Shown in pieces: positions 1 through 60,114 of a DNA stretch of 60,114 nt (its first letter is position 1; every line of letters begins with the position of its first letter). Origin of the DNA: Bacteroidia bacterium (GTDB lineage: Bacteria; Bacteroidota; Bacteroidia; B-17B0; Aurantibacillaceae); contig JALHRL010000024.1 of the NCBI GenBank assembly GCA_022841465.1, positions 1-60,114 on the forward strand, written 5' to 3'. Under the pieces are notes generated by a model. That model saw only the letters and a list, made by a program, of their open reading frames with translations. It searched no databases and was not told the DNA's origin. A program made the translations under genes and the position numbers.

Positions 1-66
1 GGAGGCGTCGAAAAGAATTTTGTATCCTCCGTCAATTGTCGACCATATTTTATTGTCTAAGTCCAT
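1..66 (-). CDS. partial small protein, cut by the window edge
   Basis: The minus strand carries an ATG at 66 followed by 22 open codons that run off the left edge, reading MDLDNKIWSTIDGG and onward. It has the same strand and the same kind of upstream DNA as the next gene: the 8-bp word TGGACGACA-like box (plus strand TGTCGTCC at 85-92) lies about 20 bp before the ATG, as it does before the gene ending at 293. I do not recognise the product. The open frame and the shared upstream word support a real gene, but only its N-terminus is visible. Confidence 0.5.
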   Translation of the reverse strand, partial: MDLDNKIWSTIDGGYKILFDAS

Positions 67-292
67 TTTTTTTGTCTACCGAAATGTCGTCCCCGCTATG
101 AGTGCTAACGTTTGGCGAATAGACCCAGGCGGGCTTACGAAGCATCACCTGTCTTAACCCACCAAAGGTTATTTGAAGATACTTAGTTTTTTAGTGAGCC
201 GCAAATAAATTGTCTGCCGCTTTAATGCGCGCGAACGATGACCGAGTTCGCCCGCTTGGGTTTATTTGCTGTTATAGGGCGTTTTTTTACTA
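67..292. repeat. structured spacer with a long imperfect inverted repeat
   Basis: No gene is seen here. The arm at 115-134 pairs with 250-269 (17 of 20 positions complementary). The outer words also pair loosely: GTTATAGGGC at 271-280 with CTATG and CTAAC words around 96-109. A second perfect 9-bp partner of 261-269 lies at 201-209 (GCAAATAAA), so two foldings compete. The spacer is richer in G+C than the flanking genes. Layout resembles a recombination-site or cassette-boundary hairpin, but canonical integron core words (RYYYAAC/GTTRRRY) are not cleanly present. Confidence 0.6.
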
Positions 293-856
293 TTAATTAG
301 TATTTTCTTCAATGGTCTGTCGATATTCTTTGCTCCATATTTGGTAGGAAAAATAAAGAAAGGAAGTAAATATAAGTCCGTAAATTATATATAAAGGTCT
401 TACTACTATTTCTCTGAATGTATTGTAAAAAGAAACATTGTAAAATTGACATAAGTTATGAAATGTTGCTAAAAAACTTGCAACAATAACAACTCTGACC
501 AAAACGTATCCGGTATGTGCTATTAGTGTTTTTTTGTTTTTTGGTATTTTATAGAATACTTCATAAAAACGTCCCTTCTCGTTAAAGTATAATTCTGAAA
601 CAAAGTCGGTCAGATTATTTGATGAGGAATATTTTGTCTGTTTATACTTAAACGAATAGAAGTAGAACGCATAAATAATTAGTCCAACGACAATTATATT
701 AGCAACAATTAAACCAGTCCAACCAACACCAAAAAGTCTGTATAATGGATTTGTTTCACCTTCTGGGTTGTCAAAAAACCAAAGGCTTGTCGAATAGAAG
801 TCACACCCTCTTGCGAAGAGAAGAAGAAATGTCAGAATGAAAAATTTTAATTTCAT
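293..856 (-). CDS. small integral membrane protein, DUF5658-like N-terminus
   Basis: 187 residues with four hydrophobic segments at about 3-16, 45-68, 112-133 and 152-172. The first segment is followed by D19, T23, E34 and NPL (36-38), a spacing that resembles the D-x3-T ... E-x-NPL signature of DUF5658-type membrane proteins; this match is by eye and the rest of the protein is not recognised. Function unknown. The gene is bracketed by near-perfect inverted boxes (271-280 and 894-903) and structured spacers, unlike any other gene in the window, which suggests an acquired unit. Confidence is high that it is coding and low for the family. Confidence 0.7.
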   Translation of the reverse strand: MKLKFFILTFLLLFARGCDFYSTSLWFFDNPEGETNPLYRLFGVGWTGLIVANIIVVGLIIYAFYFYSFKYKQTKYSSSNNLTDFVSELYFNEKGRFYEVFYKIPKNKKTLIAHTGYVLVRVVIVASFLATFHNLCQFYNVSFYNTFREIVVRPLYIIYGLIFTSFLYFSYQIWSKEYRQTIEENTN

Positions 857-879
857 GAATTTATTTTTTGAACTTGTAC

Positions 880-980
880 TGTCGTCCTAAAATGCCCTAT
901 AACTAGCATATAGGCGCTACTTTATAGCGCTTATCTTGCAGTTTTAGCAAGATTGGCGCTATTGGTTGGCGCTTATTGGC
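880..980. repeat. structured spacer: inverted box, hairpin and tandem words
   Basis: TGTCGTCC at 880-887 is identical to 85-92. GCCCTATAAC at 894-903 is the exact inverse of GTTATAGGGC at 271-280. A hairpin follows: 926-939 pairs with 947-960 (12 of 14) around a 7-nt loop. The right arm runs into a near-tandem duplication of TTGGCGCTATTGG (953-965) and TTGGCGCTTATTGG (966-979). It is the right-hand counterpart of the spacer at 67-292. Confidence 0.6.
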
Positions 981-1027
981 TTTCAGTGTATTTAAAATTA
1001 ACTCAATTTATTTAATTTAACAAAACT

Positions 1028-1058
1028 AAAAAGGCTTCCGTTTTCAGAAGCCTTTTTT
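1028..1058 (-). terminator. intrinsic terminator after the ChaN-like gene
   Basis: A stem AAAAAGGCTTC / GAAGCCTTTTTT surrounds a loop of about 8 nt. The T tract on the minus strand lies directly after the stop codon of the gene ending at 1061. It is A/T-flanked on both sides, so it could work in both directions. Confidence 0.8.
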
Positions 1059-1060
1059 AA

Positions 1061-1933
1061 TTATTTATAGGTTTTAGTGAGGTTGCTTGGTGTACATATT
1101 ATAAAATCACCAATCATTTTATTGCCATCTTCCAACTTGCTTATATCTTTTTGCTCGGCACTGGATATTACCATAATTTTTAAATTTGGGTTCCCCTGCT
1201 TTAAATACCACTCAATAGCCTGGTGATTATTGCTGTGGTAAGCGCCATGGTAATGTAAAAAGGTTTGGCCCTTGCTGTAATTTTTTAAAATAAAATGCGC
1301 CATGGTTGCATCTTTAATAGCTTGGCTTTTTGGTAAGTTCTCGCCTCCATGCCCGCCGGCGTTTTCAAAAATATCTTTGTAACATTTTAAATTGGCATCA
1401 TAAGGCATAGGCAAAGGCGCTATCCATTGCTTGGCCTGCACATCTATACTATCTAATGCTGTAATGCCTTTGCTGTATACCATATTGGCATAACGGCGCG
1501 GAATGTTTGTTGCAACAAAATTTAATTTGTTGGTTTTTGCAAAATCTAATAAGGGTTTATAATCCGTAGCAAAATTGTTCCAAAGTTTTACTTCGTCTTT
1601 TAATGTTTTCTCGCTAATTTTTCCTTTTAAATATTCGGTTATTGCAATTTGGTCATCGGCTTCAAACATTTCTGCTCCTAAAACCAGTTTTTCCTTTTTA
1701 TCTGCAAATAAATCTTTGGTTAGTTCTAATTGCAACCAATGGCAAATGGGGTTATCGTGCAATTCGCCAAATAAAACAATATCTGCCTCTTTCGCTTTCT
1801 TTAATAATTCTTGGTAGGTGGTTGTTTTTCCGGCATCGGTATACAACAAGTAAGGGTCTTTTCCGGTTCCTTGCGCGTTTATTACTCCGCTTAAAGCTAA
1901 GCTTAGCGCTGTAAGTTTTAATTTCTTTATCAT
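1061..1933 (-). CDS. ChaN-like haem-binding / DUF399 family protein
   Basis: 290 residues with a signal peptide ending near residue 20 (SGVINAQG). The family (Cofac_haem_bdg, PF04187) includes ChaN, an iron-regulated haem-binding outer-membrane lipoprotein of Campylobacter. Family motifs are visible: FGELHDNP at 55-62, GAEMFE at 86-91, PRRYANMV at 145-152 and a His-rich LHYHGAYHS at 226-234. No lipobox Cys is seen, so it is probably soluble and periplasmic here. It starts 1 bp after the stop of the beta-barrel gene upstream, so the two are likely co-transcribed. A role in haem or iron handling is inferred from the family only. Confidence 0.85.
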   Translation of the reverse strand: MIKKLKLTALSLALSGVINAQGTGKDPYLLYTDAGKTTTYQELLKKAKEADIVLFGELHDNPICHWLQLELTKDLFADKKEKLVLGAEMFEADDQIAITEYLKGKISEKTLKDEVKLWNNFATDYKPLLDFAKTNKLNFVATNIPRRYANMVYSKGITALDSIDVQAKQWIAPLPMPYDANLKCYKDIFENAGGHGGENLPKSQAIKDATMAHFILKNYSKGQTFLHYHGAYHSNNHQAIEWYLKQGNPNLKIMVISSAEQKDISKLEDGNKMIGDFIICTPSNLTKTYK

Positions 1934-1934
1934 T

Positions 1935-2591
1935 TTATTTCAACTTAATAGTTAATCCAATATTTCCGTAGGTTACACCCCAACCAAACTCTCCGTAAAC
2001 TCCAATTTTATCGGTAAAAAAGTAACGGCCTCCTGCATAAAGTCCTAAAACAAAACCTCCATCATAAGAATCTGTATAATATGCATTTCTTGTTTTGTAA
2101 GGATCTTCATAAGTATAAGTTCTTCGTAAAAAAGAATTTCCTAACATTAAACCTGCATACACATCTATGTTTTCTTCGCCTATTAAGTCGCCAAAATGGT
2201 ACGCACCTCTAATGCCCGGAATAAAAAATTTGTATTTGTATGTATAGGTGTAATTGTATAATATTCCTTGATGTAAATCGCTTCCAACCCATCTGAATTT
2301 AGCTTGCGTATATGCAAAATAAATTCCCACACTAATATTTTCCGTAACACCAAAATCTAGTGAGGTATTTAATGGCGGACTGTATCGCGAAATAAAGCCA
2401 CCTCTTCCGTAACCATAACCAAAACCTAATCCAATATTCCAATCAACCCCACCTTTTTTAAAGGCATGCGGTCCTTTTTCTAATGTTGAACTGTTTTTTG
2501 ATTTAGAGTTTGATTTTCCTTGTGCGAAAACTGCTGTGGTAACTACCAACGCAAGCATTAGTAGGCTTAATTTAAATTTTAAGTGCTTCAT
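1935..2591 (-). CDS. outer-membrane beta-barrel protein
   Basis: 218 residues with an N-terminal signal peptide (hydrophobic 8-23, ending VFAQG). The rest alternates Gly/Tyr/Phe-rich strands such as GLGFGYGYGRGG and YAGGRYFFTDKIGVYGEFGWG, ending in Lys, which is the look of small 8-strand barrels in Bacteroidota. A Ser/Lys-rich linker (about 25-40) separates signal and barrel. It lies between the desaturase gene and the ChaN-like gene, 20 and 1 bp away, in one minus-strand run. Exact family and function are not recognised. Confidence 0.8.
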   Translation of the reverse strand: MKHLKFKLSLLMLALVVTTAVFAQGKSNSKSKNSSTLEKGPHAFKKGGVDWNIGLGFGYGYGRGGFISRYSPPLNTSLDFGVTENISVGIYFAYTQAKFRWVGSDLHQGILYNYTYTYKYKFFIPGIRGAYHFGDLIGEENIDVYAGLMLGNSFLRRTYTYEDPYKTRNAYYTDSYDGGFVLGLYAGGRYFFTDKIGVYGEFGWGVTYGNIGLTIKLK

Positions 2592-2611
2592 TTTATAAAT
2601 GTATTTAATTA

Positions 2612-3727
2612 TTAAGCCAAGGCCTCGTTTATATCAGGTAACTTACCAAATCTTTTTAAAGTACGTATGTGTGAGTTTAAGGCATCCATAAAAGTATCAT
2701 TCTCTAAATAGGGAACATTGTACTCTTCGGCTGTTTTCTTTACTATTTCAGAAATAGCAGGGTAGTGCACATGGCAAATGGTAGGAAACAAATGATGTTC
2801 TACCTGAAAATTTAACCCGCCCACATACCACGAAATCCATTTGTTGTAACGCGAAAAATTTACCGTTGTGTTCATTTGATGTACAGCCCAATTATTTTCT
2901 ACGGTTCCATTTTCATCAGGGCGCGGATGCGAGGTTCTTTCAACCGTATGTGCCAATTGAAACACTACGGTTAATACTATTCCGGCTATAAAATGCATTA
3001 ACATAAAACCGGTAAACAATTGCATAAACGGAATTTTAAATACCACAATGGGCATTACAAAAAACACCAAAAAATAAATTATTTTGCTGGCAATAATTTT
3101 TACCATGGTAATTACATTTTCTTTAGGCGTATTTTTATTAATTCCTTCGCGTGTGTAGCGTTTGTATTGCACAAAATCTTTTAATAACACCCAGTAAATA
3201 GTTAAAATACCGTAAAAGAAAAAGGCATAAACAAATTGTAATTTATGATACCATTTTACGCGTGAGTGCGGATTAAAACGCATTACTAATTTATCATCAA
3301 TATCATCATCTAAATGCACAATATTGGTGTAGGTGTGATGCAAAACATTGTGTTGCATTTTCCAGTTAAACACCGATCCTCCCAATAAATTAAGCGTATG
3401 ACCCAACCAATAATTAACTCGGTGACTAGAGGAATAAGCACCGTGATTAGCATCGTGCATAACACTCATTCCAATTCCGGCAAGACTAAAGCCCATAACT
3501 GTCCATAAAACTAAGCTAACGCCAAAACTTGGAGTAAAAATTAAAAGGCATGCAAAAGGTATTAAGTATGCAGATAAAAGAATAACGGTTTTAATAACCA
3601 TTTGTGCATTGTAATGTTTAGAAATGTTGTTGGTACGAAAATATTCATCTACACGCTTACGTAATGTAGAAAAAAATTGATTTTTGTCTTTGTCTTTATC
3701 AATAAAGCGAACGGTAACTTCAGCCAT
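2612..3727 (-). CDS. membrane fatty acid desaturase (acyl-CoA/acyl-lipid type)
   Basis: 371 residues with the three histidine boxes of di-iron front-end-type desaturases: HDANH at 91-95, QHNVLHH at 125-131 and QVEHH at 318-322. A Gln rather than His opens the third box, as in front-end (delta-6/linoleoyl-CoA-like) desaturases. Two pairs of hydrophobic segments surround the boxes. It inserts a cis double bond into membrane acyl chains using O2 and electrons from a carrier; no fused cytochrome b5 is present. Likely role is adjusting membrane fluidity. Start at the ATG giving MAEVTVRF is the only good choice. It is followed 20 bp later by the beta-barrel gene. Confidence 0.92.
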   Translation of the reverse strand: MAEVTVRFIDKDKDKNQFFSTLRKRVDEYFRTNNISKHYNAQMVIKTVILLSAYLIPFACLLIFTPSFGVSLVLWTVMGFSLAGIGMSVMHDANHGAYSSSHRVNYWLGHTLNLLGGSVFNWKMQHNVLHHTYTNIVHLDDDIDDKLVMRFNPHSRVKWYHKLQFVYAFFFYGILTIYWVLLKDFVQYKRYTREGINKNTPKENVITMVKIIASKIIYFLVFFVMPIVVFKIPFMQLFTGFMLMHFIAGIVLTVVFQLAHTVERTSHPRPDENGTVENNWAVHQMNTTVNFSRYNKWISWYVGGLNFQVEHHLFPTICHVHYPAISEIVKKTAEEYNVPYLENDTFMDALNSHIRTLKRFGKLPDINEALA

Positions 3728-3947
3728 AAATAATTTTGTTTTTGAACTTCAGCTAAGATACAGTTAAATGCGTTTAAAAAAACGAGATTTTTATCATAAA
3801 TATTGATTTTTTTTAAAACAAAATTGTTGAAAGCAGTAGTGTTGTTGAGTAAAAGTAAATTATTGAGAATTAGTTTTTTAAGAAAGGTAATTGGATTTAG
3901 ATTAGTATACACTTTTCTTGTTTTAGAATCCTAATAAAGTAATTACG

Positions 3948-4577
3948 TTATACAGAAGCTTTTTCTAATAAATCAATTACTTCTTCATCTTCTTCCTGCT
4001 TAAAATCTTCATAAAAGGTACCTACTGCTTCAAAATTTTCAGGAATAAGTAGGCTAACAAAACCATCGGTTATAACTTTCATTTTTTCAATTAAAGATTT
4101 TGGCGCAACCGGAACAGCAACAATAATTTTTTCAGGATTCTTTTTGCGTAAAGTTTTAATAGAGGCTAATAAGGTGTTTCCGGTTGCAATTCCATCATCA
4201 ACCAAAATAACCGTTTTGTTTTTTATGTTTACATGTTTTCTGTTGCCTAAAAATAATTTTTCTTTTTCTTGTAACACATGATTTAAGCGTAAGGCTTCTT
4301 TTTCAATATAATCATCGCTAATACCTTCGGGATTATCAATTATTACTACATCGGGCGCAATAGAACCAATGGCATATTCTTTATTAAATGGGTGACCTAT
4401 TTTTTTTGCTAAAACAAAATCTAAGGGAAGCTTTAATGTTTTTGCAATTTGGTAGGCAACCGGTATACCTCCTCTTGGAATGCCTATTACTACACTGTTA
4501 GTATCCTTAAAATTTTCTAAAGTGTTGGCCAGTAAAATGCCGGCATGTTCTCTATTTTTAAAATTAGAAATAAGCAT
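3948..4577 (-). CDS. phosphoribosyltransferase family protein
   Basis: 209 residues with a type I PRTase fold. The PRPP-binding signature VILVDDGIATGNT is at 123-135 and an N-terminal PRGG loop at 34-37. This subgroup of PF00156 is often found next to or fused with hydrolases and has no agreed substrate; it should not be called apt or hpt. A Glu/Asp-rich tail (about 194-204) follows the fold. The gene stands alone: 220 bp separate it from the desaturase and 170 bp from the divergent cotransporter. Upstream DNA holds no recognisable regulator site. Confidence 0.85.
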   Translation of the reverse strand: MLISNFKNREHAGILLANTLENFKDTNSVVIGIPRGGIPVAYQIAKTLKLPLDFVLAKKIGHPFNKEYAIGSIAPDVVIIDNPEGISDDYIEKEALRLNHVLQEKEKLFLGNRKHVNIKNKTVILVDDGIATGNTLLASIKTLRKKNPEKIIVAVPVAPKSLIEKMKVITDGFVSLLIPENFEAVGTFYEDFKQEEDEEVIDLLEKASV

Positions 4578-4746
4578 AACTACTTATAAGAACAGTTTTA
4601 CCAAAGTTTATTAAAAATAACCTTAGTTTATAAAACTTGCCTATTACTTATTAACTTTTAAATTTTTATTTTATGGAAGCATTAACGCTAAATGTGATAG
4701 AAATCAGGTTAAACAACTTAAGGGGTTTGTTTAATAAATAAAAATA

Positions 4747-4754
4747 TACATTTG
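4747..4754 (+). promoter_or_regulatory. Bacteroidota -7 box of the Na/Pi cotransporter gene
   Basis: TACATTTG matches TAnnTTTG exactly, and a TTTG lies about 20 bp upstream (around 4726). It overlaps the TTG at 4752, which rules that codon out as the start and supports the ATG at 4773, leaving a 5' leader of only about 12 nt. Confidence 0.7.
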
Positions 4755-4772
4755 TATCCTTTTATTTATGTA

Positions 4773-6407
4773 ATGAGTAGTTTTAATTATTGGCAGTTTT
4801 TTGGGGGTATTGCACTTTTTGTTTATGCAATGAATTTAATAGAAACCTCATTAAAAAAATTAGCCGGGAGATCATTTAAAAAATTTCTTCAAAAGCATTC
4901 TCAAAGTTCAATAAAAGTATTAGCAACCAGCACGGTGGTTACTGCATTATTGCAAAGTAGTTCAATTGTGGTTTTAATGGTTTTATCTTTTGTTGGTGCG
5001 GGATTAATGAAAATGCCAAACGCGCTGGCTGCTGTATTGGGCTCAAATTTGGGTACTACTTTAGATAGTTGGGTTATAGCTTTAATAGGTTTTAAGTTTA
5101 ACTTTAATCAACTATCATTACCTGTTTTAACCTTAGCTTTAATTGGTTTATTATTTTTTAGTAGGAAAGAAAAAATTTCAAACGTTGTAAATTTTTTATT
5201 TGGGTTTGCCCTCATTTTTATTTCACTGGAGTGGTTAAAATTAAGTTTAGACAAATCTATTTATGTTTTTTTTGGAGATTTAAACAGCTACAGTTATTAT
5301 GTTTTTATTCCGGTGGGTTTTGTTATAACGGCTATAATACAGTCTAGTTCAGCTACCATGATAATTAATTTGGCGGCCTTGCATAATGGTTTAGTTTCTT
5401 TTGAGTCTTCTGCGTGTATTTTAATTGGGTCTGAGTTGGGAACGACATTAAAATTTCTAATAGGCTCAGTTAATGGCTTAACAGAAAAAAAACAAGTAGC
5501 ATGGGGTAATTTTTTTATTAATTTAATTACCATGTTGTTGGCATCTATATTGTTAGTGCCACTTATTAATTTAACTCATTTTTTTATTGGCACCTCAGAT
5601 GTCTTAGCAGCATTAGTATTGTTTCAAACAATTATAAATTTAATTTCAATAATATTGTTTTTACCTTTTTTAAATAAAATTGCAAGTATTTTAGAGAAAC
5701 AGATAAAAGGTAAAAACAATAATAATCTTGTGAGTTATTTAAATTTTAAAGAAAACGTATTACCCAGCCATGCTTTAGAACTTGCAAAACAAGAAATAAA
5801 GAATTTGTATTTCCATACAATTAAGCTAAATAAAATGGTTTTTGGAATTAATGATAAAGAAAATGAGAGTTGGTATAAAAAATTTACTACAATAATTTCA
5901 GAATCATATATTGAATTTTATGAAAATATAAAAAATTTACAAGGAGAAATTTTAGAATATCTTTCGTTAATTAATCAATTAGAAATTACATTACAAGAAA
6001 ATGCCGAACGAGATAAGTTAATTACCATTGTTAGGCATATTATGCGTTCAACAAAAAACATGAAAGATATAAAACATAATATACTTGATTTTGAATCATC
6101 AGGCAATGATAAAGTATTTGTGCTTTATTCAGACTTAAAGAGAATGGAATTAGAATTTTATAACGATTTTATTTTATGTATTGAAGCTAACACCTCTATA
6201 GAAAAAGATAAAATAATTAGTTTGATTACTCATAACAAAAATGAGTATAATATAGCTATTAAAGAATTATTGCAATTAGTTAAAACCGGAGAAATAAAAG
6301 AGGTAGAGTCTGTAACTTTTTTTAATGTTTACCGCGAAGTTTATTCTGCTAAAAAGGCTTTAATACTTTCATTAGCCGATTATAGCGGTATTGAAGTATC
6401 AGATTAA
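4773..6407 (+). CDS. Na/phosphate cotransporter (NptA/PhoU-like) family protein
   Basis: 544 residues from the ATG at 4773. Two Na_Pi_cotrans repeats each carry the QSSS signature (about 61-64 and 190-193), each followed by a G-S-x-L-G-T-T loop (about 90-96 and 219-225); 8 or more membrane segments span residues 10-310. The C-terminal 220 residues are a soluble, helical PhoU-like domain. It probably couples Na+ entry to phosphate uptake or export across the inner membrane. No pst or pho genes lie nearby. A longer frame opens at TTG 4752, but that codon is part of the promoter. Confidence 0.9.
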   Translation: MSSFNYWQFFGGIALFVYAMNLIETSLKKLAGRSFKKFLQKHSQSSIKVLATSTVVTALLQSSSIVVLMVLSFVGAGLMKMPNALAAVLGSNLGTTLDSWVIALIGFKFNFNQLSLPVLTLALIGLLFFSRKEKISNVVNFLFGFALIFISLEWLKLSLDKSIYVFFGDLNSYSYYVFIPVGFVITAIIQSSSATMIINLAALHNGLVSFESSACILIGSELGTTLKFLIGSVNGLTEKKQVAWGNFFINLITMLLASILLVPLINLTHFFIGTSDVLAALVLFQTIINLISIILFLPFLNKIASILEKQIKGKNNNNLVSYLNFKENVLPSHALELAKQEIKNLYFHTIKLNKMVFGINDKENESWYKKFTTIISESYIEFYENIKNLQGEILEYLSLINQLEITLQENAERDKLITIVRHIMRSTKNMKDIKHNILDFESSGNDKVFVLYSDLKRMELEFYNDFILCIEANTSIEKDKIISLITHNKNEYNIAIKELLQLVKTGEIKEVESVTFFNVYREVYSAKKALILSLADYSGIEVSD

Positions 6408-6440
6408 AAATTATATATTGAATTTTAAGTATTTTCTTAA

Positions 6441-6488
6441 TGAAGCGAAAACGCCTCCCGAAAGTATCGAAAGGCGTTTTCTGCTTCA
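6441..6488. terminator. bidirectional terminator-like repeat, copy A, after tRNA-Arg
   Basis: An extended stem: TGAAGC (6441-6446) with GCTTCA (6483-6488), then AAAACGCCT with AGGCGTTTT around a CGAAAGTATCG core. It lies between the stop of the plus-strand cotransporter gene and the 3' end of the minus-strand tRNA, so it can end both transcripts. Two related copies are at 59966-60007 and 60070-60114. Confidence 0.8.
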
Positions 6489-6489
6489 T

Positions 6490-6566
6490 TGGTGGTCCTG
6501 AAGGGAGTCGAACCCCCAACCTTCTGATCCGTAGTCAGATGCTCTATCCAATTAAGCTACAGGACC
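6490..6566 (-). tRNA. tRNA-Arg (anticodon ACG)
   Basis: Read on the minus strand, the acceptor stem GGTCCTG pairs with CAGGACC, then discriminator A and an encoded CCA (complement of 6490-6492). The D arm (GCTTAATTGGATAGAGC), anticodon stem TCTGA/TCAGA with loop CTACGGA, and T arm with TTCGACT are all present. Anticodon ACG reads CGN arginine codons once A34 is deaminated to inosine. The coding part without CCA is 6493-6566. It is followed at once by the terminator-like repeat at 6441-6488. Confidence 0.95.
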
Positions 6567-6629
6567 CTTTAAAAAGGAATGCAAATATAGTAATTTTTGG
6601 TAACTTGCAAACCTAAAATTTTCTTTTTT

Positions 6630-7439
6630 ATGCAAGATATCATTGAGGCAGCCTGGAATAACAGGGAACTTTTAAAAGACAAAAAAACCATTATTGCCAT
6701 TGAAACATTAATGGAAGAATTAGATAAAGGCCGCTTACGCGTTGCAGAACCTTTAATTAATGGAGAGTGGAAAGTAAATGAGTGGGTAAAAAAAGCAGTT
6801 ATTTTATATTTCCCCATTCGTAAAATGAATACCATTGAAGTAGGGCCTTTTGAATACCATGATAAAATGGCGCTGAAGCAAAACTATGCAGGCTTAGGTG
6901 TGCGTGTGGTTCCTAATGCAGTTGCGCGTTACGGTGCTTTTTTAGCAAGTGGTGTAATAATGATGCCAAGCTATGTAAACATTGGTGCTTATGTTGATAG
7001 CGGAACAATGGTAGATACCTGGGCAACCGTTGGTAGTTGCGCCCAAATAGGAAAAAATGTTCATTTAAGCGGTGGAGTAGGTATTGGTGGAGTGTTAGAA
7101 CCTGTGCAAGCAGCGCCGGTAATTATAGAAGATGATTGTTTTATTGGTAGCCGTTGTATAGTTGTAGAAGGAGTAAGGGTAGGTAAACAAGCTGTGTTAG
7201 GAGCAAACGTGGTATTAACCATGTCAACTAAAATTATTGATGTAACAGGTGATAAACCAATTGAAACAAAAGGATATGTACCTGAAAGAAGTGTGGTAAT
7301 TCCCGGTTCGTATACAAAAAAATTCCCTGCAGGAGAATATCAAGTACCATGTGCTTTAATAATTGGTAAGCGTAAAGAAAGCACAGATTTAAAAACAAGC
7401 TTAAACGATACCTTGCGTGAATACAACGTGGCAGTGTAA
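6630..7439 (+). CDS. dapD: 2,3,4,5-tetrahydropyridine-2,6-dicarboxylate N-succinyltransferase
   Basis: 269 residues from the ATG at 6630 (MQDIIEAAWNN), the usual DapD length of about 270; the frame stays open 11 codons further upstream but that part has no family similarity. An N-terminal helical domain is followed by a left-handed beta-helix of hexapeptide repeats (for example VGSCAQIGKNVHLSGG). The enzyme transfers succinyl from succinyl-CoA to tetrahydrodipicolinate in the succinylase branch of diaminopimelate/lysine synthesis in the cytosol. It shares a pathway with lysC and lysA at 26528-29008. The glycosyltransferase gene starts 10 bp downstream. Confidence 0.97.
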   Translation: MQDIIEAAWNNRELLKDKKTIIAIETLMEELDKGRLRVAEPLINGEWKVNEWVKKAVILYFPIRKMNTIEVGPFEYHDKMALKQNYAGLGVRVVPNAVARYGAFLASGVIMMPSYVNIGAYVDSGTMVDTWATVGSCAQIGKNVHLSGGVGIGGVLEPVQAAPVIIEDDCFIGSRCIVVEGVRVGKQAVLGANVVLTMSTKIIDVTGDKPIETKGYVPERSVVIPGSYTKKFPAGEYQVPCALIIGKRKESTDLKTSLNDTLREYNVAV

Positions 7440-7449
7440 TTAATTTTTT

Positions 7450-8433
7450 TTGATTTACAACAACATACTCATTATTCAACCGGCGTTCATTGGTGACGCA
7501 ATTTTAGCATCTTGCCTAATAGAAAAAATGCACGAAGAATTTCCAAGTGCATCTATTAGCATATTAGTACGCAAAGGAAACGAAGGAATTTATGCCAATC
7601 ATCCTTTTCTGAAAGAAGTTTTAGTTTGGGATAAGAAAACGAATAAGTATAAAAATTTATTGCAGTTACTTTTTAAAATCAGGAAAAGTAAATTTGATTT
7701 GGTTATAAATTGCCATCGTTATGCCAGCTCCGGTTTTTTAACGGCCTTCTCCGGTGCCAATCATAAAGCGGGATTAAAGCAATCTGCCTTTTCATACATG
7801 TTAGATTATGCGCCAAAACATTCGTTTATTGTTGGGGAGCACGAAATTAATCGCTACCACAAATTGGTGGAAGATTTTGCAAGCAACAAAGTATTTAAAC
7901 CAAAAATTTATCCTACAGTAAACGATGAATTAGCAATTGAAAAATATACAAATGCAAATTATGTTTGTATGGCTCCATCATCGGTTTGGTTTACTAAACA
8001 ATTACCCAAACATAAATGGATTGAGTTGTGTAATTTAATTTCTGAAAACACAACTATTTATTTATTAGGGGCACCTTCAGATAAAAAATTAGCAGAAGAA
8101 ATAATTAGCGAATCAAAGCATAAGCAGGTAATAAATTTATGTGGACAGTTAACTTTATTGCAATCAACAGCATTAATGAAAAAGGCAAGAATGAATTATG
8201 TAAACGATAGTGCCCCCTTACATTTAGCTTCTGCAGTAAATGCACCTACTACTGCATTTTTTTGTTCAACCATAAAAGATTTTGGTTTTTATCCTTTATC
8301 GGATAGTAGTAAAATAGTAGATGCCGGTAAAATGGATTGTAGGCCTTGTGGATTGCATGGCTTTAATTCATGCCCTAAAAAACACTTTAATTGTGGCAAC
8401 TTTATTAAAATTGAACCAAATTTAGCCTCATAA
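7450..8433 (+). CDS. glycosyltransferase family 9 (heptosyltransferase-like)
   Basis: 327 residues. The N-terminus NILIIQPAFIGDAIL is the classical GT9 opening with the catalytic-loop Asp (GD), and the C-terminal donor-binding motif NDSAPLHLASA is present, followed by a Cys-rich tail (CRPCG ... CP ... C) typical of heptosyltransferase II relatives. It probably adds a heptose or other sugar to lipopolysaccharide core on the cytoplasmic face of the inner membrane. The only start that keeps the conserved N-terminus is TTG at 7450; the first in-frame ATG lies far inside the domain. It follows dapD by 10 bp. Confidence 0.88.
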   Translation: MIYNNILIIQPAFIGDAILASCLIEKMHEEFPSASISILVRKGNEGIYANHPFLKEVLVWDKKTNKYKNLLQLLFKIRKSKFDLVINCHRYASSGFLTAFSGANHKAGLKQSAFSYMLDYAPKHSFIVGEHEINRYHKLVEDFASNKVFKPKIYPTVNDELAIEKYTNANYVCMAPSSVWFTKQLPKHKWIELCNLISENTTIYLLGAPSDKKLAEEIISESKHKQVINLCGQLTLLQSTALMKKARMNYVNDSAPLHLASAVNAPTTAFFCSTIKDFGFYPLSDSSKIVDAGKMDCRPCGLHGFNSCPKKHFNCGNFIKIEPNLAS

Positions 8434-8619
8434 AATTCTTTAATTCACTCAATCAAAAGCATGTTTCACCCTTTTATAAGGCTTTTCACTCAATTTAACG
8501 TAAAAAATTGTATCTGATTATCAAATACTTACTTATAATGTTAACGTTATTTGAATTATTGGCGTAACTAATTTTTTTTGTTCAAGTTATAAAGTCTATA
8601 ACTACAAAAAACAGCTTCT

Positions 8620-9189
8620 ATGAGTTTCAATTCAAAATACCACCATTCTGCTGTTCAGTTGCAAGAAGAGCAAGTGATAATTGAAGCTGCGAAAACAAAC
8701 CCCGAACAATTTGCACCCCTGTATGATAAATACTACAAACAAATTTTCGGATACTTGTATCAAAGAATGGATTGCAAAGACACCGCTTTTGATTTAACAG
8801 CACAAGTGTTTTTAAAAGCATTAACAAACATAAACCGTTATGAATATAAAGGCGTACCGTTTGCAAGTTGGTTGTATCGTATTGCACACAGCGAATTAAT
8901 GCAAATGTTTAGAGATAAGAAAAACAAACGCGCTGTAAATGCAGACATTGGAGATTTACGCCATATATGCGAAGAAGTAGAAGAATTTTACTTAGAAGAA
9001 TACATTCCTGTTCTTAAAAAAGCAATTGCTGAATTAGACGGAGATGATCTTCAATTAGTAGAAATGCGCTTTTTTGAAAAAAGACCTTTTAAAGAAATTG
9101 GAGAAATATTAAATATAACAGAGAATAACGCCAAAGTAAGAATGTACCGCGTTTTAGAACGATTGAAAAAAGCCATTGTGGCAAAATAA
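8620..9189 (+). CDS. RNA polymerase sigma factor, sigma-70 family (ECF type)
   Basis: 189 residues. Region 2 is at about 32-100 (FAPLYDKYY ... FDLTAQVFLKAL ... PFASWLYRIAHSEL), region 4 at about 130-187, with the HTH VEMRFFEKRPFKEIGEIL. There is no region 1 or 3, hence the ECF group. It is followed 4 bp later by a large single-pass membrane protein that probably acts as its partner. The 186 bp upstream of the ATG is gene-free and AT-rich and probably holds the promoter, possibly autoregulated; no exact -7 box was found. Confidence 0.93.
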   Translation: MSFNSKYHHSAVQLQEEQVIIEAAKTNPEQFAPLYDKYYKQIFGYLYQRMDCKDTAFDLTAQVFLKALTNINRYEYKGVPFASWLYRIAHSELMQMFRDKKNKRAVNADIGDLRHICEEVEEFYLEEYIPVLKKAIAELDGDDLQLVEMRFFEKRPFKEIGEILNITENNAKVRMYRVLERLKKAIVAK

Positions 9190-9193
9190 AATT

Positions 9194-10954
9194 ATGCAAC
9201 CAAAATTTAACATCGACAGACCAAAGGTAAGCGACGAAGAGATTAACAAACACAAAGACTTTGATAAACTGGTCAAAGACTTTAAAGAACAAAGTATACA
9301 AAAAGCCAAATCTGATAAGAGTTGGTGGAAAAACAAATCCATTCAATACTCAGCAGTAATAGCAGGAATAACTGTTATTTGCACCGTTACTTACTTCTCA
9401 CTCTTTAATAATCAAACAAAAAAAACTGATGATAAAACAATTACTAAAAAAGAACAAAGCATAAAAAAACCCACACCAAGTAAATTTATAAACGAACCTT
9501 TTGAAAAAATAAAAGTTAATTACACTTCTTATAAGGTTAATAATAGTAAAGGTGCAGAAATTGTTCATCCTACTAATTCTAAAATTAAAATTCCCAAAAA
9601 CACTTTCGTAAATAAAAACGGACAAGAAATTGTTGGAGAAATAGAAATTTTATACCGCGAGATTCATGATCAGGCTGAAATTATTGCCAGTGGTGTACCC
9701 ATGTTGTATGATAGTGCCGGAACCAAATCGGTTTTTGAAAGCGCCGGTATGTTTGAAATAAAAGGAATGCAAAACGGCGAACCTGTTTTTATAAAACAAG
9801 ATAAACCCTTAACTGTTGAATTGGCCAGCAAACAACCCGAAGATAGATTTAATCAATATTACTTAGATACTACTGCAAAAAACTGGACCTATATTAAAAG
9901 AGATAATCCGGTTGCTCTAAAACTACCTGAAACTAAACACAGCGAAAGCAATGCACCCTTAGTAAAATTGGCAGAAAAATACGAGCTCGCAATTAACGCT
10001 ATACCAAAACGAATAGACAGCGTAAAAGTAGTTTACACAACTAAAATAAATAAACTTGAAAAACCAACACAACCTGCAAAACCAAACAAAACTGCAGGTA
10101 GGCCACAATTTGAGTTGGATGTTGATTATAAAGAATTCCCTGAATTAGCCGCATTTAAAAATGCCATGTTTGAAATTGGAAATGAAAACGAAAATTTTTC
10201 AAAAGATTTAATAAAAGTTACCTGGAGCAGTGCCGATATTTCAGAAGGACCTAAAAAGGGAATTAATTATTGGTTAACCCTTAAGTTAAGAGACAGAACA
10301 GAAAAGTTAGTTGTTTATCCGGTACTTAATGGTGTTGATTTTGAAACGGCATCAAAAAAGTACGAAGAAAAGTTTGATAAATACAAAACATTATTAGCCA
10401 AGCGCGAAGCAAATGAACAAAAATTAAAAGCAGAAATGGAAGCCAAACAAGCGGCTTATTTGGCACAACAAAAGAAATTACAAGATGAGTATGTGCGCGA
10501 GAAAGTACGCATTCAACAACAAATGACTTCAAGCATTAATTCTCAAATTAAATCAGGAGGAATAAGTGCTGCAGTTTCCAGAGTATTTACTGTTTTAAGT
10601 TTTGGTTTTTATAATTCAGATATTGGAAGACCATTGCCAAACGATAAAACCATTGAACCGATTTTTGTTCAAAATGGTGCAGAAAAAATTGAACCTTACT
10701 TAATCTACTTGGTAGAAACCAATAGAAACATGGTAATTACTTACAGCGGTTCAAGCTCCATTAAAATAAATATTCAACCCGGTTTACCTTATACCATGTG
10801 CATTGTTTCGGGTAAATCAGTTTACACGGTGAGTAAAGAAGAGTTTACAAAAGTAGCAAACGGAACAGGCACAACCTTTAATGTTACCAAACTGGGCGAC
10901 GAAATTACCGATATATACGAGTTAAAAAAGGCTATGGGAATAGGGCAGTCTTAG
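9194..10954 (+). CDS. large membrane-anchored partner of the ECF sigma factor, function unknown
   Basis: 586 residues from the ATG at 9194; a TTG at 9176 lies inside the sigma gene and is less likely. About 45 cytosolic residues, one membrane helix (about 51-71), then a periplasmic part. Residues about 100-230 read like the ZU5-like domain common in Bacteroidota hypothetical proteins (GAEIVHPTNSKIKIPKN, SAGMFEIKGM). A Lys/Glu/Gln-rich coiled coil follows (about 390-455) before a final beta-rich domain. Position after a sigma gene and topology fit an anti-sigma role, but no known anti-sigma motif is visible. That role is inference. Confidence 0.8.
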   Translation: MQPKFNIDRPKVSDEEINKHKDFDKLVKDFKEQSIQKAKSDKSWWKNKSIQYSAVIAGITVICTVTYFSLFNNQTKKTDDKTITKKEQSIKKPTPSKFINEPFEKIKVNYTSYKVNNSKGAEIVHPTNSKIKIPKNTFVNKNGQEIVGEIEILYREIHDQAEIIASGVPMLYDSAGTKSVFESAGMFEIKGMQNGEPVFIKQDKPLTVELASKQPEDRFNQYYLDTTAKNWTYIKRDNPVALKLPETKHSESNAPLVKLAEKYELAINAIPKRIDSVKVVYTTKINKLEKPTQPAKPNKTAGRPQFELDVDYKEFPELAAFKNAMFEIGNENENFSKDLIKVTWSSADISEGPKKGINYWLTLKLRDRTEKLVVYPVLNGVDFETASKKYEEKFDKYKTLLAKREANEQKLKAEMEAKQAAYLAQQKKLQDEYVREKVRIQQQMTSSINSQIKSGGISAAVSRVFTVLSFGFYNSDIGRPLPNDKTIEPIFVQNGAEKIEPYLIYLVETNRNMVITYSGSSSIKINIQPGLPYTMCIVSGKSVYTVSKEEFTKVANGTGTTFNVTKLGDEITDIYELKKAMGIGQS

Positions 10955-11002
10955 TAGAATTAAGATAGCAGTAGTAAGAAATGTGAAGTTTTAGAAGGAA
11001 GA

Positions 11003-11072
11003 AGTATGCAGTTGACAGTGGGCAGTTAAAAGTGCGCAGTAAGCGGTAGGCAGCAAGAAAAAGAAAGTATTG
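11003..11072. repeat. degenerate 7-bp tandem array 1
   Basis: Ten consecutive heptads: AGTATGC, AGTTGAC, AGTGGGC, AGTTAAA, AGTGCGC, AGTAAGC, GGTAGGC, AGCAAGA, AAAAGAA, AGTATTG. Most begin AGT or a one-base variant. The spacer from 10955 to 11128 holds no gene. The same heptads in the same order, lacking two, form array 2 at 11946-12022. Confidence 0.85.
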
Positions 11073-11128
11073 TTTAGAAGTTATATTGGGAAAGAAATCA
11101 AACGGACAATAATTTTATTATTTATTTC

Positions 11129-11929
11129 ATGAAAATAAAAATTGTAATTTTTTTAATTGTATTAATTTCACTTGTGTTATTTTCTTTTGATGCATTTATA
11201 AAAAAAGAATTTGTGCCTCCCGGAACAGTAAAAATTAATGATACGCTATTTGCCGATGTAACAGAAATAAGCAATAGTGCGTGGCGTGAATTTGAATTAT
11301 GGACAATAAATAAATTTGGAAAAAACTCTAAAGAGCATTTGGCGGCATTACCCGACACCCTTGTTTGGCGAAACGAGTATTCTTTTAATGAGCCTTATGT
11401 GATTTATTACTATAAACATCCAGGCTATAATCATTATCCTGTAGTAGGCATAAGCTACGAACAAGCATTGCTTTTTTGTAAGTGGAGATCAGAAAGAGTA
11501 AAGGAGTTTTGTTTAATTGGAAAAAAACACCTCAATGTAGAATTTCAGTATCGTTTACCTACCATAAAAGAATGGGAAAGTTTAACTTTTAATGGACAAT
11601 TTGAGTTTAGTAATGGTGGTAAAGACGATAAAGGATATATGAAAATGAATATTAAACGAGAAACAAATAAAAAGTTCAACAATGATAAGGTCTATGAAAG
11701 CGGAGGTGTTGATGTAACGGCCCCCGTAACTTCCTACAAGCCGAACATACACAAACTTTACAATATGATTGGTAATGTTGCTGAAATGGTTAATGAAAAA
11801 GGAATTAGTAAAGGCGGAGGATGGCTACATAATATGGAAGATTGTAGAGTAGGAAAAAGTATTTCTTACACAAAACCCGAATCGTGGTTAGGATTTAGGT
11901 GCGTATGTGTTGTGAAAAATGCGAAGTAA
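11129..11929 (+). CDS. SUMF1/formylglycine-generating-enzyme-like domain protein
   Basis: 266 residues with an N-terminal hydrophobic stretch (3-22), a signal peptide or anchor. FGE-sulfatase fold (PF03781) motifs: DVTEISNSAWREF near 40, PVVGISYEQALLFCKWRS near 105, YRLPTIKEWE near 140, GNVAEMV and GGGWLH near 220-235, and the terminal LGFRCV. The paired active-site cysteines of true formylglycine-generating enzyme are not present, so it is more likely a structural relative, as the gliding proteins GldJ and GldK are. No gld genes are nearby. The gene sits alone between two 7-bp-period arrays. Confidence 0.88.
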   Translation: MKIKIVIFLIVLISLVLFSFDAFIKKEFVPPGTVKINDTLFADVTEISNSAWREFELWTINKFGKNSKEHLAALPDTLVWRNEYSFNEPYVIYYYKHPGYNHYPVVGISYEQALLFCKWRSERVKEFCLIGKKHLNVEFQYRLPTIKEWESLTFNGQFEFSNGGKDDKGYMKMNIKRETNKKFNNDKVYESGGVDVTAPVTSYKPNIHKLYNMIGNVAEMVNEKGISKGGGWLHNMEDCRVGKSISYTKPESWLGFRCVCVVKNAK

Positions 11930-11945
11930 TTAGTGTGTATTTAGA

Positions 11946-12022
11946 AGTAGGAAGTTGACAGTGGGCAGTAAGCGGTAGGCAGCAAGAAACAAGAAACAAG
12001 AAACAAGAAACAAGAAGTGCTA
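11946..12022. repeat. degenerate 7-bp tandem array 2
   Basis: Eleven heptads: AGTAGGA, AGTTGAC, AGTGGGC, AGTAAGC, GGTAGGC, AGCAAGA, four times AACAAGA, AGTGCTA. Five heptads match array 1 in order; array 2 lacks the AGTTAAA-AGTGCGC pair and has instead expanded AACAAGA. It begins just after the SUMF1-like gene, in the same orientation as array 1. Confidence 0.88.
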
Positions 12023-12061
12023 GACGATGTTTATTAAAAACTAAACACTACTAACTAAAAA

Positions 12062-12688
12062 CTAATCATCTTCCAACATATACTTAGAGTTATAAATATC
12101 TCCAATTACAATCATTTTTTCTTCTAAAATTTCATTACCGTAGGCTTCTTTTAAAAATTCTAATGAATTAGCATCTGTTTTGTATTCGCTTAAAGGTTTT
12201 GGTTGTACTAACATAATACCAAGACTTGATTGATACATTTTGTATACAAATTCTGCATTATACAAATCCTCATTATTTAAGTTTAATTTATTATCGTAAT
12301 GATTTCCCAATTTGGCTTTCGCAAAAGTATGCATGGTTTTAATTACGTCTTCTGTTAATGCTTCGGCATCGTTTACACGTTTTATTTTATAGTCGTTTCC
12401 TTCAGACATTGCAATAAATTCATTCAAACTGCATTTGCTTACAGGTTCTGTGGCATGATAAACCATTTTTACTCCGTCTTCCGTAAATATTACGCCAACA
12501 TAATTAAAGTTTGTTTTACCATTTGGCAATAATGAGTTGCCGGTTGTTTTTTTGTTTTTAATAAAAATTACATCACCATCTGTTATTAATTTAAGTTTGC
12601 TATTTTCTCCTTGAGAAAATGAAACTCCTACTAATGCCAAAAATAAAATGGCACTTAGTATTGCTTTTATTAAACCGCTCTTCTTCAT
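12062..12688 (-). CDS. YiiX-like permuted NlpC/P60-fold protein, probably inactive
   Basis: 208 residues with a signal peptide (hydrophobic 8-24, ending VSFSQG). The fold signature of YiiX/YebB-type papain-like hydrolases (PF05708) is visible: LITDGDVIFI at 35-43, the segment around 60-67, KLGNHYD at 126-132 and EFVYKMYQSS at 146-155. The usual catalytic His of the (S/T)H-V-G strand is Tyr63 (NYVGV) and the usual catalytic Cys of the YC-S-E-F motif is Asn144 (YNAEF). Both nucleophile and base are therefore missing, which suggests a binding or scaffold role in the periplasm. Family assignment is by eye. Confidence 0.7.
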   Translation of the reverse strand: MKKSGLIKAILSAILFLALVGVSFSQGENSKLKLITDGDVIFIKNKKTTGNSLLPNGKTNFNYVGVIFTEDGVKMVYHATEPVSKCSLNEFIAMSEGNDYKIKRVNDAEALTEDVIKTMHTFAKAKLGNHYDNKLNLNNEDLYNAEFVYKMYQSSLGIMLVQPKPLSEYKTDANSLEFLKEAYGNEILEEKMIVIGDIYNSKYMLEDD

Positions 12689-12854
12689 GGCTCATGGGTT
12701 TTAATGGGTTCTCTTGTTTAGTTGTACGGCAGGTTTTAATAAAGGGTTGTTAAAATAGGCTGAATTTGTACCAATGCTACAATTATGCGTGACTAAACCA
12801 GTTTAAATGGGTATAAAAACCAATTAATTGTAGATGATTTGATGAAAATGAAGC

Positions 12855-14303
12855 CTAATTCGACTTTAAAAGTATAAAATTATGCAGCTGTAGCTCAATA
12901 ACAGCGTGATTTTCGAGCAATTTTAGTTTATTGGATTCAAAATTAGTCTTGGTACAAAGGTAATATTGCCGGTTTTGATTAATATCTAAACTAATAAAAT
13001 AGTATCTGGATAAATAAGGTTGTAACGACCAATTGCTTAGTAATTCGGGAGAACAATTAATAATTTCTTTTGTGGGTAACACTTTTCCAATTGCATGAAT
13101 GTCTTGTAACAAATCTTTTTCACGCGAAAACTTTCCAAAATTTAAAAAAGTAAATGCAATGGATCCTATTAAAATTAAATTAAAACTCCACTTTAAAACG
13201 TTTTGTGTTTTGTAATTATCTGAAAGCCGAGTAAACAAATAGTTTAAATCCTGAACCGAAAAAATAGCTAATCCAATTGCTAAATAGGGTAGTGCAGGAA
13301 CAAAGTAAAATCCTTTCTGTACAAGAGTGAAGGTTAATGGCAATATTCCACAAAAGGCAAGCGTAATAAATAAAATATGATGTTGGTTATTATTAATTTG
13401 AAATTTGTTTTTAAGGCTAAGTAATTTTAAAATTAGTGCAATTAAAAAGGGTACAATAGCTTCTAACAGCATTCGCCCAACTATATAAAAATGATTGTTG
13501 GTGGTTGGTACATCATTAACACGCTTTAATAAACGCAAGTAAAAGTAGTTGTATAACGATTGTTTTGCATCATTGTTTAGTAATAGCAAAAAGTAAATTC
13601 CAGATATGGCAAGCACCATTACTGTTAAATGAATGAACATTTTTTTTATAGAATATTTTAAATTATAAAAGCGGTAAACAACAGGAAATACCAATGGGAA
13701 TAGAGCAGGTAAGCCTTTAGTTAAACTCCCCATAAATATAAAAATTCCGGCAATTACAACATATAGTAATTCATTTTTATTGTTTGTGTGAAATGCTTTC
13801 CATTGAAAAATTACAGCAGTTAACATAAAAATACTTACAGTGTTTTCAATCATATTGTTACTATAACTCCAAAAACAAACAGGGATGCTAATCCACAGCA
13901 AAACAGCAAACCACGAGAATTTTTGAAGATCTTTGTTGCTTTCAAAAATGATTTCCCATAATTTTTTAATTAAGAAAATATTTAAAACCAAAACAAGTGC
14001 GGTATAAATCCGTTCGGTATAAATTCCGCTGCCCAATAATTTAAAAAACAATGCTTGTACTCCAAAAAACAATGGTGGTTGCTCGTGAAAGGAATCAGAT
14101 ATTCCCGCTAAATTATTATGACTAAAAACAGGGAACCAAAAGCTGCCAATGCCATTTGCCAAATTGTTAGATACGGCGGCGTATAAAACTCCGTCCATAA
14201 ACATGCCATCTTGTATTAAAACCGGTAAAGTTAATGCAATGCAAGCGGCTATTGTAAATATCCAAAAAGAAAAATGGAGGTTTAATTTTTCTTTTAGCAA
14301 CAT
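12855..14303 (-). CDS. glycosyltransferase family 39 / ArnT-like membrane protein
   Basis: 482 residues with about 11 hydrophobic segments. The first extracytoplasmic loop has the GT-C style acidic motif (FMDGVLYAAVSNNLANG, about 35-50) and a conserved HEQPPLFF at about 76-83, as in PMT/ArnT polyprenyl-phosphate-sugar transferases. It probably moves a sugar from a lipid carrier to an envelope acceptor on the periplasmic side of the inner membrane. It is the last gene of a six-gene minus-strand run, 3 bp after the inositol monophosphatase gene. Confidence 0.85.
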   Translation of the reverse strand: MLLKEKLNLHFSFWIFTIAACIALTLPVLIQDGMFMDGVLYAAVSNNLANGIGSFWFPVFSHNNLAGISDSFHEQPPLFFGVQALFFKLLGSGIYTERIYTALVLVLNIFLIKKLWEIIFESNKDLQKFSWFAVLLWISIPVCFWSYSNNMIENTVSIFMLTAVIFQWKAFHTNNKNELLYVVIAGIFIFMGSLTKGLPALFPLVFPVVYRFYNLKYSIKKMFIHLTVMVLAISGIYFLLLLNNDAKQSLYNYFYLRLLKRVNDVPTTNNHFYIVGRMLLEAIVPFLIALILKLLSLKNKFQINNNQHHILFITLAFCGILPLTFTLVQKGFYFVPALPYLAIGLAIFSVQDLNYLFTRLSDNYKTQNVLKWSFNLILIGSIAFTFLNFGKFSREKDLLQDIHAIGKVLPTKEIINCSPELLSNWSLQPYLSRYYFISLDINQNRQYYLCTKTNFESNKLKLLENHAVIELQLHNFILLKSN

Positions 14304-14306
14304 CTT

Positions 14307-15098
14307 TTAAAAATGTTTTTTTACTATTTCGGTAAATTCATCTTTTAAAATTGCATTGGTGCCAATAATTTGTTTCCCAAACAGCCAATTATCTCCATTT
14401 GTAAAATCGGTAATAGTTCCACCTGCTTCTTTAACAATAAGAGCACCTGCTGCTACATCCCAAGGACTTAAATTATACTCAAAAAAAACATCTACTCTTC
14501 CGCAAGCTAAGTAACATAAATCGGCTGCCGCCGCCCCAATTCTTCTAATGCCGTGGGTTTTATGCATTAGATCACGTAAAATATTTAAATAATTTTCTTG
14601 ATAAGTGAAATTATAAATAGGGAATCCGGTTGCAATTAAACTGTCGCCCAATACATTTGATTTGGAAACTGAAATGGGTTTACCGTTTAAAAAAGCACCA
14701 CCATTTTTTGTTGCATAAAAACATTCGCTATTATTTACTTCAATCACTACACCAACTAAAACTTCGCCTAAGTGTTCTAAACCTATACTAACAGCGTAAC
14801 ACGGTATTCCGTGAATAAAATTAGTAGTTCCATCTAATGGGTCAACAATCCAATTGTAATCTTTTTTTCCGCTTTTAGAATTTTCTTCAACAATAAAACC
14901 GGCTTCGGGTACAATTTTAGCCAACTCCTCCACAATCATTTTCTCGGCTGTTTTATCTACATAACTCACCAAATCGTTTAAACCTTTTTTCTCTACCTTA
15001 TCTAAAGTAAAAGTTGTACGTTCTGTTCTAATAAATTCTGCAGCAGTGTTTGCTACTTTTATAATCTCGTTTTGTATTTCAATTAAGTTTAATTGCAT
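14307..15098 (-). CDS. inositol monophosphatase family protein (SuhB-like)
   Basis: 263 residues, standard for the family. Metal-binding residues are visible: E71-E72 in VEENSKSG, DPLDGTTNF at 86-94, and WDVAAGALIVKEAGG in the C-terminal third with the catalytic Asp. It hydrolyses myo-inositol-1-phosphate or a related sugar phosphate with Mg2+; in some bacteria the homologue SuhB also acts in rRNA transcription complexes, which cannot be judged here. It starts 1 bp after pyrC and ends 3 bp before the GT39 gene. Confidence 0.93.
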   Translation of the reverse strand: MQLNLIEIQNEIIKVANTAAEFIRTERTTFTLDKVEKKGLNDLVSYVDKTAEKMIVEELAKIVPEAGFIVEENSKSGKKDYNWIVDPLDGTTNFIHGIPCYAVSIGLEHLGEVLVGVVIEVNNSECFYATKNGGAFLNGKPISVSKSNVLGDSLIATGFPIYNFTYQENYLNILRDLMHKTHGIRRIGAAAADLCYLACGRVDVFFEYNLSPWDVAAGALIVKEAGGTITDFTNGDNWLFGKQIIGTNAILKDEFTEIVKKHF

Positions 15099-15099
15099 T

Positions 15100-16437
15100 T
15101 TATTTGCGATTAAATAACAAACGTTGTCCTAATGAATTTTCATTAATAATTCCGTTATCGTACACTAAATTACCGTTAACAAACGTTTTACTAATGCTGC
15201 TTTTAAACGTGTGTCCTTCAAACGGACTCCAGCCGCATTTATAAAGCAAACTCTTTTTAGTTACTTCAGTTGGTTTATTTAAATCAAACAATACTAAATC
15301 GGCTGCATAACCCTCACGAATGTATCCACGATTTTCTATTTTAAATAAATCAGCTACATTATGACACATTTTTTTCGCTATCATTTCTAAAGAAATTTTT
15401 TTGTCGTGATAAAAATCCAACATAGCCAATACACCATGTTGAACTAAAGGGCCACCACTTGGTGCTTTTAAATAAGATTGGTTTTTTTCCTCAATGGTGT
15501 GCGGGGCATGGTCGGTAGCAATAACATCTAACGTTCCATCTAACATGGCTTCAAAAAGTTTATCCCGGTCGTACGCAGTTTTAACAGAAGGGTTCCATTT
15601 TATAAAATTACCTTTTGTTTTATAATCTTCATCACTAAACCACAAATGATGAATGCACACTTCAGAAGTTATACGTTTTTCTTTTAAAGGAATTTTATTG
15701 GTAAACAAACTTAATTCTTTTGCTGTTGAAATATGAAACACATGCAAACGGGTATTGTGTTTTTTTGCCAGATTAACAGCGTAAGACGATGATTTATAAC
15801 AAGCCTCATCATCACGAATAATAGGGTGGAAGTATGTTGGAATATCTTCACCATATTCTTCCATTATTTTCTTTTGTTTTTCTTTAATCATTACATCATC
15901 TTCGCAATGTGTAACTATAATTGCATCAACTTTAGAAAAAACATTGTCTAAGGTTTTCAAATTATCTACCAGCATATTTCCGGTAGAGGAACCCATAAAT
16001 ATTTTAACGCCTGCTACTTTAGAGTAATCAACTTTTAATAGTTCTTCTAAATTATCATTGGTTGTTCCCATTAAAAACGAATAATTGGCTAATGAGCATT
16101 GCGCCGCACGTGTGTATTTTTTTTCTAATTCTTCTTGTGTAATTGCCGGTGGGTTGGTATTGGGTTGTTCCATAAAACTGGTTACCCCACCTGCTACAGC
16201 GGCCTTTGCTTCCGTATAAATCTCCCCCTTGTGAGTTAAGCCCGGTTCACGAAAATGAACCTGATCGTCAATTGCTCCGGGCATTAAATGTAAACCCTGT
16301 GCATCAATTTCTTTTGCATTAACATGGTTGTCAATAACCCTATCAATTTTAGAAATAATTCCATTTTCAATTAGTAAATCGCTATTAAACAATTCACCTT
16401 CGTTAGTAATTGTTGCGTTTTTTATTAAGTGTTTCAT
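15100..16437 (-). CDS. pyrC: dihydroorotase
   Basis: 445 residues, a class I dihydroorotase-type amidohydrolase. Motifs: DDQVHFREPG at 57-66, the GG(V/A)TSF segment near 88, a Lys expected to be carboxylated in VKIFMGSS, paired His in the middle, and ATDHAPHT near 310. The first His of the usual D-x-H-x-H-x-R is Gln here; I recall the same variant in other Bacteroidota dihydroorotases. It closes N-carbamoyl-aspartate to dihydroorotate in pyrimidine synthesis. It lies 11 bp after the LptF/G permease gene in a shared run. Confidence 0.93.
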   Translation of the reverse strand: MKHLIKNATITNEGELFNSDLLIENGIISKIDRVIDNHVNAKEIDAQGLHLMPGAIDDQVHFREPGLTHKGEIYTEAKAAVAGGVTSFMEQPNTNPPAITQEELEKKYTRAAQCSLANYSFLMGTTNDNLEELLKVDYSKVAGVKIFMGSSTGNMLVDNLKTLDNVFSKVDAIIVTHCEDDVMIKEKQKKIMEEYGEDIPTYFHPIIRDDEACYKSSSYAVNLAKKHNTRLHVFHISTAKELSLFTNKIPLKEKRITSEVCIHHLWFSDEDYKTKGNFIKWNPSVKTAYDRDKLFEAMLDGTLDVIATDHAPHTIEEKNQSYLKAPSGGPLVQHGVLAMLDFYHDKKISLEMIAKKMCHNVADLFKIENRGYIREGYAADLVLFDLNKPTEVTKKSLLYKCGWSPFEGHTFKSSISKTFVNGNLVYDNGIINENSLGQRLLFNRK

Positions 16438-16448
16438 AGTATAAAAAA

Positions 16449-17567
16449 TTAACGTTGTGCTTTAGAGTAAAAGTAAAATGCCACAAACGTAAATATAATA
16501 TTCGGAATCCAAACTGCAAGCATAGGCGGTGCAAAACCGGTGGTAGCAATAGTGTTAAATACATACATTAGCATAATATAAATACAACTTAAGGTTAAGC
16601 CTAATGCAATTTGTAAACCTACACCACCTCTTACTTTTCTGGATGAAATAGAAACGCCCATAAGCGTAAGTATTATGGTTGCAAATGGGAAAGACGTTCG
16701 TCGGTACATTTCTACTTCAAAAAATTCTATTTGGTTAGAGCCCCTTTGTTTTTCTTTCCGTATATATTCCTTTAATTCAAAATAGGGCATTACTTCAATT
16801 TTACTTTCGTAGCGCCACATATCAGCTGGTGTAAATTCTATTTTTATTTTTTTGCTTGGGAATTTTGTAACCGTTTGTTTGTAAATGGGCTTTTGATTTT
16901 TTAATGTATCTAATCTGTCTTGTAATATTAGTTTACGTTCAGTTACTTGAAATAAATCCCATTTTTTTTCTAAACTGTCCCATACCATGGTTTCTGCTTC
17001 TAAAAACTCTAATTGTTTAGTGTTAAAAATTTTTTCAATGGTAATTTTTGTTCCGGTATTTATTCTGTTGTCGTAAGATTGAATGTAGAGCAAAGTATGT
17101 GTTCCAATTTTTTTATGGATGTTGCTTTCATCGTTCACATAATTGTTGTTTATCCATTTATCTTCAAAGGCAATTTTAACTTTTGTAAATTTTGGTAAGA
17201 AAAAATGATTAAGTATTAACGATGATAACGCAATTAATCCTGCACCAATTAAATAGGGTCTTACAATTCGTCCAAAACTGGTGCCGCTGCATAAAACGGC
17301 TACAAACTCTGTTTGATGAGCCATTTTTGCAGTAAAAAATATAACCGCAATAAAAGTAAAAAGTGGACTAAACAAATTGGCGTAATAAGGTATAAACATT
17401 AAATAGTAATCAAAAACAACTTCTTTTAAAGGAATATTATCTGTTGTAAACGATTGTATTTTTTCTTTTACGTCAAAAACAATAAATATGAGCAATATAA
17501 GCGTAATGGAAACAAAAAATGTTTTCAAAAACTTTTTTAAAATATATTTATCTAATATACTTAACAC
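16449..17567 (-). CDS. LptF/LptG family permease
   Basis: 372 residues: two N-terminal and one further membrane helix (about 12-33, 52-76, 98-118), a periplasmic jellyroll-like domain of about 150 residues, and three C-terminal helices (about 280-370). YjgP/YjgQ family (PF03739) members form the transmembrane part of the LptBFG lipopolysaccharide extractor. Which of F or G it is cannot be told, and no partner is in the window. It starts immediately after the tgt stop; pairing of tgt and this permease is common in Bacteroidota. Confidence 0.9.
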   Translation of the reverse strand: MLSILDKYILKKFLKTFFVSITLILLIFIVFDVKEKIQSFTTDNIPLKEVVFDYYLMFIPYYANLFSPLFTFIAVIFFTAKMAHQTEFVAVLCSGTSFGRIVRPYLIGAGLIALSSLILNHFFLPKFTKVKIAFEDKWINNNYVNDESNIHKKIGTHTLLYIQSYDNRINTGTKITIEKIFNTKQLEFLEAETMVWDSLEKKWDLFQVTERKLILQDRLDTLKNQKPIYKQTVTKFPSKKIKIEFTPADMWRYESKIEVMPYFELKEYIRKEKQRGSNQIEFFEVEMYRRTSFPFATIILTLMGVSISSRKVRGGVGLQIALGLTLSCIYIMLMYVFNTIATTGFAPPMLAVWIPNIIFTFVAFYFYSKAQR

Positions 17568-18698
17568 TTATAAACGCTCTCCTAATTTAATAACCATTTT
17601 TGTTTTCCACTCATTAAAAGTTCCTTCTTTAATTTTTGTTCGTGCTTCTTTTACCAACCATAAATAAAACGCAAGGTTGTGAATGCTTGCAATTTGTGCT
17701 CCTATCAATTCACCGCAAGCAAACAAATGTCGCAAGTAAGCTTTGCTGTATTTTTTATCAACCTCGCTGGCACCATCTTCTTCAATGGCAGAAAAATCAT
17801 CTTTCCATTTTTCGTTTTTAATATTAATAATGCCATTTTTAGTAAATAATAATCCATGTCGCGCATTACGTGTAGGCATTACGCAATCAAACATATCTAT
17901 ACCCAGTGCAATGCTTTCTAAAATATTTACCGGAGTACCAACGCCCATTAAATAACGCGGTTTATCTTGCGGCAACACGCTACAAACCAATTCTGTCATA
18001 GCATACATATCTTCTGCCGGTTCGCCTACGCTTAAACCGCCAATGGCATTTCCAAAACAATTTTTAGAAGCAATGTATTCGGCAGATTGTAAACGTAAAT
18101 CTTTAAACACACTACCTTGTACAATTGGAAATAAAACTTGTTGGTAATTGTATTTGGGTTGGGTTGAATTAAATCTTTCTACACACCTGTCTAACCAACG
18201 ATGTGTAAGATGCATAGAGTTTTGTGCGTATTTGTATTCGCAAGGGTAGGGCGGGCACTCATCAAAAGCCATTATAATATCAGCACCAATAATACGCTGA
18301 ATATCCATAACACTTTCAGGACTAAAAAAATGTTTACTCCCGTCGATATGACTTTTAAAAGTAGCACCTTCTTCAGAAAGCTTGCGTTGGTTGGACAAAG
18401 AAAATATTTGATAACCTCCGCTATCTGTTAAAATGGGGCGATTCCAGGAGTTGAACTTATGTAAGCCCCCAGCTTTTTCTAACACCTCTAAACCGGGGCG
18501 CAAATACAAATGGTAAGTATTGCCCAAAATAATTTGTGCCTTTATATCGTTTTCAAGTTCATCTTGCTTAACAGCTTTAACGGTACCAACCGTGCCAACA
18601 GGCATAAATATGGGAGTTTCAATGTTGCCATGATCTGTTTCTATTAGTCCGGCACGCGCCTTAGAGAAGGCATCTTTATTTTCTAAGGTAAACTTCAT
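17568..18698 (-). CDS. tgt: tRNA-guanine transglycosylase (queuine tRNA-ribosyltransferase)
   Basis: 376 residues. The TIM-barrel enzyme swaps guanine 34 of Asn, Asp, His and Tyr tRNAs for preQ1. Key motifs: TDSGGYQ at 91-97 with the general base Asp92, VGEPAEDMY, MGVGTPVNILE and the nucleophile segment DMFDCVMPTRNARHG. The zinc-binding C-x-C-x2-C of the E. coli enzyme is absent (the segment reads GASEVDKKYSKAYLRHL), which I recall as usual for Bacteroidota Tgt. It overlaps the HAD gene by 4 bp (ATGA). Confidence 0.97.
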   Translation of the reverse strand: MKFTLENKDAFSKARAGLIETDHGNIETPIFMPVGTVGTVKAVKQDELENDIKAQIILGNTYHLYLRPGLEVLEKAGGLHKFNSWNRPILTDSGGYQIFSLSNQRKLSEEGATFKSHIDGSKHFFSPESVMDIQRIIGADIIMAFDECPPYPCEYKYAQNSMHLTHRWLDRCVERFNSTQPKYNYQQVLFPIVQGSVFKDLRLQSAEYIASKNCFGNAIGGLSVGEPAEDMYAMTELVCSVLPQDKPRYLMGVGTPVNILESIALGIDMFDCVMPTRNARHGLLFTKNGIINIKNEKWKDDFSAIEEDGASEVDKKYSKAYLRHLFACGELIGAQIASIHNLAFYLWLVKEARTKIKEGTFNEWKTKMVIKLGERL

Positions 18699-19381
18699 AC
18701 ACCACTTTGTAAAGTTACATCCATGTTATTTATAATAAAACTGTTTACCTCGCTTAAATTTTTTACTAATTTATCGGCAATTAAAAAGCGTTGGTTATTA
18801 GCTTGCGTATGATCAGGCATTCCTATCACAAACATTTGCGCTGCCTTTGCCGATATAATTCCGTTTACCGAATCTTCAATTGCAATGCAATCGCTTGGGT
18901 TTAATTTTAATTCCTCTGCACATTTTAAATATACCTCGGGGTGGGGTTTACCATAGTTCAAAAATTGGGCAGAAACAATTCCATCAAAATACTTTTTTAT
19001 GTTTAAACGTTTTAAAATTACCTCTACTAAAATTTCGTCAGAGGAAGTAGCTAAACCAATTTTTATTTTTTGCTCTTTTAAAGTTTTTAATAATTCATTT
19101 AACCCGGCTTGCTCTTTTCCTCTGCTTTCAATAAGTTCAATAAGGTTATTTAAAATTTGTTGATTTAAGGCAGATGCACTTTTAATTTCTTTAGGATATA
19201 ACTTTTGCCAAAATAAAATCACTTCATTTAGCCTCATTCCGGTGGTTTTAACGCAATTTTCTTCCGTAAAATTAATTCCGCAATTGCTAAATCCTTTTAT
19301 CATTGCAACGCGCCATAGTGGCTCACTGTCAATTATTACGCCGTCCATATCAAAAATTACAGCTTTGGTTTGGTGCAACAT
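18695..19381 (-). CDS. HAD-superfamily phosphatase (HxpB/beta-phosphoglucomutase-like)
   Basis: 228 residues. HAD motif I FDMDGVIIDSEP (10-21), motif II in LATSSD (about 114-119), the motif III Lys near 146 (GKPHPEVYLKC), and motif IV IEDSVNGIISA. The helical cap between motifs I and II is the C1 type, as in YniC/HxpB sugar-phosphate phosphatases and beta-phosphoglucomutase. Substrate unknown, probably a hexose or hexitol phosphate. It is the first gene of the six-gene minus-strand run and its start codon is about 20 nt downstream of the predicted transcript start. Confidence 0.9.
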   Translation of the reverse strand: MLHQTKAVIFDMDGVIIDSEPLWRVAMIKGFSNCGINFTEENCVKTTGMRLNEVILFWQKLYPKEIKSASALNQQILNNLIELIESRGKEQAGLNELLKTLKEQKIKIGLATSSDEILVEVILKRLNIKKYFDGIVSAQFLNYGKPHPEVYLKCAEELKLNPSDCIAIEDSVNGIISAKAAQMFVIGMPDHTQANNQRFLIADKLVKNLSEVNSFIINNMDVTLQSGV

Positions 19382-19406
19382 TGTTAATTACTTTGTTTAA
19401 TAAATG

Positions 19407-19414
19407 CAAAGATA
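19407..19414 (-). promoter_or_regulatory. -7 box of the HAD-tgt-permease-pyrC operon
   Basis: On the minus strand this reads TATCTTTG, an exact TAnnTTTG. It lies 26-33 bp upstream of the ATG of the HAD phosphatase gene, the first gene of the run that ends at 12855. Confidence 0.6.
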
Positions 19415-19440
19415 GGCTTATTTGACTGCCTTTGCCCTCC

Positions 19441-19448
19441 TAACTTTG
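19441..19448 (+). promoter_or_regulatory. -7 box of the GT2 gene
   Basis: TAACTTTG is an exact TAnnTTTG match 7 bp before the ATG at 19455, with TTTG at 19421-19424 as a candidate -33 element. The transcript would start within a few bases of the ATG, so the message is nearly leaderless. Confidence 0.65.
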
Positions 19449-19454
19449 TAAATT

Positions 19455-20597
19455 ATGCTGTTTTTTGAGTTAATAAAAGAACCATGGTTGCAAATTGCTT
19501 CAGTTGTAGCGGCATTGGCCTTTGTACTAATTATTGTTAATTATATTTCTAATTATTGGGCGCTCGGTTTCTTTAAGCAAACGCACCTTAGTTCCTCCAA
19601 TCAATCGGAACCGGTTAGTGTAATTATTTGCGCTAAAAACGAAGATGAAAACCTAACCGAGTTTTTACCAAAAGTGCTTACTCAAGAATATCCAAATTTT
19701 GAAGTAATTGTGGTAAACGATTGCAGTTACGACAATACAGAAAATGTAATTGATGAATTTGTAAATATTTTCCCGAATTTAAAAAAGGTTACCATTAAAG
19801 AAGATGCTTATTACAAACACGGAAAAAAGTTTGCCATTTTAGTAGGTATTAAAGCGGCTTCATACGAAAATTTGGTTTTTATTGATGCTGATTGTTATCC
19901 GGAAAGTAACCAATGGCTTAAAAATATGGCTGCCGGATTTACTAAAGAAAAAGAAATTGTTTTAGGTTATGGAGCTTATGAAAAACAAGAAGGTTTTTTA
20001 AATAAATTGATTCGCTTTGATTCCTTTTTAATTGCCGCCCAGTATTTAACGGCCGCTATTAAAAATAAAGCGTATATGGGAGTTGGGCGCAATTTGGCGT
20101 ATAAGAAAGATTTATTTTACAGAAACAAAGGCTTCTCTAACCACTACCACATTAATTCCGGTGATGATGATTTATTTGTAAATCAAGTTGCCAATACTAT
20201 TAATACCAATGTTTGCGTAGATAAAAGTGCTATCACTTACTCAAAGGCAAAAGCTACTTTTAAGGCCTGGAAGCTTCAAAAAGCAAGGCACTTAACTACT
20301 TCGCCTCATTATAAATCATCCAGCAAAACACGAATTACCTTTGGTTATTTTACACAGTATTTATTTTGGATGAGTTTAATTCCTTTATTTTTCTCTGTAA
20401 ATACAGCCATTTTAGCTGCAGGTTTATTATTATTAAAAGTCTTTTTTCAATGGTTTATCCTCAGAAAAGCTGCAATTAAGCTAAATGAACCTGATTTATG
20501 GTTGTTAAGTTTTGTGTATGAGTTGCTTCTTTTGCTGATTTATCCTATCTTTCATCTTGCGAAAATAACGTATAAGCCTAATAATTGGACCAACTAG
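19455..20597 (+). CDS. glycosyltransferase family 2 membrane protein
   Basis: 380 residues. An N-terminal membrane helix (about 12-33), then a GT-A domain starting VSVIICAKNEDENL, with a DxD-type metal-binding motif in FIDADCYPES and a catalytic-type acidic patch SGDDDLF. Two or three C-terminal membrane helices (about 300-370) hold it in the inner membrane. It probably forms a polysaccharide or glycolipid; the acceptor is unknown. Its last 13 bp overlap the TTG start of the next sigma factor gene, so the two are translationally coupled. Confidence 0.9.
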   Translation: MLFFELIKEPWLQIASVVAALAFVLIIVNYISNYWALGFFKQTHLSSSNQSEPVSVIICAKNEDENLTEFLPKVLTQEYPNFEVIVVNDCSYDNTENVIDEFVNIFPNLKKVTIKEDAYYKHGKKFAILVGIKAASYENLVFIDADCYPESNQWLKNMAAGFTKEKEIVLGYGAYEKQEGFLNKLIRFDSFLIAAQYLTAAIKNKAYMGVGRNLAYKKDLFYRNKGFSNHYHINSGDDDLFVNQVANTINTNVCVDKSAITYSKAKATFKAWKLQKARHLTTSPHYKSSSKTRITFGYFTQYLFWMSLIPLFFSVNTAILAAGLLLLKVFFQWFILRKAAIKLNEPDLWLLSFVYELLLLLIYPIFHLAKITYKPNNWTN

Positions 20598-21211
20598 ACG
20601 ATAATAGCCATAATAATTTAACCACCAAAGCCTTGTATGATTATAAGCTGGTGCAGTTAGCCATTAAGTCGGGCGACCAAAAAGCGTACGCAGAATTGCT
20701 TACCAGATACCGTGAAAGTGTTTATTTTATGATGCTTAAAATGGTAAACAATAAAGATGACGCGGATGATTTAACCATTGAAGCCTTTGGAAGAGCTTTT
20801 AAGAAATTAGAGCAATACACGCCAAATTACGCCTTTAGTACGTGGTTGTTTAAAATTGCAAGTAACAATGCCATTGATTTTTTAAGGAAGAAAAAGTTAA
20901 CCAATGCGGTTTCTTTAGATTCTCGTGTAGATAATTCTGATTACGATACCTCTAACTTAGTTCGTTCTACCCACCTTAACCCTGAGGAGTTTTATATTAA
21001 AAAACAAAAGGTAGAAATGGTAAGAATGGTTATTGATAAGTTAAAGCCAAAGTACCGCGAACTGGTGGAGTTGTTTTATTTCCAGGAACTTAGTCATGAA
21101 GAAATATCTGAAAAATTAAACCTTCCCATTGGCACAATTAAAGCCCAATTATTTAGGGCCCGCGATTTTTTGTTTGAGTTAATTAAAAACTCTGAGCACG
21201 GTAAAAAGTAA
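20585..21211 (+). CDS. RNA polymerase sigma factor, ECF type
   Basis: 208 residues. Region 2 spans about 40-105 (DADDLTIEAFGRAFKKL, FSTWLFKIASNNAIDFL) and region 4 about 140-200 (YRELVELFYFQELSHEEI, PIGTIKAQLFRARDFL). The frame has TTG at 20585 as first start, inside the end of the GT2 gene; a second TTG lies 15 codons further. No anti-sigma gene follows: rsmG is next, with no gap. Its place between a glycosyltransferase and rsmG resembles a housekeeping-associated sigma factor rather than a signalling pair. Confidence 0.92.
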   Translation: MDQLDDNSHNNLTTKALYDYKLVQLAIKSGDQKAYAELLTRYRESVYFMMLKMVNNKDDADDLTIEAFGRAFKKLEQYTPNYAFSTWLFKIASNNAIDFLRKKKLTNAVSLDSRVDNSDYDTSNLVRSTHLNPEEFYIKKQKVEMVRMVIDKLKPKYRELVELFYFQELSHEEISEKLNLPIGTIKAQLFRARDFLFELIKNSEHGKK

Positions 21212-21835
21212 ATTATCGAACTGATTCAAAAATATTTTCCGAATTTAACACCAAAGCAAATTGAGCAATTTTCTCAATTAAAAGATTTGTATGAACATTG
21301 GAACAATCAAATAAATGTTATTTCGCGCAAAGACATGGATAATTTTTACGAACGCCATGTACTGCATTCTTTAGCAATTGCAAAGGTTTTAAAATTTGCT
21401 CCCGGAACAAAAATTTTAGATGTAGGAACCGGAGGAGGTTTTCCGGGCATTCCACTGGCAATTATGTTTCCCGAGTCGCAATTTCATTTGGTTGATAGTA
21501 TTGGTAAAAAAATTAAGGTGGTAACAGAAGTGGCAAATGCTTTAGAATTAAAAAATCTTTCGGCACAACACGAAAGAGCCGAGAAAGTAAAAGATAAGTA
21601 CCATTTTGTAGTAAGTAGGGCTGTTACCGAGTTTCCTGAGTTTTTAAATTGGATAAAAGATAAATTTTTAAAAGAACAACTAAATTATCTTTCTAACGGT
21701 ATACTTTATTTAAAAGGTGGCGATTTAAAAGAAGAATTTGGCAGGTATTACAGCAAATGCCAGTTTTACGATATTAAAAAGTTTTTTGAAGAAGAGTTTT
21801 TTGAAACAAAAAAGGTGGTGTATTATTCTGTTTGA
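21212..21835 (+). CDS. rsmG: 16S rRNA (guanine-527-N7)-methyltransferase, non-canonical start
   Basis: Class I methyltransferase that adds a methyl to N7 of G527 of 16S rRNA from S-adenosylmethionine. The SAM loop is LDVGTGGGFPGIPLA, followed by FHLVDSIGKK and VVSRAVTEF. An ATG- or TTG-based reading would start at TTG 21287 and miss the conserved first helix. The in-frame sequence from 21212 translates to IIELIQKYFPNLTPKQ and continues into LYEHWNNQINVISRKD, giving about 207 residues, the normal family length. An in-frame TAA at 21209-21211 (the sigma stop) rules out an earlier start, so initiation must use ATT 21212, ATC 21215 or CTG 21221. Confidence 0.9.
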   Translation: MIELIQKYFPNLTPKQIEQFSQLKDLYEHWNNQINVISRKDMDNFYERHVLHSLAIAKVLKFAPGTKILDVGTGGGFPGIPLAIMFPESQFHLVDSIGKKIKVVTEVANALELKNLSAQHERAEKVKDKYHFVVSRAVTEFPEFLNWIKDKFLKEQLNYLSNGILYLKGGDLKEEFGRYYSKCQFYDIKKFFEEEFFETKKVVYYSV

Positions 21836-21995
21836 TTTTTTTTAACCTTGTTATATGTGTTTTTTTTCTTTTCTCTCTCAATTGTTTTATTCTTTCGTTT
21901 AAAAAGATTAAAAAATACAAAAACTTTATCATAAACTTGAACTACTGTTTTGAAATATCTTCGTTTATTTGTAACTTCACTAAAAGATTTAAACC

Positions 21996-22241
21996 ATGAA
22001 ATCATCAAGTCTACAGTTAAGAAAAATTAGCCTCATAGAGTATTTGTTGGGAATTCAAGATGAGAAAATTTTTGATAAAGTTGAATCTACCATCCATAAA
22101 AGTTTAAAATCTGTAAAGCCTGTAGATATTGTTTTTACAAAAGAGGAACTTGTTGAAAGAGCCGAATTTTCAAATAAGCAAATAAAAAAGGGTCATGTAT
22201 TAAATCAAAAAGAATTGGAAGATCAATCTAAAAATTGGTGA
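21996..22241 (+). CDS. putative antitoxin of a ParE-type toxin-antitoxin pair
   Basis: 81 residues, no membrane segment, charged and mostly helical. The C-terminal half (VFTKEELVERAEFSNKQIKK) resembles the toxin-wrapping tail of short antitoxins seen before ParE-family genes in Bacteroidota; an N-terminal DNA-binding fold cannot be confirmed. It ends 4 bp before the toxin gene, the usual coupled arrangement, and should autorepress the pair. An AT-rich 160-bp spacer with a TATCTTCG word (one mismatch to the -7 box) precedes it. Antitoxin identity rests mainly on position. Confidence 0.7.
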   Translation: MKSSSLQLRKISLIEYLLGIQDEKIFDKVESTIHKSLKSVKPVDIVFTKEELVERAEFSNKQIKKGHVLNQKELEDQSKNW

Positions 22242-22245
22242 TCTC

Positions 22246-22563
22246 ATGAGGCAAATTATTTGGACCAATTTTGCAATTACTGAGTTAAAAAACATCTTTC
22301 TTTATTATCGAATGGTTGCAGGTTCTAAAATCGCCGATAAAATTCTAAAATCTATTTTTTCTGCAACAAAACCTTTAATAAAACATCCGCTTGTTGGTGT
22401 ATTAGAAGAAAATCTAACTGACTTAAAACAAGGGCATCGCTATATTGTTGAAGGTAATTACAAAATTATTTACCGAATTATTGATAATAATATTTATATA
22501 GTTGACGTTTTTGATTGTAGACAAAATCCAAGAAAAATGAAAAGGAGGAACACGTCCAAATAA
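22246..22563 (+). CDS. RelE/ParE-family toxin
   Basis: 105 residues. The family order is present: an N-terminal strand with IIWTNFAITELKNIF, a two-helix hairpin, KHPLVGVLEENL, then GHRYIVEGNYKIIYRI and NIYIVDVFDCRQNP, the last strand with the usual Arg-x-Asn-Pro ending. ParE-type members poison gyrase and RelE-type cut mRNA; the absence of clear RelE catalytic residues favours the ParE side, but this is not settled. Start at ATG 22246. It forms a two-gene operon with the preceding antitoxin. Confidence 0.88.
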   Translation: MRQIIWTNFAITELKNIFLYYRMVAGSKIADKILKSIFSATKPLIKHPLVGVLEENLTDLKQGHRYIVEGNYKIIYRIIDNNIYIVDVFDCRQNPRKMKRRNTSK

Positions 22564-22592
22564 TCAACTGTTTTCATTTTATTTGCCTGAAA

Positions 22593-23009
22593 TCAATCTA
22601 AAAAGCTTTTAACAGCCAATTCATAACTCTTCAATCCAAAACCGCTAATGCTGCCTTTGCATTTTGCTCCTAAAAAGGAAACATGCCTAAAATCTTCCCT
22701 TGCAAAAATGTTGCTAATGTGCACCTCAATAACCGGTGTTTGAATGGCGGCAACAGCATCTGCCAAGGCTACCGAGGTGTGCGTATAGCCTCCTGCATTT
22801 AAAATAATTCCATCAAATGAAAAACCAACCTGATGCAATTTGTTAATTAGTTCACCTTCTACATTGCTTTGATAATATTCAAATTCAACTGCCGGAAACA
22901 TTTTCTTTAAGTCAGAAAAATAAGTTTCAAAATTGGTTTGTCCATAAGTTGATACCTCTCTTGTTCCCAAAAGGTTTAAATTTGGACCATTAATAATTGC
23001 AATTTTCAT
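22593..23009 (-). CDS. aroQ: type II 3-dehydroquinate dehydratase
   Basis: 138 residues, the usual AroQ length. Signatures: NGPNLNLLGTRE at 8-19 with the catalytic Tyr a few residues later (STYG), QSNVEGELINKL, the substrate loop ILNAGGYTHTSVALADA with its His, and EVHISNIFAREDFRHVS. It removes water from 3-dehydroquinate in the shikimate pathway in the cytosol. It is divergent from xerD with only 44 bp between start codons, so their promoters overlap. A convergent neighbour, the toxin gene, ends 29 bp away. Confidence 0.97.
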   Translation of the reverse strand: MKIAIINGPNLNLLGTREVSTYGQTNFETYFSDLKKMFPAVEFEYYQSNVEGELINKLHQVGFSFDGIILNAGGYTHTSVALADAVAAIQTPVIEVHISNIFAREDFRHVSFLGAKCKGSISGFGLKSYELAVKSFLD

Positions 23010-23053
23010 AACGTTACCAAAGATACAAAATCCCTTTTATTGAATTCATTTAT

Positions 23054-23968
23054 TTGAGCAATTGGAATACATATTTAACGCGCTTTAAGCAGTATCTTCA
23101 GTTAGAAAAATCGCTGTCTAAAAATTCTATTGAGGCTTATACGCAAGATTTAACCAAACTAATGCAGTATTCTGAATTGTTTTTGAATAAACAAAGTCCC
23201 GATAAATTTACCTACAAACAACTTTTGGCTTTTGTACTTTGGCTTTCTGATTTGGGCATTTCTCCTGCATCGCAAGCTCGTGTTATTTCGGGAATTAAAG
23301 CTTTTTACAAATTTTTGGTTTTAGAAAACGATATTCCTTCCAGTCCTGCTGATTTAATTGAAGCGCCTAAACTAGGACGAAAACTGCCCGTTTACTTGAA
23401 TGTTCATGAAATTGATAAAATGTTAGAACAAATTGACAGAAGTACACCGGAAGGCGAACGTAATTTAAGTATGATTGAAACGCTTTATGGCTGTGGATTG
23501 CGCGTTAGTGAGTTAGTAAATTTAAAGATTAGTAATTTGCGCTTAAAAGAAGGTTATGTTAAAGTAAGCGGCAAAGGAAGTAAAGAAAGATTGGTGCCAA
23601 TAGGCAATCTGGCTACAAAATATATAAATCAATATTTAAGTAAAATAAGACCTACTATTCCGGTTAAAAAAAGCGCTGAAGATATTTTGTACCTGAACCG
23701 AAGAGGAAACAAACTAAGCAGGGTAATGGTATTTTATATTATTAAAGATTTGGCAGAAAAAGCGGGTATTAAAAAGAAATTGAGTCCGCATACCATGCGC
23801 CATTCCTTTGCCACCCATTTGGTGGAAGGAGGAGCTGATTTAAGGGCTGTTCAGGAAATGCTAGGGCACGAAAGCATTACAACCACCGAAATTTATACGC
23901 ACTTAGACAAGCATTATTTAAGAGAAAATATTTTAAGTTTTCATCCCAGAAACAAAAAAAGGAATTAA
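23054..23968 (+). CDS. xerD: tyrosine recombinase XerD
   Basis: 304 residues. N-terminal SAM-like domain (about 1-95), catalytic domain after. Catalytic residues visible: R150 (GLRVSEL), K174 (SGKGSKER), H246 and R249 (HTMRHSFATH), H272 (LGHESITTTEIYTH) and nucleophile Y281. It resolves chromosome dimers at dif with XerC; a Bacteroidota XerD usually serves this housekeeping role, and no integrase-type neighbours are present. Start is TTG at 23054, the only one giving the complete N-terminal domain. It is divergent from aroQ. Confidence 0.93.
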   Translation: MSNWNTYLTRFKQYLQLEKSLSKNSIEAYTQDLTKLMQYSELFLNKQSPDKFTYKQLLAFVLWLSDLGISPASQARVISGIKAFYKFLVLENDIPSSPADLIEAPKLGRKLPVYLNVHEIDKMLEQIDRSTPEGERNLSMIETLYGCGLRVSELVNLKISNLRLKEGYVKVSGKGSKERLVPIGNLATKYINQYLSKIRPTIPVKKSAEDILYLNRRGNKLSRVMVFYIIKDLAEKAGIKKKLSPHTMRHSFATHLVEGGADLRAVQEMLGHESITTTEIYTHLDKHYLRENILSFHPRNKKRN

Positions 23969-24000
23969 GTGTTAACTTTATAAGGTATTTCGGATGCTAA

Positions 24001-24120
24001 TTTTACCGAGATGCCGCGCCAGGGATTGCAGCGAAAATACTTTTTGCCATTTTCAGGCAAAAAGATTGTAGCGAAAAGCCCGGTGCCCCGAGCTCCTAAG
24101 TTTCAGTGGCGAGGGGCAGG
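24001..24120. repeat. GC-rich structured intergenic element
   Basis: The 209-bp gap between xerD and ispH has an unusually GC-rich block. GATTGCAGCGAAAA at 24024-24037 recurs as GATTGTAGCGAAAA at 24064-24077. Between them lies an 8-bp hairpin, TTTTTGCC (24041-24048) with GGCAAAAA (24056-24063). A second hairpin pairs TGCCCC near 24084 with GGGGCA near 24113. From memory, words of this kind recur between genes in many Bacteroidota; I could not verify this. Confidence 0.6.
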
Positions 24121-24177
24121 CGCCCAAATAAAATGAAAGATAAATAAACTGTAAACCAATAGAACCAATATCAAGAA

Positions 24178-25407
24178 ATGAAAACCTTTAACGTACCGGA
24201 GTTTTATAGAAGTCCGATTATTTCTAAAGTAAAACAGTTTAGAAAAATTCAGGACCCACGTAAACAAGATAATAAACCCACAGTTTTAGATTTTTCAGGT
24301 GTAAAGTACTACATCGCTCGCCATTTTGGATTTTGTTATGGGGTTGAAAATGCCATTGAAATTGCTTTTAAGGCATTGGATGAAAACAAAGGCAAACGAA
24401 TTTTTTTATTAAGCCAAATGATTCATAACCCTGCGGTAAATAAAGATTTAACCGAAAGAGGAGTTGAGTTTTTGCAAGATACAGAGGGAAAGGAATTGAT
24501 TTCATTTGATACCTTAACATCAAACGATGTGGTAATGATACCAGCTTTTGGTGCTCCATTGCATTTAATTAAATTGTTGGAAGATAAAGGAATTAAAACC
24601 GAATCATATAATACCACTTGCCCTTTTGTGGAGCGCGTTTGGAAAAAATCGGAACAAATTGGAAAAACAAATCACACCATTATTATTCACGGAAAATACA
24701 CGCACGAAGAAACCCGTTCAACTTTCTCGCGCAGCGAACAACACAGTGGGGCAGTGGTAGTGGTAAAAGATATGGCGGAGACCAAGTTATTGGGTGATTT
24801 TGTGGAGGGGAAGAAAAGTCAGGAAGAATTTGAAAAAATATTTGCTCAAAAATTCTCTAAGGGCTTTGATATAAAAAAGCATTTTGACAAAGTAGGAGTT
24901 ATTAACCAAACTACTATGTTGGCAACAGAAACCCAGGAAATTGCCGATTATTTTAAAAAGTTAATGGTAGCGTTGCATGGAGAAGAAAATATTAAAAACC
25001 ATTTTGCCGATACACGCGATACTTTGTGTTATGCAACCAACGAGAATCAAGATGCAACCTACGGATTGTTGGAAACCGATGCCGATTTGGCAATAGTTGT
25101 TGGTGGTTACAACAGCAGCAACACCTCGCATTTGGTAGAGTTGTGTGAACGAAAATTCCCAACTTATTTTATTTCATCTGCTTCAGAAATTAACGGAAAT
25201 AGTATTTCGCATTTTGATTATCCGAACAAAAAACAATTAAGTACCGCTAATTTTTTACCCGATAAACGCCCTTTAAAAATTGTAATAACAAGTGGAGCTT
25301 CTTGTCCTGATTCATTATTAGATGAAGTAATGAATAAGATTAACAGTATTGTTGGCGCAACAAAATCGGTAGAAGAAGTACTTAAAAATTTATATTCTTA
25401 CAGCTAA
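24178..25407 (+). CDS. ispH: 4-hydroxy-3-methylbut-2-enyl diphosphate reductase (long form)
   Basis: 409 residues. The three cysteines that ligand the 4Fe-4S cluster are C53 (FGFCYGV), C148 (NTTCPFV) and C376 (GASCPDS). HGKYTHEET at 171-179 holds the conserved His and Glu. It makes isopentenyl and dimethylallyl diphosphate, the last step of the MEP pathway. It is about 100 residues longer than the E. coli form because of a 40-residue N-terminal stretch and an insertion around 180-250, like the long forms of cyanobacteria and plants. It overlaps the next gene by 1 bp. Confidence 0.96.
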   Translation: MKTFNVPEFYRSPIISKVKQFRKIQDPRKQDNKPTVLDFSGVKYYIARHFGFCYGVENAIEIAFKALDENKGKRIFLLSQMIHNPAVNKDLTERGVEFLQDTEGKELISFDTLTSNDVVMIPAFGAPLHLIKLLEDKGIKTESYNTTCPFVERVWKKSEQIGKTNHTIIIHGKYTHEETRSTFSRSEQHSGAVVVVKDMAETKLLGDFVEGKKSQEEFEKIFAQKFSKGFDIKKHFDKVGVINQTTMLATETQEIADYFKKLMVALHGEENIKNHFADTRDTLCYATNENQDATYGLLETDADLAIVVGGYNSSNTSHLVELCERKFPTYFISSASEINGNSISHFDYPNKKQLSTANFLPDKRPLKIVITSGASCPDSLLDEVMNKINSIVGATKSVEEVLKNLYSYS

Positions 25408-26213
25408 TGAAACTGAACTTAAACAAACCCATTGTTTTTTTTGATTTAGAAACTACCGGATTAACCATTGGATTTGATAGAATTGTAGAAATTTCTTTGT
25501 TAAAGGTTAACATGGATAACACAACCGATCAAAAAACCTGGCGGGTTAATCCTGAAATGCCAATGCCGGAGAAGATTTCGATTTTATTAGGTATTAAAGA
25601 CGAAGATTTAAAAGATTGTCCAACCATAAAACAACTGGCGCCTCAAATAGTGCAATTTATTGGTAATGCCGATTTGGCGGGGTATAATAGCAATAAGTTT
25701 GATGTTCCCATGCTGGTGGAAGAGCTATTAAGAGCAGAAGTGGAGTTTGATTTAAAAAACAGAAAGCTGGTTGACGTGCAAAATATTTTTCATGTAATGG
25801 AACCACGCAACTTAAGTGCCGCTTATAAATTTTATTGCAGTAAAAATTTAGAAAACGCCCATACCGCGCATGCTGATACCTTGGCTACTTATGAAATATT
25901 TTTATCGCAATTGGATAGGTATAAAGATACCGAGATAGAAGACGACAAGGGAAATAAAATAAAACCTGTGGTAAACGACATTGCCAAACTAAGCGAAATT
26001 ACCACCAACAGAAATAGAAACGCTGATTTAGCAGGGAGAATTGTGTTTAATGAAAAGGGACAAGAAGTGTTTAATTTTGGGAAACACAAAGATAAGCCCG
26101 TTGTTGAAGTTTTTGAAAAGGAACCCAGCTATTACAATTGGATGATGAATGGTGACTTTCCTTTGTACACCAAAAAAATTCTTACCCAAATAAGGTTAGG
26201 GATGAAAAAATGA
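25407..26213 (+). CDS. 3'-5' exonuclease, DnaQ/epsilon-like (DEDD family)
   Basis: 268 residues. Exo I FFDLETTGL at 11-19 gives D13 and E15; Exo II is LAGYNSNKFDVPML near 95-110; Exo III contains H and D in AHTAHADTLATYE near 150. A C-terminal module (about 215-268) ending YYNWMMNGDFPLYTKKIL is the small extension common in Bacteroidota members. It degrades DNA or short RNA from the 3' end; whether it proofreads for polymerase III is not known. The start overlaps the ispH stop (TAATGA). Confidence 0.93.
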   Translation: MKLNLNKPIVFFDLETTGLTIGFDRIVEISLLKVNMDNTTDQKTWRVNPEMPMPEKISILLGIKDEDLKDCPTIKQLAPQIVQFIGNADLAGYNSNKFDVPMLVEELLRAEVEFDLKNRKLVDVQNIFHVMEPRNLSAAYKFYCSKNLENAHTAHADTLATYEIFLSQLDRYKDTEIEDDKGNKIKPVVNDIAKLSEITTNRNRNADLAGRIVFNEKGQEVFNFGKHKDKPVVEVFEKEPSYYNWMMNGDFPLYTKKILTQIRLGMKK

Positions 26214-26245
26214 TTTGCACATTATTTTAAGTTTCCCTTACTTTG
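26214..26245 (+). promoter_or_regulatory. predicted promoter of the lysC-lysA leader
   Basis: TTTG at 26214-26217, a 20-nt spacer and TTACTTTG at 26238-26245 (one mismatch to TAnnTTTG). It lies just after the exonuclease stop and 9 bp before an ATG at 26255, so transcription would start very near that ATG, about 275 nt before lysC. Confidence 0.5.
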
Positions 26246-26254
26246 CCTCCACAA

Positions 26255-26314
26255 ATGACAAACACCCTTTTTATAAAGAAAAAATTGAAGTGTAAATGGC
26301 TGCCAGGCCATTAA
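26255..26314 (+). CDS. possible lysine-rich leader peptide of lysC-lysA
   Basis: 19 codons, MTNTLFIKKKLKCKWLPGH, then TAA. Five of the 19 residues are lysine, four of them in a stretch of six codons (KKKLKCK). It begins next to a promoter and sits upstream of two lysine-pathway genes, the arrangement of an amino-acid leader peptide. Its stop overlaps a hairpin AATGGC/GCCATT (26295-26312), followed by a GGG-AGC/GCT-CCC hairpin at 26323-26341 and a TTTT tract. A second overlapping frame of 21 codons starts at 26296. No homology is known to me; it may be coincidence. Confidence 0.35.
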   Translation: MTNTLFIKKKLKCKWLPGH

Positions 26315-26450
26315 TTGTTGTTGGGAAGCTACGCGCTACCCGTTTTACCCCCGGTTTATAAATTTTAATAGCAGAAACAGAAAAAAGTATAATTTTACCT
26401 GCCTTTAAAATGCATTAATTAAATAAAATTTTAACAAAGATAATTAGGAT

Positions 26451-26527
26451 GCAAGACTCAGGACATAGGACTAAAATCTTATGACTTACGACTTGAATCT
26501 AACGACTTACGACTAAATAAAATAAAT
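26451..26527. repeat. degenerate 7-bp tandem array 3, abutting lysC
   Basis: Nine heptads, seven ending GAC and two ending ATC: GCAAGAC, TCAGGAC, ATAGGAC, TAAAATC, TTATGAC, TTACGAC, TTGAATC, TAACGAC, TTACGAC. Two A/T heptads then complete exactly the distance to the lysC ATG at 26528. The period matches arrays 1 and 2, but the word differs. The rest of the 314-bp gap (26362-26450) is AT-rich with nothing recognised. Confidence 0.85.
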
Positions 26528-27847
26528 ATGTTGATTCAAAAATTTGGCGGAACCAGTGTAGGTAGCGCCCAACGAATAAAAGATCTTGTAAAGTTGGTAG
26601 TTAATCCAACTCCTAAAATTGTTGTATTAAGCGCCATGAGCGGAACAACCAATGCATTGGTAGAAATAAGTGAAGCCTTGTATGCAAAAAACACAAAACA
26701 AGCAATTGAACTAATTGATAAATTAAAAGCAAAGTACGAAAAGGAAATTTCTGAACTTTATTCTAAAAAAGAATCAATTGAAAAAGCGAATGATTTAATT
26801 CGAAATCATTTTGAATACATCCGCAACTTTACTTTAGATATGTTTACTGCTAATGAAGAAAAGGCAATTTTAGCACAGGGAGAATTGTTGAGTACCGCCA
26901 TGTTTCATTATTACTTGGAAGAAACCGGAACGGCATCGGTATTATTACCCGCTTTAAATTTTATGCGTATTGATGCCAATGATGAGCCGGACATGGCCTA
27001 TATTGAAACGAATTTATTGTTGGAACTAAAAAAATATCCGAAAGATATTTTATTTATTACTCAAGGTTATATTTGCCGCAACGCCTTTGGTGAAATTGAT
27101 AATTTAAAACGTGGAGGAAGTGATTACACAGCATCTATTGTTGGAGCAGCCATTAGAAGTGAAGAAGTTCAAATTTGGACAGATATTGACGGAATGCATA
27201 ACAACGACCCTCGCGTAGTTAGTAAAACTCATCCGATTAAAGAATTGAGTTTTGATGAAGCTGCCGAGTTGGCTTATTTTGGCGCTAAAATTTTACATCC
27301 TACTTGTATTTTACCTGCTCAAAAAAGAAACATTCCGGTGCGTTTAAAAAACACCATGCAACCGGAAGCAGAGGGAACATTAATAGCGAATATTACTACG
27401 CAAGAAGGTATAAAAGCCGTTGCAGCCAAAGATGGAATTATTGCTATAAATATTAAAAGCGATAGAATGTTATTGGCACATGGATTTTTACGTGCAGTAT
27501 TTGAAATATTTGAACGCTTTAAAACACCCATTGACATGATTACCACCAGTGAGGTGGCAGTATCGTTAACTATAGATAATGATAAAAATTTGGATGAAAT
27601 TCTAAAAGAATTAAAAGAAATTGCTGTGGTGGAAGTAGAAAAAAACCAAACCATTATTTGTGTGGTAGGTCAGTTACCTAAAGAGAAACCGGGCTATGGA
27701 TTTAAAGTTTTAGAATCTTTAAAAGAAATTCCATTGCGAATGGTTTCCTATGGTGGAAGTGCCAATAACGTTTCTGTTTTAGTGAACAGTAATTTTAAAA
27801 AAGATGCACTAATTGCATTAAATAAAGGAATTTTTAATTATAACTAA
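26528..27847 (+). CDS. lysC: aspartate kinase
   Basis: 439 residues, a single-function aspartokinase. Kinase signature KFGGTSVGSAQRI near 5-17, LAQGELLSTAMF near 115, GRGG-type Gly loop LKRGGSDYTASIVGAAI near 195-215, and two ACT domains in the last 140 residues, which normally bind lysine or threonine as feedback inhibitor. It phosphorylates aspartate, the first step of the aspartate family. lysA follows 12 bp later, so lysine feedback is the likely control. No homoserine dehydrogenase domain is fused. Confidence 0.95.
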   Translation: MLIQKFGGTSVGSAQRIKDLVKLVVNPTPKIVVLSAMSGTTNALVEISEALYAKNTKQAIELIDKLKAKYEKEISELYSKKESIEKANDLIRNHFEYIRNFTLDMFTANEEKAILAQGELLSTAMFHYYLEETGTASVLLPALNFMRIDANDEPDMAYIETNLLLELKKYPKDILFITQGYICRNAFGEIDNLKRGGSDYTASIVGAAIRSEEVQIWTDIDGMHNNDPRVVSKTHPIKELSFDEAAELAYFGAKILHPTCILPAQKRNIPVRLKNTMQPEAEGTLIANITTQEGIKAVAAKDGIIAINIKSDRMLLAHGFLRAVFEIFERFKTPIDMITTSEVAVSLTIDNDKNLDEILKELKEIAVVEVEKNQTIICVVGQLPKEKPGYGFKVLESLKEIPLRMVSYGGSANNVSVLVNSNFKKDALIALNKGIFNYN

Positions 27848-27859
27848 GCAAAGGAAAAT

Positions 27860-29008
27860 ATGTTTACAGAAAATCAAATAAAATCCTTTGGTAGTAAAAC
27901 AACTCCGTTTTATTTTTATGATTTAGATATTTTAAAGAAAACATTAAACGAAGTAAAAACAAATGCTCCAAAAGAATATCACATTCACTATGCATTAAAA
28001 GCTAATTCTAATCCTGTAATTTTAAAACTGATAAAAGACGCTGGTTTTGGTGCAGATTGTGTAAGTGGTAACGAAGTTAAACGAGCCGTTGAAACAGGTT
28101 TTAAACCAAATGATATTGTTTTTGCAGGAGTAGGGAAGAGCGATGAAGAAATTAATTACGCTTTAGATGTTGATATTTTTTGTTTTAATGTTGAAAGTAC
28201 AGCGGAGCTAACTGTAATTAATGAATTGGCAAAAGTAAAAGGTAAAAAGGCCAAGGTTGCTTTACGAATTAACCCTAATGTTGATGCACATACGCACAAA
28301 TACATTACAACAGGTTTAGAAGAAAATAAGTTTGGAATTAATCCATATGAATTTGATACGGTTTTAAATTTAATTAAAACACTTCCAAATATTGAATTAA
28401 TTGGATTGCATTTTCATATTGGTTCACAAATAACCAGCTTAACTCCTTTTAAAAACTTGTGTTTGCGTGTAAATGAAATAAATCACTGGTTTATAGAGAA
28501 AGGTTATTTATTACCGAATATAAATGTAGGTGGTGGCTTAGGTATAAATTATCACGAACCGGATAATGAAGCAATACCCGATTTTAAATCATTTTTTGAA
28601 GTGTTTAAACAGTTTTTAGAATTAAAACCAGGCCAGCAATTACATTTTGAATTGGGTAGAGCATTGGTGGCTAATTGCGGTAGTTTAATAAGCAAGGTGT
28701 TATACATAAAAAACGGAATAAACACCAATTTCGCTATTTTAGATGCAGGTATGACCGAGTTAATTCGCCCTGCATTATACCAAGCCTATCATAAAATAGA
28801 AAACCTATCAAATACCGGAGAAAGCAATGTGAAATACGATGTAGTTGGGCCTATTTGCGAAAGCAGCGATTGTTTTGGAAAAGCAGTAATGCTTCCTGAA
28901 ACAAAGCGTGGCGATATAATAGCCATAAGAAGCGCCGGAGCTTACGGAGAAGTAATGAGTAATCGTTATAATTTGCGTGATGAAGTAAGGACTTTTTTTG
29001 GTGAGTAA
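27860..29008 (+). CDS. lysA: diaminopimelate decarboxylase
   Basis: 382 residues, fold III PLP decarboxylase. The PLP lysine is K47 in HYALKANSN (43-51); other family motifs are GLHFHIGSQI, VGGGLGINYH, ELGRALVANCG and GPICESSDCFGK near the C-terminus, which together form the active site across the dimer. It turns meso-diaminopimelate into lysine. It follows lysC closely and shares the pathway with dapD at 6630. Confidence 0.97.
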   Translation: MFTENQIKSFGSKTTPFYFYDLDILKKTLNEVKTNAPKEYHIHYALKANSNPVILKLIKDAGFGADCVSGNEVKRAVETGFKPNDIVFAGVGKSDEEINYALDVDIFCFNVESTAELTVINELAKVKGKKAKVALRINPNVDAHTHKYITTGLEENKFGINPYEFDTVLNLIKTLPNIELIGLHFHIGSQITSLTPFKNLCLRVNEINHWFIEKGYLLPNINVGGGLGINYHEPDNEAIPDFKSFFEVFKQFLELKPGQQLHFELGRALVANCGSLISKVLYIKNGINTNFAILDAGMTELIRPALYQAYHKIENLSNTGESNVKYDVVGPICESSDCFGKAVMLPETKRGDIIAIRSAGAYGEVMSNRYNLRDEVRTFFGE

Positions 29009-29014
29009 GTATTT

Positions 29015-29446
29015 TTAAATTTTCTTATTCATCAAATAGTGCTGAATTATACCCCAAAGTAAAAACGATTTTTCTTTTATTTGGTAACCATTGGCTTTGT
29101 AAAATTCAACAGCGTTTTCACGAGCTTGTAATTCAATTTCTGTTAATCCTAAAGCTTTCCCTTTTAATTCCAATTCTTGCACTATTAATTTCCCTAAACC
29201 TTTTCCTTGCTGGTTATCATCAACAGCCATAAACCGTATTTGGCCAATTTTGTTTTCGTTTTCTTGTAATCTTCCGCAGGCTATTGCTTTGTGGTTTTCA
29301 TCTTCTATATAAGCATTAAAGGAAGTCCTTTCAAAATTATCAGTAGCTGTTTCTTTAGGTTGATTCCAGGGTTTACGTAAAATTTTATAACGTAAGTTTA
29401 AAATATTTTCCAGTTGTTCCGGAGTATTTGCAAATTTTACTTTCAT
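29015..29446 (-). CDS. GNAT family N-acetyltransferase
   Basis: 143 residues. Motif A, which binds acetyl-CoA, is visible as FMAVDDNQQGKGLGKLIVQEL (the QQGKGLG loop), and motif B as IELQARENAVEFYKANGY near 105-120. Of the ElaA/YitI-like small GNAT type; substrate unknown. It overlaps the CaiB/BaiF gene by 1 bp, in a three-gene minus-strand run with the aldo/keto reductase. The convergent lysA gene ends 6 bp away. Confidence 0.9.
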   Translation of the reverse strand: MKVKFANTPEQLENILNLRYKILRKPWNQPKETATDNFERTSFNAYIEDENHKAIACGRLQENENKIGQIRFMAVDDNQQGKGLGKLIVQELELKGKALGLTEIELQARENAVEFYKANGYQIKEKSFLLWGIIQHYLMNKKI

Positions 29447-30519
29447 TAACTGCTAAACTTAAATGCAATACTACTTACTACGTGTTTGGTTTCTTTTCCG
29501 TCTTTAATTTGTTTCAGCATTTCTTTGGCTTCCGGCAATTCAAAAACCTCTTTCATGTTTCTTATTTTCCCCATCGGAATTCCATTCTGTTCACAAAATT
29601 TAAAAATGTCTTTATAATTAAATTTAGAAATATGATTGTTTAAAATACCGTAAAGTTCTTGTCGGTTTTTAATTCTATTTTGATTGGTAGAAAACTTAAC
29701 ATCGCGTGGTAAACTATTATTGTTTATTACATTACACAATGCTTCAAACTGTTTGTTAGAGCCTATTGCAAAGGTTATGTAGTGTTTATCTTTTGTGGTA
29801 AATAATTCACCATAGGGCGCAATATTAGGATGTAATGAGCCGCTGGCAACAGGCAAATGGTTACCTATTAACCAATTGGTTGCCTGATTCGCCAATGATG
29901 CAATGGCGCTGTCAAATAAGGAAACAGAAATATAGCTTCCCATTTTTTCTTTGTATTTTTTTATTAAGGCAATTAAAATGGCTTCTTTTAACTGGTGCCC
30001 GGCAAGTAAATCAATTAAGGCAACCGGCATTTTTGTAGGTATACTGTTGGGTTCACCATTCATAAACATAAAGCCGCTTTCTGCCTGTAAAATTAAATCG
30101 TATGCAGTGCGAGGGTTATTCACTCCAAATCCGTTTATAGATGCATAAATAATTTGTGGATTTATTTTTTTTAATGAATTGTAATCTACTTTTAGTTTTT
30201 TATCATCACCCTTTTTGTAATTGGTAATTACAATATCTGCATCTTTAATTAATTCATATAATTTTTTTAAATTTTTATCTTGCTTTATATCTAATTCAAT
30301 AAATTCTTTAAAGGCATTTACGCTCCAGAAATAGGCGCTCGTGTTATCTTTCGGATTTTCGTTTTTTAATTTCCAGCTTCGTGTTACATCTCCACCAAGG
30401 TTTGGGTTTTCTACCTTAATAACTTTTGCGCCCAATTCAGAAAAAAAGTAACCAACGCTTGGCCCTGCAAGCACACCCGCTAATTCAACAACTTTTAAAT
30501 CTTTAAATAATTCTTTCAT
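29446..30519 (-). CDS. CaiB/BaiF (family III) CoA-transferase
   Basis: 357 residues. The family opening LAGVLAGPSVGYFFSELGAKVIKVE, the GGD loop at about 43, and AYDLILQAESGFMFMNGEP, in which the conserved Asp acts as the acyl-carrier nucleophile, are all present. It moves CoA between carboxylic acids; the substrate cannot be read. Its 1-bp overlaps with both neighbours (GNAT and aldo/keto reductase) indicate one transcript. No degradation pathway surrounds it. Confidence 0.9.
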   Translation of the reverse strand: MKELFKDLKVVELAGVLAGPSVGYFFSELGAKVIKVENPNLGGDVTRSWKLKNENPKDNTSAYFWSVNAFKEFIELDIKQDKNLKKLYELIKDADIVITNYKKGDDKKLKVDYNSLKKINPQIIYASINGFGVNNPRTAYDLILQAESGFMFMNGEPNSIPTKMPVALIDLLAGHQLKEAILIALIKKYKEKMGSYISVSLFDSAIASLANQATNWLIGNHLPVASGSLHPNIAPYGELFTTKDKHYITFAIGSNKQFEALCNVINNNSLPRDVKFSTNQNRIKNRQELYGILNNHISKFNYKDIFKFCEQNGIPMGKIRNMKEVFELPEAKEMLKQIKDGKETKHVVSSIAFKFSS

Positions 30520-31505
30520 TAATATTGCGGAAGCAGTGGTTTGTTTTGTAAAATGTTTTCAATTTTTAGCATTACTTCTTCGGTTAATTTAGGTAAAACA
30601 TCCAAAGCAGTTAAATTTTCTTTTAATTGTTCTACTTTACTGGCACCTAAAATACTGGTGCTAACATTTGGGTTTTTTACAGTCCAAGCAATAGCAAGTT
30701 TTGGTAAAGTGGTTTCTAATTCATTCGCCATTTTTGTAAGTTCAAGTACTTTATCAATACGCGAAGGTTCTCCTAATGTTCTTTCTTTTAACCACTCCAT
30801 GCCCTCAATGTTTAAGCGTGTATCTTTTGGATCGTTATTAATGTATTTACCGGTTAGCAATCCACTGCTAAGCGGACTCCAAATAGTAGTACCCAATCCA
30901 TAATCTCTAAACAGTAATAAATAATCTTTTTCCATTTTAGTACGTTCAAACATATTGTATTGAGGTTGTTCCATAGTAGGACCAATTAAACGATATTCTT
31001 TTGCAACAGCAATAGCCGCCATAATTTCGTCGTTGGCCCATTCACTTGTTCCCCAATATAAAATTTTACCTTGCTGTATCAAAGTATTCATTGCTAAAAC
31101 AGTTTCTTCAATAGGGGTGTTTTTATCGGGGCGGTGGCAAAAAAATAAATCTAAATAATCTAGTTGCAATCTTTTTAAAGCGGCATTGCAACCTTCCACA
31201 ATATGTTTACGCGATAAGCCTCTTTGGTTTGGTTTATCTTCTTCAAATCCAAAAAACACTTTGCTTGAAATGCAATAGGTGCTTCGGGTCCAATTTTTCT
31301 TTTTAAGAATATTACCCATTACAATTTCAGATTGTCCGCGTGCATATATTTCAGCGTTGTCAAAAAAGTTTACACCGGCATCATAAGCGGTGCTCATTAA
31401 TTCATCGGCCACTTTATCTCCAATTTGTTTGCCAAAAGTAACCCAACTACCAAATGATAATGTACTTACCTGTAAGCCTGATTTTCCTAGTCTGCGATAT
31501 TCCAT
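30519..31505 (-). CDS. aldo/keto reductase, voltage-gated K+ channel beta subunit-like
   Basis: 328 residues, a TIM-barrel NADPH oxidoreductase. The catalytic tetrad can be traced: D in NFFDNAEIY, Y in AEIYARGQSE, K in SSKVFFG and H in LDLFFCHRPD. The opening MEYRRLGKSGLQVSTLSFGSW and the length match the YghZ/Kv-beta subgroup, which reduces aldehydes such as methylglyoxal. It heads the three-gene run to 29015. The 231 bp upstream (31506-31736) hold no gene. Confidence 0.93.
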   Translation of the reverse strand: MEYRRLGKSGLQVSTLSFGSWVTFGKQIGDKVADELMSTAYDAGVNFFDNAEIYARGQSEIVMGNILKKKNWTRSTYCISSKVFFGFEEDKPNQRGLSRKHIVEGCNAALKRLQLDYLDLFFCHRPDKNTPIEETVLAMNTLIQQGKILYWGTSEWANDEIMAAIAVAKEYRLIGPTMEQPQYNMFERTKMEKDYLLLFRDYGLGTTIWSPLSSGLLTGKYINNDPKDTRLNIEGMEWLKERTLGEPSRIDKVLELTKMANELETTLPKLAIAWTVKNPNVSTSILGASKVEQLKENLTALDVLPKLTEEVMLKIENILQNKPLLPQY

Positions 31506-31736
31506 AAATAAAACTTTTCTTAAAGGTATTGGTATTTTAAGAATAAAAAAAGGGTTGTAGGATGTTGTAGTTTACTATGTTTAAGTAATTATTTCGCGTA
31601 TTATTGATGAGGGATAAAAAAGTAATAAGTAAATATTGTTTAATCTACTATTGTGAAACGGGAAAACAAATAAAATTCATTTCCCTTAATTTAAAGTATA
31701 ATAATATAGTAAGTGATAGGGGGGGATTAGCCTCTA

Positions 31737-32108
31737 TTATTTTTTTATAAACTCAAAAGGATGTTTAATTATTCCTTCGTACATTTTACCTTGTTCTAAA
31801 ATATCTTCCTCATCTTCCTCATACTTCCAAACAATTTTCACACTCGTTTTGTCTTCGGGAATTTCAACAACTTTTCTGAAAATTTTTAATAAGTGAGAGG
31901 AGGTGGATGTATTTAAATAATCTAACTCTATAGTTAACTGAATTTGTTCCGGCTCAATTTTTTTTACATTTTCTAACCAATCTAAAGCAGGTTGATAAAA
32001 ATCAACAACATTTTCAGGGATTGACATACCTGAAATGCTCATAAAGCCATTTAGTTTAAAACTTATTTCAGGCGTACGCTTGGTACCTTTTATGTATAAG
32101 TTTTGCAT
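31737..32108 (-). CDS. SiaC-family (DUF1987) protein
   Basis: 123 residues, matching DUF1987 over the whole length. It includes the conserved IELDYLNTSTSSHLLKIF, in which a Thr or Ser of the LNTS segment is the site phosphorylated in Pseudomonas SiaC. There, unphosphorylated SiaC activates the diguanylate cyclase SiaD under control of the SiaA phosphatase and SiaB kinase. None of SiaA, SiaB or SiaD is in this window, so partners are unknown. It is monocistronic by spacing: 121 and 231 bp separate it from its neighbours. Confidence 0.88.
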   Translation of the reverse strand: MQNLYIKGTKRTPEISFKLNGFMSISGMSIPENVVDFYQPALDWLENVKKIEPEQIQLTIELDYLNTSTSSHLLKIFRKVVEIPEDKTSVKIVWKYEEDEEDILEQGKMYEGIIKHPFEFIKK

Positions 32109-32229
32109 AGTACAGTTATTTATTTCAGTTACTATACAATAGTAAAAAAATAAAAACGAAACACAAAACTTTTTTTGTTAGAATACATTTAAATTTTGTG
32201 AAAGTTGTTTTTAAGTTTTTAAATAAAAA

Positions 32230-33654
32230 TTATTTAACCAATATTTTTGGTTCTAGCATGTCTAATATGGCATATTTAACTCCTTCACGACCAATGCCAC
32301 TTTCTTTAACGCCACCATAAGGCATTTGGTCGAATCTAAGTGTTGGAACATCATTATGTATTACTCCGCCAACATCTAATTTTTTAAAACATTTATCTAA
32401 CTCTGAAACATCGTTTGTAAACACACCACATTGTAAGCCAAACCTACTGTCGTTCACCAGGTTTATGGCATTATCTATTGTGCCCGAATATTTTTCTATG
32501 CAAATAACGGGACCAAACACCTCTTCCGAATAAACTTTCATGCTGTTATTACAGTTTGTTAAAATACTTGGTTCAACAAATTTTCCGGTACGTGTTCCAC
32601 CACACAATAATTTTGCACCTGCGCTTTTCGCTTCTTCAATCCATGTTGTAACACGTATTGCGTTTTCCTCATCAATCATATCGCTAATTTCAGTTTCCGG
32701 TTTTAATGGATTACCAAATTTTAATTGCTTGGTTAATTGTGTAATGCCTTTTCTAAATTTTTCAAAAAGCGTTTCGTGAATAAAAAATCGTTGAGCATGT
32801 ATGCAAATTTGTCCGCTATAGGCAAAGGCACCAATTATAGATTTTCTTATAGCATCATCAATATTAGCAGATTCAGAAACAATTACGCCGGCATTTCCAC
32901 CTAATTCTAAAACCACTTTCTTTTTTCCGCAATTCTTTTTCATTTCCCAACCAATTTCAGGAGAACCTGTAAAACTTAATAATTTTATTCTATTATCGGT
33001 TACCAATAAATTGCCAACATTTCTTTTCATTGGTAAAATAGAAAGGGCCCCTTTAGGAAGAGTTGTTTGTGCAATAATTTCTGCCAAAGCTAATGTAGAT
33101 AGTGGCGTAGATGAAGCAGGTTTTAAAATAATTGGGCAACCCGCAGCAATTGCAGGAGCAATTTTGTGCACTGCTAAATTTAAAGGAAAATTAAATGGAG
33201 AAATTCCTGCAACTAAACCAATAGGAAAAAATTGTACAATACCCTCTTTGTTTCTTCCGTTTTCAGTCCAATCTAAACTCATGTATTCCCTCGGTAATCT
33301 TTTACACTCTTCTGCCGCTATTAAAAACGTTTGTGCAGCCCTATCAATTTCCGTTGTTGCATATCTAATTGGTTTTGCAGATTCTCTACTTAAAAGTTCT
33401 GCCAGTTGTATTCGGTTTAAATTAATTTTAGAATAAATATCAAATAAGATCTCGTATTTTTGAAGAGAGCTTAGGTTTTTCATTACCTCAATGGCTTCTA
33501 AACCTTTAACTATTGCCGTATTTAGGCTTGCTTCATCTGCCAAATAAGTTTCTGCAAAAACAATATTTTCATATTTATCAAACACCGGTAATTTTTCTGA
33601 TGACACTTTAAATTCACCGGCAAGAAAATAAGGGTAGTTGGTTTTCATCTCCAT
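32230..33654 (-). CDS. aldehyde dehydrogenase family protein (NAD(P)+)
   Basis: 474 residues. The active-site Cys is C284 (GQICIHAQR) and the general base Glu is E250 (LELGG); the conserved Asn is in SPFNFPLNL near 152-160 and the cofactor loop FTGSPEIGW near 228-236. This variant of the motif, with GQICIHAQR, resembles the glyceraldehyde-3-phosphate/lactaldehyde dehydrogenase branch; a substrate cannot be stated. It is divergent from ruvX with a 60-84 bp gap. Confidence 0.93.
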   Translation of the reverse strand: MEMKTNYPYFLAGEFKVSSEKLPVFDKYENIVFAETYLADEASLNTAIVKGLEAIEVMKNLSSLQKYEILFDIYSKINLNRIQLAELLSRESAKPIRYATTEIDRAAQTFLIAAEECKRLPREYMSLDWTENGRNKEGIVQFFPIGLVAGISPFNFPLNLAVHKIAPAIAAGCPIILKPASSTPLSTLALAEIIAQTTLPKGALSILPMKRNVGNLLVTDNRIKLLSFTGSPEIGWEMKKNCGKKKVVLELGGNAGVIVSESANIDDAIRKSIIGAFAYSGQICIHAQRFFIHETLFEKFRKGITQLTKQLKFGNPLKPETEISDMIDEENAIRVTTWIEEAKSAGAKLLCGGTRTGKFVEPSILTNCNNSMKVYSEEVFGPVICIEKYSGTIDNAINLVNDSRFGLQCGVFTNDVSELDKCFKKLDVGGVIHNDVPTLRFDQMPYGGVKESGIGREGVKYAILDMLEPKILVK

Positions 33655-33737
33655 TAAAAGTAATTAAAAATAGTTTGTTTACATTATTTTGGCAATCAAA
33701 TGTTTATTAACAATTGAATAAATATATTTACTGTGTT

Positions 33738-34151
33738 TTGGGAAGAATTTTAGCAATAGATTATGGCAGCAAACGGGTTGGATTGGCCGTTAGCGATTCG
33801 TTAAGAATTATAGCGAATGCCTTGGATACTATACACAGCAAAGATGTGGTGGAGTTTATTAAACAATATGTTTCTAAAGAAAAGGTAGATATTATTGTTG
33901 TTGGAGAACCCAAAACATTAAAAAACGAAAAAAGCGATAGCGCTAGGTTTATAGATCCATTTGTGGTTCACTTAGAAAGAACATTTCCTGAAATAAAAAT
34001 TGTAAGATACGATGAACGTTTTACAAGTGCTATTGCCCAGCAAGCTATGCTTTTAGGTGGAATGAAGAAAAAGGACAGAAGAATAAAGGAAAACGTAGAT
34101 AAAATTAGTGCCACCATTATTTTACAAGATTATATGGAAAGTATTAAATAA
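33738..34151 (+). CDS. ruvX: Holliday junction resolvase / pre-16S rRNA nuclease YqgF
   Basis: About 137 residues from TTG at 33738 (GRILAIDYGSKRVGLAVSD), the usual length; an earlier TTG at 33714 adds eight non-conserved residues. RNase H-like fold: first Asp in AIDYG, VVGEPKTLK in the middle, YDERFTSAIA with the acidic residue, and the last Asp in KISATIILQDYM. In E. coli it trims the 5' end of 16S rRNA; a role in recombination is also proposed. It precedes the LOG gene by 56 bp. Confidence 0.88.
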   Translation: MGRILAIDYGSKRVGLAVSDSLRIIANALDTIHSKDVVEFIKQYVSKEKVDIIVVGEPKTLKNEKSDSARFIDPFVVHLERTFPEIKIVRYDERFTSAIAQQAMLLGGMKKKDRRIKENVDKISATIILQDYMESIK

Positions 34152-34207
34152 AGTAAAATTTGTAAACTATGGCATAAGGATTGTATTAACTTATAAAAAA
34201 TGAAATT

Positions 34208-34921
34208 ATGACACAGCAAGGAGAAGAAAGAATACGAAAAGCATTTGCAGAAAGAGACATGCAAGAAATAAAGGCTAGAGACAGTTGGCATTTATTTAAA
34301 ATTATGAGCGAATTTGTAGAAGGATTTGAGAAAATGAGCCGCATTGGTCCTTGTGTATCCATTTTTGGAAGCGCCCGCACCAAACCAGGTCATAAGTACT
34401 ATATTTTAGCTGAAGAAATTGCATACAAATTAGTAAAAGAGGGATATGGTGTTATTACAGGCGGTGGCCCTGGCATTATGGAAGCTGCCAACAAGGGTGC
34501 AAATAGAGGTAAGGGAAAGAGTGTTGGACTTGGAATTGTATTGCCATTTGAACAAAAAGTAAATGAATATGTAGACCATGATAAAAATATTGTATTTGAT
34601 TATTTTTATGTTCGTAAAACCATTTTCTTAAAATACTCTCAAGGATTTATTGCAATGCCGGGCGGATTTGGTACCATGGATGAATTGTTTGAAGCGTTAA
34701 CCTTAGTTCAAACTAGTAAAATTGCGCAGTTTCCGGTAGTTTTAGTAGGAAAAGAATATTGGCAAGGTATGATAAATTGGATTAAAAAGGATATGTTGGA
34801 AGTTGAAGGTTATATTCATGCAGAAGATTTAGATTTATTTAAATTAGTGGATACTGCCGATGAAGCGGTAAAATATATAGTTGATTTTTACAGTAAATAC
34901 ATGCTTAAACCAAACTTTTAG
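34208..34921 (+). CDS. LOG family protein (TIGR00730)
   Basis: 237 residues. The Rossmann-like nucleotide signatures are GGGPGIMEAANKGA (85-98) and PGGFGTMDE (151-159), the pair that defines LOG/lysine decarboxylase-like proteins. Such enzymes cleave nucleoside 5'-monophosphates to base and ribose 5-phosphate (cytokinin-activating in some organisms); a housekeeping nucleotide role is more likely here. The acyltransferase gene follows 11 bp later. Confidence 0.92.
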   Translation: MTQQGEERIRKAFAERDMQEIKARDSWHLFKIMSEFVEGFEKMSRIGPCVSIFGSARTKPGHKYYILAEEIAYKLVKEGYGVITGGGPGIMEAANKGANRGKGKSVGLGIVLPFEQKVNEYVDHDKNIVFDYFYVRKTIFLKYSQGFIAMPGGFGTMDELFEALTLVQTSKIAQFPVVLVGKEYWQGMINWIKKDMLEVEGYIHAEDLDLFKLVDTADEAVKYIVDFYSKYMLKPNF

Positions 34922-34932
34922 CAATAAAAAAA

Positions 34933-35805
34933 ATGCAAAATGCGTTGCTAAGAATATTTGTTATTCCAATAATTTATTTACTTTCTTATTTACCAATGCC
35001 TGTGCTTTATTTGAAAAGCACGGGCTTTTATTTTTTTGTGTATTATATTTTAAAATACAGAAAGAAAGTAGTTTTAGAGAATTTAAAAAATTCTTTCCCC
35101 AATAAAACAGAAGCTGAAATAAAAAAAATAAGTAAAGAATTCTACAAACATTTTTGCGATGTTATTTTTGAGACTATTAAAAATGTAAGTATCAGCGAAA
35201 AGGAATTAATGAAACGTTGCCCTTTTACCGAAACCGGTAAAAAAATATTTAATGATTTTGCAGAAAAAAAACAAAGCGTGGTGGTTGTTATTGGTCATTG
35301 CGGCAATTGGGAGTGGAGCGCCTTATCATACCAGATACATTTTAAGCAAATTTTAGTTGGAGCCTATCATCCATTATCTAACAAGGTTTTTGATTCGTTT
35401 GTATTAAAGCTAAGAAGTAAGTTTGGCGCAACCATTGTTTCAATGAAAGAGTTTTATCCTTATTTATTAAATAACAGAAATGAAAATTGTACCATTGGTT
35501 TAATTGCAGATCAAAGTCCGCCTAAAGAAGGAGCAACTTGGGTTAATTTTTTAAATAGAGAAACCGCTTTTTTTAGCGGCCCCGAAAAAATTGCTGCAAA
35601 ATTTAATTACCCCGTTGTATATGTTCATGTAACAAAAATAAAGCGTGGTTATTACGAATGTGATGTGAAAAAAGTGGTAGACTCTGGGCAAGAGTTTAAG
35701 CAAGGAGAAATTACACAAAAGCACGTGAAATTATTAGAAGAAAACATTATTCAACAACCTGCTTATTGGTTGTGGAGCCATAAACGTTGGAAACACAAGT
35801 TTTAG
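34933..35805 (+). CDS. lipid A biosynthesis acyltransferase, LpxL/HtrB family
   Basis: 290 residues. An N-terminal membrane helix (about 4-25), then the acyltransferase motif GHCGNWEWS with H122 and E127 as the HX4E pair, a conserved DQSPPKEGATWVNFL segment near 195-210 and WLWSHKRW at the C-terminus. It attaches a secondary acyl chain to lipid A at the inner membrane. It is convergent with the DUF2279 gene, 2 bp apart. Confidence 0.93.
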   Translation: MQNALLRIFVIPIIYLLSYLPMPVLYLKSTGFYFFVYYILKYRKKVVLENLKNSFPNKTEAEIKKISKEFYKHFCDVIFETIKNVSISEKELMKRCPFTETGKKIFNDFAEKKQSVVVVIGHCGNWEWSALSYQIHFKQILVGAYHPLSNKVFDSFVLKLRSKFGATIVSMKEFYPYLLNNRNENCTIGLIADQSPPKEGATWVNFLNRETAFFSGPEKIAAKFNYPVVYVHVTKIKRGYYECDVKKVVDSGQEFKQGEITQKHVKLLEENIIQQPAYWLWSHKRWKHKF

Positions 35806-35807
35806 AA

Positions 35808-36734
35808 TTATCTAAAATAAAAAAAGCGCGCGCCATTTTTATTGAATTGTAATGCAGGTGCCGGAATTTTTACCGAATTAACACAACTAAAAACAGCTTT
35901 TAAAAACTTTGATTTTGTTTTAATTTGTGTAAAATCAATATCTAAGCTAAAATAATAATTCCGTATTCGTTCAGCAGAATATTGATACTCCACGGGTGGT
36001 GTTGCGTTTGATGTATAGGTAACGGAGTTATAGCCTTGAGCTCGCAACATTCCGCTTGCTCCATATCCAAAGGAAAGATTAATCCATTTCGGTACTTTTG
36101 TTTGTTTATTAAACACCACAAAAGGGTTAAAGCTTAACCAATAAATTTGGGCATTGTAATCTTTTAATAATTTTTCGGGTAAATTTTTACCCAATAAGTT
36201 AGGGTTATATCGTGCTAAACCGCTTTCGTAATACGAATACTTTAGCCAAATTCTTTGTTGGTTCCACAAGCTTTCTTGAGAAATAGCCAAACCTGTTCCA
36301 ACTGCATTTGCAAGCATGTCTCCATAGGAAAAACCCCAACCGGCCGAAAAGCCATCCATTATCTCAAAACCAGTCATATAAACTAATCCCATGGTTCCGC
36401 CGTAAAGTAGTTTTTGATTTTTGGAAAAACCTGCCCAATCAAATGCATCCATCATTAATCTGCCACTAGTAAAGCAAGAGTAGGTGTGCCCAAATTTATC
36501 CATTTGCATCCAGCCTTGATTATCATTAAACCAATGAAATTTCCCGGTATTGTATTGAGAAAACCAAACTTTATTTAAATATACCGATGTGCCAATTGCG
36601 GTAATACCTGTTCCGGAAAGCAGTAGTATTTTTCTTTGTTTTAAATTTTTATTGGGTAACGAATCAGTTTTACCAAACAATAAATGATTGAAACAAAGTA
36701 ATACTATTAAAAATATGTTTTTAAAAAATTGCAA
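35808..36734 (-). CDS. DUF2279 domain protein, periplasmic or membrane-associated
   Basis: 308 residues with a signal peptide (hydrophobic 6-20). The DUF2279/YfiM-like core (about 65-160) includes WMQMDKFGHTYSCF, DAFDWAGFSKNQKLLYGG, EIMDGFSAGWGFSYGD and MLANAVGTGLA; the paired His and Asp residues hint at metal binding. The C-terminal part looks like strands of a barrel. Function unknown. It ends a minus-strand run starting with the sigma factor at 39616, 31 bp after the barrel gene. Confidence 0.85.
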   Translation of the reverse strand: MQFFKNIFLIVLLCFNHLLFGKTDSLPNKNLKQRKILLLSGTGITAIGTSVYLNKVWFSQYNTGKFHWFNDNQGWMQMDKFGHTYSCFTSGRLMMDAFDWAGFSKNQKLLYGGTMGLVYMTGFEIMDGFSAGWGFSYGDMLANAVGTGLAISQESLWNQQRIWLKYSYYESGLARYNPNLLGKNLPEKLLKDYNAQIYWLSFNPFVVFNKQTKVPKWINLSFGYGASGMLRAQGYNSVTYTSNATPPVEYQYSAERIRNYYFSLDIDFTQIKTKSKFLKAVFSCVNSVKIPAPALQFNKNGARFFYFR

Positions 36735-36765
36735 TTAATGGAAGTGCTAAGATAGCTTATTCCAA

Positions 36766-37962
36766 TTAAAAGTCGTTGGCATCAATTAAATCTTGTATAT
36801 CGGCCAGGTTAAGTTTACTTCGTTTAACACTTTCATCTATAGGCACAGAAAACATACCAGGAGCAATGTTATTATCGCCTACACCAATGGTGTTATTCAT
36901 ATCCATTGCTTCATATAAATTTCGGTTTCCATGAATGTTTTTTGTTTTTCCAAACCGCAATACTAAACCAAAATTTAAAAATCCGGTAGGTTTTAAACTT
37001 CTTTCAAAAAAATAGGTTTTGTAAGGTAAATTTGGTCTATCGGCATTTGCCTTTTCTGAATAAAAAGTAAGTTTATTTCTTGAACTGGTTCCTAAAGCAA
37101 TGTAAAACGAAAAATTGTTTCCAAAAGCAGCGTCAAATCTTAATCCGCTTAACAATTCATAACGCGTTAAAAAAAAGAAATTGGCTTCTCTGTTAAAATA
37201 ATAAACAGAATCTTTATTAGAAAAAGTAAACATTCCGCCTTGTGGTTTTGTGTATAAGCTAAACCTTAGTTTATTGTTTAAGGGAATGTTTAAACTCATG
37301 TTTTTAGGAATTTGTAAGCTAAAATGTACTTTATCTAATTTACCAAACCTAAACCCTAAATAAGGCAAGTAATTTCTGTTTCCCCATAAAAACGATTTTG
37401 TTAAACCAACTCTTAAATTAAATTTTTCAGAAAAATTATGACTGTAAATAAAAGAATTACTCATTCTAAAATACCCATTATCATTTCCAAAAGTTACATC
37501 GGTAGTGTAAAAAGGTGAAATATCAATAAACCATAATCCTTTTTTTCCGGTGTTGTGTATCATGCGCAATCCAATACCGGCTTTAATTAAATTATGGTTG
37601 GTTATTCCTCCAAATTTTGGCTGTAATTGCACCAAGTTTCCGGTTAATAAATAATGAGTGTTGCTGTAAATAGAGCTATCCTTATTAAATTCTTTTGCGG
37701 TGTGCAATGGTAAATAAAATGCTAAAACACGTTGCTTTACTGCATATGTTTCTAATCGTTCGTTTAAATAATCAACGGTGTCATTTAGTGCTTGTTTTGG
37801 CTTGGTATAGCTGTCAAAAAAAACTACAGTATTAAAAAAATGCTTGGGTTCATTGGGTTTAATGGTATCGTAAATGCTTTGTGCATTTATTTCTGTACAA
37901 AATAAAGCAAGAAATCCTTGAATAAAACACAAGGATATTATATTTGATATTTTAGAAAGCAC
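36766..37962 (-). CDS. predicted outer-membrane beta-barrel protein (DUF6268-like)
   Basis: 398 residues, signal peptide about 1-27 (ending INAQS). The body is a series of aromatic-ended strands (GLWFIDISPFYTT, LPYLGFRFGKLDKVHFSLQ, SFYIALGTSSRNKLTFYS, GFLNFGLVLRFGK). The likely start is GTG at 37962. The family match to DUF6268 is from memory and uncertain. It starts 5 bp downstream of the sensor-like gene, so it may be part of the sigma-factor operon. Confidence 0.7.
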   Translation of the reverse strand: MLSKISNIISLCFIQGFLALFCTEINAQSIYDTIKPNEPKHFFNTVVFFDSYTKPKQALNDTVDYLNERLETYAVKQRVLAFYLPLHTAKEFNKDSSIYSNTHYLLTGNLVQLQPKFGGITNHNLIKAGIGLRMIHNTGKKGLWFIDISPFYTTDVTFGNDNGYFRMSNSFIYSHNFSEKFNLRVGLTKSFLWGNRNYLPYLGFRFGKLDKVHFSLQIPKNMSLNIPLNNKLRFSLYTKPQGGMFTFSNKDSVYYFNREANFFFLTRYELLSGLRFDAAFGNNFSFYIALGTSSRNKLTFYSEKANADRPNLPYKTYFFERSLKPTGFLNFGLVLRFGKTKNIHGNRNLYEAMDMNNTIGVGDNNIAPGMFSVPIDESVKRSKLNLADIQDLIDANDF

Positions 37963-37967
37963 TAAAC

Positions 37968-38393
37968 TTATTTTTCTTTTAAAGCATTAATTACTTCCTT
38001 TTTAAATTCTTCTTCATACACCTGAAGTTTTAACAGTTTATTAATGCCTATAATGGCTTTTATTTTATCGCTGTAGGTTTTAAATAATTCTGCCTCTGCT
38101 AATTTAGTTTTATTTTCAAGGTTAATTAAGTCTTCTGCTTCTTTATCCGTAAAATTGGCAGGTAAATTTTTATAAGCTTGTCTTAGGTTTCTTTTTAAAG
38201 CTTTTAATTTATCCTGGTATTCGTTATAAACAGGCCAAAATTTTTCTGATTCTGTAGTACTTAACTCTAATTTTTTTGAAATATAAGAATGGCGAAGCAC
38301 CTCAATTTTTTCACGCTGAGCATAGCCTTGGTAGCTGTTAAACAAACCAATCAAAAAGCAAATGGTGAATATTATTTTTGGTAACTTTCTCAT
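37968..38393 (-). CDS. periplasmic helical protein, sensor of ECF-sigma type
   Basis: 141 residues with a signal peptide (about 1-25, ending GYAQ). The mature part is nearly all helical and highly charged: KLELSTTESEKFWPVYNEYQDK followed by LKALKRNLRQAY, the layout of Spy/CpxP-like chaperone proteins commonly annotated in Bacteroidota as sensors of ECF sigma factors. It overlaps the anti-sigma-like gene by 4 bp. With the sigma at 39616 it probably forms a three-part envelope-stress circuit; inferred from context. Confidence 0.8.
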   Translation of the reverse strand: MRKLPKIIFTICFLIGLFNSYQGYAQREKIEVLRHSYISKKLELSTTESEKFWPVYNEYQDKLKALKRNLRQAYKNLPANFTDKEAEDLINLENKTKLAEAELFKTYSDKIKAIIGINKLLKLQVYEEEFKKEVINALKEK

Positions 38394-39025
38394 TCAATAA
38401 AATCTGTCAAATCTTCAATTTCAATAGAATCAATGGTTGATGTGGAGTCTTTTAATTCTTTTTCCTGCAATTTTTTTTCTAAATCATTTGCATTAACCAT
38501 TTCAAACAGCTCATCACTATCAAGGTTTTCTAGTTTGTACTTTAATAATTCGCGTTTTTCAATACAGGCTAAAGTATTGCAATCGCCATTAATCATTTCG
38601 TTTTGCTTATAATAACTGTTCCATATCCAAGCACCAAAACTTAAAACCAATAAGGCAGCAGCAGCGTACCAATAGGTTTTTTTGTTAAGCGAAATTATTT
38701 TAGCTGAACCTTTATTAACCTTGTTTTGGGCAATAGACTTAATAACTGTTTTATTGCTTTCAAAGTAATTACTTGGTACATCAAATACGTTTTTTCTATT
38801 TAAGTTATTTAAATTTGGGTATGCTATTAGTTCTAACTTATCAGCATTGTTTTCAAAATATGCTTCGGGTAAAACAAAACCATGCTTACCTTTTATAGTA
38901 AGTAAAGTAGGGTATTTATCGTTTTCTTCCTGCCATTCTATTTTTAAAAGAATGTTCCGTTTCGATTTCTCAAAATAACCTTCCGGTAATCTAAAATTGT
39001 TGTTTATGTTATTGTTTTTATCCAA
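38390..39025 (-). CDS. anti-sigma-like single-pass membrane protein with a triple YFE motif
   Basis: 211 residues. A cytosolic N-terminal half, one membrane helix (about 118-136) and a short charged periplasmic tail. Three copies of F-x-(L/V)-P-x-x-Y-F-E lie at 11-19, 50-58 and 81-89. This motif is not zinc-binding; the standard anti-sigma zinc residues are missing. Position right after the sigma gene (33 bp) and before the sensor-like gene supports an anti-sigma role by inference. The stop overlaps the next start. Confidence 0.78.
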   Translation of the reverse strand: MDKNNNINNNFRLPEGYFEKSKRNILLKIEWQEENDKYPTLLTIKGKHGFVLPEAYFENNADKLELIAYPNLNNLNRKNVFDVPSNYFESNKTVIKSIAQNKVNKGSAKIISLNKKTYWYAAAALLVLSFGAWIWNSYYKQNEMINGDCNTLACIEKRELLKYKLENLDSDELFEMVNANDLEKKLQEKELKDSTSTIDSIEIEDLTDFIE

Positions 39026-39058
39026 TTCTTTAGTTTGACTATTACAATCTGTTAAAGT

Positions 39059-39616
39059 TTAACCTTGTTTTAAAAAATCCTCTACTTTACCTGCTGCCAA
39101 GTGATAACTGGCTTTTAAGGCCCCAACAGATGTTTCTAAAATTTCACTCATTTTTTCATAAGGCATTTCATCAAAATAACGCATGTTAAACACAATTCGC
39201 TGTTTTTCAGGTAAGGTTAAAATGGCTTGCTGCAATTTCATTTCAATTTCATCTCCCTTAAAGTACTGATCGCTTTCAAGGTCTTTAGATAATTGATATT
39301 CAATAGGATGCAATGACGTAGTGTTTCTTTTTTGCTTTTGTTTTAAAAACGTAAGTGATTCGTTGGTAGCGATTCTATATAACCAGGTAAAAAGCGCACT
39401 TTCCCCTTTAAATTTTTCTAAACCTTTCCAAATTTTAATATAAGTGTTTTGAAGCACATCATCACTGTCATCATGACTAATAACAATTTTACGAATATGC
39501 CAATATAGTTTTTGCTGGTAACAATCAATTAAAAGTTCAAGGGCCTTGTTTCTTGAGCTTTCTTCTTTAAAAAGAGCCAATATTTGATCATCAATATTAT
39601 TTGCCACAAGTGCCAC
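39059..39616 (-). CDS. RNA polymerase sigma factor, ECF type
   Basis: 185 residues. Region 2 at about 28-95 (DDVLQNTYIKIWKGLEKF, FTWLYRIATNESLTFL), region 4 at about 125-180 (LPEKQRIVFNMRYFDEMPYEKM, GALKASYHLAAGKV). The start is GTG at 39616, or a second GTG four codons in. It heads an operon with an anti-sigma-like and a periplasmic sensor-like gene. A TAnnTTTG box on the minus strand lies about 22 bp upstream. Confidence 0.93.
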   Translation of the reverse strand: MALVANNIDDQILALFKEESSRNKALELLIDCYQQKLYWHIRKIVISHDDSDDVLQNTYIKIWKGLEKFKGESALFTWLYRIATNESLTFLKQKQKRNTTSLHPIEYQLSKDLESDQYFKGDEIEMKLQQAILTLPEKQRIVFNMRYFDEMPYEKMSEILETSVGALKASYHLAAGKVEDFLKQG

Positions 39617-39624
39617 CTATTAGT

Positions 39625-39632
39625 TATATTTG
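39625..39632 (+). promoter_or_regulatory. -7 box of the 118-residue membrane protein gene
   Basis: TATATTTG is an exact TAnnTTTG match, 33 bp before the ATG at 39665. It lies within 5 bp of the opposing sigma-factor box, so the two promoters overlap. Confidence 0.55.
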
Positions 39633-39637
39633 ACTAC

Positions 39638-39645
39638 CAAAATTA
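39638..39645 (-). promoter_or_regulatory. -7 box of the sigma/anti-sigma/sensor operon
   Basis: On the minus strand this reads TAATTTTG, an exact TAnnTTTG. A start about 5-7 bp on would leave a leader of some 15 nt before GTG 39616. Confidence 0.55.
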
Positions 39646-39664
39646 ACAAAGGTTTAGTAGTTAT

Positions 39665-40021
39665 ATGAATAATATTAAAGATTCTTTTCAAAAACCTAAT
39701 CCGGTTGAGAACTTTCATATTTTACTTTGGTTAATAAAAGATATTTGTTGGGTACTCGAGCTTCGTTGGCTAGGTGCTTTTATGGTTATACCAACGGTAT
39801 TAATTGCATTGTTTATTGTAATTAAAACAGTTAATGTTCCAATGTTTTTTGTAAACCTATCCGTTTTATTTTGGATAGGCGCAAACAGCTTTTGGATGCT
39901 TTCTGAGTTTTTTAATTTTGTGGAGTACAAACATTACGCTTTGTTTCCATTTTGTTTAGGAATTGCCTCTTACGCCTTTTATATCATTAAAGTAAAAATG
40001 GTTGATACTAACAAACAGTAG
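39665..40021 (+). CDS. small integral membrane protein, conserved type
   Basis: 118 residues with three hydrophobic segments (about 37-55, 60-84 and 90-108) and aromatic N-terminal half (FHILLWLIKDICWVLELRW). I recall similar short proteins in Bacteroidota, but no function is known. It has its own promoter box and is divergent from the sigma operon; fabD starts 75 bp downstream. Confidence 0.75.
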   Translation: MNNIKDSFQKPNPVENFHILLWLIKDICWVLELRWLGAFMVIPTVLIALFIVIKTVNVPMFFVNLSVLFWIGANSFWMLSEFFNFVEYKHYALFPFCLGIASYAFYIIKVKMVDTNKQ

Positions 40022-40095
40022 TTAAATACTGTGTAATCTTTCGGTTGCTTGTTAAACTTCTATACATTAAATTTATCTTCTTAACAATTTACCTT

Positions 40096-40983
40096 ATGAA
40101 AACTGCCTTTGTATTTCCGGGTCAGGGTTCTCAGTTTCCGGGAATGGGAAAAGAACTTTACGATAACTCACCGGAAGCTAAAAAATTATTTGAACAAGCC
40201 AACGATATTTTAGGTTTTAAAATATCTGATGTAATGTTTAGTGGAACCGAAGAGGAATTAAAGCAAACAAAAATTACTCAACCGGCCATTTTTATTCATT
40301 CGGTTGTTCTTTATCTTACAAAAATTTCTGAACATAAGCCCAATATGGTTGCAGGCCACTCCTTAGGTGAATTTTCGGCATTGGTTGCAAACAAAACATT
40401 ATCATTTGAAGCAGCCTTGCAATTGGTTTACAAGCGCGCATTAGCAATGCAAAAAGCTTGTGAATTAAACCCAAGCACCATGGCCGCTATTTTAAATTTA
40501 GAGGATAGTGTAGTTGAAAATATTTGTGCAGAAATTACCGCTGCAGGAAATGTTGTTGTTGCGGCAAATTATAATTGTCCGGGCCAATTGGTTATTTCAG
40601 GAAGTACAGAAGGTGTAAATATTGCCTGCGAAAAATTAAAAGCTGCTGGCGCCAAACGTGCTTTAGTATTGCCTGTTGGCGGTGCTTTTCACTCGCCATT
40701 AATGGAACCGGCAAGAGTTGAATTGGAAGCGGCCATAAATTCAACAACATTTAATACGCCTTGTTGTCCGGTTTATCAAAATACTACAGCCTCTGCTGTT
40801 TCAGATGCAAATCAAATAAAATTAAACTTAATAGCCCAGTTAACTGCTCCGGTAAAATGGACACAAAGTGTTTTGCAAATGACAGCAGACGGGGCAAGTA
40901 AATATGTAGAATGCGGACCAGGTAAAGTATTACAAGGTTTGGTTAAAAAAATTAGTCCAACTGTTGAAGCAATGAGCATTTAG
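40096..40983 (+). CDS. fabD: malonyl-CoA:ACP transacylase
   Basis: 295 residues from ATG 40096 (MKTAFVFPGQGSQFPG), the standard start; the frame is open 17 codons further, but those are hydrophobic and not conserved. The nucleophile S89 is in GHSLGEFSA (87-95), the partner His in GGAFHSPLM near 200, and GQGSQ at 9-13 forms the oxyanion loop. It loads malonyl groups on acyl carrier protein for fatty acid synthesis. No other fab genes are adjacent; a barrel gene follows 2 bp later. Confidence 0.97.
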   Translation: MKTAFVFPGQGSQFPGMGKELYDNSPEAKKLFEQANDILGFKISDVMFSGTEEELKQTKITQPAIFIHSVVLYLTKISEHKPNMVAGHSLGEFSALVANKTLSFEAALQLVYKRALAMQKACELNPSTMAAILNLEDSVVENICAEITAAGNVVVAANYNCPGQLVISGSTEGVNIACEKLKAAGAKRALVLPVGGAFHSPLMEPARVELEAAINSTTFNTPCCPVYQNTTASAVSDANQIKLNLIAQLTAPVKWTQSVLQMTADGASKYVECGPGKVLQGLVKKISPTVEAMSI

Positions 40984-40985
40984 TA

Positions 40986-41732
40986 ATGATAAAAAGAGTA
41001 GTAATTATTATTTTTTGTTTTACCATTTCAAAGGAAGCCTCTTCACAAGGAGGTTTTTTTAGGGGATTCGGATTTTACGGTGCCGGAACGCAATCCATGC
41101 ATCATTACAAAAATGTAGATAGAGATAAAAGGCAATACACCTTTGGTGATTATGCTGCCAACCCTCAATACTACTCGCCTCAAAACCATTATTCAATGGA
41201 ACGTTTTAGTTGGGGAGCAGGCTTGTTTTTAGAATTTGGAAGAAGTAACAATGTAAGATGGCAAACAGAATTGGAATATGCGAATAAAGGTGCAAAAGAA
41301 AAAGAATTGTTAGACCCTTTGTTCGGAATACGCTCCGATAGATTTGTTGCCAATAAATACACCTATTTTCAATGGAATAACTATTTGAAATTTTTTGGTG
41401 CGTTTGGTTATGCCGCTAAATGGTATGTAATGCCCGGCGTTCGTTTAGAATATTTATTTAGAAGCTCTACACCGGTTTACAATCCATACAGCAGTAACTT
41501 TCCTAAGTTTTGGTTTAGCGGCGACATAGGTGTGGGTACCGAATACCCTTTTTATAAAAAATGGAATTGGTTTGTGGAATATCATTACAATCCTGATGTA
41601 TTAAGACACAAAAACGGAACCGCAGCTATTAGAAACAGAACTTTTGAATTGCGTTTAGGTTTGGTGTTCAGACCTAAACAAAGAAGTATTGACGATTGCA
41701 ATGCACCAAAATATTTTGGCCCTAACTATTAG
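40986..41732 (+). CDS. predicted outer-membrane beta-barrel protein
   Basis: 248 residues with a short signal peptide (hydrophobic 3-18, ending KEASSQG). The rest is Gly- and aromatic-rich with alternating strands (FSWGAGLFLEFGRSNN, WNWFVEYHYNPDVL) and ends FELRLGLVFRP before a short tail. Function unknown. It lies 2 bp after fabD and 7 bp before ald, so it is expressed with one or both; no functional link is evident. Confidence 0.82.
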   Translation: MIKRVVIIIFCFTISKEASSQGGFFRGFGFYGAGTQSMHHYKNVDRDKRQYTFGDYAANPQYYSPQNHYSMERFSWGAGLFLEFGRSNNVRWQTELEYANKGAKEKELLDPLFGIRSDRFVANKYTYFQWNNYLKFFGAFGYAAKWYVMPGVRLEYLFRSSTPVYNPYSSNFPKFWFSGDIGVGTEYPFYKKWNWFVEYHYNPDVLRHKNGTAAIRNRTFELRLGLVFRPKQRSIDDCNAPKYFGPNY

Positions 41733-41739
41733 ATTATAA

Positions 41740-42963
41740 ATGATGGAAATGAATAAAGAAGCATTAATTGCCTTAACCAAAGCAGCATTATCTCCACAAG
41801 AAGAAATGTTGGAAGTAGCAAGAAAAAAAGGAAAACTATTTATTGGAATTCCGAAAGAAATAGCGTTTCAGGAAACCAGGGTTCCTTTAGTACCGGATGC
41901 AGTTGCTTTGTTGGTAAATAACGGACATAGAATTGTAATAGAAGCAGGGGCAGGAAAGGCCGCGCACTTTGAAGACAATGATTACAGCGAAGCAGGCGCA
42001 GAAATTGTTTACTCGCCACAAGATGTTTATCAGGCAAATGTTATTTTAAAAATTGCACCGCCAACAATAGAAGAAATTGAATACATGCAACCCAAGCAAA
42101 CACTTTTTAGTGCATTGCAATTATCGGTTCAGCCGGAAAATTTTCTAAAAAAACTAATCTCCAAAAAACTAAACTGTGTTGCTTTTGATTTAATTACTGA
42201 TGAAGCAGGTATTTATCCTGTAATACGTGCCATGGGTGAAATTGCAGGAGGAGCAAGTATACTAATTGCAGCAGAATTATTAAGCAATGTAAATGGAGGA
42301 GTAGGTGCAATTTTAGGGGGAATAAGCGGTATATCACCAACCGAAGTTATAATTATAGGAGCGGGTACAGTTGGTGAATTTGCAGCCCGTGCCGCTATTG
42401 GATTAGGTGCAACCGTAAAAGTGTTTGATAATTCTACTTCGCGCTTACGTCGTTTACAAAACCAATTAGGGTCTCGTGTTTTTACATCTGTTATTGTGCC
42501 AAAAGTTTTAGAAAAACATTTACGTACTGCCGATGTAGCAATTGGCGCTTTAAGATCGCGTAATGGCCGTGCACCAAATATTGTTTCAGAAGAAATGGTT
42601 GCTGAAATGAAACAAGATTCTGTGATAATTGATGTGAGTATTGATCAAGGCGGGGTTTTTGAAACATCTAAAGTAACAAACCATACCAAACCAATTTTCA
42701 GAAAACACGGCGTTATACATTACTGTGTGCCCAATATTCCTAGTCGCGTTGCCAGAACAGCTTCTTATGCAATAAGCAATATTTTCTCACAAATTGTATT
42801 AAACATGGGCGAAGAGGGTGGTTTTGATAGTGTGGTAAGAAAAGATGCGGGAATAAGAAATGGAATTTATATTTATAACGGCGTTCTTACCAGTCAGTTT
42901 TTAGGTGAAACATTTAATTTGCCATTTAAAGATATTAATCTTTTAATGGCATCTATTAAATAA
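41740..42963 (+). CDS. ald: alanine dehydrogenase
   Basis: 407 residues, AlaDH/PNT family. IGIPKEIAFQETRVPLVP near 30-47 with the substrate Arg, catalytic Lys and His candidates in the N-terminal domain, and the NAD loop IIGAGTVGEFAARAAIGLGA near 205-224. It reversibly deaminates alanine to pyruvate and ammonia. A short 30-residue N-terminal extension precedes the family start, as I recall in other Bacteroidota. ATG 41740 and ATG 41743 are both possible starts. Confidence 0.93.
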   Translation: MMEMNKEALIALTKAALSPQEEMLEVARKKGKLFIGIPKEIAFQETRVPLVPDAVALLVNNGHRIVIEAGAGKAAHFEDNDYSEAGAEIVYSPQDVYQANVILKIAPPTIEEIEYMQPKQTLFSALQLSVQPENFLKKLISKKLNCVAFDLITDEAGIYPVIRAMGEIAGGASILIAAELLSNVNGGVGAILGGISGISPTEVIIIGAGTVGEFAARAAIGLGATVKVFDNSTSRLRRLQNQLGSRVFTSVIVPKVLEKHLRTADVAIGALRSRNGRAPNIVSEEMVAEMKQDSVIIDVSIDQGGVFETSKVTNHTKPIFRKHGVIHYCVPNIPSRVARTASYAISNIFSQIVLNMGEEGGFDSVVRKDAGIRNGIYIYNGVLTSQFLGETFNLPFKDINLLMASIK

Positions 42964-42967
42964 CAAC

Positions 42968-43306
42968 TTATTTATCTTGTGGGAAATCGTTTTGGTAAAA
43001 AACGGTATCTGTAACGGTTCCTGTTTCAGCAGAATAGTAGTACCAAATTCCTTCTCGTTTATCATCTTCGTATGAACCGCTTACTAATAATTTTGGAGGT
43101 TTTGGGTCTTTAGATTTTTTATCTTTGTTAGCGTAAAAAAACCATTGCCCTTGTTTTAGTCCTTTTAAATCCACTTTGTTTATAGTGTCTTTACCTTGCA
43201 TCTCAAACGATTGGTAAGCAGGCTTGGCAACTTCTTCTGTTTTTGAACCACAAGAAGTTAAAATCACCATAAAAGTTAATACAATAAAAGACTTTAAAAA
43301 ATTCAT
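42968..43306 (-). CDS. lipoprotein with MORN-like repeats
   Basis: 112 residues. Signal peptide with lipobox LTSC (C19), so lipidated at the outer leaflet or outer membrane. Two imperfect MORN-like units are visible: DLKGLKQGQWFFYAN and GSYEDDKREGIWYYYS, the pattern seen in YwqK-type proteins. Function unknown. It is convergent with ald, 4 bp apart; upstream is a 127-bp AT-rich gap with no gene before the AI-2E transporter. Confidence 0.8.
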   Translation of the reverse strand: MNFLKSFIVLTFMVILTSCGSKTEEVAKPAYQSFEMQGKDTINKVDLKGLKQGQWFFYANKDKKSKDPKPPKLLVSGSYEDDKREGIWYYYSAETGTVTDTVFYQNDFPQDK

Positions 43307-43433
43307 CTACCAAAAATTTAAGAAGCCAAAAATACATAAAACTGGAAAAGAACAAAGGTTTTAACGGTGTTTTTTAGGTAAAAAAATCAACAATTTGTTG
43401 AAAAAGCCAAAATACATCGGTTTTATAAGCTAA

Positions 43434-44543
43434 TTAAGGCCTGATTTTATTGCTTTCATCGTTAAGTTTGGAAGTTATTTTCTCGAAAAAGCGAAAATGA
43501 GAAAGGTATTGTTTGGCAATAATTCTTATTATGGTGTACACCGGTAAGGCAATAATCATTCCTCCAATACCACCTAAAATTGCACCCATAATAGTTACCA
43601 AAAATATTTCTAAAGGATGTGCTTTAACTGAACTGGAAAATATAAAAGGTTGAATAATAAAACCATCTATTAAATTAATAGAAAATAAGGTGAAAAATAT
43701 TTTTGTAATAATAGTTCCAATTAATTCATATTGCTCGTTGGCAATACAGCCACTTACCCCTAAAAAAATAGCAACAACCATAGTAATAGCAGAACCAATG
43801 TATGGCACAATATTTAATATACCCGCTGTAAAACCAATGATTAATGCATTCTGAATTCCAAACAACCACAAGCTGGTTCCTGCAATGGTTCCAACAATAA
43901 TCATATCGGTAAATAGGCCGGCAAAATATTTCCCTAGCATAGCTTTTGTTGAGCTCAAAATTGCCAATACAACTCCTTCACTTTTTTTTGGAAACAAAAC
44001 CAATAGGGCATTTTTTATTATTTGCTCGTCTTTTAAAAAGAAAAAAGTAATAAACATGACACATAAAACTCCGCCTATAATGGTTCCTGCGTAATCAAGA
44101 AAATTGTTTACCGCATTACTAAAATTGGCAACATTTAATAAACTTTCAAGTTCAGTCAACAAGGCATTTTTAAAATCGTTTTCATTACCCAAACTTTTTA
44201 TTAATTCGTTAAAGGATGGAAATTGTAATAATATATTATGTAAAACATCGTTAAAGTTTAGTTCAGATAAAAGTTCGGCCTGCTTAAGAAGTGGCGGAAA
44301 AATCATTTTAAATAAGAAAAGTAAAAAAGTAACTAAAATAAGCAAGGTAAGTAATGATGAAATCGAAGAAGGGATAGCTATTTTTCCTAATTTAATTTTA
44401 TTTATTTTTTGGGTTATTGGGTATCCTATAAGAAACAAAACACCGGAAATTGCTACATATATAACAATTTTAAAAAACACAATAGAAAACAACACCAAAA
44501 GTGCTATGCCTAAAATTCTCCAAAAATAATACCTGAACTTCAT
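43434..44543 (-). CDS. AI-2E family transporter (UPF0118)
   Basis: 369 residues with about eight hydrophobic segments and a central helical domain (about 90-150) that faces the cytoplasm or periplasm. The conserved segments GGVLCVMFITFFFLKDEQ and GPIAGTSLWLFGIQNALIIG-like loops, ending GIGGMIIALPVYTIIRII, match the AI-2E/PerM family. Members have been linked to export of autoinducer-2 or sodium; no assignment here. Divergent from the GWxTD gene by about 100 bp. Confidence 0.9.
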   Translation of the reverse strand: MKFRYYFWRILGIALLVLFSIVFFKIVIYVAISGVLFLIGYPITQKINKIKLGKIAIPSSISSLLTLLILVTFLLFLFKMIFPPLLKQAELLSELNFNDVLHNILLQFPSFNELIKSLGNENDFKNALLTELESLLNVANFSNAVNNFLDYAGTIIGGVLCVMFITFFFLKDEQIIKNALLVLFPKKSEGVVLAILSSTKAMLGKYFAGLFTDMIIVGTIAGTSLWLFGIQNALIIGFTAGILNIVPYIGSAITMVVAIFLGVSGCIANEQYELIGTIITKIFFTLFSINLIDGFIIQPFIFSSSVKAHPLEIFLVTIMGAILGGIGGMIIALPVYTIIRIIAKQYLSHFRFFEKITSKLNDESNKIRP

Positions 44544-44644
44544 TTTTGTTTTGTTGTTTTACGTTTATAAAGATACCTTATTTTTAAATATTGAATACTA
44601 TAATTAATTTATTCTTTTAATAATTAAGTTTACTTTTACATAGT

Positions 44645-45934
44645 ATGTCTTTTATACGTAAATTAACTTTTTTAGCATTAATAACTGCTTTTGCAACAGT
44701 TGTTTTTTTTGCTTGTAATTCTGTAAAGGGGTATAAATCCAGTCCTTCTAAAAACATAAATCATTCAGGTGAATCAAATAACGTTGAAACAAAATTAGTT
44801 GCTTTTCATACAAATGATAGTATCACAGAAGTTTATTTTGAAATTTCTACCGAAAATTTAATGTATAAAAAAATGGATACTAATCAGGTTTTTTATGCGA
44901 ACGTTTCAATTGCCTGCAAGTTGTTGCCCGACATAAATAGCAGAAGTATTATTGATAGTGCCTCACAAACTTTTTTTGTTAAATACAACAACGCATTAAA
45001 TGATAATGTAATTGAAGGAAAATTTACCTTAAAATTAAAACAACCAAATTATAGTTACCTGGATGTTTGGTTGATTGATAGAAATAAAAATATTAAATAT
45101 TCATATGCTTTATTTATAAATAAAAGAAACAATTTAGTAGAACAAAATTATTTATTTCTTAGAAACGATAAAATTGCATACAAAAACACTTTTTTTAAGG
45201 GAGAAGAAATAACGGTTATTTCTAATGCAAATAACAAAAAATCTATTATGATTGATTGCTTTTACAAAGATTTTGGTCTTGCCTTGCCGCCTTTTTCTTT
45301 ACAAAAACAAGATGAAATGAAGTACAGGCCGGATAGCACTTTTAAAATTGTTTTAAATGATAAGCTTAAACTTACAATGCCGAATAACGGTTTTTTTCAT
45401 CTTAAAGCAGATGCGCAATTTTTTGATGGAGCTTCCATTTTTACTTACGAAAAATCTTATCCTGGTGTTAATGATATTGATGAGATGATTAATTGTACCC
45501 GGTACATTATGCGTAAAGAAGAATTTGAAGAATGTAAAAATGCCCCAAATCCAAAAGCTGCAATTGATAACTTTTGGTTAAGTATTGCAGGAAGTAACGA
45601 ACGAGCCAAAGAACTTTTAAAGAAATATTATGGTAGAGTTAGAGAAGCAAATAAAAAATATACCAGTTACACACAAGGATGGAAAACAGACAGGGGAATG
45701 ATTTCTATAATTTTTGGCGAAACAATTAACACTTATTCAAGTAAAAATGATGAAATATGGGTGTATGGCCCTGAAACAGACGCCAATGCTTTGCGGTTTA
45801 TTTTTAAAAAAACAGACAATCCTTTTTCTAATAACGATTATGTTCTTCAACGATCGGCGTTATACAAAGAGCCTTGGTATACCGCAGTAGAATATTGGCG
45901 TCAAGGAAAAATATTTATACAAAAGCAAAATTAA
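44645..45934 (+). CDS. GWxTD domain lipoprotein
   Basis: 429 residues. Signal peptide with a lipobox-like Cys (AFATVVFFAC, C24). The GWxTD domain at the C-terminus is clear: GWKTDRG at 345-351, then MISIIFGETINTY, and the last aromatic-rich stretch YKEPWYTAVEYWRQG. Two beta-rich domains precede it. The family is widespread in Bacteroidota with no established function; envelope location is predicted. The gene stands alone between divergent and co-directional neighbours. Confidence 0.88.
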   Translation: MSFIRKLTFLALITAFATVVFFACNSVKGYKSSPSKNINHSGESNNVETKLVAFHTNDSITEVYFEISTENLMYKKMDTNQVFYANVSIACKLLPDINSRSIIDSASQTFFVKYNNALNDNVIEGKFTLKLKQPNYSYLDVWLIDRNKNIKYSYALFINKRNNLVEQNYLFLRNDKIAYKNTFFKGEEITVISNANNKKSIMIDCFYKDFGLALPPFSLQKQDEMKYRPDSTFKIVLNDKLKLTMPNNGFFHLKADAQFFDGASIFTYEKSYPGVNDIDEMINCTRYIMRKEEFEECKNAPNPKAAIDNFWLSIAGSNERAKELLKKYYGRVREANKKYTSYTQGWKTDRGMISIIFGETINTYSSKNDEIWVYGPETDANALRFIFKKTDNPFSNNDYVLQRSALYKEPWYTAVEYWRQGKIFIQKQN

Positions 45935-46017
45935 ACCTTTGCAAAAACAAGTTAAAAAAACTTATTTCCATTGTATATTTAATCTGATTAAAGTATCTTT
46001 ACGTAAATCAAAATAAT

Positions 46018-46632
46018 ATGAAAACTTATTTTACATTCATTTTTTCTGCAATTGCCTTCTTAGGTTTTGCACAACCAATTAAAAAAGGGAAAGGTCCTGC
46101 AATGGCTCCTGAATTAACCCCGGGTTATTATGTTACTCAAAAAGGAGATACCGTAAAGGGTGAAGTTCAAACAAATAGAGATAATCCAGGAGATTTATAT
46201 AATTCTATATATTTTAAAGATGCAAAGGGTGGAAAAGTTGTTGCTATAAGTTCTAAAAAAGCGAAGTATTATGGATATGGCGATAATCATTATGTTGTAA
46301 TGCCAATGGGGCAAACTGATGTTTATTTAAAATACCTTGCAAAAGGCCGTTTAAATTTCTTAGAGTATAAATATGAAACAACCGTTGCCGGTCAACCTGC
46401 TGTTGCTGCTGAATATTACGTTCAAGATACAAAAGCGGATGATGCAAATGCCGATTTAAGAGAACTTAAAAAGCTAAATGAAAAGTTTTATAAAAAAGAG
46501 ATGAAACCATACATGAAGGATCAACCCATGATTTGGAACGACCTTGATAAATTTGTTTTTAAACCTGAAGCAATTGCTAATTCTGTTAGAGAATACAACC
46601 GTTTTTACGCAAGTTCAGACAGTGCAGAATAA
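46018..46632 (+). CDS. secreted protein of unknown function
   Basis: 204 residues with a signal peptide (about 1-19, ending FGFAQP). Mature part begins with Lys/Gly-rich linker, then a GYYVTQKGDTVKGEVQTN motif typical of small Bacteroidota secreted domains, and Lys-rich helices at 150-200. No catalytic pattern seen. A TATCTTTA box lies about 25 bp before the ATG. It is followed by a terminator shared with the opposing FMN reductase gene. Confidence 0.78.
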   Translation: MKTYFTFIFSAIAFLGFAQPIKKGKGPAMAPELTPGYYVTQKGDTVKGEVQTNRDNPGDLYNSIYFKDAKGGKVVAISSKKAKYYGYGDNHYVVMPMGQTDVYLKYLAKGRLNFLEYKYETTVAGQPAVAAEYYVQDTKADDANADLRELKKLNEKFYKKEMKPYMKDQPMIWNDLDKFVFKPEAIANSVREYNRFYASSDSAE

Positions 46633-46650
46633 TTTTTTCTTAATTATATT

Positions 46651-46678
46651 AAAGCCAACAGAAATGTTGGCTTTTTTT
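46651..46678. terminator. terminator between convergent genes
   Basis: Stem AAAGCCAACA / TGTTGGCTTT around loop GAAA, followed by a T tract on the plus strand and A tract before it, so it can end both the secreted-protein gene (stop 46632) and the FMN reductase gene (stop 46685). Confidence 0.85.
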
Positions 46679-46684
46679 ATTTTA

Positions 46685-47212
46685 CTAATATTCCAAAAAC
46701 CCGTTAACCTGCATTTCGCAAATTCTTAGCTGTTCTGCTAAAGTAAATTGATGATCATCTGTTAATACTTTATCAATTAAAGAAATGGGTAATTTGTTGT
46801 AATACACGTTCATTTTTAAGTAATGCAATACTCCGGTTAAATGGTCCATACCTCTTAAATTCCCGGCTCTTCCGCTGCTTACGCCAACCAAACACGCTTT
46901 TTTATTAGTCCATTCACGCGGATGAACAGCATCAATAAATACTTTTAAAACACCGGGAAACCCACCATTGTATTCTGGTATAACAAAAATAAATTTATTG
47001 GATTTTCTAATGTACTTGTCAATAATTATTTCAAAACCATCACTTCTATTACCATACAATTCATCTTTAATAATAGTGGAAGGTATTTCTTCTAAACTAA
47101 ATTCATCAAAATCAACATTGCTGTTTTTAAGGATGTTAGCGTATATTTTGGATACTTTTTTACTGTAACTATCGGGTCTATTGGTACAGGTAATTATTAA
47201 AATTTTATTCAT
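46685..47212 (-). CDS. NADPH-dependent FMN reductase family protein
   Basis: 175 residues from ATG 47212 (MNKILIITCTNRPDS); a GTG five codons earlier is less likely. Flavodoxin-like fold: the phosphate loop TCTNRPDSYS at 8-17 and the isoalloxazine-side motif FVIPEYNGGFPGVLKVFIDAV near 77-97. It uses NAD(P)H to reduce FMN, chromate or quinones in related proteins; substrate unknown. It is divergent from the UPF0173 gene with 117 bp between. Confidence 0.9.
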   Translation of the reverse strand: MNKILIITCTNRPDSYSKKVSKIYANILKNSNVDFDEFSLEEIPSTIIKDELYGNRSDGFEIIIDKYIRKSNKFIFVIPEYNGGFPGVLKVFIDAVHPREWTNKKACLVGVSSGRAGNLRGMDHLTGVLHYLKMNVYYNKLPISLIDKVLTDDHQFTLAEQLRICEMQVNGFLEY

Positions 47213-47329
47213 ATTATTTATCAACACCTTTTAGCCTAAAGGCGCATTCTTGTTAAAAACTAAAGCTATGAAGATTGCCATATTGCATTAACTTTACAAA
47301 CAGCGAAAGCGCATTTTTGTTGAGATTTT

Positions 47330-48010
47330 ATGAACATTACTTATTTCGGGCATTCTTGTTTTAGTGTGGAAGTAAATGGTAAAACATTGTTGTTCGACCC
47401 TTTTATTAGTCCTAATGAACTGGCAAAAAGTATTAATGTTAATAGTGTTAAGGCAGATTATATTTTAATTAGTCACGGACACGAAGATCACATTGCAGAT
47501 GCCGTTAGTATTGCTAAAAGAACAAAGGCTAAAGTAATATGCAATTGGGAAATAAATGTGTGGCTTGGTAAACAAGGTGTTGAAAATATTCATCCAATGA
47601 ATACAGGAGGAAAAGTAAAGTTAGATTTTGGAAACGTAAAGTGTGTTGCAGCACAGCATAGCAGTAGTATGCCCGATGGCACATATGGTGGTAACCCAAT
47701 GGGTTTTGTTGTAGAGGGTGGAGATGTAAATTTTTACTACGCAGGAGATACAGCTTTAAGCTATGAAATGAAATTAATTGGAGATTATCGTAAAATTAAT
47801 TTTGCGTTTTTACCCATAGGCGACAATTTTACAATGGGAGTAGACAATGCAATTATTGCTAGCGATTTTATTAATTGTGGTGATGTAATAGGTATGCACT
47901 ATGATACTTTTGGCTACATCGTAATTGATAAAGAAGAAGCAAAAAACAAATTTAAAAGAGCAGGTAAGAACCTAACTCTTATGAATATAGGTGAAACAAT
48001 AGAAAAATAA
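47330..48010 (+). CDS. metal-dependent hydrolase, UPF0173 (beta-lactamase fold)
   Basis: 226 residues. The metallo-beta-lactamase motif HGHEDH is at 49-54, with H8 in YFGHSCF, a third His in AAQHSSS near 108 and a final His in GMHYDTFG near 190, together forming a two-metal site. UPF0173 members have no firm substrate. The parA gene begins 16 bp downstream; co-transcription with parAB is likely by spacing, but no functional link is known. Confidence 0.92.
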   Translation: MNITYFGHSCFSVEVNGKTLLFDPFISPNELAKSINVNSVKADYILISHGHEDHIADAVSIAKRTKAKVICNWEINVWLGKQGVENIHPMNTGGKVKLDFGNVKCVAAQHSSSMPDGTYGGNPMGFVVEGGDVNFYYAGDTALSYEMKLIGDYRKINFAFLPIGDNFTMGVDNAIIASDFINCGDVIGMHYDTFGYIVIDKEEAKNKFKRAGKNLTLMNIGETIEK

Positions 48011-48026
48011 CATAAAGAGAAGCACG

Positions 48027-48860
48027 ATGGGAAAAATTATAGCATTGGCAAATCAAAAGGGTGGAGTAGGCAAAACTACTTCTGCCATTAATTTAGCAGC
48101 TAGCTTAGCTGTTTTAGAGTATAAAACATTATTGGTTGATGCCGATCCTCAATCTAACGCCACTTCAGGAGTTGGAATAGATCCTGCAAATGTAAAAGCA
48201 GGATTATATGAGTGTATTATTGATAGCGTACATCCAAAAGATGTGGTATTAAAAACCGATACCCCAAATTTATTTTTATTACCAACAAATGCCGATTTAG
48301 TAGGTATAGAACTTGAATTGGTTAACCTTACCAACAGAGAGTTTATGATGAAAAAGGCCTTGGATAAAATAAAAGATAATTATGATTTTATAATCCTTGA
48401 TTGCTGCCCCTCATTAGGTTTAACCGTTATCAATTCCTTATCTGCAGCTGATAGTGTAATTATTCCGGTGCAATGCGAGTATTTTGCGTTAGAAGGAATG
48501 GGTAAATTATTGCAAACAATTAAAATTGTACAAACGCATTTAAATACCAATTTAGATATTGAAGGTGTTTTACTTACTATGTATGATGGCCGTTTACGCT
48601 TGGCTAATCAAGTAGTAGAGGAAGTAAAAACCCATTTTCAAGATATGGTGTTTGATACTTTGATACATCGTAACACCAAATTAGCCGAAGCTCCAAGTTT
48701 TGGAAAAACTATTATTATGCACGATGTTGCAGGAAAAGGCGCAAACAGCTATTTAAATTTAGCACGTGAAATTTTACAACGCAATGGTTTAACTAAAATA
48801 AGCGAAAAGAACCGAACTATAAGTGTTAGTGAAGAAGAAGAATTAAGTGAAGATTTTTAA
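48027..48860 (+). CDS. parA: chromosome partitioning ATPase ParA (Soj)
   Basis: 277 residues. Deviant Walker A KGGVGKTTSA at 11-20, Walker B-like VDADPQSNATSG near 37-48 and switch segment VIIPVQCEYFALEG near 145-160. It forms an ATP-dependent dimer on the nucleoid that pulls ParB-bound origins apart. The parB gene begins 4 bp later. Confidence 0.96.
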   Translation: MGKIIALANQKGGVGKTTSAINLAASLAVLEYKTLLVDADPQSNATSGVGIDPANVKAGLYECIIDSVHPKDVVLKTDTPNLFLLPTNADLVGIELELVNLTNREFMMKKALDKIKDNYDFIILDCCPSLGLTVINSLSAADSVIIPVQCEYFALEGMGKLLQTIKIVQTHLNTNLDIEGVLLTMYDGRLRLANQVVEEVKTHFQDMVFDTLIHRNTKLAEAPSFGKTIIMHDVAGKGANSYLNLAREILQRNGLTKISEKNRTISVSEEEELSEDF

Positions 48861-48864
48861 TTAG

Positions 48865-49779
48865 ATGAACCCACAAGAAAAAATGAGCAGCAGCAAGAAG
48901 CCAGCATTAGGAAGAGGATTAAGTGCATTGTTAGAAAATGCAAAAACAGATATTACTACTAAACATGTTGGAGAAGGAGCTCCGGTGGTAAACACTGTTT
49001 CGGTAATTAAAATTGCAAACATCGAAACAAATCCGTTTCAACCTAGAAGTCATTTCGAAGAAAATGCTTTACAAGAACTTTCAGATAGTATAAAAACGCA
49101 TGGCATCATTCAGCCAATTACAGTTCGTAAATTAGGATATGATAAATACCAACTAATTTCCGGAGAACGCCGTTTCCGCGCCTCTCAAATGGCCGGATTA
49201 AAAGAAGTTCCTGCGTATATACGTGTTGCAGACGATCAGGCAATGTTAGAAATGGCACTTGTAGAAAACATTCAGCGCGAAGATTTAAACCCAATTGAGG
49301 TTTCTTTATCTTACAAAAGATTAATTGATGAATGTAATTTAACACAAGAACAGTTAAGTGAAAAAGTTGGTAAACAAAGAAGTACGGTAACTAATTTCTT
49401 GCGTTTATTGAAGCTTCCTGCACCCATTCAAAAAGCATTGCGTGATAATGAAATTTCAATGGGGCATGCAAAATCCTTAATTAATATTGATAATGAAGAC
49501 CGCCAATTAGCCATTTTTGCTTTGGCGTTAGAACAAGATTTATCAGTGAGGCAAATTGAAGAACTTGCACGTGGTGAAAAGTTAAAGTTTAAACCTAAAA
49601 ATGCTAAACTAGAAAAGCCGGCAACTATTGAAGATAAAACCATTACGAAAAAGTTAGATGGAATTTTTAATAAAAGCTATCAGTTTAAACGAAACATTAA
49701 CGGAAAAGGAAAACTTACTTTATCTTTTAATAATGATACGGAGCTAAACCACATATTATCCTTTTTTGGAATTGAATAA
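48865..49779 (+). CDS. parB: chromosome partitioning protein ParB (Spo0J)
   Basis: 304 residues. The ParA-stimulating tip RGLSALL at 17-23, the ParB/Srx CTP-binding domain with GERRFRAS at 100-107 and ENIQRED, then a HTH domain (QLSEKVGKQRSTVTNFLRLLKLP) and a C-terminal dimer domain. It binds parS and slides as a CTP clamp. A clear 16-bp parS palindrome was not found in the window. A lipoprotein gene follows 6 bp later. Confidence 0.96.
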   Translation: MNPQEKMSSSKKPALGRGLSALLENAKTDITTKHVGEGAPVVNTVSVIKIANIETNPFQPRSHFEENALQELSDSIKTHGIIQPITVRKLGYDKYQLISGERRFRASQMAGLKEVPAYIRVADDQAMLEMALVENIQREDLNPIEVSLSYKRLIDECNLTQEQLSEKVGKQRSTVTNFLRLLKLPAPIQKALRDNEISMGHAKSLINIDNEDRQLAIFALALEQDLSVRQIEELARGEKLKFKPKNAKLEKPATIEDKTITKKLDGIFNKSYQFKRNINGKGKLTLSFNNDTELNHILSFFGIE

Positions 49780-49785
49780 GTAATT

Positions 49786-50274
49786 ATGAAAAACAAAATC
49801 AATTTAATTTTAACTCTATTTATAACTACAGTTGTAATTTATTCTTGTAAAAAGAAAGAGGAAACACCTACTGTTAAGGAGCCACCAGTTCAGCATTATG
49901 TTATGAAAGCAAAGGTTGATGGAAATGTTTGGGCAGTTACTGACAAATCATCTCATTCTAAGTTTGGTAATACCTACAGTTTTAATTCACAAACTGATTA
50001 TTCTACTCCTTACTCAGCAATGGGTGTAGGTTTTACGTATACAACAGGTGTTGTTAGTTTACAAAAATTTGGTGCTTTCTCAGCATATTATAGAGATTTA
50101 AATGGAACAAATTATCCTGCAATTTCAGGTACATTAAATATATCTCAAATAGATACCTTGGGTTCATTTAATTTATTAAGCAAATTAAAAGCTACATTCA
50201 GTTTTATTACCGATACGGTTGCCGGGAAAAGTTATACTATAACTGAAGGGGTTATAGATTATACCAAAAACTAA
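49786..50274 (+). CDS. lipoprotein of unknown function
   Basis: 162 residues. Lipobox VIYSC (C21) after a hydrophobic N-terminus, then a charged linker KKKEETPTVKEPP. The rest is an all-beta small domain with MKAKVDGNVWAV at its start, which resembles a DUF6252-like fold common in Bacteroidota. It lies right after parB but is likely an unrelated passenger; a terminator follows. Confidence 0.8.
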   Translation: MKNKINLILTLFITTVVIYSCKKKEETPTVKEPPVQHYVMKAKVDGNVWAVTDKSSHSKFGNTYSFNSQTDYSTPYSAMGVGFTYTTGVVSLQKFGAFSAYYRDLNGTNYPAISGTLNISQIDTLGSFNLLSKLKATFSFITDTVAGKSYTITEGVIDYTKN

Positions 50275-50294
50275 ATTAAAGAAAACATATTTCA

Positions 50295-50323
50295 TAAAAA
50301 AGAGGGATACCCCCTCTTTTTTT
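50295..50323 (+). terminator. terminator after the parAB-lipoprotein run
   Basis: AAAAAAGAGGG / CCCCTCTTTTTT stem with a short ATA-C loop and a T tract, about 20 bp after the lipoprotein stop. Confidence 0.85.
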
Positions 50324-50377
50324 ATGCCATAACTTCAAAAAAGTTAATAATTTTTAATACACCCCCCTTTTTTTTAC

Positions 50378-50385
50378 TACATTTG
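50378..50385 (+). promoter_or_regulatory. -7 box of glnN
   Basis: TACATTTG, an exact TAnnTTTG match, 39 bp before the ATG at 50425. It lies after the preceding terminator, so glnN is transcribed alone. Confidence 0.65.
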
Positions 50386-50424
50386 CTGAAAATTATTAAA
50401 AATTTTACAAAACACCCCTAAAAA

Positions 50425-52620
50425 ATGACAAACAGAAGAATTTTAGCTATGCACGACGTTGTTAAACGTCAGCCGGTTGAATTTAACCGAACCACACAAC
50501 AAGTTTCGAAATATTTTGGTGCCAATGTATTTGGTATTGATGCCATGCGAGAGTTTTTAAGTGAAGAAGGGTTTGCCAGTGTTATGGACGCAATGGATAA
50601 AGGTACCAGCATCGATCGTAAAATGGCCGATCAGGTTGCTGCTTGCATGAAAGCCTGGGCACAAAGTAAAGGGGTTACACATTTTACGCATTGGTTTCAA
50701 CCTTTAACGGGTACAACAGCCGAAAAGCATGACGGATTTTTTGAACCCATTGGAAACGGCAGAGCCATCGAAAAATTTAGTGGGAGTCAATTGGTTCAAC
50801 AAGAGCCAGATGCCTCTTCATTTCCGAACGGCGGTGTAAGAAGCACTTTTGAAGCCAGAGGCTACACAGCCTGGGATCCAACTTCGCCTGCGTTTATTTG
50901 GGGAAATACTTTATGCATACCAACCATTTTTGTTTCTTATACCGGTGAAGCGCTAGATTTTAAAACACCTTTATTAAAATCATTAACTGCCTTAGACAAG
51001 GCAGCAACTGATGTTTGCCAAAGTTATTTTGATAAAAATGTATCCAAAGTAATTGGTACTTTAGGTTGGGAACAAGAGTATTTTTTAATAGATTCTGCTC
51101 TGTATAACATTCGTTACGATTTACAACAAACAGGAAGAACTTTGTTCGGACATGCTTCTGCTAAAGGTCAACAACTAGAAGATCATTACTGGGGATCTAT
51201 TCCTGAAAGAGTTAGTGCGTTTATGCGTGATTTTGAATACGAATCACATTTATTAGGAATTCCTGTGCGTACGCGTCATAACGAGGTTGCACCGGCTCAA
51301 TTTGAATGTGCTCCGGTATTTGAAGAAATAAACATTGCCGTTGATCACAACCAATTACTAATGGATGTAATGGAAAAGGTAGCTATGCGTCATAACTTCC
51401 GCGTTTTATTACACGAAAAACCTTACGCAGGTGTTAATGGAAGTGGTAAGCATAACAACTGGAGTTTGGCAACCAACACCGGAAAAAATTTACTTTCACC
51501 GGGTAAAACACCTAAAACAAATATTCAATTTCTTACATTCTTCATTAACACAGTTAAAGCAGTTTACGAACACGCCGATTTGTTGCGTGCTTCTATTGCA
51601 ACTGCAAATAACGATCATCGATTAGGCGCTAACGAAGCGCCTCCTGCAATTATGAGTGTTTTTTTAGGAGCACAATTAAATGCAGTATTAGATGAGTTAG
51701 AAAAAAGTGTGGGTGATAAAAAATTAAGTCCCGAAGAAAAAACCGCATTAAAATTAAGCATTGGTAAAATACCGGATATTTTATTAGATAATACCGATAG
51801 AAACCGTACATCGCCTTTTGCATTCACCGGAAATAAATTTGAATTCAGAGCAGTTGGTTCGTCTGCAAACTGTGCAGGCGCCATGACGGTTTTAAATGCT
51901 ATAGTTGCCGAGCAATTAATACAATTTAAAAAAGATGTAGATGAAACAATGGAAAAAAAGAAAGTTGAAAAAGATGATGCCATTTTTCAAATACTAAAAA
52001 AATACATTGTTGCATCTAAAAAAATTCGTTTTGAAGGAAATGGATATGGTGATGAGTGGAAAGCAGAAGCTAAAAAAAGAGGCTTAAGCAACAATCCAAC
52101 AACACCTACTGCACTAGAAGCGTTTCTAGATAAAAAATCAATTTCTTTATTCGAAAATTTAAATATTTTAAATCATCGTGAACAAGAAGCGCGTTACGAA
52201 ATTTATTTAGAAACATACACTAAAAAAATTCAAATAGAAAGTAGAATTATGGCAGATATGGTAAACAATCAAATTTTACCGGCTGCTATAACCTATCAAA
52301 AAACAATTGTAGATAATGTGTACGGTTTAAAAAATGTTTTAACCGATGCTGAATTTAAAAAAGTAGCAGAAGTTCAGTTAGGCTTAATTAAAGAAATTGG
52401 CGAGCGCATTGGAATAATTAAAAAACTTGCCGATGAAATGCGTGAAGAACGCAAAAAAGCAAACAACTTAGATTCGGTTAAAAAACAGGCACACGCTTAT
52501 TGCGATAAAGTGAAAGGTTATTTTGACGAAATACGATATCATGTAGATAAATTAGAGTATGTGGTTGATGATAATGTTTGGCCTCTACCAAAATACAGAG
52601 AAATGCTTTTCTTACGATAA
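50425..52620 (+). CDS. glnN: type III glutamine synthetase
   Basis: 731 residues, the size of type III enzymes (type I is about 470). Signatures include THWFQPLTGTTAEKHDGF near 92-109, EVAPAQFECAPVFE near 288-301 and NGSGKHNNWSL near 337-347. It joins ammonium and glutamate with ATP as a dodecamer. Type III GS is typical of Bacteroidota and a few other groups. It has its own promoter and a terminator on each side. No glnB-like regulator is adjacent. Confidence 0.96.
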   Translation: MTNRRILAMHDVVKRQPVEFNRTTQQVSKYFGANVFGIDAMREFLSEEGFASVMDAMDKGTSIDRKMADQVAACMKAWAQSKGVTHFTHWFQPLTGTTAEKHDGFFEPIGNGRAIEKFSGSQLVQQEPDASSFPNGGVRSTFEARGYTAWDPTSPAFIWGNTLCIPTIFVSYTGEALDFKTPLLKSLTALDKAATDVCQSYFDKNVSKVIGTLGWEQEYFLIDSALYNIRYDLQQTGRTLFGHASAKGQQLEDHYWGSIPERVSAFMRDFEYESHLLGIPVRTRHNEVAPAQFECAPVFEEINIAVDHNQLLMDVMEKVAMRHNFRVLLHEKPYAGVNGSGKHNNWSLATNTGKNLLSPGKTPKTNIQFLTFFINTVKAVYEHADLLRASIATANNDHRLGANEAPPAIMSVFLGAQLNAVLDELEKSVGDKKLSPEEKTALKLSIGKIPDILLDNTDRNRTSPFAFTGNKFEFRAVGSSANCAGAMTVLNAIVAEQLIQFKKDVDETMEKKKVEKDDAIFQILKKYIVASKKIRFEGNGYGDEWKAEAKKRGLSNNPTTPTALEAFLDKKSISLFENLNILNHREQEARYEIYLETYTKKIQIESRIMADMVNNQILPAAITYQKTIVDNVYGLKNVLTDAEFKKVAEVQLGLIKEIGERIGIIKKLADEMREERKKANNLDSVKKQAHAYCDKVKGYFDEIRYHVDKLEYVVDDNVWPLPKYREMLFLR

Positions 52621-52623
52621 GAT

Positions 52624-52654
52624 AAAAAAATCCCGAAAACATTCGGGATTTTTA
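52624..52654 (+). terminator. terminator after glnN
   Basis: AAAAAAATCCCGAA / TTCGGGATTTTT stem around a short loop, with a T tract, starting 4 bp after the glnN stop. Confidence 0.88.
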
Positions 52655-52734
52655 ATTTTAACCCAATAAAAATGTAACTTTTATCATGTTATATAAAAAA
52701 GGATGCTGCAATATATTTATTATCTTTATCCTTT

Positions 52735-53502
52735 ATGTTGCCCAAGCAATTACAGAAATTTTTTGGTGAATTAGGTTTAATTTCATCTTTTGCCTTTCGT
52801 TTTTTTAAGGAAGGTTTTACTCCACGTTACGAATTTTCGGAAATGTTAAGGCAAGCTTATTTTGTTGGCTACAAATCTTTACCTCTGGTTGCATTAACTG
52901 CTTTTATTATGGGTTTGGTTATTACCATTCAATCTCGCCCTACTTTAGTAGAGTTTGGTGCAGAAGATTGGTTACCCAAAATGGTTTCGGTATCCTTGGT
53001 GCGCGAAATTGCCCCGGTAATTACCGCCTTAATTTGTGCAGGTAAAGTGGGTTCGGGTATGAGCGCAGAACTTGGTTCTATGAAGGTTACTGAACAAATT
53101 GATGCCATGGATGTTTCAGGTACTAATCCTTTTAAATACCTTGTTGTTACACGTGTATTTGCTACTACTTTAATGGTGCCTTTATTAGTAATTCTTGCAG
53201 ATGCTATTTCTTTATACGGTGGCTATTTGGGATGCAACATTCGAGGTGTTGTTAGTTGGCAATTGTATTGGAATCAGGTGTACGAAACATTAACCTTTGG
53301 AGATGTTTTACCTTCTATTATTAAAACATTCTTTTTTGGTTATGCCATTGGTATTATTGGTTGCTTTAAGGGATATTATACCGATAAAGGAACCGAAGGT
53401 GTTGGGAGGGCTGCCAATGCGGCCGTTGTACTTTCATCTGTAATGGTTTTTATAATTGATTTAATTGCGGTTCAAATTATTGATTTATTGAACTTAACAT
53501 AG
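52735..53502 (+). CDS. MlaE-family ABC transporter permease
   Basis: 255 residues with about five membrane segments and the family core LVREIAPVITALICAGKVGSGMSAELGSMKVTEQIDAM near 97-135. MlaE forms the inner-membrane channel of a phospholipid transporter with MlaF and MlaD. Phospholipid or other lipid movement between the inner and outer membrane is the family role. It overlaps the MlaF gene by 1 bp. A TATCTTTA box is about 10 bp before the ATG. Confidence 0.93.
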   Translation: MLPKQLQKFFGELGLISSFAFRFFKEGFTPRYEFSEMLRQAYFVGYKSLPLVALTAFIMGLVITIQSRPTLVEFGAEDWLPKMVSVSLVREIAPVITALICAGKVGSGMSAELGSMKVTEQIDAMDVSGTNPFKYLVVTRVFATTLMVPLLVILADAISLYGGYLGCNIRGVVSWQLYWNQVYETLTFGDVLPSIIKTFFFGYAIGIIGCFKGYYTDKGTEGVGRAANAAVVLSSVMVFIIDLIAVQIIDLLNLT

Positions 53503-54290
53503 TGGCAAGCGAACAGAAAATAGTTTTATCAGAATTGACAAATGTTTCATCATCTGGCAACGATGTTGTTACCATATCTATAAATAATCTTCACAAAGCA
53601 TTTGGAAAAAATGAAGTTTTAAAAGGTTTTACCTTAGATGTAAAAAAAGGAGAAAGTGTTGCTGTTATTGGAAAATCAGGATCAGGTAAATCGGTTTTAA
53701 TTAAATGCATTATTGGTTTAATTAAATTTGAACAAGGAAGCATTAATGTTTTAGGAAAAGATGTTTCAAAATTAAGCTCAAAAGAATTGGATTTACTTAG
53801 GGTTAAAGTGGCATTTTTATTTCAAAGTAACGCACTTTACGATTCTATGACAGTTCGCGAAAATTTAGAGTTTCCATTAAGGAGACATTGGGTAGAAACC
53901 AGCAAAGAAGAAGTAAATAATTTAGTAATGGAAGCATTAACCAATGTTGGCTTAGCCCATACTGTTGATATGATGCCTTCGGAGCTATCGGGTGGTATGC
54001 GAAAAAGAATTGCCTTAGCCCGAACACTTATTTTAAAACCGGAAATAATTTTGTACGATGAACCTACAACCGGCTTAGATCCCATAACAGCACGCGAAAT
54101 AAGTAACCTTATGGTTGATATTCAAAAAAAATACCAAACATCTTCCATTATTATTTCACACGATTTAAGTTGTGTAAAAATTACCGCAAACAAAGTAGTA
54201 ATGTTAATTGAAGGAAAAAATTATGCAGAAGGTACTTACGAAATGTTAAGCCAAAGCACCGACGAAAAAGTAAAAAATTTTTATATTTAA
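53502..54290 (+). CDS. MlaF-like ABC transporter ATP-binding protein
   Basis: 262 residues. Walker A GKSGSGKS at 57-64, the ABC signature LSGGMRKR and Walker B IILYDEPTTGLDP near 180-192, H-loop in IIISHDL. A 20-residue N-terminal extension precedes the domain. Start is GTG at 53502, whose first base is the last base of the MlaE stop. It energises the lipid transporter with the neighbouring permease and MCE protein. Confidence 0.94.
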   Translation: MASEQKIVLSELTNVSSSGNDVVTISINNLHKAFGKNEVLKGFTLDVKKGESVAVIGKSGSGKSVLIKCIIGLIKFEQGSINVLGKDVSKLSSKELDLLRVKVAFLFQSNALYDSMTVRENLEFPLRRHWVETSKEEVNNLVMEALTNVGLAHTVDMMPSELSGGMRKRIALARTLILKPEIILYDEPTTGLDPITAREISNLMVDIQKKYQTSSIIISHDLSCVKITANKVVMLIEGKNYAEGTYEMLSQSTDEKVKNFYI

Positions 54291-54296
54291 AAACAA

Positions 54297-55259
54297 ATGG
54301 ATAATCTTTCAAGAAATATTAAACTCGGCATTTTTGTTTTTGCAGGAACCTTGTTTTTTATTGTTTTACTATATTTTATAGGTAATAAACGAAATATGTT
54401 TAGTTCTACCATAAATGTGTACGCTAAATTTTACGATGCCGAAGGTTTAATGAAAGGGAACAGTGTTCGCTATGCCGGTATAAACATTGGTACCGTAAAA
54501 AATGTAGCCATTGTAAACGATTCAACAGTTTTGGTTACAATGGTAATTCAAAACCAGGTGGTGAAACATATAAAAAAGAATTCTATTGCCAGCATTGGTA
54601 CCGATGGCTTAATGGGAAACAAACTGGTAAATATTAGTAATGTGAGCGAGTTTGCCGAAACCATTGATGAAGGTGATGAGTTTAAAACCTTTAAATCTAT
54701 TAATGCTGCAGATATGATGAATACTTTAAGCGTTACAAATGAAAATATTAAACTTATAACCGAAGATTTAAAAAAAGTTTCCTCTAAATTAAATAATAGT
54801 AATTCGCTTTGGAATTTTTTAGCAGATACAACAATAGCCGATAATTTAAAACAAACCTTTGTAAGCATTAAATTAACCGGCGAAAGAACTGCATATATTG
54901 CCGGAGATTTAAGTAAGATGATGGGAAATGTAAAACGAGGTGAAGGTGTTTTAGGCGCTTTGTTAGTAGATACTTCTCTATCTGTGAAGTTAAATCAGTC
55001 AATTGTTTCTATTCAAATGCTTTCAAGCGATTTAGCAATTGTTTCAGGCGATTTACGCCATATTACAAAACATATAAAAAATGGCGATGGTGCTGTTGGA
55101 ACCTTATTAAACGATACAAATTTTGTTCATAATATGAACAAAAGTATGGAGAATTTAAATAATGGAAGTAAAGGTTTCTCAGATAACATGGAAGCATTAA
55201 AGCATAGTATATTTTTACGTAAATATTTTAAGAAAAAACAAAAAGAAGCTAGTAAATAA
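54297..55259 (+). CDS. MlaD/MCE family substrate-binding protein
   Basis: 320 residues. One N-terminal membrane anchor (about 8-29), then the MCE domain (YAKFYDAEGLMKGNSVRYAGINIGTV near 39-64), then a long helical tail (about 135-320) that in relatives forms a periplasmic barrel-like needle. It receives or hands over lipid from the MlaE channel. The gene starts 6 bp after MlaF. No further Mla partners, such as MlaA or MlaC, are seen. Confidence 0.92.
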   Translation: MDNLSRNIKLGIFVFAGTLFFIVLLYFIGNKRNMFSSTINVYAKFYDAEGLMKGNSVRYAGINIGTVKNVAIVNDSTVLVTMVIQNQVVKHIKKNSIASIGTDGLMGNKLVNISNVSEFAETIDEGDEFKTFKSINAADMMNTLSVTNENIKLITEDLKKVSSKLNNSNSLWNFLADTTIADNLKQTFVSIKLTGERTAYIAGDLSKMMGNVKRGEGVLGALLVDTSLSVKLNQSIVSIQMLSSDLAIVSGDLRHITKHIKNGDGAVGTLLNDTNFVHNMNKSMENLNNGSKGFSDNMEALKHSIFLRKYFKKKQKEASK

Positions 55260-55316
55260 CCCTTTTGAATGAGTGAAAAATAATCGTTTTAAAGGAGATT
55301 AACTTACTTTTAGGTT

Positions 55317-56348
55317 GTGAGAAATGCAAACATAAAATATTCTGTACTTTCCCTTTTACTTTCATTTACATTTTGTACCAAACTGTTTTCTCAAGAAAAA
55401 ACCAAGTACTTTCAACTAAATGCACCGACAAAAAAAATTACTAAAAGCTACTACAGCAATGTTAAATTTATTGACAACAGAGAAGATACTGCAAATTTTG
55501 GAGTAGTTAGAATAGGTGCTTTAAATAAAGAGGCAGCTGTTATTACTCCCATTGGAATTGGCGAACAATTAAATCAATTATTGTTTGAATTAAATCCGGA
55601 AAATGCCGGAAAAGGTGAAATTCTTTTTCAACTTAGAAAATTAAAGTTTATTGAAAAAGCCGAAGGCTTAAAAGAATTTGGTTATTGCTTTTTTAGAGCA
55701 AACATATACACCTACAGCGAAAATAAATACCGTCAAATTGCAATTATTGATACCTTTTTAACGGTTGAATCGCGCGACGTTACCAAACTAATTTTTGAAA
55801 AAGCAGATAAAACCATTGTTCAGTTTTTCTTAAATTCATTAGCAAATGATACTTCAAATACTGCGGCATATACGCGTGAAGAAATTGCAAATATTGATGA
55901 AGTGGAGAAACAAAAAATAAAACTGTATAATGTGGATGTGTTAGCCGATGGAATTTATACTACTTTTCAAACGTTCAAAGATCAAACCCCAGATTTCACC
56001 TTGTTTTCTATAACATTTGAAGATGGTGAAATTTCTGAAATTAAGGCCAAAAACAAAAATGGAAATGTGAAAAAAATGAAATCGGAACATGTTTATGCTA
56101 TTGTAAACAAGGGTAAACCTTACATTTCAGCCGAGTTTGGTTTTTATCCATTGATAAAAAATAATAACGATTTTTATTTTATAGGCGACGATAAACAACA
56201 TTATTTAAAGGGCCAAATAGTAAAAAGCGGCTCCATACTCGATCCTACAGAATATGTTTATAGTCCATTGCCTTTAACTTCTCAATACGAAATAAAAGTA
56301 GATCATCTGAACGGCAAATTTATGCGTGTTAAAGAAATTAAAGAATAA
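55317..56348 (+). CDS. secreted protein of unknown function
   Basis: 343 residues from GTG 55317 (MRNANIKYSVLSLLL), signal peptide about 1-25 (ending KLFSQEK). The rest mixes strands and helices without a recognised motif; it resembles the stand-alone secreted proteins common in Bacteroidota. It lies 57 bp after the MlaD gene and could belong with it. A TTACTTTTAG stretch just upstream resembles a -7 box. Confidence 0.78.
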   Translation: MRNANIKYSVLSLLLSFTFCTKLFSQEKTKYFQLNAPTKKITKSYYSNVKFIDNREDTANFGVVRIGALNKEAAVITPIGIGEQLNQLLFELNPENAGKGEILFQLRKLKFIEKAEGLKEFGYCFFRANIYTYSENKYRQIAIIDTFLTVESRDVTKLIFEKADKTIVQFFLNSLANDTSNTAAYTREEIANIDEVEKQKIKLYNVDVLADGIYTTFQTFKDQTPDFTLFSITFEDGEISEIKAKNKNGNVKKMKSEHVYAIVNKGKPYISAEFGFYPLIKNNNDFYFIGDDKQHYLKGQIVKSGSILDPTEYVYSPLPLTSQYEIKVDHLNGKFMRVKEIKE

Positions 56349-56353
56349 GCCTC

Positions 56354-57580
56354 TTAAAAATAACTGCTTATTCCAAATTGAATTCCTCCAGTTCTTACAG
56401 CGGGGTTTCCAATTAAATCCTTTTGCCAATGATATCTGTAATTTAATCTTAATACGGTTTGTGCCGATGTTCTAAAACTTAATGCAGGTACAATCGCAAA
56501 AATATCATCAGAAATGTTTGCATTAGTTTCTTTAAAAACGCCAACATTCCAATCAACATACTCAACCCTAAAAGCAGCATTAAAACTTGCTTTTTCAAAT
56601 CCAAACATTTTCTTTTTAATAATAGGTTGTATAATATCTATAAAACCTCCGTGTTGTTTTTTTCCAAATTGTTGCGTATAAGTTTCTGGAACATCTATAA
56701 ACACCCAGGCAAATTCAGTTGTTATGGAGGTATTAGAGTAGGGGATAGTAGTATTAAAATCTATAGCCATCACATCAACTCTTCTTTTTTTATCTAATAT
56801 TAATGCATCCGTTTCAAATTTATTATATATCCCACCCATATACGACAAACCTAATTCTCCTGCATTTTTAATACGTAAAGAGGTTTTAGCGCTTAATAAT
56901 GGTATTCCGTTATAACTTTGCTCAAACCTGTTTGGGTTTAATTTTGTTGCCGGTAAAAAGGTTTTGTTTTCGGTATTAGAAATAATATTGTCGTTAAACC
57001 CATTGGTTAAATATAACTCATAGGCCCACACATAATTTGGTTTATAGGTTTTACCAAATATTCCAAAACCAACATTGCTAAAGGTAGCCGGTAATAATTG
57101 GGTTGCAGAAATTGGTCTATCAACAAACTCCCAACGCGGACCATCATGATTTTGATTAAAGCTTCCAATAGGATTCATAATTATTCCGCTCCTTAAATTT
57201 AATAAATGATGAAACTGAATATCTAAGGCAGCAAACTCTATATTTATTTCTTTTGTACCCCCTTCAAATTCAATTTCAGTTAAAAATTTTATTTTTCGGT
57301 GTACTGAAGAGGATACAAACAAACTCATTCTTTGCATTTGAAACGATAATCCGTCTGTTATTCCATCTGTTACCATATAATTGCTGTTCGCCTCTACATA
57401 ACCTCCCAATGCAACGGGTATTTTACCATATTGCAAAAACGGGCGGTTATAAACTGCATCCATATTTAATTGCATTTTAGTGGTATCGATTAAGCTTCTT
57501 GTTACTTTACCGGTATCGTTTTGCGCGTGAATAAATGATGACGCGAAATAAATTATCAGTAATATAAAATAGTTTTTCAT
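56354..57580 (-). CDS. porin family protein (phosphate-selective porin-like)
   Basis: 408 residues, signal peptide about 1-19 (ending FIHAQND). Strand-rich OprO/OprP-like fold (PF07396): FLTEIEFEGGTKEINIEFAALDIQF, LRSGIIMNPIGSFNQNHDGPRWEFVDRPI and the terminal LRLNYRYHWQ ... ISSYF ending in Phe, the usual barrel C-terminus. Its substrate is unknown. It is the last gene of a minus-strand run with a Rieske protein and a di-heme oxidoreductase, both 0-1 bp apart. Confidence 0.88.
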   Translation of the reverse strand: MKNYFILLIIYFASSFIHAQNDTGKVTRSLIDTTKMQLNMDAVYNRPFLQYGKIPVALGGYVEANSNYMVTDGITDGLSFQMQRMSLFVSSSVHRKIKFLTEIEFEGGTKEINIEFAALDIQFHHLLNLRSGIIMNPIGSFNQNHDGPRWEFVDRPISATQLLPATFSNVGFGIFGKTYKPNYVWAYELYLTNGFNDNIISNTENKTFLPATKLNPNRFEQSYNGIPLLSAKTSLRIKNAGELGLSYMGGIYNKFETDALILDKKRRVDVMAIDFNTTIPYSNTSITTEFAWVFIDVPETYTQQFGKKQHGGFIDIIQPIIKKKMFGFEKASFNAAFRVEYVDWNVGVFKETNANISDDIFAIVPALSFRTSAQTVLRLNYRYHWQKDLIGNPAVRTGGIQFGISSYF

Positions 57581-58024
57581 TTAATTAATTTGAATGTAAA
57601 TATTTTCTTTATCGTAACTAATTTCAAATGTTTTTAAATTATTTTCAGCCGGCCCCTGTGTTACCTCTCCTTTACTATTAAACTCTGCACCGTGGCATGG
57701 GCAAACCAATACTGTTTCATGCGGAGTTAATTCACAGCCTTGATGGGTGCACTCTAAGTACAATGCTTTATAATTATTTTCATTTAATTTATACAAGGCT
57801 ATCGGAAATGAAACATTATCGGGTTTTATTAACAAAAATTTTTGCTCAATCGTTTTATCTTTTTTTACAACTGTAAATTCTGATTTTTTTATGGTAAGTT
57901 TTTTATCCTTTATCTCAAAATTTGTTACATATTTTTGTGTGGTACATGCTTGCAGAAGCCACATAGCTCCAATTCCACTTGCGCAAGAAATACATGATGA
58001 TTTTATAAAAGATCTTCTATCCAT
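57581..58024 (-). CDS. Rieske [2Fe-2S] protein
   Basis: 147 residues. Twin-arginine-like N-terminus (MDRRSFIKSS) with a following hydrophobic segment, so export in folded form is likely. The cluster ligands are C92 and H94 (CTHQGC) and C108 and H111 (CPCHG); C97 and C110 form the usual stabilising disulfide. This is the high-potential Rieske type. It shares its start with the di-heme gene stop (1-bp overlap), suggesting electron transfer with that protein in the periplasm. Confidence 0.93.
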   Translation of the reverse strand: MDRRSFIKSSCISCASGIGAMWLLQACTTQKYVTNFEIKDKKLTIKKSEFTVVKKDKTIEQKFLLIKPDNVSFPIALYKLNENNYKALYLECTHQGCELTPHETVLVCPCHGAEFNSKGEVTQGPAENNLKTFEISYDKENIYIQIN

Positions 58025-59208
58025 TATAAACTTTCTAAAAATTGTATTAATTTTTGTTTATCCATATCCGATAAATTTTGATAATTTAATTTTATTTGTT
58101 CTGCTTCGCCTCCATGTAATTTTATAGCTTCATCAATAGAATGCGCTCTTCCGTCGTGCATTAAAAAATAATTTCCGCCCTGCGAATTTTTAGATAAACC
58201 TAATCCCCACAAAGCGGGTGTTTTCCATTCACTTGTTTTTGCATTGCCTTCAGTATAATTGTCGTTTAACGCATTTCCCATATCGTGTAATAATAAATCT
58301 GTATACGGATAAAATGTTTTATAAGAAAGCACACTAATATTAGAATGCCCTGTAACCAATTCTTCTTTATGGCATTTGTTACATCCTATTGAAATAAAAA
58401 GGTTTTTTCCGGCCTTTACATTTACATCCTCTTTATTGCGTTGTAATGGTGCTTTTAATGTTTTTAAATAAAACACCACATTATGTATGGTTGCGTTGCT
58501 TACTTCAGGGTCAACTTCTTGTTTTGAATAAGTATCAATAGGTTCAAAAATTGAGTTAATTCCCATGTCTTGATTGTAAGCGTTGGCTGTTTGCTGCAAT
58601 AAATCATAAGCAGCTCCTTTTTTACCAAACCTGCCAATGTACTTTCCGCCGTTGCTAATAGCACCCGCTCGCAATTGGCAATAGGCCGGTACATTTACCC
58701 AATTAGGTACACCCGAAATACCATCTGCATCAGTATCGTTTGGGTCGCTCATGGCAATTATTGCTGCATCTGTAACGGCATCTAAAAAACCTAATCCTGT
58801 ATTTGCAGGTGGTAAAATTTTAGAAGAACTTGCACCACTTGGTATAGTTTCAGGCATATAACCAGGTATTGCTCTGTTTTGTAATTGCGGACCACCCATT
58901 GCCAAAAATTTATTTCCGGTACTATCTGTTTGTCCAAATCGGGTTAACGTTGTAAACGGGTGTCCTTTTCCATCGCCGGGATGACAGCTGCCACACGAAT
59001 TAGCAACAAATATTGGCCCTAAGCCTGTTTGTGGTGTAAAAATTTCATCGTTAAATGCAACATCTCCTTTTAAAAATAAATCATTTTCTGCACTGGTTAA
59101 ACCGGGTATTGGTCCGTCTAACAATTCATCCTCTTCCGGTGTAGGAGGCATTATTTTTTTACAGCTTATAACAAAAAATAATGCGCTGAATAAAAATAAT
59201 TTTTTCAT
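58024..59208 (-). CDS. di-heme oxidoreductase (DHOR) family cytochrome c lipoprotein
   Basis: 394 residues. Lipobox VISC (C16). Two haem c sites: CGSCH at 72-76 and CNKCH at 276-280, each in a conserved DHOR (PF06537) context (FVANSCGSCHPGDGKG and SIGCNKCHKEEL). A third CXXCH is absent. Family members are periplasmic redox proteins often co-localised with iron or metal genes; the exact electron partner is unknown. It heads the operon and is divergent from the DtxR-type regulator, with 77 bp between. Confidence 0.92.
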   Translation of the reverse strand: MKKLFLFSALFFVISCKKIMPPTPEEDELLDGPIPGLTSAENDLFLKGDVAFNDEIFTPQTGLGPIFVANSCGSCHPGDGKGHPFTTLTRFGQTDSTGNKFLAMGGPQLQNRAIPGYMPETIPSGASSSKILPPANTGLGFLDAVTDAAIIAMSDPNDTDADGISGVPNWVNVPAYCQLRAGAISNGGKYIGRFGKKGAAYDLLQQTANAYNQDMGINSIFEPIDTYSKQEVDPEVSNATIHNVVFYLKTLKAPLQRNKEDVNVKAGKNLFISIGCNKCHKEELVTGHSNISVLSYKTFYPYTDLLLHDMGNALNDNYTEGNAKTSEWKTPALWGLGLSKNSQGGNYFLMHDGRAHSIDEAIKLHGGEAEQIKLNYQNLSDMDKQKLIQFLESL

Positions 59209-59257
59209 GAATATAATTTTTAACGAAGTACGATAAAAATTATAAAATAAAAATTAT

Positions 59258-59265
59258 TAATTTTG
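59258..59265 (+). promoter_or_regulatory. -7 box of the DtxR/MntR-type regulator gene
   Basis: TAATTTTG is an exact TAnnTTTG match 20 bp before ATG 59286. It overlaps the operator-like palindrome at 59259-59278. Confidence 0.65.
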
Positions 59266-59278
59266 GCATACCTAATTT
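59259..59278. promoter_or_regulatory. DtxR/MntR-type operator candidate
   Basis: AATTTTGGCATACCTAATTT matches its own reverse complement at 14 of 20 positions, with the TTxGG...CCxAA halves typical of DtxR, IdeR and MntR boxes. It covers the -7 box of the regulator gene and lies 50-70 bp upstream of the DHOR gene start. Confidence 0.6.
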
Positions 59279-59285
59279 ATTTTTT

Positions 59286-59942
59286 ATGAGACAAGAAACG
59301 ATTGAAAATTATCTTAAAACTATTTACAATTTATCTTCAGACAACACCGTGGTTGTTGGTAATAAAGAATTAGCGGGGAGGCTTAACCTGCGTCCGGCTA
59401 CGGTAACAGAAGGTTTAAGAAAATTGGATGAATTAAAATATGTGTTTTATGAAAAATCATACGGTACTCGTTTAACTACTTCTGGTGCCAAATTAGCTTT
59501 AAACATAGTGCGTAGGCATAGAATTTGGGAAACGTATTTGGTAAAAGAATTAGGTTTTGGTTGGGACGAGGTGCATGAAATAGCAGAAGAATTAGAACAT
59601 GTAAAAAACGATAAATTAATTAATAAGTTGGCCGGAATTTTAGGCAATCCAATTTATGATCCTCATGGAGACCCTATACCTGATGCTAAAGGCAAAATAT
59701 TTAAAAGCAATTTTATTAAATTATCTGAAGCCAAACCAAAAGTGAGCTACAAAATAATGGGTGTAACCGATCATTCGTCAGCCTTTTTAAAATACTTGGA
59801 AAAACATCATTTAATTATTGGTGCTAATATTTTAGTGAAACAATTTGAAGAGTTTGATAGCTCTATTTTACTTACCTGCAATAAAAACGAAATTATTATA
59901 AGTTCAAAAGCTGCAGAATGTATGATAGTGCAGGTGAATTAA
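59286..59942 (+). CDS. metal-dependent transcriptional regulator, DtxR/MntR family
   Basis: 218 residues. N-terminal winged helix (about 1-65: MRQETIENYLKTIYNLS, NLRPATVTEGLRKLDEL), a dimer/metal domain with HRIWETYLVKELGF and EIAEELEHV containing the expected His and Glu ligands, then a C-terminal FeoA/SH3-like domain (about 145-218). It represses metal-uptake or metal-dependent genes when Mn2+ or Fe2+ is bound. It is autoregulated in all likelihood, given the box on its promoter, and may control the divergent porin-Rieske-DHOR operon. Confidence 0.93.
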   Translation: MRQETIENYLKTIYNLSSDNTVVVGNKELAGRLNLRPATVTEGLRKLDELKYVFYEKSYGTRLTTSGAKLALNIVRRHRIWETYLVKELGFGWDEVHEIAEELEHVKNDKLINKLAGILGNPIYDPHGDPIPDAKGKIFKSNFIKLSEAKPKVSYKIMGVTDHSSAFLKYLEKHHLIIGANILVKQFEEFDSSILLTCNKNEIIISSKAAECMIVQVN

Positions 59943-59965
59943 ATTTTTATAAAAAATTCAAATAA

Positions 59966-60007
59966 CAAAAACCCCTCCGAAATAAATCGAAAGGGATTTT
60001 CTGCTTG
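59966..60007. terminator. terminator-like repeat, copy B, after the DtxR-type gene
   Basis: AAAAACCCCTCCGA ... TCGAAAGGGATTTT with a short AATAAA loop. The core is the same as copy C 100 bp later and related to copy A (6441-6488), but the outer GAAGC arm is lost. It follows the regulator stop by 24 bp. Confidence 0.7.
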
Positions 60008-60069
60008 TGTGATTAATAAAACATATTGAGAACTGAAGCAGAACTCCTTCGTCGTTCGCTACAGTCCCA

Positions 60070-60114
60070 TGAAGCGAAAAACCCCTCCGAAATAAATCGA
60101 AAGGGTTTTTCTGC
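60070..60114. terminator. terminator-like repeat, copy C, cut by the window end
   Basis: TGAAGCGAAAAACCCCTCCG ... CGAAAGGGTTTTTCTGC, running to the last base. Only the final TTCA needed to complete the outer stem, as in copy A, is beyond the edge. Between copies B and C (60008-60069) no gene is seen. Confidence 0.7.

Follow-up and report, generated by a model that had tools for sequence, protein, structure and literature searches.

In integrons, the start of each gene cassette pairs with the end of its own attC site. According to the excerpted text of PMC2727003, the R' and R'' boxes of known integrons self-pair over 9-11 nt, and the extrahelical bases and the unpaired central spacer of classical attC sites serve strand choice and efficiency. 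The extrahelical bases are accommodated by a 20-residue insert (I2), which the available part of PMC4792948 describes as not identified elsewhere and as suggested to have been gained by an Xer-like ancestor. Surveys recognise integrons by IntI: matches with the additional domain or the intI patch were chosen in one survey (PMC2426708, in part), and IntegronFinder searches integrase profiles (PMC9024848, in part). A class of recombinase lacking the additional domain would be missed as an integron, its cassette genes included. The Bacteroidota are listed among integron-bearing phyla (PMC8618304 and PMC9668308, excerpts), and one complete integron, in Salinibacter ruber M1, has been reported from the Bacteroidetes proper after earlier integrase-only finds (PMC9024848, in part). 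In the open-licence PMC literature searched, we found no description of cassette arrays served by a non-IntI enzyme of the kind analysed here.

We analysed a 60,114-nt stretch of DNA (hereafter the window) from a Bacteroidia genome, near one end of which a single gene lies between inverted boxes. It has the appearance of the leading cassette in a long array of exchangeable genes. Our preferred reading (probability of about 0.8) is that this cassette heads an integron-like array, moved by a non-IntI tyrosine recombinase that is encoded on another contig of the same genome (hereafter C2).

The boxed gene and its landing site

The whole cassette occupies positions 109-902 on the minus strand, with putative crossover points at G903/T902 and at G109/T108 of that strand; the former boundary is set by identity with another genome (G012, see below) and the latter by the attC-like site. 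It begins with a start box (TTATAGGGC, 894-902) that is complementary to the end box of the same cassette, followed by a 187-aa gene (293-856) without a Pfam or NCBIfam family in profile searches, whose product is hydrophobic by eye and probably a membrane protein. The attC-like hairpin site (101-280) follows, recognised by an nhmmer match (274-105) and by arm pairing: it comprises the R'' box (GCCCTATAAC, 280-271), two arms (270-250 and 134-114), an unpaired spacer and an R' box containing G109/T108. Positions 1-108, judging from sequence and array order, hold the start of the next cassette (TTAGCACTCAT..., with an ATG at 63), which is cut by the contig end. On the other side lies an attI-like landing site (903-977) without an adjoining recombinase gene, identified by a 29-nt core identical on C2 and a third contig (C3) and by the attI alignment. 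A ChaN-like gene (1061-1933; Pfam PF04187, E 6.6e-56) flanks the array from outside.

Homologues of the cassette gene with 66-68% identity (L062:10305-10853 and L063:11643-12185) are present in two relatives, G014 and G027, with no recognisable arrays around them. The gene therefore also lives as an ordinary gene, which counts against the cassette interpretation, and for the same reason these loci offer no empty site.

The preliminary description had delimited a 633-bp unit (271-903) by the boxes GTTATAGGGC (271-280) and GCCCTATAAC (894-903), which are indeed present and exactly inverse, the left one being the R'' box named above. With flanking bases added, it matched them at 13 of 14 letters with one inserted base; no such insertion is needed because the pair extends ungapped to 15 nt (271-285 with 889-903, 93% complementary). 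Its statement that such ends are confined to this one gene of the window does not quite hold, since exact 10-nt inverted pairs with at least five G+C and 500-800 nt apart occur three times in the 60-kb window, this pair included. Taken alone, the box pair is not beyond chance. It becomes significant because GTTATAGGGC, found at five places in the 3.77-Mb genome, recurs outside the window only on an array contig (two places in the window, three on contig C32), and because complementarity within the own cassette holds across cassettes. The ends of the unit had been misplaced: the left hairpin (~101-280) is part of the cassette itself, as its attC-like site, so that the unit spans 109-902. Of the two hairpins reported outside the boxes, only the right one, the attI-like landing site, lies outside the cassette. 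Folded as DNA, the right hairpin has a z of -3.38; the left region as a whole has a z of only -0.96, yet its two arms pair well.

C2 carries, in this order, a tyrosine recombinase gene, a HigB-type gene, a helix-turn-helix gene, a hairpin ending TATATGCTAG|TT and a cassette, i.e. the integron order of an attI beside a recombinase with a first cassette behind it. In the window this hairpin recurs with its end at 903, immediately ahead of the window cassette. The HigB-toxin-type and helix-turn-helix genes between recombinase and attI resemble a toxin-antitoxin pair (L052:3788-4441). A third attI copy lies on C3 (L214:3282-3349), 13 nt from the contig end and with no recombinase in the preceding 3.3 kb. 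The genome contains three copies with an identical 29-nt core, one of which adjoins a recombinase, and one recombinase of the linked family was found. The preliminary description could not have included this gene, which is outside the window. C2 does not fit a CALIN, i.e. a cluster of attC sites with no array-linked integrase, because it has a recombinase, an attI and a first cassette; the C2 recombinase is not an IntI, and the attI of the window has none alongside.

In another species (G012), the last 106 nt of a contig, beginning at G|TT, are an identical copy of the start of the window cassette, and the attI preceding them is clearly different from that of the window. An identical cassette start with a different outer flank is what a cassette predicts, and this identity behind another attI is the best evidence of mobility. 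In other species, a DNA search with 7.2 kb of the array mainly hit attC fragments, along with one acetyltransferase gene; this is suggestive of exchange.

We compared attI sites among relatives. The attI usually lies ~90-105 nt after the recombinase stop; elsewhere the gap is 119-244 nt, or 661-943 nt if genes lie in between. A 274-aa ORF lies between recombinase and attI in G012 (L053:12527-13351), and G008 and G019 also have a coding sequence in this interval. In a hand-curated alignment of 47 sites (with hand-picked named loci, second candidates used for G012, G008 and G010, and others dropped, e.g. G017, G035, G036b and G001c), the letters of the box-like stretches covary between species: in the inverted pair closest to the crossover, pairing reaches 0.69 of cells, against a mean of 0.54 and a maximum of 0.605 for shuffled partners (1000 shuffles).

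Private boxes and attC-like hairpin sites

On contig C32, units of ~0.3-2 kb, most of them with a single gene, have hairpins of ~130-190 nt between them, and each of the C32 units that were read has its own complementary boxes at start and end. An nhmmer search seeded with seven of the C32 hairpins and run on 21 loci detected 57 hairpins, 51 of them in loci of the own genome, where they occupy a single strand within each contig. One peptidase cassette contains ten consecutive N (L006:5304-5313).

Boxes were compared in the 31 cassettes whose ends were both set automatically (30 from the own genome and one from a relative). At letters 4-10, the start box agreed with the inverse of the own end box in 160/217 positions, and 0/10,000 permutations were as good. 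Over these seven letters, own pairs had a mean match of 5.16, pairs from different cassettes one of 3.04, and the two ends of single array hairpins one of 2.65 (37 hairpins). The common prefix, whose first three letters are given by construction, reaches at least seven letters in 23 cassettes and 3-5 letters in the other eight. The longest ORF runs in the array sense in 29/31. These are one-way arrays of single-gene cassettes in which R'' complements the opening bases of its own cassette, as in integrons.

The stems were analysed in 51 elements (45 from the own genome and six from relatives), in which AAC and G|TT are 117-185 nt apart. Their main stems contain 732 Watson-Crick pairs, plus 103 bottom-strand and 20 top-strand wobbles; by wobble, 41 elements favour the bottom strand, one favours the top and nine are equal. 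Arms pair better with their own partners than with swapped ones (mean score 26.5 vs 15.5), and the computed energy of the arms is more stable for the bottom strand in 48/51, falling to only 38/51 (with two ties) for whole sites. Folding of the bottom attC strand is thus indicated by sequence and computed energy only. One stem position has A opposite C on the sense strand in 42/51 elements, with A always on the left, and therefore T.G on the bottom strand; this conserved wobble may be a strand mark. The unpaired spacer is present in these sites. The extrahelical bases of integron attC stems are mostly missing from them: 37/51 stems have no bulged base, two of these only because an alignment was not obtained. 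One bulged base is possible, by eye, in sites of Flavobacterium palustre. No Rfam family reached its gathering score in six loci; a DUF805 RNA match at L006:10586-10655 is sub-threshold (33.1 vs 51.1 bits).

The array, the private boxes, the orientation and the bottom-strand bias are evident from the sequence. The suggestion in the preliminary description of a mobile or recombination-mobilised cassette is supported by the 51 sister hairpins, the cassette-private boxes, the G012 identity and a recombinase beside the same landing site elsewhere in the genome.

The linked recombinase and its distribution

The C2 recombinase matches the IntI profile TIGR02249 below its cut-off and in two pieces, with positions ~178-239 missing, and no IntI over this cut-off was found in the 40 genus genomes, the own genome included. 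The first catalytic-arginine motif and HxxRH are 133 residues apart in every measurable IntI (20 of 21) and 91-92 residues apart in every measurable family member (41 of 42; these are 15 genus recombinases and 27 scan loci, the set also used for the tree), so the IntI-specific additional domain is absent. The spacing is 91-93 in eight other genus recombinases and 98 in the Xer of the window. Because genus recombinases without a recognised attI share the 91-93 spacing, the missing insert alone marks no integron function. A quick tree places IntI on one side of a branch with SH-aLRT 99. The sole Xer row in it is the window's own gene, on a long branch that gives a distant root; the root is unsure because E. 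coli XerD, with a motif outside the pattern used, was left out and one Xer row remained.

Both recombinase proteins tested passed the cut-off of the XerA-type family NF040815 in NCBIfam (225.3 vs 220 bits). We used an AlphaFold2 model of the F. palustre member (pLDDT 86.6) for structural comparison. The top Foldseek match was the integron integrase IntI4 on attC (2a3v, E 1.2e-15), and VIA-align ranked an archaeal Xer first (4a8e, Z 24.9, rmsd 7.5, 251 aligned), with IntI4 2a3v at Z 20.2, rmsd 5.6 and 255 aligned.

An extra N-terminal stretch of ~65+ residues precedes the usual domains and weakly resembles the HARP domain of SMARCAL1. HARP belongs to an annealing helicase that acts on branched DNA. 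Among ten N-terminal pieces, Pfam HARP (PF07443) matched two with E 2.2e-5 and 7e-5, three with E 0.0021-0.022 and five not at all; the best score is 24.3 against a 25-bit cut-off, the protein of the own genome has no match, and at E up to 1 the match appears in 7/37 proteins. A structural search of the N-terminus gave 4o66 first, as a weak match (E 0.8). The VIA-align search with the whole model, which barely probes the N-terminal part, gave no HARP chain. Three genus recombinases with a similar N-terminal stretch (G015b, G027 and G035; L093, L094 and L089) have no recognised attI downstream.

A scan of genome contigs for the recombinase, of which the best 80 of 585 loci were kept, gave mostly Bacteroidota. 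Among 75 genus and scan loci with at least 900 nt behind the recombinase (at least one genome being counted twice), 37 have a possible attI box that pairs exactly over 9 nt with an R'' box further on, against 4/75 in a reversed-box control; the other 38 have no exact pair, and some of the 37 resemble chance (e.g. G061a, G001c and L153). Isolates with a box pair include F. palustre, F. psychrophilum DSM 3660, F. cheongpyeongense, Algoriphagus ornithinivorans and Membranihabitans maritimus. Eleven loci were chosen for a test of chained cassettes, ten for a box pair in the 75-locus comparison and L147 for one found separately, and every one yielded one or more cassettes with a paired hairpin. Five chained cassettes with sites of 113-120 nt are present in F. 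cheongpyeongense, four in Arundinibacter roseus, and two each in F. psychrophilum and a Pedobacter metagenome assembly.

At the class level, A1-like recombinases (E up to 1e-60) occur in 197 of 395 genomes, a count that does not imply the presence of arrays. A relative with 56% identity is encoded on a 57-kb plasmid of Chryseobacterium oryzae (L183), with no box pair behind it. Relatives are also present in records titled Spirochaetes, Deltaproteobacteria, Nitrospirae, WOR-3 and Fusibacter (L155, L166, L142, L154 and L177), L155 having an exact box pair. A search of a phage collection covered the best 20 of 1854 records. Three further features can be read directly from the assemblies: recombinase, attI and first cassette are linked, the IntI-specific insert is missing, and one identical cassette start lies behind two different attI sites.

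Proposed reaction, alternatives and known systems

From these features we infer that the recombination reaction takes place, what the HARP-like domain does and that the enzyme also acts in trans. The recombinase would most likely join the folded bottom strand of an attC-like hairpin to a double-stranded attI-like site, with exchange between G and TT, so that circular cassettes would move in or out singly and always the same way round. Once a cassette is a free circle, its opening bases and its R'' box would meet in one hairpin site, and each cassette would therefore need private complementary boxes, i.e. those first noticed around the window gene. Strand choice may rest on the conserved T.G wobble and the unpaired spacer, the HARP-like N-terminal domain could grip the folded single strand, and attI copies without a recombinase gene alongside would be served in trans.

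Two alternatives assign the arrays to another recombinase. The cassettes could belong to an ordinary integron or CALIN, made and moved by a canonical IntI that lies elsewhere in the genome, was lost or is missing from the assembly. The arrays, private boxes and bottom-strand bias do resemble those of classical cassettes, IntI passes the cut-off in 84/296 genomes of the phylum, and the present genome is in 125 contigs. However, the cut-off is passed in 0/40 genomes of the genus and 1/395 of the class, on which ground a canonical IntI was rejected; moreover, a different recombinase is linked to attI and the first cassette at many loci, and the stems mostly lack bulged bases, so we regard this explanation as improbable. 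Hitch-hiking on the chromosome-dimer Xer of the host, with the linked recombinase doing other work (e.g. as an invertase or mobile-element integrase), seems to us just as improbable. The linked enzyme itself passes the XerA-type NF040815 cut-off and an Xer-like gene lies in the window near 23.1-23.9 kb, but the box pairs start at the attI directly behind the linked recombinase, usually ~90-105 nt past its stop, and the letters of the attI boxes covary between species.

Other alternatives dispense with site-specific cassette recombination. That the hairpins are terminators or RNA elements behind genes would agree with their position after genes and with the commonness of intergenic RNA hairpins. 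Yet they pair better as the non-message strand, the bottom strand having G.T at positions that are A.C in the sense strand, and match no Rfam family at gathering score in six loci, for which reasons this origin was rejected; it would also leave unexplained the private box pairs and the G012 identity behind another attI, and is thus very unlikely. A transposon or MITE with short terminal inverted repeats would account for inverted boxes enclosing a single gene, but its copies would share their ends, whereas here each cassette has its own pair and the units stand head to tail in one orientation. This candidate was rejected on these grounds and its chance is close to negligible.

An integron-like array moved by the linked recombinase remains our preferred reading. 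Judged by its sequences, the system works like an integron yet stands outside the IntI-defined family, the additional domain being absent and the bulges mostly absent. We lean towards the broader view that it represents a second, IntI-independent integron lineage widespread in the Bacteroidia, in which a HARP-like-fused Xer/XerA-like recombinase without I2 would move cassettes via folded single-stranded sites, with polarity given by a conserved wobble rather than by extrahelical bases, and which might be either near-ancestral or an independent invention. A natural system appears to handle cassettes without the I2 insert, which has been regarded as essential to integrons, and mostly without bulged bases, and the old question of the origin of, and need for, this insert becomes testable with it.

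Compared with Vibrio-type chromosomal (sedentary) integrons with IntI, the present system shares the recombinase, attI, one-way array, palindromic attC and bottom-strand bias. It differs in that (i) the recombinase has no IntI-specific insert and has an extra N-terminal domain; (ii) the main stems are mostly unbulged and have a conserved wobble; (iii) the recombinase is transcribed towards the array; and (iv) three attI copies accompany the one recombinase of the linked family that was found. Treponema integrons are described with intI in the source text available in part, whereas no IntI cut-off is passed by the present enzyme, in 40 genus genomes. The S. ruber M1 integron was, according to the excerpted report, found by a program with IntI profiles, and IntI passes its cut-off in only 1/395 genomes of the present class. 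CTXphi integration by XerCD (PMC4792948, in part) likewise uses Xer-type enzymes without I2 and a folded single strand without extrahelical bases, but, unlike the present system, has no cassettes, array or dedicated recombinase. XerA-type recombinases (NF040815) are close in that their cut-off is passed and the structure is near that of archaeal Xer; the present enzyme is set apart from them by its extra N-terminal domain and by its linkage to attI and cassettes.
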